Assembly (NCBI GenBank): GCA_913064995.1
Contig: CAJYBL010000003.1
Coordinates: forward strand, 1 to 34,296
DNA from: an uncultured Alphaproteobacteria bacterium
Lineage (GTDB): Bacteria; Pseudomonadota; Alphaproteobacteria; Puniceispirillales; Puniceispirillaceae
DNA: 34,296 bases
Direction: 5' to 3'
Shown: piece by piece, positions 1 to 34,296 of the stretch
Layout of the letters: the number at the start of each line of letters is the position of its first letter
Numbering within the stretch: position 1 is the first letter of the stretch
Notes under the pieces: generated by a model
Told to the model about the DNA's origin: nothing
What the model saw: only the letters and a program-made list of their open reading frames with translations
Database searches by the model: none
Position numbers and translations under genes: made by a program

Positions 1-1
1 C

Positions 2-337
2 GCCTCAATCATTTATGTGGCTTTCGAAAATCTGCGAAGCGAACGGCTTCATGCTGGACGGCTTGTGGTGATTTTCGTGTTTGGCCTTCTTCATGGTCTC
101 GGTTTTGCCAGCGTTCTTGGCGATATTGGCCTTGCCGATGGTCAATTCATTATCAGCTTGATCGGCTTTAATATCGGGGTTGAACTTGGGCAGCTTGCCG
201 TTCTTGTTCCGGCCTTTTTGCTTTTTGGAGTGGCGGCTGGAAATGCGCTTTGGTATCGACGATTGATTGCCATTCCAGCATCTTACCTGATCGGCGCAAT
301 TGGCTTGTGGATGTTGATAACGCGCCTTGTCAGCTAG
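2..337 (+). CDS. HupE/UreJ-like membrane protein, C-terminal part (5' end outside window)
   Basis: Frame open to window start; hydrophobic segments with 'FGLLHGLGFASVL' and 'GFNIGVELGQLAVL', characteristic of the HupE/UreJ_2 family. Confidence 0.7.
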   Translation, partial: ASIIYVAFENLRSERLHAGRLVVIFVFGLLHGLGFASVLGDIGLADGQFIISLIGFNIGVELGQLAVLVPAFLLFGVAAGNALWYRRLIAIPASYLIGAIGLWMLITRLVS

Positions 338-402
338 CGCGATTTAACTATTTATTAGCGCATGGGCATGTTAGTTCACAAGAGAGAAAAGGGCGAGGGC
401 AT

Positions 403-783
403 TTGACGATTGACGAGATGCAGAAACGTGTTAACGCCAATAGACGATTGGTGCATCAAGGGCGCTGGGTCAATTTGACGTTTGTTCTTGGCGTTGGTGA
501 TGATGATCATCTAATCACCATTGTCGCAGGCAAAATCACCAAAATCCGCCAGAGGCATTTACCTACCGATACTGGCAGCTTTTCCATTCGCGCCAGTAAT
601 GAGAGCTGGGCCAAACATTGGCAAGCCGTGCCACCGCGCGATTATCACGATCTTTTTGCGATGTTGCCAAAAGGGATTGTAGAGATTGATGGCACCTTAT
701 TGCCCCTAATGCAGAATTTACAATATTTCAAAGATATCATTGCAGTGATGCGCGGCGATAAAGGAGACGAAAATGGCGGTTGA
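403..783 (+). CDS. Conserved hypothetical protein, about 120-126 aa
   Basis: ORF overlaps the ATG of the next gene (773). The annotated start at 250 lies inside the upstream gene, so the true start is probably TTG 403 or ATG 418. No confident family assignment. Confidence 0.5.
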   Translation: MTIDEMQKRVNANRRLVHQGRWVNLTFVLGVGDDDHLITIVAGKITKIRQRHLPTDTGSFSIRASNESWAKHWQAVPPRDYHDLFAMLPKGIVEIDGTLLPLMQNLQYFKDIIAVMRGDKGDENGG

Positions 784-1627
784 ATTCGAGCCTATGAAAG
801 GCCGCTATTTCACGCTGAACATTGCCGGAGATGACTGCCGGATTTATATGGAAGAGTCGGGAACTGGTATTCCGCTGTTATGTCTTCACACCGCCGGATC
901 AGATGCGCGGCAGTTTCGGCATATTCTGTCGGATCCCGACGTTACAAGTCGCTTTCGAGTGATTGCCTTTGACCTTCCTTGGCATGGAAAATCAAACCCG
1001 CCAAAAGGATTTCGCGACAGCGATTATAAATTAACCGTTGATGGCTACAAACGGATCATTAGCGATGTATGTTTTGCACTAGATTTGCAATCACCGGTGG
1101 TTATGGGCTGCTCGATGGGGGGACGTATCGTTTGCCATCTGGCCTTGGAAAATCCGGCCTATTTTCGCGCGATGATCGCACTGGAAGGCGCTGATAAATT
1201 AGAACCTTATTATAACCTAGAATGGCTGCACCGACCTGATGTTCATGGCGGCGAGATACAGGCCGCCTTTGTCTCATCACAGGTGGCCCCAACCAGTCCC
1301 GATGAGTATCGATGGGAAACCTTGTGGCATTATATGCAAGGCGGGCCAGGCGTTTTCAAAGGCGATCTGCATTTTTATTGGCTAGATGGTGATTTTGATG
1401 AACGTTCACCACAAATCGACACAAAAGCCTGCCCAGTTTATCTTATGTCCGGTGAATATGACTGCTCATGCACACCCGAACGCACATTAGAAACAGCGAG
1501 CCGAATAAAAGGTTCAAAAGCAACCGTTATGACGGGCATAGGGCATTTCCCTATGAGCGAAAACCCAGCTTTATTTAAGACCTATTTGATGCCAGTTTTA
1601 TTAGAAATAGCCAATAATGCCGCATGA
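773..1627 (+). CDS. Alpha/beta hydrolase
   Basis: 284 aa; nucleophile elbow 'GCSMGG', 'LCLHTAGSDARQFRHIL' oxyanion region, C-terminal 'GIGHFPMSENP'. Confidence 0.85.
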   Translation: MAVEFEPMKGRYFTLNIAGDDCRIYMEESGTGIPLLCLHTAGSDARQFRHILSDPDVTSRFRVIAFDLPWHGKSNPPKGFRDSDYKLTVDGYKRIISDVCFALDLQSPVVMGCSMGGRIVCHLALENPAYFRAMIALEGADKLEPYYNLEWLHRPDVHGGEIQAAFVSSQVAPTSPDEYRWETLWHYMQGGPGVFKGDLHFYWLDGDFDERSPQIDTKACPVYLMSGEYDCSCTPERTLETASRIKGSKATVMTGIGHFPMSENPALFKTYLMPVLLEIANNAA

Positions 1628-1767
1628 CAATTTCAAAAGTTAGTTAAAGTTCGTTGCGTGACGCCTCATAATTGTCAATGATGTTGATTCATAAATAACA
1701 AGACAGTCAAAATGGGTAAGACTTAGGCCATAAATTAGGGTCAAAGTTTCAAAAAAGGGAGGAATTT

Positions 1768-2922
1768 ATGAAAAAATTTATGACTATTTGCGCAATCAGT
1801 GCAGCAATGAGTGCCGGAACAGCATTCGCTGAGTCGGTTAAAATTGGCTATATGACCACATTGTCTGGTGGGGCTGGCATTATTGGCAAGCAGATGCAAA
1901 ATGCCGTTAATCTGGCAATGGAGCATAAGGGCGGCAAGCTTGGCGGCATGGATGCCGAAGTCATTTTTGCTGACGACCAACGTAAGCCAGATGTAGCCAA
2001 GCAATTGGCCAACCGCCTGATGAAAAGCGACAGGGTAGATGTTGTGGCCGGAGTTATCTGGTCTAATCTACTAATGGCAATACACAAGCCAGTGACTCGC
2101 AACGGCACTTTATTAATTAGCTCTAACGCCGGCCCCTCGCCGATTGCTGGCTCCCAATGTAACAAGAATTTTGTCTCAATGTCATGGCAGAATGACCAGA
2201 CCCCTGAAGGTATGGGAAAACACATGCAGGATGCCGGGATTAAATCTGTTTATCTGATGGCACCAAATTATCAGGCTGGCAAGGATATGCTGGCAGGGTT
2301 TAAACGCTACTATAAAGGCACCATCAAGGGTGAGGTCTATACCAAACTTGGCCAATCAGACTTTCAGGCCGAGCTATCCGCTCTTCGCGCGGCAGGAGCC
2401 GACGCGACTATGATCTTCCAGCCAGGTGGCATGGGAATTAATTTTGTTAAACAATGGAAACAGGCCGGCATGGACTCGGTAAGCAAGCTATACACCGTCT
2501 TCTCGGTTGACGGTGTGTCATTGCCAGCGTTGAAGGATGCAGCTATTGGAATTCTTGGCACGCAAACTTGGTCACCTGATCTAGACAATGCCATCAACAA
2601 AAAATTTGTTGCTGACTACAAAGCTAAATTTGGGGGCTACCCATCATTCTATGCTGCCCAGGCCTATGATACAATTCTAGCAATTGATCATGCGATTGCT
2701 AAGTCTGGCAGCAAGGACACAGGTAAAATGCGTGCCGTTCTGGCTGCAGGCAATATCCCAACAACCCGTGGCAATCTGAAAATGAACACGAACCAATTCC
2801 CCATCCAGAATATCTATCTTCGCGAAGCGGTGAAAGATGCTGATGGCGTTGTTACAACCAAGGTAACCGGAACAGTCTTTACCGACCATGCCGATTCCTA
2901 CGCAAAACAGTGTAAATTCTAA
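1768..2922 (+). CDS. Branched-chain amino acid/aromatic-acid type ABC transporter substrate-binding protein
   Basis: 384 aa with signal peptide (MKKFMTICAISAAMSAGTAFA), 'VKIGYMTTLSGGAGIIGKQMQNAVNLAME' Peripla_BP_6-like; SD 'gggagg' upstream; followed by permeases and ATPases. Confidence 0.88.
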   Translation: MKKFMTICAISAAMSAGTAFAESVKIGYMTTLSGGAGIIGKQMQNAVNLAMEHKGGKLGGMDAEVIFADDQRKPDVAKQLANRLMKSDRVDVVAGVIWSNLLMAIHKPVTRNGTLLISSNAGPSPIAGSQCNKNFVSMSWQNDQTPEGMGKHMQDAGIKSVYLMAPNYQAGKDMLAGFKRYYKGTIKGEVYTKLGQSDFQAELSALRAAGADATMIFQPGGMGINFVKQWKQAGMDSVSKLYTVFSVDGVSLPALKDAAIGILGTQTWSPDLDNAINKKFVADYKAKFGGYPSFYAAQAYDTILAIDHAIAKSGSKDTGKMRAVLAAGNIPTTRGNLKMNTNQFPIQNIYLREAVKDADGVVTTKVTGTVFTDHADSYAKQCKF

Positions 2923-2930
2923 TCATCTCC

Positions 2931-2964
2931 GTCAGCCAGCGGTGCTGGACCATTGCTGGCTGAC
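2931..2964 (+). other. Stem-loop between substrate-binding protein gene and permease gene
   Basis: Perfect 10-bp inverted repeat GTCAGCCAGC (2931-2940) / GCTGGCTGAC (2955-2964), 14-nt loop, no U-tract after it. Confidence 0.7.
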
Positions 2965-3011
2965 CAAATATTGCCCGATAAAAGCGTATATAACGCGAGC
3001 GGTTTCGACTT

Positions 3012-3932
3012 ATGACTTTTACTCTTATACTCGAACAGACCTTCAACGGCCTGCAGGCTGGCGTCACCTTATTTTTGGTTGCCGCCGGTTTAACCCTAAT
3101 TCTCGGAATTATGGATTTTGTGTTTCTTGCGCATGGCTCACAGGTAATGATTGGTGCTTACGCCGCTGCAGCCATCACCCAAGCTAGTGGTAATTTTTAT
3201 CTAGGTGTGTTGCTGGCTATACCAGTGACTTTTGCCAGCGGCTATTTGTTGGAATTTCTAATCATCCGGCATTTATATCGGCGTGATCATATGGAACAGG
3301 TTTTGGCAACTTTTGGCCTGATTCTATTTTTTAATGAAGCAATACGTGTCAGTTTTGGGCCTGCAGCATTGTTTTCTGACTTGCCGCACTCACTTTCTGG
3401 CTTTGTGGAAATTCTACCCGCAACGCCCTATCCAGCTTATCGCCTAGGGGTAATTATTGTTGGGCTTTTATGTGCGGTTGGCATTCATTTGCTCGTTTCA
3501 CGAACCCGCATTGGTGCGATGGTGAGAGCCGGTGCCAACAACCCGGAGATGACTGCTGCATTGGGCATTAACATTAAAACGCTGTTCCGATTAATTTTTG
3601 CCACTGGTGCCTGTCTTGCTGGTGTAGCAGGGATGATGCTGGGACCGCTTACAGCAGTGCAATCCGGCATGGGGGAACCACTTTTGATACTTTCCTTGGT
3701 GGTGATTATTATTGGCGGTATCGGTTCGGTGCGCGGTGCGTTTGTTGCGGCAATTATTGTAGGATTGGTTGACACGCTGGGGCGGGTTTTTTTACCCTCA
3801 ATTCTGCGGTTATTTGTCGAACAGGCAACTGCCGATGGAGCTGGGCCAGCACTGGCGTCGATGCTGGTCTATATCCTGATGGCGGTAGTGCTGATCTTCC
3901 GGCCAACAGGCCTATTTCCAGCAAAGGGTTAA
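3012..3932 (+). CDS. LivH-type ABC transporter permease
   Basis: 306 aa; 'NGLQAGVTLFLVAAGLTLILGIMDFVFLAHGSQVMIGAY' and 'GGIGSVRGAFVAAIIVGLVDTLG' typical of LivH. Confidence 0.9.
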   Translation: MTFTLILEQTFNGLQAGVTLFLVAAGLTLILGIMDFVFLAHGSQVMIGAYAAAAITQASGNFYLGVLLAIPVTFASGYLLEFLIIRHLYRRDHMEQVLATFGLILFFNEAIRVSFGPAALFSDLPHSLSGFVEILPATPYPAYRLGVIIVGLLCAVGIHLLVSRTRIGAMVRAGANNPEMTAALGINIKTLFRLIFATGACLAGVAGMMLGPLTAVQSGMGEPLLILSLVVIIIGGIGSVRGAFVAAIIVGLVDTLGRVFLPSILRLFVEQATADGAGPALASMLVYILMAVVLIFRPTGLFPAKG

Positions 3933-3936
3933 CCTC

Positions 3937-4962
3937 ATGTCTGGTTTGTCACAATTTCTAGCACTTGCCGGTGATGGTATAAAAGCCAATCGGCTGCTAT
4001 GGCTGTTGATCGGTGGGTTTGCCGTATTTCCCATTTTTACTCATTTTGCCGATTTGCCATTCTGGAATGATGTGGCGATGCGGATCATGCTACTTGGAAT
4101 GGCGGCTATGGGACTAAATCTCGTGCTTGGATATGGTGGGATGGTGTCTTTTGGCCATGCCGCCTTTATTGGCATTGGGGCTTATTGTGTTGGCATTGGG
4201 GAGTTCTACGGCCTTACAAATGGCTGGGCGCATATTCTGCTTGGGATGATTGTTTGCGGGCTAATGGGGCTGATAATTGGCTATTTGGCGCTAAGAACAA
4301 GCGGTATTTATTTCATTATGATCACCCTGGCTTTTGCACAGATGCTGTTTTTTTTATTCGTTTCACTAGAACAGTTTGGTGGCGATGACGGGATGAGCAT
4401 TGATCGTGCCGAATTTGGCCTGATTGATCTTTATGATCCGTTACGACTATATTTCCTGATCTGGGTGGCGCTAGCACTGGTAGGGCTGGGGTTGATGTTT
4501 ATTGTCCGCTCAAGGTTTGGGGTGACTTTGCGAGCGATCAAGAGCAATGAATCGCGTATCGAAGCAATGGGTTTAGAGCCACTTCGTTTCAAGATCACCG
4601 GTTATGTCATTTCAGCAGTAATTTGCGGGCTTGCGGGCGTTCTATTTGCTAATTGGCAGGAATATGTATCACCCGATATCATGCATTGGACGCGTTCTGG
4701 TGAACTAATGATTATTATCATTCTTGGTGGGCTTGGCACCTTAGCCGGCCCGTTGTTGGGCGCAATTGTGTTTCTATTACTGGAAGAAAGTCTACCGATG
4801 CTGCTGGGTGCAGTTGCGCCGGCCTATGCGGAAAACTGGATGATCCTGTTTGGCCCTTTGCTGATCATGGTAGTGCTGTTTGGTCGGGGGGGTCTTGTTG
4901 GCTTAATAGCTACCCGAAATCAATCAACAAGCAACCAAAAGCGTGGCAAGGCTGGGCAATAA
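3937..4962 (+). CDS. LivM-type ABC transporter permease
   Basis: 341 aa; 'GLNLVLGYGGMVSFGHAAFIGIGAY', 'GGLGTLAGPLLGAIVFLLLEE' typical of LivM. Confidence 0.9.
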   Translation: MSGLSQFLALAGDGIKANRLLWLLIGGFAVFPIFTHFADLPFWNDVAMRIMLLGMAAMGLNLVLGYGGMVSFGHAAFIGIGAYCVGIGEFYGLTNGWAHILLGMIVCGLMGLIIGYLALRTSGIYFIMITLAFAQMLFFLFVSLEQFGGDDGMSIDRAEFGLIDLYDPLRLYFLIWVALALVGLGLMFIVRSRFGVTLRAIKSNESRIEAMGLEPLRFKITGYVISAVICGLAGVLFANWQEYVSPDIMHWTRSGELMIIIILGGLGTLAGPLLGAIVFLLLEESLPMLLGAVAPAYAENWMILFGPLLIMVVLFGRGGLVGLIATRNQSTSNQKRGKAGQ

Positions 4963-5713
4963 TATGAGCCAGCCCATTCTAAACCTGCTAAATTTAAACA
5001 AATCCTTTGGCGCAGTTAAGGCAACAAGTGATCTATCATTGACTGTCATGCCTGGAGAGATCCATGCGTTGATTGGCCCAAATGGTGCTGGAAAGACAAC
5101 CCTAATTCAGCAAATCTATGGCGCGCAGAAGCAAGACAGTGGACAGATCTCCCTAAATGGCAGTGAGATTACCGCATTGTCGGTGCCTGATCGAGTTAAG
5201 GCAGGCATTGGCCGATCATTCCAGATCAGCAATGTGCTGATGGATTTCACGGTTATGGAAAATGGTATTATTGCCGAGCAGGCACGCCTTGGGCAGAGCT
5301 TTCGGTTTTTGCGGCCTGCCTTTTCAGACAGGCAATTGATTAGAGGCGGAAAAGCCATTTTGGAGCGGGTGGGGTTGGAGAAGCGCGCGGAACAGCGGGT
5401 TGGCGATCTAGCCCATGGCGAACGACGCATGCTAGAACTCGCCCTTGCACTTGCCACATCGCCAAGCCTACTTTTATTGGATGAACCAATGGCCGGTGCC
5501 GGCCCTGAAGACAGCCAACGTATGGCAGATATTATAGAGGGGTTACGCGGCACAGTTGCCATTTTGCTGATAGAACATGATATGGATGCCGTTTTTCGCC
5601 TTGCTGACCGATTGACGGTAATGGTTGAAGGCGCAGTGATTGCCGCCGGCACAGCTGCAGAAATCAGCGCCAATGAAGCAGTTAAACTTGCCTATCTTGG
5701 CGGTGAGGAGTAA
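4943..5713 (+). CDS. LivG-type ABC transporter ATP-binding protein
   Basis: Walker A 'GPNGAGKTT', signature 'LAHGERRMLELA', Walker B 'LLLLDEPMAG', H-loop 'LLIEHDM'. Start may be ATG 4964 (MSQPIL). Confidence 0.9.
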   Translation: MARLGNNMSQPILNLLNLNKSFGAVKATSDLSLTVMPGEIHALIGPNGAGKTTLIQQIYGAQKQDSGQISLNGSEITALSVPDRVKAGIGRSFQISNVLMDFTVMENGIIAEQARLGQSFRFLRPAFSDRQLIRGGKAILERVGLEKRAEQRVGDLAHGERRMLELALALATSPSLLLLDEPMAGAGPEDSQRMADIIEGLRGTVAILLIEHDMDAVFRLADRLTVMVEGAVIAAGTAAEISANEAVKLAYLGGEE

Positions 5714-5716
5714 AAA

Positions 5717-6421
5717 ATGCTTCAACTTCAATCAGTTGAATCCGGCTATGGGATGGGACAAGTTCTTTTTGACGTTTCTTTGTCTGTTGCCCCTGGCGCC
5801 TGTGTATCGCTGATGGGTCGCAATGGTATGGGCAAAACTACAACGGTTCGTACCATCATGGGACAGTTGCCCCTAATTGGCGGAAAAATTCACCGATTTG
5901 GGGATAACCAGCCAGATATTATGCCATTTGAAATCGCCCGTGCCGGTATTGGCCTTGTGCCAGAGGGACGGCAGATCTTTTCCAATCTGACTGTGGCAGA
6001 AAACCTGCAAACCTTTTTTCGACCGCCACAGAATAAAAGCCAATCGCACTGGCATTTCGAACGGGTACTGACGTTGTTTCCAAGGCTTGCCGAAAGAGTT
6101 GATCATTCAGGCAATCATCTGTCCGGCGGCGAGCAACAGATGCTGGCAATTGGGCGAGCCTTAATGACCAATCCAAAATTATTGATTCTAGATGAAGCCA
6201 CCGAAGGATTGGCCCCCATTATCCGCAGGCAAATCTGGGATTGTTTGAATGCGCTGAAAGCCGAAGGCCAATCTATCCTAATCATCGACAAGAACGTAAA
6301 AGCAATAGCCAAGCTAGCTGATCACCATTATATTCTGGATAAGGGACGTACTGTCTGGGATGGTGACTCGGCATCCTTGCTGGAGACGCCAGATTTGACA
6401 GCCCGCTATCTTGGCGTTTGA
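5717..6421 (+). CDS. LivF-type ABC transporter ATP-binding protein
   Basis: Walker A 'GRNGMGKTT', signature 'LSGGEQQMLAIGRAL', Walker B 'LLILDEATEGLAP'. Confidence 0.9.
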   Translation: MLQLQSVESGYGMGQVLFDVSLSVAPGACVSLMGRNGMGKTTTVRTIMGQLPLIGGKIHRFGDNQPDIMPFEIARAGIGLVPEGRQIFSNLTVAENLQTFFRPPQNKSQSHWHFERVLTLFPRLAERVDHSGNHLSGGEQQMLAIGRALMTNPKLLILDEATEGLAPIIRRQIWDCLNALKAEGQSILIIDKNVKAIAKLADHHYILDKGRTVWDGDSASLLETPDLTARYLGV

Positions 6422-6465
6422 GCGTAAGCCAAACTGACTAGCGGTATTGCAGGCAGAAAGACACC

Positions 6466-7668
6466 ATGGACGCATTTATATGTGACGCAATCCGTACACC
6501 AATCGGCCGCTACGGTGGAGCCTTGGCCAAGATGCGCCCCGATGATCTGGCTGCTCATGTTATTAAAGGATTGATGGACCGGCATCCTTCACTTGAACCA
6601 ATGGCAATTGATGAGGTGATTTTTGGTGCTGCCAATCAAGCCGGCGAAGACAATCGTAATGTGGCGCGAATGGCCCTGCTTTTGGCCGGGTTGCCAGTGG
6701 AGGTTCCGGGAAGCACGATAAATAGACTATGCGCATCAGGCATGGATGCAGTGGCCACTGTCGCGCGAGGGATCCGCGCCGGTGATTATGAAGTGGCCAT
6801 TGCTGGCGGAGTTGAAAGTATGAGCCGCGCCCCTTTTATCATGCCAAAAGCAGATACTGCCTTTAGCCGCAGTAATCAGATTTTTGATACAACTATCGGC
6901 TGGCGTTTTATCAACCCTAAAATAGAAGCCTCCTTTGGCGTCGACTCCATGCCAGAAACAGCCGATAATGTCGCGTCTGAATACAAGGTTGCAAAAGCCG
7001 ATCAAGATGCATTTGCGCTGCGGTCTCAGCAGCGCTGGGCTGCCGCAGATGCGGCCGGTATTTTCGCTGATGAAATTCTACCAGTGCACATTGAGCAGCG
7101 GCGTGGCGACACGATTGTAATTGACCGAGATGAACATCCGCGCCCTAAAACCAGTCTGGAAAAGCTGAACAAGTTAGGCGGGATCAACGGACCTAAATCC
7201 ACCGTTACTGCTGGCAATGCATCCGGCGTGAATGATGGCGCAGCTGCCTTACTGTTGGCATCAAAAAAGGGATTAGAAACCCATGGTTTGAAATCAATAG
7301 CACGTATATTGGGCGTTGCCGCCGCCGGAGTTGCTCCCCGGATAATGGGTATTGGGCCTGTGCCGGCAACACGTAAAGTGATGGCTATGACTGGCCTTGC
7401 CATTGATGATATGGATGTGATTGAAATCAATGAAGCCTTTGCAGCTCAGGGGCTCGCCTGTTTACGGGAACTGGGCGTCGCCGATGATGCATCGCATGTA
7501 AACCCAAATGGCGGGGCAATCGCTCTTGGCCATCCTCTTGGCATGTCGGGGGCGCGGTTGGTGCTGACCGCAGCCTATGAACTAAAACGACGAGGTGGCC
7601 AATATGCACTTTGCACCATGTGTGTCGGCGTAGGCCAGGGCGTGGCGATGATTCTTGAGGCCTGTTAA
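6466..7668 (+). CDS. pcaF: Acetyl-CoA acyltransferase, probable beta-ketoadipyl-CoA thiolase
   Basis: 400 aa; '[12 protein letters not shown]' active-site Cys, 'EINEAFAAQ', '[20 protein letters not shown]', '[12 protein letters not shown]'. Specificity inferred from the benzoyl-CoA pathway context. Confidence 0.85.
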
Positions 7669-7689
7669 ACCCAAATTTGCCATGGGCAT

Positions 7690-8469
7690 CTAATTGCCCG
7701 TGAAGTTGGCCGGCCGTTTAGCCAGAAAAGCTCTCACCCCTTCGGCATAATCATTCGATCGGCCGGCTTTTTGCTGTTCCTGTGCCTCGGCATCTAAATG
7801 CGTATCAAAGCTGTTGGAAAGGGCCGCGCGCATCAAAGATTTGGTGCCCGCATAGGCCGCGGTTGGGCCATTGGCAAAATTAGCTGCAAGCGCGGTAGCT
7901 GTTGGCATTAATTCTTCGTCTGGGCAGCTTTTCCAAATCAACCCCCACTGGGCAGCCTCGGTTGCATCTAGCGGATCACCTGTGAGGGCTAGACCCATTG
8001 CCCGCGCAAGGCCAACCCGGTTTGGCAAGGCCCAACTACCACCTGCATCCGGCACCAGTCCAATTTTTGAAAAGGCCTGAATAAAACGGGCAGTATGAGC
8101 CGCGAGAACCATATCACAGGCCAAAGCCAAATTTGCCCCAGCGCCAGCAGCAACACCATTCACCGCGCAAATCACCGGCATTGGCAGTTCGGTGATTAGG
8201 CGCACCAACGGGTTGAAATAAGCGGTTAGCGTATGCCCGAGATCAGGGGGCCAATCCTCACCATCAGGATTGCGGTCTCCAAGGTCTTGACCCGTGCAAA
8301 AGCCACGACCAGCTCCAGTGATTAGCACCGCGCGCGTGCCATCACAATTTTCCAATGCGGCACGCAACGCCATATGCATTTCCAAATTTAATGCGTTCAA
8401 GCGGTCGGGCCGGTTCAAGGTTATTTTTACCCATTGGTCAATCTTTTCGACAATGACAGTATCGCTCAT
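7690..8469 (-). CDS. Enoyl-CoA hydratase/isomerase family protein (PaaG-like)
   Basis: 'MSDTVIVEKIDQWVKITLNRPDRLNAL', 'GAGRGFCTGQDLGDR', 'GVAAGAGANLALACDMVLAA', 'FSKIGLVPDAGGSWALPN'. Start set at ATG 8469 rather than 8502. Confidence 0.88.
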   Translation of the reverse strand: MSDTVIVEKIDQWVKITLNRPDRLNALNLEMHMALRAALENCDGTRAVLITGAGRGFCTGQDLGDRNPDGEDWPPDLGHTLTAYFNPLVRLITELPMPVICAVNGVAAGAGANLALACDMVLAAHTARFIQAFSKIGLVPDAGGSWALPNRVGLARAMGLALTGDPLDATEAAQWGLIWKSCPDEELMPTATALAANFANGPTAAYAGTKSLMRAALSNSFDTHLDAEAQEQQKAGRSNDYAEGVRAFLAKRPANFTGN

Positions 8470-8573
8470 AAATGCCTCATTTTTAAACTCGGTCGCCGGC
8501 ACCGTTAATTAATTGCCACCTTTTCAGCAAAGAGTGGCCCAAGCAAAGATCCATTGTCAAAGAACAAATATCC

Positions 8574-8607
8574 TGCATTAATATGTTTATAAATTTTTGC
8601 ACTAATA
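8574..8607 (+). promoter_or_regulatory. Candidate operator: direct repeat TGCAYTAATA upstream of benzoate-CoA ligase
   Basis: TGCATTAATA (8574-8583) and TGCACTAATA (8598-8607), 24 bp apart, in the divergent intergenic region. Confidence 0.35.
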
Positions 8608-8722
8608 GAGACAGCTGGCAAAGTTATAAAAAAAGACCGTCAAATCAGCGCGTGAATGTCACGGCCTTGTCCAAGCCATTGCCGCCAAGACGGAAAATCG
8701 GCCGAAAAGGGGGATCCAGCGC

Positions 8723-10270
8723 ATGCCAGAATCAAATCACAACGCTGCGCATTATTTTATCGAAACACACCTCGCAGCTGGTCGGGGCGAGAATATAGCC
8801 TTTATTGAATCTACCAGCGGCAAGCGTATTAGCTATGGCACATTATCAGCCAATAGCGGCAAAGTTGCTGGTGCGTTAACTAAAGCCGGCATCAAGCGTG
8901 AAGAACGCGCTGCTATTTTGATGCTGGATTCTATTGATTGTGTTGAAGTTTTCTGGGGCTGTTTAAAGGCCGGCGTGATCGCCGTGCCAATTAATACGCT
9001 CCTGGCCAGTGCCGTCTATGAAACAATCCTTGGTGATTGCCGCGCGAGCTGCCTTTTTGTGTCAGCCGCCTTGCTGGAAGTGGTGAAACCAGTTTTGGCC
9101 AAAAACAGCCACATACGCAAAGTAATTGTGGTAGGTGATCACGTGCTAAAGGATGGATTTGAGAGCTATGAGAGCTTTACCCATGGGGCGCATGAACAGG
9201 AAGCTGTGTTGGTTAGCGCTGACGAGCCAGCCTTCTGGCTATACTCATCCGGATCAACCGGCCAGCCAAAAGGTGTTCGGCATGTTCATGGTAACCTTCA
9301 AGCCACATCAGACACCTACGGCGCCAAAATCCTGGGCTTAATTCAAAGTGACGTTGTATTTTCCGCTGCAAAATTGTTCTTTGCATATGGTCTCGGCAAT
9401 GCCATGACCTTTCCAATGGCAGTTGGCGCAACCACAATCTTGTTTGATGGGCGCCCAACTCCACCTGCGGTAATGGAGATTTTTGCTGGAAACCCAGCCC
9501 CAACAATCTTCTGCGGCGTGCCAACACTGTTTGGCGCAATGCTTGTGCATTGTGATCCGGTGGAGAAGCCAGAACATCAACTACGATTATGCATTTCCGC
9601 TGGCGAGGCCCTGCCTGAAGAAATTGGCAAAAAATGGGAGCAAAAATTTGGTACCGAGATTTTGGATGGGGTTGGGTCAACCGAAATGTTACATATCTTT
9701 TTATCAAACCGACCAGGCGATGTTGTTTATGGCACATCAGGGGTGGCTGTACCGGGCTATGAATTGCGCCTTGTAGATGAGGCCAATAGAGATGTTGGGA
9801 TTGGCGAAATAGGCGAACTTTTGGTGTGCGGCGACTCCGCAGCCGAAGGCTATTGGAACCAACGAGCAAAAAGCCGCGCCACTTTTGAGGGCCGGTGGAC
9901 CCGCACAGGCGACAAATATGAGATTAATGCAAAAGGTCGCTATATCTATTGTGGCCGCACCGATGACATGTTCAAGGTGTCTGGTATCTGGGTATCACCT
10001 TTTGAAGTCGAACAAGCTCTTTTAACCCACCCCGCTATCCTTGAAGCCGCCGTGGTTGCCGCGATTGATGACGATAAATTATTAAAGCCAAAAGCCTATA
10101 TCGTGCTCCGAAATAGCGCTAGCTCTGATGGGCTGGAGAATAGCATAAAGACCCATGTGAAAGAACAGGTTGGTAAATGGAAATATCCACGCTGGATTGA
10201 GGTGATGGAAGAATTGCCAAAAACCGCAACTGGCAAAATTCAACGCTTTAAATTGCGGTCGCAAAACTAA
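8723..10270 (+). CDS. Benzoate-CoA ligase family protein (likely catabolic)
   Basis: 515 aa; 'YSSGSTGQPKGVRHVHGNL', 'CISAGEALPEEIG', 'GVGSTEMLHIFLSNRPG', 'GRTDDMFKVSGIWVSPFEVE', C-terminal 'PKTATGKIQRFKLR'. Resembles BadA/BclA-type ligases. Confidence 0.85.
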   Translation: MPESNHNAAHYFIETHLAAGRGENIAFIESTSGKRISYGTLSANSGKVAGALTKAGIKREERAAILMLDSIDCVEVFWGCLKAGVIAVPINTLLASAVYETILGDCRASCLFVSAALLEVVKPVLAKNSHIRKVIVVGDHVLKDGFESYESFTHGAHEQEAVLVSADEPAFWLYSSGSTGQPKGVRHVHGNLQATSDTYGAKILGLIQSDVVFSAAKLFFAYGLGNAMTFPMAVGATTILFDGRPTPPAVMEIFAGNPAPTIFCGVPTLFGAMLVHCDPVEKPEHQLRLCISAGEALPEEIGKKWEQKFGTEILDGVGSTEMLHIFLSNRPGDVVYGTSGVAVPGYELRLVDEANRDVGIGEIGELLVCGDSAAEGYWNQRAKSRATFEGRWTRTGDKYEINAKGRYIYCGRTDDMFKVSGIWVSPFEVEQALLTHPAILEAAVVAAIDDDKLLKPKAYIVLRNSASSDGLENSIKTHVKEQVGKWKYPRWIEVMEELPKTATGKIQRFKLRSQN

Positions 10271-11082
10271 TGTCAGATTTTATTTGGTCAGAAGATCCGG
10301 TCATTCAGCTAAAATCTAACGGCAAATCATTGGAATATAGCTGTTTTGGGCCAAGCCCAGATCAAGCACCGACAATCCTTTTACTTCATGAGGGGCTTGG
10401 ATGTGTTGCGCTTTGGCGCGATTTTCCAGCAAAACTAGCAAAGGCCAGCGGGTTCGGTGTCATGGCTTATTCACGTGCTGGCTATGGCCAGTCAGACCCA
10501 GCAGACCTACCCCGACCACTTGATTATATGACAAGAGAAGCCGTTGACTCTCTCCCACAATTAATCGCTGCTGCTGGATTGCAGCAAATTATATTGCTTG
10601 GACATAGTGATGGGGCCAGCATTGCCGCCATATATGCTGGTAGTGTTGAAGACCACAGGGTACGCGGGCTAATCCTTATGGCGCCACATTTTTTTACTGA
10701 AGTCATGGGGCTTGCATCAATTGCCGAGGCCAAAGTGGCTTATGAAAACACCAACCTTTCAGCCCGTATGAGCAAATATCACAACAATCCAGATAACGCT
10801 TTTTATGGCTGGAATGACAGCTGGCTACATGCAGACTTTAAAGAATGGAATATTACAGATGTGATTGATTATATTCGGGTTCCGGTTCTGGCGATTCAAG
10901 GGCGTGAGGATCAATATGGAACCACCGCTCAGATTGAAGCTTTAAAGGCTCAACTTTATGCCCCTTTGGAAACAGTATTATTGGAAGATTGCCGGCACTC
11001 ACCCTTTTTGGAACAGCCTGATCTGACCTTGCGTTCCATCACCAAGTTCTGCACAAGGCTACATGCTATCGACACTGCATAA
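10270..11082 (+). CDS. Alpha/beta hydrolase
   Basis: 270 aa; 'LLLHEGLGCVALWRDFP', nucleophile elbow 'GHSDGAS', C-terminal 'CRHSPFLEQP'. ATG overlaps the ligase stop (TAATG), so translationally coupled. Confidence 0.85.
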   Translation: MSDFIWSEDPVIQLKSNGKSLEYSCFGPSPDQAPTILLLHEGLGCVALWRDFPAKLAKASGFGVMAYSRAGYGQSDPADLPRPLDYMTREAVDSLPQLIAAAGLQQIILLGHSDGASIAAIYAGSVEDHRVRGLILMAPHFFTEVMGLASIAEAKVAYENTNLSARMSKYHNNPDNAFYGWNDSWLHADFKEWNITDVIDYIRVPVLAIQGREDQYGTTAQIEALKAQLYAPLETVLLEDCRHSPFLEQPDLTLRSITKFCTRLHAIDTA

Positions 11083-11354
11083 TCCCCAATCCGATGAATC
11101 CGCATAAGCAGCAGGCCAGCTTGAGGACTATGCTGCGCAATGAATAATTTGACTGGTGGTTGTATAAGAATAATGGAAATCGATAATTCAGATGTAACAA
11201 TTTTGCTAGGCGGATTAATTGATAGATTGACAAATGCTTAAGGGGTTATTGTTCTGTGTTATCCAACAAAGTAATTATTGCCTAACATGCAAACCGAATT
11301 TCTGAAGGTTTTGAATTGCGACAAGCTGCCCTTTATGACCTTAAGGAGATAAGA

Positions 11355-11597
11355 ATGGATATACGAAATGTTATTCAAAGCCAACTTAAACGAGTGGTTG
11401 CTGAACATTCACCAATGCCTTTCCCAGAGAATATAGAAGATGATGACGAGTTGGACCTCTTTGGCCTCGATTCATTGGCATTTATGGAATTACTTATTGG
11501 TGTCGAAAAAGAGTTGGGTTACATCCCGCGGACAATTCTTGAGGGCGACCTCTATCCAGAAACTTTTGGCGAGTTGATCTCAGCCTATGACGCTTAA
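11355..11597 (+). CDS. Freestanding acyl carrier protein
   Basis: About 80 aa acidic protein with 'DLFGLDSLAFMELLIGVEKELGY' (phosphopantetheine Ser in GLDSL). Good SD 'aaggag' before ATG 11355; the ORF-track start 11316 is probably too long. Confidence 0.85.
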   Translation: MDIRNVIQSQLKRVVAEHSPMPFPENIEDDDELDLFGLDSLAFMELLIGVEKELGYIPRTILEGDLYPETFGELISAYDA

Positions 11598-11602
11598 GGA
11601 AC

Positions 11603-13156
11603 ATGATGAAAGCGGCAGACCTCCCAATATACTACAATATTTGTGAGATACTTGAGCATAATCTTGAGCATCGTGGAGATAAGATCGCGCTGTTTAGCGA
11701 GAACGGCTCCTTTACTTTTCGTGAGGTCTCAGAACAAGTAAACAGAGTAGGGAATGCCCTCATTCGATCAGGTGTACAGTTTGGCGAATGTGTTGCTATT
11801 TTATGTCCAGATCGGCCGGAATGGGTGAGCGTATTTTTTGCTACAGCCAAAATTGGTGGGGTTGCTCTTGGGCTGAACACGCTTCTTAAGACTGATGAAT
11901 ACGACTACATTCTCAAAGATGCACGTGTCAAAATCCTAGTGGTCCATGATAGTCTTAAAGCATTAGTTGAACCTATCATTAAAAAACATAACACCTTGAT
12001 TAAGGTTATTATCATTACAGATAATAAAAGCATGAAATGCACAACTTTTACTGACTGGATCGGCGGGGAAAAAAGTGAACTTGATTCAGCGACCACGCAT
12101 CGCGAGGATTTTTGCTCACTACACTATTCGAGTGGTACAACAGGTGTGCCAAAGGGTGTCTTGCACATGCACAAGGATTACCCTTTGATTGCGCAGTTAT
12201 CGGGTGTAAACCTATTCGGCATCACCGAGAATGATCGAACATTTTCAGTCGCTAAGCTATTCTTTGTCTATGGAATTGGCGGAAACCTGATCTTTCCGTG
12301 GTACGTGGGAGCAAGCTGCGTTCTCTATGCTGGACCACCCCGACAAGCAGCAGCGGTTCTTAAAGCGATCACCACTTTCAAACCCACTGTATTTGTCTCC
12401 GTCCCCACCATTTACAGCGCCATTCTTTCTTTACCCAATTTTTATAAACGCTACGATATTAGGTCGCTAAGGATGTGCATTTCTGCCGGCGAACCGTTGC
12501 CCTTGCAGACATGGAACACCTGGAGAGACACTACCGAGATTGAGATTCTTGATACGATCGGATGCACTGAAACATATCATACTTTTATGGCAAATAGGCC
12601 AGGAGAAGTGCGGCCAGGCAGCAGTGGCAAACCAATAAGAGGATATGATGTACGACTTGTAGACGATGAAGGTAAAGATGTTCAAGCAGGCGTGGTCGGC
12701 AACCTGATGGTTCGGGGAGAATCGACAGCTCTTTTTTACTTGCATCAGTCAGAAAAAACACGGCACTCATTTCGAGGTGAATGGCTGTTTACTGGCGATC
12801 AGTATTTGCAGGATAAGGATGGCTACTATTGGCATAAAGGGCGCGTAGATGACATGCTGAAGGTTGGTGGACTCTGGGTTTCGCCGATTGAAATTGAGGA
12901 AGTGCTGAGCGGGCATGACAGTGTTGCTGACTGCGCAGTTGTCGGACATTATGACAATGCCGGACTTTTAAAGCCCAAAGCTTTTGTTTGTCTGCGGAAT
13001 GGAGTCGAGCCTTCAGACGAGTTGTTCGAACAACTCGTCAAGCTATGCGCAAAAACTCTTGACGCCCACAAGCGCCCAAGATGGCTTGAGTTCAATAATG
13101 ATCTGCCACGCACCTCGACGGGCAAGTTACAGCGTTTCAAATTGCGAGAGCAATAA
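11603..13156 (+). CDS. Benzoate-CoA ligase-like adenylate-forming enzyme (possible aryl-ACP ligase)
   Basis: 517 aa; 'HYSSGTTGVPKGVLHMHKDYP', 'CISAGEPLPLQTW', 'TIGCTETYHTFMANRPGEVRPGSSG', 'GRVDDMLKVGGLWVSPIEIE', 'PRTSTGKLQRFKLRE'. Paralogue of 8723..10270; 5 nt downstream of the ACP gene. Confidence 0.85.
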   Translation: MMKAADLPIYYNICEILEHNLEHRGDKIALFSENGSFTFREVSEQVNRVGNALIRSGVQFGECVAILCPDRPEWVSVFFATAKIGGVALGLNTLLKTDEYDYILKDARVKILVVHDSLKALVEPIIKKHNTLIKVIIITDNKSMKCTTFTDWIGGEKSELDSATTHREDFCSLHYSSGTTGVPKGVLHMHKDYPLIAQLSGVNLFGITENDRTFSVAKLFFVYGIGGNLIFPWYVGASCVLYAGPPRQAAAVLKAITTFKPTVFVSVPTIYSAILSLPNFYKRYDIRSLRMCISAGEPLPLQTWNTWRDTTEIEILDTIGCTETYHTFMANRPGEVRPGSSGKPIRGYDVRLVDDEGKDVQAGVVGNLMVRGESTALFYLHQSEKTRHSFRGEWLFTGDQYLQDKDGYYWHKGRVDDMLKVGGLWVSPIEIEEVLSGHDSVADCAVVGHYDNAGLLKPKAFVCLRNGVEPSDELFEQLVKLCAKTLDAHKRPRWLEFNNDLPRTSTGKLQRFKLREQ

Positions 13157-13159
13157 CCT

Positions 13160-16100
13160 ATGGCTAAGGAAACACAGCAACATAAAAACCAGGCAAGAGC
13201 ACTCAAAGACGCAAATGCTGAAATAGCACGTTTACGCGCAAAGGTTTCCAAACAAGCTGATGGAAAAGGCTTACGGGAACCTATTGCGATAATTGGCATC
13301 GGCTGTCGTTTTCCCGGAGGCGTCCGCACGCCTCAGGACTTTTGGAGCCTGTTGAAATCAGGCCGCGACGTGTTGCGCGACATTCCAAGTGATCGTTGGG
13401 ACATCGATGAGCACTATAATCCAGCTGTGACTGTCCCCGGTAAAATATATGTTCGACAAGGTTATTACCTCGACAACATCGACCAATTTGATCCGCAGTT
13501 CTTTGGTTTATCCCCCCGTGAAGCAGAAAGCCTTGATCCACAACAACGTTTGGTCATGGAGGTCTGCTGGGAGACTTTAGAGCATGCTGGAATAGCACCC
13601 ACCTCACTCAAAGGTGGAAAAACTGGGGTTTTTGTCGGCCAATATTGGGATGATTATTCATCACAGCGGATCTATTGCACTGATAATCGTGACATTGATC
13701 GTTACGCCCAACTCAGTGCTCTTCGTGGTCTCACGGCAGGTCGAATCTGTCATATTTTAGACTCACACGGTCCAGCAATCCAGTTGGACACTGCGTGCTC
13801 ATCTTCGTCTCTTGCGGTACATTTGGCATGCCAATCCTTAAGAAGCGGTGAGAGCGACGTTGCGCTAGCAGGTGGCGTTAGCTTAATACTAGCGCCGGAG
13901 CATTTGATCGGCATCTGTCAGATGGCGGCGTTGTCGCCAGACGGGAGGTGCAAGACTTTTGATGCGCGCGCTGATGGGTTTGGACAGGGTGAAGGCTGCG
14001 GCATGATCGCATTGAAGCGGTTAGCCGATGCGCAAGCTGATGGAGACAATGTGCTTGCCGTCGTCCAAGGATCTGCAGCTAATCACGACGGTCAAGCCCG
14101 CACCGTGACGACACCAAGCGGGCCAGCCCAACGCGCTATGTTGAGGGATGCACTCAAGGATGCAGGAATAGAACCACATCAGGTTGATTTCATTGAAACT
14201 CATGGCACGGGGACGCCACTTGGTGATCCGATTGAGGTCAGCGCAATTGGACGAGTGTTTTGTGAAGGCCGAGAAAATGCGCTTTATTTAGGAGCAGTTA
14301 AGGCCAATGTCGGACATCTTGACTCCGCTGCTGGAATCGCAGGTTTAATTAAAGTTGTATTATCACTACAACATAAAACCATACCGCTACATCGCAATTT
14401 TTCTGAACCTAACAGGCATATCCCATGGGATGATTGGCCCATAAAGATTCCATTAGAAAACACCGCTTGGGAGGGCAAAGAACGCTTTGCTGGAATTAGT
14501 GCGTTTGGAATGAGTGGCACGAATGTTCACATAATTGTTGGGGAAACTCCAGAGCCAAGCATGCCCAATGAAGAGCAGCGCTCAACCTCTAAAACGAAAC
14601 AGCTGTTTACGGTTTCTGCTCGTACAGAGGGAGCTTTGTCTGATCTTGCAAAACGTTATGCTGATATGCTGGGCGCTGAAGGGAGTTTGGAAGAAGTGAA
14701 CGTTGCGAGCCTCTGTTATTCAGCGGCCACTGGGCGATCTCATTTTTCTTACCGAGCTGCGTTTGCAGCAGACGATCCGTTGAAGCTCGCACATGCACTA
14801 AATGATTTTGCGGCTGGCAGAGCTACACCCGGCGCAATAACTGGGGTCGCCGGACGTCGGGCGCCTAAATTAGCTCTCCTTTTTACCGGCCAAGGTGCTC
14901 AATACATAGGGATGGGCAAAAAGCTCTATGAAGCTCACCCAATTTTCAAAGCGACACTTGACCGATGCGCCAAGCTTTTTGAAAGCCACCTAGAGCATCA
15001 CCTGCTCGAGGTTATGTGGACAAGTGAGACTTTGCATCAAACTGAATATACGCAACCTGCTCTTTTCGCGATCGAGTATTCACTTGCAAAGCTCTTTGAA
15101 GAATGGGGCATAGTACCCGATTTGCTTTTGGGGCATAGCATTGGTGAATATGCAGCTGCATGTGTTGCTGGCGTATTTACACTTGAGGATGCGGTTCGTA
15201 TGGTAGCTGCGCGGGGGCGTTTAATGCAGTCCTTGCCTATGGGCGGGAGAATGATAAGCGTAGTCATTGATGAGGTCTCCGCCAAAGCTGCTATCACCGA
15301 ATTTCCAACTGTTTCTATTGCTGCTGTAAACGCACCACAAAGTATTGTTCTTTCGGGTGAAGGCCAAGCAATTGATACGATTGTGGGCCGTTTAGACAGT
15401 CAAGGCATCAAAACAACTGAACTGAGCGTCAGCCATGCGTTTCACTCACCATTGATGGAACCGATCCTTAATGACTTTCGTATTATTGCGGAAAGCGTAG
15501 ATTTCAGCCCACCAAACATCACACTACTCTCTAATGTCACAGGCAAACCCTGGAATGATACTCAACTTTCGGCTGACTACTGGGTAGAACATCTACGGGC
15601 CACAGTTAGATTTGCAGCCGGTATTGATTATGCAAAGTTCAAGAAGTTTGAGGTGTTTGTAGAAATTGGTCCTAAACCAACTCTTCTTGGGTTAGGCCGT
15701 AACTGCGTTCCGCCTGAATTTGGTACGTGGCTACCTAGTTTGAAACCGAACTCCGAATGGTCAACGTTATTAGACTGCTTGCGACAACTTTATGTGATCG
15801 GTAGTGATATTAATTGGGAAAAAATTTTCACACTGTCTAAATTAAAACGCACTCAATTGCCAAACTACCCCTGGCAGTATCGCCGCTGCTGGACTGAAGT
15901 AGTTTCGAGTGGTAGGAGTGAGCCAAGACTTCATCCACTAATCCACCAAAGAATTGAAAATGCTAGCAAGAGTAGAATTTTTGAGTCGACCTTAAGTGCC
16001 AATAGTCCGGCTTATCTCAGTGATCATCGAGTTTTTGGCACTGTAGTTTTCCCTGCCAGTGCATTTTTTGAGATGGCGACAGCTGTTGCTAGTTTGATTT

Positions 16101-19100
16101 TTGAACAAGATGAGGTCACATTAAAAAATGTCACTATAGGTCATGCTTTAGTGCTATCTGACGAGCCAATTAAGGTGCAGACAATCGCCACACCAAACGG
16201 TCACCATTTCGATTTTGAAATTTTTAGCCGTTCTGCCAAAGACACCAAAGGGGAGTGGACTCGGCATACAGCAGGAACACTCGAACGCAGGCTCCCAAGC
16301 CCAGCGGCCTTCATCAATATCGACGAAGAATTAACGCATTTCACCCTGCCAGTGGACATAGATGAGCTCTCAGCGTGGTTTGAGGCTCGAGGCCTGGAGT
16401 ATTTGCCACGCTTTGAGGGAATCGAAGCTATATTTATGCAAAATAGAGAGCCTAATGATAAGTTTGGTAGCGCCATGGCACATATCAGGCTGCCAGTTGA
16501 GGCTATCTTGACTGGTGATACTTACCACCTGCACCCCGTAATTACCGACTCCAGCTTCAGGATTGCGGAAGCCATTTTTCAAGAAGAAGAAGCTAATCGG
16601 GTCTTCCTACCGTTTGGTGTATCAGGTGTCAGCTGTGACCACTCCACCACTGGATCGGTTTGGGTTAAAGTAACTGCGCGGCAAAAAGCCAAAAGTCGAG
16701 TTGTAGATCTACAACTCTTTGGTGAAACCGGCGAACGCGTTGCTACAATAGAGGGGCTAACAATGCGTCCCGTCCCCATTTCTAGTCTGAAAAATAGTAT
16801 AGCTGAATTTAATACAAAAAGCGCCGCATTTACTGATCTCTTGTATTATCCCGCATGGGAAGAGGTAGAATTATCTGAGCCCACTGCGGAGGCAGGAAAC
16901 TGGCTCTTATTGCCAGACAATGGTTACGTATCTGAGCCTCTCTTTTCAGCGCTAAAAGAAGCCGGGCACAAGGTGCATATTGCCACCTCAGCAGAAGCTG
17001 CATGTGAATTTTTAAGCTCAGAAAAAGCGCACGAACTAAATGGGGTTCTGCACCTTTGGGGAATGGACTTGAGCGCAGAAAATCCAGACGCCTCTCTTCT
17101 CGCAAGCTTAGTAGTCGTACAATCATGCATTGAAAATAATGTTTCTGTAAAAAACTGGTTTATAACAAAAGGAGCACAGGCAGTTGTCTCACACGACGCC
17201 GTATCGCCCTGGCAGAGCCAGTTTTGGGGCTTTGGACGAACATTGCAAGCCGAGAATCCGGGAGGGTTTGGTGGTTGTATCGACCTTGATCCAAATGGCA
17301 CCAAAACATTGAGCGGGCTCAAAATGCTTATCAGCGAACTATGTTGCACGAGTGGCGAGACAGAAATTGCTTTTCGTCAAGAGGCGAGGCACATTGGATA
17401 CCTCTCAAAATCAGGGCCTTTCAAAGGCCTGCAGCCTTCCTTGAAACTAGACCCAAATGCTTCTTACCTAATAACCGGTGGGCTAGGTTCACTCGGATTG
17501 CAAGTGGCAAAATACTTGGCAACTTGTGGCGCCCGTCACCTGGTTCTGACAGGTCGCAGTGGCGTTTCAACCGAATATCAACGTACTGCACTGCAAACTA
17601 TAAAGGCAGTCGGCGCTAAAGTTAAGGTCGTTTCCACGGACATCAGTAGCGCTGAAGGTGTCAAAAAGTTGCTAGCAACTCTGCCACGCCTGCAGGGGAT
17701 TGTTCATGCGGCAGGTGTTTTAGCTGATGGAATGTTAATGCAACAGAGCTCTGAAAGCTTTCAAAAAGTTGCTGGGCCAAAGGTTAGAGGCGCTTGGCAC
17801 TTGCACACGCAAACCCAAGATCGACCGCTAGACTTCTTTGTCCTTTTCTCTTCCGTTGCTAGTATTATTGGATCCCCGGGCCAATCAAATTACGCTGCTT
17901 CTAACGCTTTTATGGATGGATTAGCTCACTTTCGGAGAGAGCAAGGGTTGGCAGCAACCGCTGTAAATTGGGGGCCTTGGGCAGATGTTGGTATGGCCGC
18001 TTCTGATTTAGTAATGCAGCGTTTGATAAAAGATGGCTGGCAACCCATGAATGCTAGCGCGGGATGCGATTACATGGCACAACTTTTGACAGCACATGAT
18101 TTACCGCAGGCTGCCGTTTTGCCAGTTGACTGGAAGCAATTCGTCGCAAGCACCCCTGGAGCCAACCAATGGAGCTCATTAAAGCATTGCGTTCTTAAAG
18201 AGCAGGTAAGCCCGTTAGTTGATAATTCAGCAGAGGTCGCGGCACAGAATGTAAGAGATGCCGCACCTAATCAGCGCGTTGGCTTGATAAGCTCTTATCT
18301 TCTCAAACGTATCGCACAGACCTTGAGGGTTCCCGCTACTGACCTCGATGAACTTGCGAAACCTGGGGATTTAGGTGTCGATTCATTGAATGCCGTGGAG
18401 GTCCAAATTTGGGTCAAGAGTGATCTAAACGTAGAGCTCGGAGTTGAACAGCTTTTTACAACGTCAAGCATTAAAGATCTTGCCATTTCTATAGATCAAT
18501 TATTAAGGGGCGATCCGGGTGGAACTAAACTAGGGATAACGCCTTTATCTTCAAATCAAACTCGCTGGGTGATTTGCCCTCACCCTCGTCCAGCGGCGAA
18601 GCTTCAGCTCTTTTGTTTTCCATACGCTGGAGGAGGGGCATCCACATTTAAGGCATGGGGTGAGACATTTTCTGATCAAGTTGAACTTTGTCTCATTCAA
18701 ATGCCTGGACGTGAGGAGAGGCTCAGTGAACAATTGATTAAGGATATGCCACAGCTGGTCGACACCTTAGCGCAAGAGATCACGGCCTTTTCAAAAAAAC
18801 CATTCGCTTTTTTCGGTCACAGCATGGGTGCAATCGTGGCCTATGAAACAGCGCGGCGGCTAGAGTCTATGAGAGTTAGCCAACCGATACATCTATTCGT
18901 GTCAGCTCGAGCCGCTCCTCATTTGCAGGAAAATACTGATCTCCTCCGGTTTCTTGATGATGAGACTTTTGTCGATAGGTTACAGAAAACTTATGGTGCA
19001 GTCCCAGAGGCTATTCAAAAAAGTCCGGAGCTGAGAAAAATCTTTCTTCCTGTTCTTCGAGCCGATGTGGAGTTACTTGAAAAATATGAAGAGGTCTCCT

Positions 19101-19300
19101 CGGAACCTCTTGACTACCCTATAACAGCACTGGGTGGAATTAGTGACACCGCGATATCAAGAGCAAATCTAGAGGGTTGGCAGGCCCGAACAAGTGCCAA
19201 ATTCTCACATCATGAATTTCCAGGCAAACATTTCTACATAGATGACGAGCGCGAGGCAGTGTTGGCAGCCATCACAAATGATCTCGCTCACAGCCTCTAG
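13160..19300 (+). CDS. Type I polyketide synthase, KS-AT-DH-KR-ACP-TE
   Basis: 2046 aa. KS: 'DTACSSSS' (C213), 'ETHGTGTPLGDPIE', 'KANVGHLDSAAG'. AT: 'FTGQGAQY', 'GHSIGEYAAA', 'SHAFHSPLME'. DH: 'HRVFGTVVFP', 'HPVITD'. KR: 'YLITGGLGSLG', 'VLFSSVASIIGSPGQSNYAASNAF'. ACP: 'DLGVDSLNAVE'. TE: 'CFPYAGGGAS', 'GHSMGAIVAYE', 'GKHFYI'. Confidence 0.95.
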   Translation: MAKETQQHKNQARALKDANAEIARLRAKVSKQADGKGLREPIAIIGIGCRFPGGVRTPQDFWSLLKSGRDVLRDIPSDRWDIDEHYNPAVTVPGKIYVRQGYYLDNIDQFDPQFFGLSPREAESLDPQQRLVMEVCWETLEHAGIAPTSLKGGKTGVFVGQYWDDYSSQRIYCTDNRDIDRYAQLSALRGLTAGRICHILDSHGPAIQLDTACSSSSLAVHLACQSLRSGESDVALAGGVSLILAPEHLIGICQMAALSPDGRCKTFDARADGFGQGEGCGMIALKRLADAQADGDNVLAVVQGSAANHDGQARTVTTPSGPAQRAMLRDALKDAGIEPHQVDFIETHGTGTPLGDPIEVSAIGRVFCEGRENALYLGAVKANVGHLDSAAGIAGLIKVVLSLQHKTIPLHRNFSEPNRHIPWDDWPIKIPLENTAWEGKERFAGISAFGMSGTNVHIIVGETPEPSMPNEEQRSTSKTKQLFTVSARTEGALSDLAKRYADMLGAEGSLEEVNVASLCYSAATGRSHFSYRAAFAADDPLKLAHALNDFAAGRATPGAITGVAGRRAPKLALLFTGQGAQYIGMGKKLYEAHPIFKATLDRCAKLFESHLEHHLLEVMWTSETLHQTEYTQPALFAIEYSLAKLFEEWGIVPDLLLGHSIGEYAAACVAGVFTLEDAVRMVAARGRLMQSLPMGGRMISVVIDEVSAKAAITEFPTVSIAAVNAPQSIVLSGEGQAIDTIVGRLDSQGIKTTELSVSHAFHSPLMEPILNDFRIIAESVDFSPPNITLLSNVTGKPWNDTQLSADYWVEHLRATVRFAAGIDYAKFKKFEVFVEIGPKPTLLGLGRNCVPPEFGTWLPSLKPNSEWSTLLDCLRQLYVIGSDINWEKIFTLSKLKRTQLPNYPWQYRRCWTEVVSSGRSEPRLHPLIHQRIENASKSRIFESTLSANSPAYLSDHRVFGTVVFPASAFFEMATAVASLIFEQDEVTLKNVTIGHALVLSDEPIKVQTIATPNGHHFDFEIFSRSAKDTKGEWTRHTAGTLERRLPSPAAFINIDEELTHFTLPVDIDELSAWFEARGLEYLPRFEGIEAIFMQNREPNDKFGSAMAHIRLPVEAILTGDTYHLHPVITDSSFRIAEAIFQEEEANRVFLPFGVSGVSCDHSTTGSVWVKVTARQKAKSRVVDLQLFGETGERVATIEGLTMRPVPISSLKNSIAEFNTKSAAFTDLLYYPAWEEVELSEPTAEAGNWLLLPDNGYVSEPLFSALKEAGHKVHIATSAEAACEFLSSEKAHELNGVLHLWGMDLSAENPDASLLASLVVVQSCIENNVSVKNWFITKGAQAVVSHDAVSPWQSQFWGFGRTLQAENPGGFGGCIDLDPNGTKTLSGLKMLISELCCTSGETEIAFRQEARHIGYLSKSGPFKGLQPSLKLDPNASYLITGGLGSLGLQVAKYLATCGARHLVLTGRSGVSTEYQRTALQTIKAVGAKVKVVSTDISSAEGVKKLLATLPRLQGIVHAAGVLADGMLMQQSSESFQKVAGPKVRGAWHLHTQTQDRPLDFFVLFSSVASIIGSPGQSNYAASNAFMDGLAHFRREQGLAATAVNWGPWADVGMAASDLVMQRLIKDGWQPMNASAGCDYMAQLLTAHDLPQAAVLPVDWKQFVASTPGANQWSSLKHCVLKEQVSPLVDNSAEVAAQNVRDAAPNQRVGLISSYLLKRIAQTLRVPATDLDELAKPGDLGVDSLNAVEVQIWVKSDLNVELGVEQLFTTSSIKDLAISIDQLLRGDPGGTKLGITPLSSNQTRWVICPHPRPAAKLQLFCFPYAGGGASTFKAWGETFSDQVELCLIQMPGREERLSEQLIKDMPQLVDTLAQEITAFSKKPFAFFGHSMGAIVAYETARRLESMRVSQPIHLFVSARAAPHLQENTDLLRFLDDETFVDRLQKTYGAVPEAIQKSPELRKIFLPVLRADVELLEKYEEVSSEPLDYPITALGGISDTAISRANLEGWQARTSAKFSHHEFPGKHFYIDDEREAVLAAITNDLAHSL
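13277..14550 (+). other. PKS ketosynthase domain
   Basis: From 'EPIAIIGIGCRFPGG' to 'GMSGTNVHIIV'; Cys-His-His residues in DTACSSS / HGTGT / KANVGH. Confidence 0.93.
14867..15730 (+). other. PKS acyltransferase domain, predicted malonyl-CoA specific
   Basis: GHSIGE active site and the HAFH motif that marks malonyl specificity (methylmalonyl ATs usually carry YASH). Boundaries approximate. Confidence 0.85.
15932..16780 (+). other. PKS dehydratase domain
   Basis: H956 in 'HRVFGTVVFP' (HxxxGxxxxP) and D1130 in 'HPVITDSSFR'. Boundaries approximate. Confidence 0.8.
17455..18010 (+). other. PKS ketoreductase domain
   Basis: NADPH motif TGGLGSLG; catalytic Ser/Tyr/Asn in 'FSSVASIIGSPGQSNYAASNAF'. 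Boundaries approximate. Confidence 0.88.
18265..18500 (+). other. PKS internal acyl carrier protein domain
   Basis: 'LAKPGDLGVDSLNAVEVQIWVKSDLNVEL'. Boundaries approximate. Confidence 0.9.
18595..19297 (+). other. PKS C-terminal thioesterase domain (resembling type II/GrsT-like TEs)
   Basis: 'LQLFCFPYAGGGASTFKAWGETF', 'MPGREER', 'GHSMGAIVAYETARRLE', C-terminal 'FPGKHFYIDDE'. Confidence 0.85.
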
Positions 19301-19318
19301 CAGACAGGTCAAGACATT

Positions 19319-20608
19319 ATGACTGATGATAAGGTGATCATTGCCGGAGGGGGGATTGGTGGGCTGACTTTAGCCTTAACGCTTCACCAAATTGGGGTAC
19401 CGTTTCTAGTGTTGGAAACATCGCATACCATGCGTCCGCTTGGGGTAGGTATAAACATTCAACCTAATGCGGTTAGGGAACTGTTTGAATTGGGCCTTAC
19501 TTCTGAAGTGCTGGGCACAATCGGCGTGTCCGCCAAAGAGTGGGCCCTGGTTGGACTAAATGGCCGAGAAGTCTACTCAGAGAAACGCGGTTTGGATGCT
19601 GGATACAAGTGGCCCCAATTCGCTGCCCACCGCGGCGAGCTACTAATGCTCCTTTATAGAACTTTGATAGAGCGTGCAGGCGCAGAGTCTGTGATGCTGG
19701 ATGCGAGAGTTGATAAATATATCAAGCGACCCTCCGGAGAGGTGGACGTATCAGTAAAAGGAAGTGATGGTTCACGGTTTCAAATTTCAGGTAGCTTGGT
19801 AATTGGTGCGGACGGGATCCATTCTGCCGTGCGTGCCCAAATGCACCCAGGTCAACCCCCAATCCACTGGGGTGGTGCTATCATGTGGCGCGGCACAGTT
19901 CGCGCAAAGCCTTTACGCACAGAATCATCCTTCATCGGTCTCGGCACCCATCAGCATCGTATGGTGATTTATCCGATTTCAAAGCCAGCGGCTGATGGAA
20001 CGGTTCTTACTAATTGGATTGCTGAACTTACAATTGATAGCAATGAAGGCTGGTTAGATGACACTTGGTTCAAAGAAGTACCAATTGATAGCTTTGCACA
20101 CCATTTTGAGGGTTTTCGTTATGATTGGCTCGACGTTCCAACAATGCTGAACAAATCAGAATGCGGCTACATGAACCCAATGATTGATCGTGACCCAGTC
20201 GCAACTTGGGTGGATGGACCAGTTGCATTGATGGGTGATGCTGCACACGCAATGTATCCAACAGGATCTAATGGAGCGAGCCAAGCAATAGTTGATGCTA
20301 GGGTTATAGGCGCGGCGATCCTCGAACAGGGTTTAACTCCTGATGCCCTCAAATCATATGATGACCTATTGTGTAAGAAAGTATCAGAACTAGTGCTCCG
20401 AAATCGATCGGCTGGCCCGTTTGGCCTGCTTGATATTCTGAACGATAGATGTGGTGGGGTTTTCGAAAACATAGAGACCGTAATTCCTTTGGAGGAAAGA
20501 AACGAGTTTATGAGCACATACAAGACGGCAGCTGGCTTTGCAATCGAGGCTTTAAATGAAGCGCCGGCAACGATTGCTCCAAATGCCAAGTTCACGCAGC
20601 TCGAATGA
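19319..20608 (+). CDS. PhzS-like FAD-dependent monooxygenase
   Basis: 429 aa; 'IIAGGGIGGLTLAL', 'RPLGVGINIQPNAVREL', 'FAAHRGELLMLLY', 'VIGADGIHSAVR', 'ALMGDAAHAMYPTGSNGASQAI'. 18 nt after the PKS stop. Confidence 0.87.
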   Translation: MTDDKVIIAGGGIGGLTLALTLHQIGVPFLVLETSHTMRPLGVGINIQPNAVRELFELGLTSEVLGTIGVSAKEWALVGLNGREVYSEKRGLDAGYKWPQFAAHRGELLMLLYRTLIERAGAESVMLDARVDKYIKRPSGEVDVSVKGSDGSRFQISGSLVIGADGIHSAVRAQMHPGQPPIHWGGAIMWRGTVRAKPLRTESSFIGLGTHQHRMVIYPISKPAADGTVLTNWIAELTIDSNEGWLDDTWFKEVPIDSFAHHFEGFRYDWLDVPTMLNKSECGYMNPMIDRDPVATWVDGPVALMGDAAHAMYPTGSNGASQAIVDARVIGAAILEQGLTPDALKSYDDLLCKKVSELVLRNRSAGPFGLLDILNDRCGGVFENIETVIPLEERNEFMSTYKTAAGFAIEALNEAPATIAPNAKFTQLE

Positions 20609-20782
20609 TAAGTGCCATCAACGGCTAAGCTGGCGCGCTACCAAATAATTTATTCATGATAATGGCGCTATCAGTCAATTGCGAATTTGTTGGCCAAATA
20701 CACTTGTCTTTGCTTTACAAGCATATAGTTATTGCCAAGAGTGAAAATATCGATTTTTGCTCTGAGACCAGTGGAGAATTAA

Positions 20783-22039
20783 GTGTTAGAAAGTTTTTTT
20801 CCTAAGCCAAAACAGTTTTTCTTTTGTGCGGTAGCGTGGGCTTTGATAGGTGTCTTTTCATGGTATTTTGGCGGTAAGGAATTAGGGCAACTTTTTGGCT
20901 TTGATTTTCCCAAAAATGATGCCCCTCCGATAATTGGCTTAGGGCATTTCACAACGCCAGATTTCTTGTGGTTTTATATCTACTACTTCTTTTTCACCCT
21001 AATCTTTTATATCTTTTGGGCATCTTATTCTCCTCATAAATGGCAAGTGTGGTCTATTTTGGGGTCCGCATTGATATTATTTTTTACATATTATCAAGTC
21101 CAAGTGGCAGTTGCGGTCAACAATTGGTATCGCCCATTTTATGATGCAATTCAAAATGCACTGTCGGGCAGTTCTACGACTACAGCTTCTGATTTATATG
21201 GGTATATTTTCAGTTTTTTAATACTTGCGATGACTTATGTATTGATCTCAATAGCAACGAGTTTTTTTGTAAGTCATTATGTATTTAGGTGGCGTACCGC
21301 GATGAATGATTTTTACACAGCCAGATGGACATTGGTGCGTCACATTGAGGGCGCCTCTCAGCGTATTCAAGAAGATACAATGCGTTTTGCATCAATTATG
21401 AAATCCCTTGGTGTTTCAATCGTTGACGCAGTCATGACGCTGATAGCTTTTCTACCAGTGCTACTACAGTTATCGGAAAACGTGAAAGAGCTGCCTATAG
21501 TTGGCTCGATAGCTTACCCTCTCGTTTATGCTGCGTTATTTTGGTCCATCTTCGGTACGATTCTAATGGTTGTTGCTGGCATTAAACTTCCTGGACTGGA
21601 GTTTAAAAACCAGCGCGTAGAAGCCGCCTTTAGAAAGGAGTTGGTTCTTGGTGAAGATGATGACAGCCGAGCGGAACCGCTTGCACTTAAAGAGTTGTTT
21701 GACAATGTTCGTAAGAATTATTTTCGTATATATATACACTACACGTATTTTAATCTGTTTCGAAATTTTTACTTTCAACTCAATAATCTTTTTGCCTACG
21801 TCCTTCTCATACCAACGATAGCATTAGGCCTAATTACCCTCGGTATAATGAACCAAATAATCAGAGCATTCAGTGAAGTAACCAGTTCTTTTCAATATTT
21901 GGTTCGATCATGGTCAACTATTATAGACTTAATTTCTGTATTTAAACGACTGCAGGCCTTTGAGGCAGCCTTTCTGGGCAAATCACCGCCCAAGCTGGAT
22001 TTAGAATATATCAACACTGAAGGAAGGGTAGACAAATAG
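20783..22039 (+). CDS. SbmA/BacA-like family transporter
   Basis: 418 aa polytopic protein; 'YRPFYDAIQNAL', 'FRWRTAMNDFYTARW', 'GASQRIQEDTMRFA', C-terminal 'SSFQYLVRSWSTIIDLISVFKRLQAFE'. GTG start. Confidence 0.85.
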   Translation: MLESFFPKPKQFFFCAVAWALIGVFSWYFGGKELGQLFGFDFPKNDAPPIIGLGHFTTPDFLWFYIYYFFFTLIFYIFWASYSPHKWQVWSILGSALILFFTYYQVQVAVAVNNWYRPFYDAIQNALSGSSTTTASDLYGYIFSFLILAMTYVLISIATSFFVSHYVFRWRTAMNDFYTARWTLVRHIEGASQRIQEDTMRFASIMKSLGVSIVDAVMTLIAFLPVLLQLSENVKELPIVGSIAYPLVYAALFWSIFGTILMVVAGIKLPGLEFKNQRVEAAFRKELVLGEDDDSRAEPLALKELFDNVRKNYFRIYIHYTYFNLFRNFYFQLNNLFAYVLLIPTIALGLITLGIMNQIIRAFSEVTSSFQYLVRSWSTIIDLISVFKRLQAFEAAFLGKSPPKLDLEYINTEGRVDK

Positions 22040-22127
22040 CGCACACTAAAATGGTAAGGCTACCAATTATTCTTTTCGAAGTTTGGGTTGTCTTTGCGCG
22101 CTACCTTTTTTGTGGCAAGGTCTCCTT

Positions 22128-22943
22128 ATGATCACGCCTATGGCCATTGAAATTCCTACCGCTGCTGACAGTCATGCAACGCGGTTTTCTACTGCTATCA
22201 CCCGTCTTCCAGCGGCTTCTGCTATTAATGGCCTGAGAACCCAAAACACCGGTGCAGTTGATATTAATTTGATGGCCAAGCAGCATAATGATTATCAAGA
22301 AGCACTGCGTTTAGCTGGCGCATTTGTTTTGGAATTACCTGCTTTACCTGAGTGCCCTGATGCTCAGTTTGTTGAGGATACAGCTCTTTGTTTACCCGGT
22401 TTGGCAGTGATGATGCGTCCTTGGGCCAAAACCCGAAAGGACGAAGTGGCACCCATGCGCGGCGCTCTCTCGCAATTCTTTGATGATATTGTTGATATTG
22501 TTGCTGGCTTTGTGGAAGCTGGCGATATTCTAGTCACACCATCAGAAGTGTTAGTGGGGCTGTCGGCTAGAACAGATCAAGCAGGGGCTGATCAATTGCA
22601 ATCTATTCTGAAGGCTCGCGGATACGGTATGCGGGTTATGAAAACACCGCCTGACATTTTGCATTTTAAAACTGATTGCAGCTTGATTGATGACCACTGT
22701 ATTCTGGCCACTGAACGTCTCACATTCAGTGGTTGTTTCGATGGCTATCAGACATTACTGGTGCCACCTGGTGAAGAGCCTGCCGCTAACGTGATACGCT
22801 TTAACAATCATATCATTATGCCCGCAGGTTACCCTAAAACAAGGTCCATGTTGCGGGTGGAAGGCTTTGAGGTGCTTACCGTAGGCAATAGTGAATGTGC
22901 CAAAATTGATGGTGGGATGTCTTGCCTATCCCTGCGCTTTTAG
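22128..22943 (+). CDS. Dimethylarginine dimethylaminohydrolase-like amidinotransferase-fold protein
   Basis: 'FVEDTALCLPGLAVMMRP', 'VEAGDILVTPSEVLVGLSARTDQAGADQL', 'LHFKTDCSLIDD', C-terminal 'GGMSCLSLRF' with putative catalytic Cys. ATG 22128 preferred over 22083. Confidence 0.85.
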   Translation: MITPMAIEIPTAADSHATRFSTAITRLPAASAINGLRTQNTGAVDINLMAKQHNDYQEALRLAGAFVLELPALPECPDAQFVEDTALCLPGLAVMMRPWAKTRKDEVAPMRGALSQFFDDIVDIVAGFVEAGDILVTPSEVLVGLSARTDQAGADQLQSILKARGYGMRVMKTPPDILHFKTDCSLIDDHCILATERLTFSGCFDGYQTLLVPPGEEPAANVIRFNNHIIMPAGYPKTRSMLRVEGFEVLTVGNSECAKIDGGMSCLSLRF

Positions 22944-23068
22944 CGCTGTATTTTCACCTCACAAATATACCTTTCACTGGTTTATTGGGATCAAACTTAT
23001 AGATAAAAATTAGATTAATCCTAAAGAGAATTGGCATCAAATTTTTATGATTTTCTCAAAATTAAATG

Positions 23069-24178
23069 CTAACGAAGTTTTTCTTCAACTTCATTCCACA
23101 AGTTTCTTAAGAGATCTTGCGCATTTATATCTTTGGCAAGGCTCGCTGCCTGCCCGGCCCACGCTTGCATACTATCTATTTTGTTTTCATCTGAAGCCTT
23201 AAGACGCATTCCCTCTGTCAGGGCACGTTGCACCGGATATGAGGTCGGAATTGGACTATCTTTTTTATGTGCTGCCTCAGTATAGCAATTTCTTATAGCT
23301 CGACCCGGCTTTCCAGAAAATGCTCTTGTTGTAATAGTGTCCTCGGGCCGGGTCACTTTTATTGCGTCTGCCCAAGATGATTTAATAGCTGCTTCTGGCG
23401 TCCTTAAGAGCCCCGTTCCAATCTGGACTGCTGACGCTCCCAACAAAATAGCTGCGGAAATACTCCTGCTATCAACTATTCCACCAGTAGCAATAAGCGG
23501 TATATCTACAACATCTGCGACCACTGGCAGCAGTGCCATTAAACCTGCGGACTGATCATAGGCAGTGTAAAAGTTACCTCGATGCCCACCCGCTTCAGAG
23601 CCTTGGACAACCAATGCATCAGCGCCTGCTTTCTGGGCCAATATAGCCTCGCTAACAGAGGTAACAGTTGCAAACCATCTAATACCCTGCTGTTTCATCT
23701 TTTCAATGAAAGCCGGCTCATACAATCCCATTATAGACGATATCACATTTGGACGGGCCTCAAGCATTGCTTCGCACTGCTCTTCAAAAGATATCTGTAA
23801 GTTACGTGCGTCAATTAAGGGGACTTCAGGTCCAAAATCAGACAAGAATTTCTTTAAGAGTTCCTCATGATTATAATCACGGGTGGGCTCTGGGCCAGGT
23901 ATCCAGCTGTTGAGCAAAAAAGCGCCATTTGTTCCAGATCTGAACTTCTCCGTCCAAATAGATATTTGGCCGGGCGTAAGAGGAAGCACGCCACAGGCAC
24001 CCATACCACCAGCATTGCTGACAGCAGCAGCAAGTTCTGCCGGGCATGCACCTGCCATCGGTGCCATAATGACAGGCATACCAAGCCCATAAGCACTGCA
24101 AAACGCTTCAGTTTTTTCAAAGTTCTTCATATGTTTTTCGTATGTTTTTTCAGTTGAAATTTGAGAATTTTTCAACAT
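23069..24178 (-). CDS. Nitronate monooxygenase / NPD (FabK-like) family FMN protein
   Basis: 369 aa; 'MPVIMAPMAGACPAELAAAVSNAGGMGACG', 'ADALVVQGSEAGGHRG', 'IPLIATGGIVDSRSISAAILLGASAVQIGTGLL'. Start may be the internal Met 'MKNFEKTEAF'. Confidence 0.85.
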   Translation of the reverse strand: MLKNSQISTEKTYEKHMKNFEKTEAFCSAYGLGMPVIMAPMAGACPAELAAAVSNAGGMGACGVLPLTPGQISIWTEKFRSGTNGAFLLNSWIPGPEPTRDYNHEELLKKFLSDFGPEVPLIDARNLQISFEEQCEAMLEARPNVISSIMGLYEPAFIEKMKQQGIRWFATVTSVSEAILAQKAGADALVVQGSEAGGHRGNFYTAYDQSAGLMALLPVVADVVDIPLIATGGIVDSRSISAAILLGASAVQIGTGLLRTPEAAIKSSWADAIKVTRPEDTITTRAFSGKPGRAIRNCYTEAAHKKDSPIPTSYPVQRALTEGMRLKASDENKIDSMQAWAGQAASLAKDINAQDLLRNLWNEVEEKLR

Positions 24179-24497
24179 AACTTTTTAGCATAGTTAGCAT
24201 TCGCTGGTCTGTATAGGCGATTGTCAAAGGCTAACAACATATTTCAATCCGCCAACCAATCAAGTAAACCCCAGATGCGAGATCACTCATCCTCGGGCAT
24301 GGGCCGCAGGCACGCTTGGTGCTTTAGTTTGTTAGGATAATCCAACAAACAGATTGGATAGATGGATTTTCTAAACTTGAACTTGCCTCGCCTAAAAATC
24401 GAACTTATCCCCAACCAGCAATTTCCAATGGCCAATATTACATTCAGACAACGTTAAGAGGCCATTACTGGTTTTTGCCGACCTCAGTACAACACCG

Positions 24498-24610
24498 ATA
24501 AATGAAACTGCTTAAACACCTCAATAAATGAAATATAAAGCATCAAACTGATTTAAATCCCCTGATAATATGCTTAATTTTTTATTAAACAGCATCATAA
24601 TGCATCAAAA
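24498..24610 (+). promoter_or_regulatory. Repeat-rich candidate operator/promoter region upstream of boxC
   Basis: ATAAATGAAA at 24498-24507 and 24524-24533; GCATCAWA at 24540, 24592 and 24602; all within 113 bp of AT-rich DNA upstream of boxC. Confidence 0.4.
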
Positions 24611-24668
24611 GTTTGACGATCGGGTGAAGGTCGGTTAGCCTCTTCAATATATTAGGAGAGATTTTTTT

Positions 24669-26327
24669 ATGAGTGACATAATCAACTTTGAGACTAATCC
24701 GTCTCGATACCGTCACTGGCGCGTCGAATATGACGATGATGTGGCGCAGCTTTTCATGGATGTCGATGAAAATGGTGGTCTGTTTGACGGCTATGAGCTG
24801 AAATTAAACTCATATGATTTGGGTGTTGACATCGAACTAGCTGACATTGTTCAGCGTATGCGGTTTGAGCACCCAGAGGTTCGGGTTGTGGTTCTCAAGT
24901 CAGGTAAGGATAAAGTATTCTGTGCTGGGGCAAATATCCGGATGCTAGCTGGTGCAGCACACGCTCACAAAGTCAATTTCTGTAAATTTACTAATGAAAC
25001 ACGAAATGCAATTGAAAATGCTGAATTTGAGTCAGGCCAGAAATATGTTGCCGCAATCAAAGGGGCCTGTGCCGGCGGTGGTTTCGAACTCGCACTTGCC
25101 TGCAACCACATTATGCTTGTTGACGATGGTGCATCCACTGTAGCTCTACCTGAAGTTCCTTTACTGGCGGTGCTGCCGGGCACCGGCGGTCTAACACGCC
25201 TGACCGACAAACGGCAGGTCCGCAGGGATCTTTGCGATGTGTTCTGCGCGATGGAAGAAGGAGTGCGTGGCGCCAGAGCCCTTGACTGGCGCCTTGTTGA
25301 TGAAATTGTTAGCAATTCTAAATTCAATGATGTTGTTGACGAACGAGCAGCTAAATTTGCGTCTGAATTGGTTAAACCATCTCACGTCGGTATTGCGCTG
25401 ACGCCGCTTCAAAAAACTATTGCTGAGGAAGGCTCAGTTCATTATTCGACTCTTACAGTAGAGGTTGATCGAGTAGGCGGTACTGCAACACTGATGATAA
25501 ATGGTCCCGATACTGCGCCGCCTGCAAACATAGATGACTTTGTGAAGGCTGGCAGCGATTCCTACATGCTACGTCTAGCGCGGGAATTGGATGATGCCAT
25601 CTTACACTTGCGCATGAACGAGCGTGAGGCGGGCCTGTTGATTTTCCGCAGCCAGGGCAATCCGGCAACTCTCCTTGAGCATGAGGAACAACTTCATAAA
25701 AACTCTGGTCACTGGTTAGCCAACGAAGTGCTGTTATATTGGAAACGTATTCTGAAACGTGTCGATGTCACCTCACGCTCGATGGCTGCATTGGTTGAGC
25801 ACGGTTCGTGTTTCGCGGGACTTCTGGCCGAGCTGCTTTTTTCTGTGGATCGTACCTACATGATGGAAGGTGAATTCGAGGGCGACAACCGTCACATCGC
25901 TTCCATAACCTTGTCATCGTCAAATCTGGGCACGATGCCGATGGCCAACGGGTTAAGCCGTCTAGCAACGCGGTTTCTAGGCGAACCGGAAACACTCACT
26001 GCAGTGGAAACCTCCGTCGGCACCCCGCTGGACGCCAATGCTGCAAGTAACCACGGCCTTGTGACATTCACCTATGATGATGTGGACTGGGAAGATGAAG
26101 TGCGGATTTTCATCGAAGAGCGCACTAGCTTCTCACCGGACGCGATGACTGGCATGGAAGCAAATCTTCGCTTTGCTGGCCCAGAAACGATGGAAACACG
26201 TATCTTTGGCCGGCTGACCGCTTGGCAAAATTGGATTTTTCAACGGCCGAATGCGGCTGGGGAACAGGGAGCACTGCAGCGTTACGGCACAGGAGTGCGA
26301 GGCAAGTATAATATGGAGCGCGTTTAG
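24669..26327 (+). CDS. boxC: Benzoyl-CoA-dihydrodiol lyase (2,3-epoxybenzoyl-CoA dihydrolase)
   Basis: 552 aa with crotonase motifs 'KDKVFCAGANIRML', 'GACAGGGFELALACNHIMLVDDG', 'LPEVPLLAVLPGTGGLTRL'; N-terminal 'YRHWRVEYDDDVAQLFMDVDENGG'; adjacent to boxB. Confidence 0.92.
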   Translation: MSDIINFETNPSRYRHWRVEYDDDVAQLFMDVDENGGLFDGYELKLNSYDLGVDIELADIVQRMRFEHPEVRVVVLKSGKDKVFCAGANIRMLAGAAHAHKVNFCKFTNETRNAIENAEFESGQKYVAAIKGACAGGGFELALACNHIMLVDDGASTVALPEVPLLAVLPGTGGLTRLTDKRQVRRDLCDVFCAMEEGVRGARALDWRLVDEIVSNSKFNDVVDERAAKFASELVKPSHVGIALTPLQKTIAEEGSVHYSTLTVEVDRVGGTATLMINGPDTAPPANIDDFVKAGSDSYMLRLARELDDAILHLRMNEREAGLLIFRSQGNPATLLEHEEQLHKNSGHWLANEVLLYWKRILKRVDVTSRSMAALVEHGSCFAGLLAELLFSVDRTYMMEGEFEGDNRHIASITLSSSNLGTMPMANGLSRLATRFLGEPETLTAVETSVGTPLDANAASNHGLVTFTYDDVDWEDEVRIFIEERTSFSPDAMTGMEANLRFAGPETMETRIFGRLTAWQNWIFQRPNAAGEQGALQRYGTGVRGKYNMERV

Positions 26328-26388
26328 CGGCAGCGTAGTCACTGGATGCAGTAACACCGATAACGTTATCAGATAAGGACTTTGGGCC

Positions 26389-27840
26389 ATGCAAAATGTA
26401 ATGAGTGTTAGCTACGACACAAAAATACCCAACAATGTCAATCTATCCTCTGACCGGCGGGTATTGAAGGCGCTTGAGAAATGGCACCCAGGATATATTG
26501 ATTGGTGGTCTCGGTTGATTCCAAAACAGTTCCAGGACGCAAATGTATATCTGCGCACTGCCGTAGGCGTTGAGACTGGTGGGTGGGCAAAGTTTGATTA
26601 CGTGAAGATGCCCGAATACAGATGGGGTATTCTTCTTGCGCCTCAAGTTGAGGATAGACAAATTGCTTTTGGCGAGCATTCTGGTGAGAAGGCTTGGCAG
26701 GAAGTGCCAGGCGAATACCGCGCTATGTTGCGCCGCTTGATTGTCATTCAGGGTGATACCGAGCCCGGCTCGGTTGAACAGCAACGTTTTCTTGGGCTGA
26801 CCGCGCCGTCTCTTTATGATATGCGCAACCTGTTTCAGGTAAATGTCGAGGAAGGCCGTCACCTTTGGGCAATGGTCTACCTCTTGCAGAAATACTTTGG
26901 CGCAGACGGACGTGAGGAAGCAGACATGCTGCTTCGCCGCAGTTCGGGTTCGGACGATGCGCCGCGTATGCTTGGTGCGTTTAACGAAGAGACGCCAGAC
27001 TGGCTATCATTCTTCATGTTTACTTACTTCACTGACCGTGATGGCAAGATGCAGTTGGAAAGCCTGGCCCAGTCCGGGTTTGATCCGCTTAGCCGAACAT
27101 GCCGCTTCATGTTGACCGAAGAAGCACATCACATGTTTGTGGGCGAAACTGGCGTTGGCCGTACCATTCAAGCAACTGCCGAGGCGATGAACAAGGTTGG
27201 CATCACCGACCCATATGACATTAATGCTATTCGGGATCTTGGGGTAATTGATCTGCCGACCATCCAGAAAAAACTAAACCTGCATTATTCGCTGTCGCTT
27301 GACCTGTTCGGTCAAGAAGTATCGACCAACGCGGCAAACGCGTTTAATGCCGGTATTAAGGGCCGTTATATGGAGCACCGCCTGGCAGATGATCACAAGC
27401 TGTCAAACGACACCTATGACGTGAAGGTGGTCAGGGACAATCAGATCATTACCGAACAGATGCCTGCGCTCAACGCCATCAACATGCGCCTGCGTGATGA
27501 CTATGTGAATGATGCATCGGGTGGCCTGAACCGGTGGAACAGAACACTAAAGCGCGCCAACATTGATTTTACATTCACCTTGCCGCATGAAGGGTTCAAC
27601 CGCAGCATCGGCGTGTTCTCGGCAGTGAGTATCAACCCGCAGGGCGACATCATTTCAGCTGATGAATGGGCATCACAAGCCAGCAGCTGGCTACCAAGTA
27701 CATCTGATGCTGCGTTCATTCAGTCGCTTATGAAGCCTTGCTTTGAGGCTGGTCAATATGCGAGTTGGATTGCCCCTCCCAAGGTTGGTATCAATAACCA
27801 ACCGGGTGATTTTGAGTATGTGCAGCTTCACATGGCTTAA
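26389..27840 (+). CDS. boxB: Benzoyl-CoA 2,3-epoxidase, oxygenase component
   Basis: 483 aa; 'EEGRHLWAMVYLLQKYFG', 'MLTEEAHHMFVGETGVGRTIQAT' (carboxylate-bridged di-iron ligands), 'EKWHPGYIDWW'; adjacent to boxC. Confidence 0.93.
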   Translation: MQNVMSVSYDTKIPNNVNLSSDRRVLKALEKWHPGYIDWWSRLIPKQFQDANVYLRTAVGVETGGWAKFDYVKMPEYRWGILLAPQVEDRQIAFGEHSGEKAWQEVPGEYRAMLRRLIVIQGDTEPGSVEQQRFLGLTAPSLYDMRNLFQVNVEEGRHLWAMVYLLQKYFGADGREEADMLLRRSSGSDDAPRMLGAFNEETPDWLSFFMFTYFTDRDGKMQLESLAQSGFDPLSRTCRFMLTEEAHHMFVGETGVGRTIQATAEAMNKVGITDPYDINAIRDLGVIDLPTIQKKLNLHYSLSLDLFGQEVSTNAANAFNAGIKGRYMEHRLADDHKLSNDTYDVKVVRDNQIITEQMPALNAINMRLRDDYVNDASGGLNRWNRTLKRANIDFTFTLPHEGFNRSIGVFSAVSINPQGDIISADEWASQASSWLPSTSDAAFIQSLMKPCFEAGQYASWIAPPKVGINNQPGDFEYVQLHMA

Positions 27841-27942
27841 GCACTTGATGATGTGTTCGTTCCAATGCCTGCCAAACCTTGCTCTCACCTTAAAATTAGG
27901 ATGAAAATAAACCCACAAGTGTAAGGTGATCGGGAGAAATAA

Positions 27943-28407
27943 ATGAAGATCAATATTGTTTATGCAACGATCCTAGGCACCTCGCAAATGGTAGCCGAAG
28001 AACTGGATGACGCATTGTCAGACAAATATGAAATTGATGTACAGGACATTTTGCAAATCAGTCCGGCCGAGCTTAGTGGTGACGCATTTTATGTATTCAT
28101 CTCCTCCACAACTGGTCATGGCGATATGCCTGATTCAGCATATGATTTTGTTGCTGCAATAAACGAAACAAAGGCCAATCTCTCAAAAATCAATTTTGCA
28201 ATTTTTGGACTTGGTGATCAGGGATATGCCGACACCTTCAATATGGGCAGCGAAAAACTGGCCGATTTGTTAAAAGGCGCAGGTGCTAAGCAAATTGGCG
28301 AACGTGGATTGTTTGATGCCTCAACTCTCGATATGCCAGAAGACATCGCCATTCCATGGCTAAAGGATATTCTTGCTGAAATGTCAGAACTTGCTGAAGT
28401 GGGATAG
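27943..28407 (+). CDS. Short flavodoxin / MioC-like flavodoxin-domain protein
   Basis: 154 aa; phosphate-loop-like 'YATILGTSQMVAEELDDAL', 'FISSTTGHGDMPDSAYDF', 'FAIFGLGDQGYADTF'. Confidence 0.85.
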   Translation: MKINIVYATILGTSQMVAEELDDALSDKYEIDVQDILQISPAELSGDAFYVFISSTTGHGDMPDSAYDFVAAINETKANLSKINFAIFGLGDQGYADTFNMGSEKLADLLKGAGAKQIGERGLFDASTLDMPEDIAIPWLKDILAEMSELAEVG

Positions 28408-28412
28408 GTACG

Positions 28413-29204
28413 GTGCGAGCGACTGTGCAGCCGGATAAAGCCAACCCAGAACTTGCCGAACTATCACTGCGTATTGGGGGTTACGTGCGCACATTGCGCC
28501 AAGCCCGAGGCATGTCCCGACGCATGCTAAGCAAAATTTCCGGCGTTTCTGAACGGTACCTAGCGCAACTAGAGACCGGTAACGGTAATGTTACCGTTGG
28601 CATACTTCATCGCCTTTCCCTTGTATTCGGCTGTGCCGTGGAGGATCTGGTTGCAGGTGGCGCGAAGCCAAATTTAAAAAAGGGAAATCGCCTGGCGCTT
28701 ATGGGGGTTCGAGGCGGAGGCAAGACAACACTTGGCACGGCGATTTCTGTCAAACACGACGTACCCTTTATCGAAATTTCCAAACAGGTCAGAGCCGTCA
28801 GTGGGATGGATGTCGGCGAAGTGATTTCTCTATACGGTCAAGAAGGTTTTCGCCGGTATGAGGAAGAGGCCATTGCCAGCATCATAGAAAACTATGACAA
28901 AGTGGTTATCGCAATTGGTGGCGGTATAGTGGAAACAAGGGAAAATTATAATCTTTTGTTGCATCATTTTCATACTGTATGGATAAAGGCGAGCGCCGCG
29001 GAACATATCGGGCGTGTTCGCGCCCAAGGTGATGAACGCCCGATGGCAGGGTTTGCCGCAGCAGAGGAACATTTGGCCAATATGCTCTCGCAGCGTAAAG
29101 CCGAATTCAACCGTGCTGATCTCGTTATAGATACCGGCGGAGTTCCTATTGACTACTCTGTTGCGAAATTAACGGAGTTAATAAGTAGCAACGCTATCTT
29201 GTAA
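28413..29204 (+). CDS. boxR: BoxR/BzdR-like transcriptional regulator (XRE HTH + shikimate-kinase-like domain)
   Basis: 263 aa; HTH 'LRQARGMSRRMLSKISGVSERYLAQLETGNGNVTVGIL', then P-loop 'GVRGGGKTTLG' and shikimate-kinase-like 'YGQEGFRRYEEEAI'. GTG start. Confidence 0.9.
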   Translation: MRATVQPDKANPELAELSLRIGGYVRTLRQARGMSRRMLSKISGVSERYLAQLETGNGNVTVGILHRLSLVFGCAVEDLVAGGAKPNLKKGNRLALMGVRGGGKTTLGTAISVKHDVPFIEISKQVRAVSGMDVGEVISLYGQEGFRRYEEEAIASIIENYDKVVIAIGGGIVETRENYNLLLHHFHTVWIKASAAEHIGRVRAQGDERPMAGFAAAEEHLANMLSQRKAEFNRADLVIDTGGVPIDYSVAKLTELISSNAIL

Positions 29205-29273
29205 TTATTGTTCGCGGCTAGCGTACAAATCTTTTTATATGCAATGTTTATGAACCTGACTTTGGAGATCTGA

Positions 29274-31373
29274 ATGGCTGTCACATTGCATAAACAAGCA
29301 AATTGCGGCTTTGTCATGCTAAATAGCCCACCGGTTAACGCAATCAATCAAAAAATGCGAGAAGACCTTATCGATGCGGTGACTTGGGCTGAGAGTGAAG
29401 GGCTAGAGCGAGTAATCTTATCCGGTATGGGTCGGAGTTTTGCCGCTGGTGCCGATACAAAAGAATTCGATCACCCTGCCATTTCGCCTCACCTTCCCGA
29501 TGTTGTAAACCGGATTGAGACAAGCACTGTTCCATGGATTGCAGCTATTCATGGAACCGCGCTTGGCGGCGGCGGCGAATTAGCGCTTGGATGCCAGTAC
29601 CGTATCGCCCGAGCCGATGCCACGATCGGGTTTCCTGAAGTGATTCTTGGCCTTGTACCTGGCGCCGGCGCAACGCAGCGTTTGCCACGCTTGGTCGGGC
29701 TTGCCGAAGCACTAAAGTTAATCCCAACAGGAAAAACCATTTCTGGCAAGGCAGCTATGGCCATTGGATTGGTTAATGCGATTGATGATGATCCGGTTGC
29801 TGCAGCAAAGCTGATCGATCAGAAGATATTAAGTGAAGCGGTTCCGTTAAGCCTGATGAAGGCAGGAACAGATAAGACGGTAAGTTATGACACCGCCCGA
29901 CAACTTGCCATTAGAAGAATGCGCGGTCAAGAAGCACCTTTAACGGCGATTTCATTACTGGAGACGGCGCAAACAGCTACCTTTGACGATGGCATGCAAA
30001 AAGAACGCAACGCGTTTCTTGCCTTGAGGGCATCACCCCAAGCCCGCGCCCTTCGACATATCTTTTTTGCCGAGCGCGCTGCCAAAAAGCCGCCAAAAGC
30101 CATTGAAACGCAAAAACCCACACTAAAGCCGCTGAACCATGTGATTGTTATAGGTGGCGGCACAATGGGAAGTGGCATAGCTTATGCGTTTTTGAATGCC
30201 AACATCAGAGTAACAATCCTGGAGTCTGATGATGCCGGCATGCAGCGGGCAAACACCGCCATTGACACAATCATATCCGCCAGCCTCGCCTCTGGCCATA
30301 TTGATCAGCAAGCTGCCACCGATCGGCGCAATCTTTTGAAAGTGATGATGGCCCAGCCCGATTCCGATGCGGGAAAGCGGCGTAATGACGATCTAACTAA
30401 TGTTGACCTTGTGATTGAGGCCGTTTTTGAGGACCTTGCGATCAAGAAAGAAATTCTACAAGCCATAGAACCCGCTCTTGACCCTAATGCTATTATAGCC
30501 ACCAACACATCTTATCTTGATGTAAATAAACTTGCCGCATGCCTCGATAATCCATCACGGTTTGTCGGACTACATTTCTTTGCCCCAGCGCATATTATGA
30601 AGCTTCTTGAAATTGTTAAAGGTAGCGAAACATCACCAGTGGCATTAGCAATGGGATATGCTGTTGCAAAATCACTCGGCAAGATGCCAGTGGTGGCTGG
30701 GGTATGCGATGGTTTTATCGGAAACCGCATTCTTGCAGCACTTCGCGAAGCCGCCGACGCAACTTTAATGGATGGCAGCACACCTGCCGAAATTGATAGG
30801 GCTATGGTTGGTTTTGGCTATGCGATGGGACCTTATGAAACACAGGACCTTTCTGGCCTTGACATTGCCCATGCAAATCGGCGGCGCCTTGACCCAAGCC
30901 GCGATCCGTCCCGCCGTTATATTCCTATTGCCGATTGCCTAGTCACGGAGAACCGGCTTGGGAAAAAAACTGGCGCCGGATGGTATCATTATCCAGATGA
31001 AAACAAAACTGTTGACCCAACTGTTGAAGATATTATCCGCCGCGAAGCAGAGGCCGCAAACATCAAACGTCGTCACTTCAGTTCAGATGAGATCCAGCAA
31101 CGTTTACTACTAGCCATGATTAACGAGGCTGCGAATATTCTGCATGAAGGCATTGCCACCTCCGCCGCAGATATTGATCTCGTGCTAGTTCACGGATACG
31201 GATTTCCCCGCTGGCGCGGCGGATTAATGCATTATGCCGACCAATTAGGCGCATCGCTTATTATGGCTGAACTAACTAAACTATGCGATGAAGACCCAAT
31301 ATTCTGGCAGCCCAGTCGGCTCATAGTTGATTGTGCAAAGACTAGACAAAATTTTGCATCATATAATAAATAA
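29274..31373 (+). CDS. Bifunctional enoyl-CoA hydratase / 3-hydroxyacyl-CoA dehydrogenase
   Basis: 699 aa; crotonase part 'GMGRSFAAGADTKEF', 'GTALGGGGELALGCQYR'; HAD part 'VIVIGGGTMGSGIAYAFLNANIRVTILE', 'GLHFFAPAHIMKLLEIV', 'GFIGNRIL'. Confidence 0.92.
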   Translation: MAVTLHKQANCGFVMLNSPPVNAINQKMREDLIDAVTWAESEGLERVILSGMGRSFAAGADTKEFDHPAISPHLPDVVNRIETSTVPWIAAIHGTALGGGGELALGCQYRIARADATIGFPEVILGLVPGAGATQRLPRLVGLAEALKLIPTGKTISGKAAMAIGLVNAIDDDPVAAAKLIDQKILSEAVPLSLMKAGTDKTVSYDTARQLAIRRMRGQEAPLTAISLLETAQTATFDDGMQKERNAFLALRASPQARALRHIFFAERAAKKPPKAIETQKPTLKPLNHVIVIGGGTMGSGIAYAFLNANIRVTILESDDAGMQRANTAIDTIISASLASGHIDQQAATDRRNLLKVMMAQPDSDAGKRRNDDLTNVDLVIEAVFEDLAIKKEILQAIEPALDPNAIIATNTSYLDVNKLAACLDNPSRFVGLHFFAPAHIMKLLEIVKGSETSPVALAMGYAVAKSLGKMPVVAGVCDGFIGNRILAALREAADATLMDGSTPAEIDRAMVGFGYAMGPYETQDLSGLDIAHANRRRLDPSRDPSRRYIPIADCLVTENRLGKKTGAGWYHYPDENKTVDPTVEDIIRREAEAANIKRRHFSSDEIQQRLLLAMINEAANILHEGIATSAADIDLVLVHGYGFPRWRGGLMHYADQLGASLIMAELTKLCDEDPIFWQPSRLIVDCAKTRQNFASYNK

Positions 31374-31401
31374 TTCGGCAGCCAACTTATCGTTTAGTTA
31401 C

Positions 31402-33012
31402 TCATTTTGACACATCTTGCGGGTGAAAACTATCGCCGCTGACCCTATGCCAATAGGCGGCAAGGCGCGGATCATCAACCGGTTTGCCGTCGATTAACGC
31501 GTTAATTTCAACCCGCGGGTATATTTGGTCAGCAAGTAAAATTTTGCTTGCTGAAACTCTGCGTACAATATGACGTCGATTCAACTGACTTGGATGCTCC
31601 AAGCCTGCTGACTCAAGCATTTCCGCAACCGCCTCTACACTATTTTTATGAAAATTGAATACTCTCGTTGCCCGGTCTTCAACATCAATAACCCGGTACC
31701 TCTTAGGGTCCATTGTTGCGACTCCGCTTGGGCAACGGCTTGACGCACAGTCACGAGCCTGAATACACCCAACCGCAAACATAAATGGTCTTGCCATATT
31801 GCACCAGTCAGCTCCAAGCGCGCAGTGCCGCACAATATCATAGGCGCTTACAATTTTGGCCGAGGCAGCAATTCTTACACGGTCACGCAAACCAGCTCCA
31901 CGAAGACAATTATCAACAAAAATAATTGCATCACGTAGGGGTGAACCAATATTGTCTGTGAATTCGACTGGCGCCGCTCCCGTTCCACCCTCAGAACCGT
32001 CAACAGTAATAAAATCGATGACCACTCCGCCATCAACCATTGCCTTAACTATTGAGATAATTTCCCAAGGATGGCCAACACATAATTTTATACCAACCGG
32101 TTTGCCACCCGACAAATCGCGCAGATTTGCGGCAAAGGCCAATAATTCATTTGGCGTTGAAAACTCGCTGTGTCTAGATGGTGAGATCACATCTTGGTAA
32201 GCTGGCACACCTCTAGCCTCAGCAATTTCTGGCGTTACTTTCGGTGCCATTAGCATGCCGCCATGCCCAGGCTTTGCACCTTGGCTTAGCTTTATCTCAA
32301 TCATTTTTACTTGATCCAGTGAAGCTTTTTCTTTGAATTTCACTGGGTCAAATCGTCCATCTTCTGTTCGACAACCAAAATAACCTGTTGAAATTTGCCA
32401 AATTGTATCACCGCCACCAGCCTCATGATATTTTGATAGGGAACCCTCCCCGGTATTATGAGCAAAACCACCAAGCTTTGCGCCTGCCGAAAGTGATTGA
32501 ATAGCGGGTGGGGACAACGCACCAAAACTAGTGCCAGAAATGTTTAGTACCGAAGCGTCATAGGCATTATCACCTTTACCAACACGAATCCGAAAATCCT
32601 TCGATTCAATATGTGATGGGACCAAAGAATGGTTTAGCCAGTTATAGTTCTCAGCATACATATTCTGATCAGAGCCAAATGGCCGGGTAGCCATTATGCC
32701 CTTTGCTCGTTGGTAAACCATGGAGCGTTGGTTCCTCGAATAGGGAAGTTCGTCAGTGTCAGATTCCCAAAAGTACTGACGCAACTCTGGACGAATTGAC
32801 TCAAAAATAAATCTGAACCTGCCGATTAAGGGATAATTTCCGAGGACGGCTCGTTTTCTCTGCGTGTAATCTGAAATTCCTAGTAGCCCTAAAACCCCAA
32901 GAACGACAGCGGGAATTAAAAACACTTTATCAGCTAAACTAAGTGTAGCCAGCGCAACGGAACCTAATACCGAATATGTTACTATAGAAAATCGTCCAAA
33001 AAAGTAGTCCAT
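31402..33012 (-). CDS. FMN-binding glutamate synthase family protein
   Basis: 'QISTGYFGCRTEDGRFDPVKF', 'MIEIKLSQGAKPGHGGMLMAPKVTPEIAEARGV', 'DFITVDGSEGGTGAAPVEF', 'CPSGVATMDPKRYRVIDVEDRATRVFNFH'; N-terminal TM segments. Start at ATG 33012 preferred. Confidence 0.88.
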   Translation of the reverse strand: MDYFFGRFSIVTYSVLGSVALATLSLADKVFLIPAVVLGVLGLLGISDYTQRKRAVLGNYPLIGRFRFIFESIRPELRQYFWESDTDELPYSRNQRSMVYQRAKGIMATRPFGSDQNMYAENYNWLNHSLVPSHIESKDFRIRVGKGDNAYDASVLNISGTSFGALSPPAIQSLSAGAKLGGFAHNTGEGSLSKYHEAGGGDTIWQISTGYFGCRTEDGRFDPVKFKEKASLDQVKMIEIKLSQGAKPGHGGMLMAPKVTPEIAEARGVPAYQDVISPSRHSEFSTPNELLAFAANLRDLSGGKPVGIKLCVGHPWEIISIVKAMVDGGVVIDFITVDGSEGGTGAAPVEFTDNIGSPLRDAIIFVDNCLRGAGLRDRVRIAASAKIVSAYDIVRHCALGADWCNMARPFMFAVGCIQARDCASSRCPSGVATMDPKRYRVIDVEDRATRVFNFHKNSVEAVAEMLESAGLEHPSQLNRRHIVRRVSASKILLADQIYPRVEINALIDGKPVDDPRLAAYWHRVSGDSFHPQDVSK

Positions 33013-33104
33013 GATCACCCCACACCCATAACCTAACTCATACGAGCAAAAGTGACACAAATATGCAAGGGTGGCGGTAACATGAATTTAGAGCTGCATA
33101 TTTA

Positions 33105-33842
33105 TTATTTTTGCAAAAAACCTTTCATTTTCAGAAATCCAAGCATGTGCGGGCGTGATTCCTTGCTCAGCATACCCGACATTTGTTCACTCCAGCTTTG
33201 GTATTTCTTGTTGCCGGTGCGGGTCTGATAATAATAGCGGATTGCTTCATCATAACCTGCTAAGTGATCAAGATCCAGGGCATCGCCATAACTGTTTTCA
33301 CGAAGCACAACCTCAAGCGGCAGGCGTGGCTTTAACTCAGGGTCTTGATCAGGCCAGCCAAGGCAAAGGCCAAAAACTGGATAGGTGTTTTGCGGCAGTT
33401 CCAAAAGCGATGACACCTCGGCTGGATTATTGCGCAAGGCACCAATATAGCAAATGCCAAGGCCAGCTGACTCAGCCGCCACCACAATATTTTGCGCAAC
33501 AAGTGATGCATCAACGGTTGCGATGATGAATTGTTCGGTAAAGCCAGTATTGGCGCTGGCATTATGCCAGTCACAACAGCGCGCCGCCCGATTCATATCG
33601 GCACAAAACACCAAAAATTCGGCTGCAGATTCAATATAAGACTGGTGATTAGCCAAGACGGCCAAGGAGGCGCGCTTTGCCGGATCACTAATGCGGATGA
33701 TCGTTACAGCTTGTAAAAAGTTAGATGACGCCGCAGCCTGACCAGCTTGAATAAGTTCATGCAACAGATCTGTTGCGATTGGCCGATTCTCAAATTTTCG
33801 TATCGACCGATGCGCCTTTAATAGCTCAATTGTTGGAGTCAT
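33105..33842 (-). CDS. NfsA-like nitroreductase family oxidoreductase
   Basis: 'LLKAHRSIRKFENRPI', 'AESAGLGICYIGALRNNPAEVSSLLELP', 'PVFGLCLGWPDQDPELKPRLPLEVVLRENSY'. ATG 33842 (MTPTIELL) preferred. Confidence 0.87.
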   Translation of the reverse strand: MTPTIELLKAHRSIRKFENRPIATDLLHELIQAGQAAASSNFLQAVTIIRISDPAKRASLAVLANHQSYIESAAEFLVFCADMNRAARCCDWHNASANTGFTEQFIIATVDASLVAQNIVVAAESAGLGICYIGALRNNPAEVSSLLELPQNTYPVFGLCLGWPDQDPELKPRLPLEVVLRENSYGDALDLDHLAGYDEAIRYYYQTRTGNKKYQSWSEQMSGMLSKESRPHMLGFLKMKGFLQK

Positions 33843-34010
33843 GATGTTTTTCCTTATCGGTTGGCCAAGGTAATTTGGCACCAGTTCAAAAAACCGGTAC
33901 CAGGATGGCAAAATCACCATTATGCTACCATGTTATTTATAGCAATAAGGCAATCCGGCAACGCCACCCCCGATATTATAGTCTGGTCTTTATGACCTGG
34001 TCACGATGCC

Positions 34011-34296
34011 CTAATCGTTACGGGCGCGGATCACATCAATGATAGCGGCGGTCACTTGATCCGTTGTGGCTGTCCCACCAAGATCGGGAGTATGAAAATC
34101 AGGATTGGCCGTAACCACTTCGATAGCTTTCATTAGCCGGGTCGCCGCAACAGTCTCGCCCATATGTTCAAGCATCATTGATGCGCTCCAGAATGTGGCA
34201 ACCGGGTTGGCAATGCCTTTTCCGGTAATGTCAAAAGCCGAACCGTGAATCGGCTCAAACATTGACGGGCTGGTACGTTCCGGATTCAGATTGGCC
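34011..34296 (-). CDS. Isopropylmalate/isocitrate/tartrate dehydrogenase family, C-terminal part (truncated by window end)
   Basis: 'ERTSPSMFEPIHGSAFDITGKGIANPVATFWSASMMLEHMGE'; reading frame open to the window end. Confidence 0.85.
   Translation of the reverse strand, partial: ANLNPERTSPSMFEPIHGSAFDITGKGIANPVATFWSASMMLEHMGETVAATRLMKAIEVVTANPDFHTPDLGGTATTDQVTAAIIDVIRARND

Follow-up and report, generated by a model that had tools for sequence, protein, structure and literature searches.

The window, meaning the whole 34,296-nucleotide stretch analysed here, belongs to an uncultured SAR116 alphaproteobacterium and carries two ligase genes that the original prediction had placed at 8723-10270 and 11603-13156. 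Both positions proved right, and both genes are intact and exceed the curated cut-off (375.25 bits) of the NCBIfam family TIGR02262 (benzoate-CoA ligase), the 11603 ligase with 500 bits in the family profile search. The predicted neighbours were also recovered: the 8723 ligase gene shares one base (10270) with an alpha/beta hydrolase gene, and the 11603 ligase gene lies between the genes for an acyl carrier protein (ACP) and a polyketide synthase (PKS), with gaps of 5 and 3 bases, respectively. With an FAD monooxygenase gene, these three make up a four-gene cassette (Table 1).

Table 1. Positions of the cassette genes, their domains and motifs, and the neighbouring ligase in the window.
Feature	Position	Strand	Details
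Benzoate-CoA ligase of box cluster, outside cassette	8723..10270	+	515 aa; TIGR02262 711 bits; BadA structures 492 bits
Discrete acyl carrier protein	11355..11597	+	80 aa; phosphopantetheine Ser40 (codon 11472-11474); PF00550 1.9e-5
Aryl acid ligase (AMP-forming), AuaEII clade (predicted)	11603..13156	+	517 aa; TIGR02262, AuaEII 4wv3 match, tree, fold
Ligase P-loop SSGTTGVPK	12128..12154	+	residues 176-184; aligned with AuaEII, BadA, BCL
Pocket residues V222 and Y223 (AuaEII T221 and F222)	12266..12271	+	fixed in 8/8 cassette ligases; T and F in 12/12 AuaEII-like
Pocket residue T318 (AuaEII G316)	12554..12556	+	T in 8/8 cassette ligases, 0/70 others
Pocket residue T327 (AuaEII I325, BadA I334)	12581..12583	+	T in 8/8; I in 12/12 AuaEII-like; T in 2/58 others
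Ligase catalytic Lys508 (TGKLQR)	13124..13126	+	common to AuaEII and BadA
One-module type I PKS	13160..19300	+	2046 aa; Pfam; active-site motifs kept in orthologues
PKS KS domain (approximate)	13277-14542	+	Pfam
PKS AT domain (approximate)	14879-15760	+	Pfam
PKS DH domain (approximate)	15932-16777	+	Pfam
PKS KR domain (approximate)	17459-17986	+	Pfam
PKS ACP domain (approximate)	18296-18484	+	Pfam
PKS TE domain (approximate)	18605-19276	+	Pfam
FAD monooxygenase	19319..20608	+	PRK07538 subfamily 538 bits; nearest solved relatives 2rgj/3c96, 256 bits

The start of the ACP gene was set by orthologues and the Shine-Dalgarno sequence at the ATG at 11355, behind AAGGAG, while the TTG at 11316 merely marks where the mechanically called ORF begins; the protein carries the DSL serine. 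A promoter scan 5' of this gene gave no more hits than in shuffled sequences, and in GC content the cassette resembles the rest of the window except for a low value in the ACP gene. The PKS has no Pfam match to a loading domain or an ER, and the ACP, KS, AT, KR, and TE motifs are intact in the orthologues whose sequence covers them. In the DH, the HxxxG motif and the Asp are kept, with an R at a position that is usually Q or H. The AT carries HAFH, the motif usual for malonyl, and the solved relatives of the monooxygenase are structures of PhzS. A literature search on SAR116 with polyketide synthase returned no paper describing this PKS. On plasmids, the PKS has no close known relative (nearest about 39%, which was uninformative) and the ligase has no close copy, with only 40-41% relatives on Thermus plasmids.

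Kinship and aryl pocket of the ligase

The P-loop (SSGTTG), hinge K420, and K508 of the 11603 ligase are all intact in the alignment. The nearest solved structure is AuaEII (4wv3; 54% identity, 666 bits, residues 2-516), compared with 350 bits for the best benzoate-CoA ligase in the same structure-sequence comparison and 38-39% identity to the BadA/BclA-type enzymes. The predicted fold also has 4wv3 as its best structural match, in a model that is weak at the pocket loop (pLDDT <50 at 218-228). A maximum-likelihood tree of 28 proteins unites the cassette ligases in a single clade (100/100) and joins them to AuaEII and its Chloroflexi and Planctomycetota relatives in a 20-row clade (100/99), which places the 11603 ligase apart from the benzoate-CoA ligases; the AuaEII-like rows may or may not be a clade of their own (64/84). 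Among the enzymes compared by sequence, AuaEII is the closest characterised relative, and the ancestor of the ligase appears to have been an anthranilate-type rather than a benzoate-type enzyme. The original prediction had described both ligases as BadA-like with the same motif skeleton and the second as a benzoate-CoA-ligase-like enzyme probably repurposed as the PKS starter ligase. The likeness holds at the family level (TIGR02262) and not beyond it, with 38% identity and AuaEII rather than BadA/BclA as the nearest characterised relative; the starter role is favoured by a gene order kept in eight genomes, and the ancestry moves to the AuaEII/2-aminobenzoate-CoA ligase clade.

Several Chloroflexi MAGs (loci L023, L025, L027, L029, L030, and L033) have AuaEII-like ligases beside a two-domain flavoenzyme of 770-800 aa, some with a crotonase. 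The flavoenzyme is of the salicylyl-CoA 5-hydroxylase/oxidoreductase type (cut-off 1078 bits; 1077.9 and 1106.5 bits in the two tested), a group to which 2-aminobenzoyl-CoA monooxygenase/reductase belongs. These loci are probable 2-aminobenzoyl-CoA catabolic clusters, and the adjacency of such genes to the ligases supports an anthranilate reading of the AuaEII-like outgroup.

A review (PMC11253843) names F220, T221, F222, A293, G318, C319, H324, and I325 as the residues around anthranilate and T221 as directly binding its ortho-amino group; the AuaEII sequence used here has these residues at exactly the published numbers. In BadA, I334 borders the benzoate cavity (PMC7277991). Across 78 aligned ligases (8 cassette, 12 AuaEII-like, and 58 others), AuaEII positions 221/222/316/325 are V/Y/T/T in all eight cassette ligases and T/F/G/I in all 12 on the AuaEII side. 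The other 58 have A at 221 in 57, Y at 222 in 58, G at 316 in 56, and I at 325 in 48, and the combination V222-Y223-T318-T327 is absent from all 70 family members compared that lie outside the cassette. Position 316 corresponds to a substrate-lining position of NRPS adenylation domains and was for that reason counted with the pocket. Twelve of the 504 comparable columns are fixed in the cassette and AuaEII clades but different, and four of these fall within a nine-residue pocket set (p = 2e-5), a value that is biased because position 316 was added when it had already been seen to differ. Among the eight published pocket residues alone, three differ (p = 5e-4), and both p-values treat columns as independent.

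Each of the eight cassette ligases has V222 and T327 in place of the AuaEII pocket signature, which consists of I325 and of Thr221, the residue that binds the ortho-amino group. The Thr to Val change at 221 would keep the shape and lose the hydrogen bond, and the Ile to Thr change at 325 would add a hydroxyl at the position of BadA I334. Since these changes are fixed, the acid now used is probably something other than plain anthranilate or plain benzoate, and we infer a shift away from the anthranilate type, perhaps to an acid that carries a polar group at another ring position. Some aryl-CoA ligases take both benzoate and 2-aminobenzoate (PMC8388817), so the pocket may have changed without a change of acid. 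The original prediction had proposed aligning both ligases with BadA, BclA, EncN, and hydroxybenzoate ligases; in the alignment with BadA, BCL, and AuaEII, the pocket of the 11603 ligase differs from both the benzoate and the AuaEII type. The suggestion of a different aryl acid in the original prediction is supported by the fixed and unique pocket code, and hydroxybenzoate itself is a guess. Two other members share a Thr at the I325 position (L094 and L104), and their gene context gives no substrate hint. The L104 ORF (genome G718, L104:3515-5974) has 820 aa, matches TIGR02262 only at residues 295-795, and has approximately 290 residues before the match, which could be a fused domain or the result of an ORF called too long.

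The pocket bears directly on whether the 11603 ligase is an anthranilate-CoA ligase like AuaEII, whose anthraniloyl-CoA would be used by another enzyme or by the KS to give a quinolone-like or 2-aminocinnamoyl product. Its identity to AuaEII, the shared clade, and the anthranilate-type catabolic genes adjoining several Chloroflexi relatives agree with this, and anthranilate is made in tryptophan synthesis. However, the residue that binds the ortho-amino group is Val in every cassette ligase, F222, G316, and I325 are changed too, and no AuaE-like transferase lies beside the ligase, and we consider such an activity unlikely.

Distribution and flanks of the cassette

Searches covered a bacterial and archaeal genome scan, the family and order of the window, and 397 genomes of the family of Rhodobacteraceae AG-470-P20 (G137). 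The ACP-ligase-PKS order was found in eight genomes in total. In SAR116, the carriers are the window, AG-447-A06 (G017), and two from another SAR116 family, G065 and CPC30 (= G061 and G138). The others are AG-470-P20, a Sulfitobacter MAG (G139), G532 from the same family as AG-470-P20, and a 'Cellvibrionales' MAG of doubtful binning, in which the cassette lies on a 3.7-kb contig that stops inside the PKS gene. Within the window's order, the cassette ligase is present in just 4 of 136 genomes, and the cassette ligases share 71-85% identity with the 11603 ligase. The monooxygenase gene directly follows the PKS gene in at least five of the eight genomes; in CPC30, a contig end breaks the order and the monooxygenase gene starts another contig, and in G532, a transposase gene is downstream of the PKS gene and only a 63% monooxygenase relative is located elsewhere. 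Apart from this transposase, no mobile element joined to the cassette was identified. The sporadic occurrence is read as that of a mobile four-gene unit.

The flanks differ widely among the carriers. The window and G017 have box genes there, AG-470-P20 has a flotillin-type gene, the Sulfitobacter MAG a mannitol dehydrogenase gene, and G065 a flavin monooxygenase-like gene. In the window, genes for an SbmA/BacA-type peptide transporter (610 bits), a dimethylargininase-like protein, and a nitronate monooxygenase/FabK-like protein (20783-24178) lie between the cassette and BoxC and are not in G017. After BoxB, there is a flavodoxin-like gene and then a BoxR-like gene that combines an HTH with a shikimate-kinase-type part (27943-29204), as judged by eye and by orthologue order. 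In G017 (L012:9712-11820), a BenE-type benzoate transporter gene and a haem-dependent oxidative N-demethylase-like gene are located between the hydrolase gene and the cassette, and both are absent from the window (11083-11354).

This setting raises the question of whether the ligase is catabolic, i.e., a second benzoate- or hydroxybenzoate-CoA ligase that feeds the box pathway and lies beside the PKS gene by chance. In the window and G017, the ligase does lie within a stretch of benzoate-degradation genes, and in G532, the genes for BoxR, BoxB, BoxC, and the hydrolase (L061-L062, L113) are on the same contig (C57) as the cassette, approximately 22 kb away, so cassette and box genes may have some association beyond chance. 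On the other hand, the ligase travels with the ACP and PKS genes, the box loci of relatives lack an 11603-type ligase (G053 has box genes and the hydrolase gene without the cassette), and no BoxB turned up in four of the other seven carriers, which are incomplete drafts. A catabolic main role was rejected on these grounds and is very improbable, and the box genes beside the cassette in the window appear to be largely incidental.

The 8723 ligase is the enzyme that belongs to the box cluster. Its match scores are ordered the other way round from those of the 11603 ligase, with 410 bits to AuaEII and 492 bits to the benzoate-CoA ligases, and it groups with BadA and BCL in the tree (100/99). The two ligases are of the same family, on the same strand, and 1.3 kb apart, but the possibility that the second is a recent tandem duplicate without a new function, which had been named as grounds for abandoning the original prediction, is ruled out for practical purposes because the pair share 38% identity and fall on opposite sides of branches supported at 100/99.

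Proposed role and comparison with known systems

The reading that we hold to be likely is that the 11603 ligase is the dedicated starter-unit enzyme of the cassette and loads an aryl acid that primes the PKS. A PKS-starter role is well supported at the level of gene arrangement because the ACP-ligase-PKS order is kept in eight genomes with different neighbours. The ligase would adenylate an aromatic acid with ATP to acyl-AMP, and the acyl group would pass to the neighbouring discrete ACP in its holo form, straight from acyl-AMP or by way of a CoA thioester. The aryl-ACP would then prime the KS, which would extend the unit with malonyl units while KR and DH reduce and dehydrate, and the TE would free the product; the PhzS-like monooxygenase may oxygenate the acid or the product. 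Direct loading is favoured because the ACP gene directly precedes the ligase gene in every cassette locus, mostly overlapping by 1 or 4 bases, and because no cassette has a second ligase-like (AuaE-like) gene adjoining, although the closest characterised relative, AuaEII, forms the CoA thioester. The acyl acceptor, the identity of the acid, the number of extensions, and the product are each what we infer for the cassette.

Two absences, concerning the source of the acid and the activation of the ACP, tell against this reading. No aryl-acid synthesis gene was recognised next to any cassette copy, and chorismate lyase (PF04345) was not found in the organism's own draft genome. A phosphopantetheinyl transferase was not found in that draft or in AG-470-P20; it was found in G017, G065, the Sulfitobacter MAG, and G532, and the absences are therefore probably gaps in the drafts.

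A fuller version of the same reading, which we offer tentatively, is that the cassette is a laterally transferred unit of ocean bacteria, several of which have small genomes, whose ligase was shifted from anthranilate to a new aryl acid by few fixed pocket changes, loads the ACP directly, and may yield an undescribed small aromatic polyketide. With only four genes, the cassette is small enough to be expressed whole, so that the acid, acceptor, and product could be found directly. The anthranilate and cassette codes are a candidate natural specificity switch in the aryl-CoA ligase family, and comparing them may help to predict and engineer PKS starter units. The label 'benzoate-CoA ligase', next to benzoate degradation genes, may mislead.

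BadA and BclA belong to the same NCBIfam family as the cassette ligase, but they are catabolic and have a different pocket (FAY, G, and I). A closer parallel is aurachin priming in Stigmatella aurantiaca, where AuaEII, with AuaE and the ACP AuaB, has the same fold and catalytic motifs and primes a PKS through a discrete ACP. AuaEII differs at the four pocket positions, needs the second enzyme AuaE, and serves a type II PKS, a system with separate KS-alpha and KS-beta proteins, whereas the partner in the cassette is one reducing type I module without an AuaE-like neighbour, unlike aurachin-type priming. In aurachin RE and SS priming, RauF and SauE each activate the aryl acid and load the ACP as one enzyme (PMC10295502), which is the arrangement proposed for the cassette ligase; the likeness is drawn from the published description, and these enzymes serve a type II PKS with anthranilate. 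For enterocin priming, EncN, the precedent cited in the original prediction, is described as a ligase that activates an aryl acid and passes it to an ACP with no CoA intermediate (PMC12664062), so that EncN, RauF, and SauE are published precedents for direct ACP loading. The cassette resembles it, by that description and by the adjacent conserved ACP only, in pairing an aryl acid ligase with a discrete ACP, and differs in that the EncN acid is benzoate and its PKS is type II. Priming a PKS with an aryl unit by way of a discrete ACP is a known mode, and the cassette would join it to one reducing type I module within a mobile unit.
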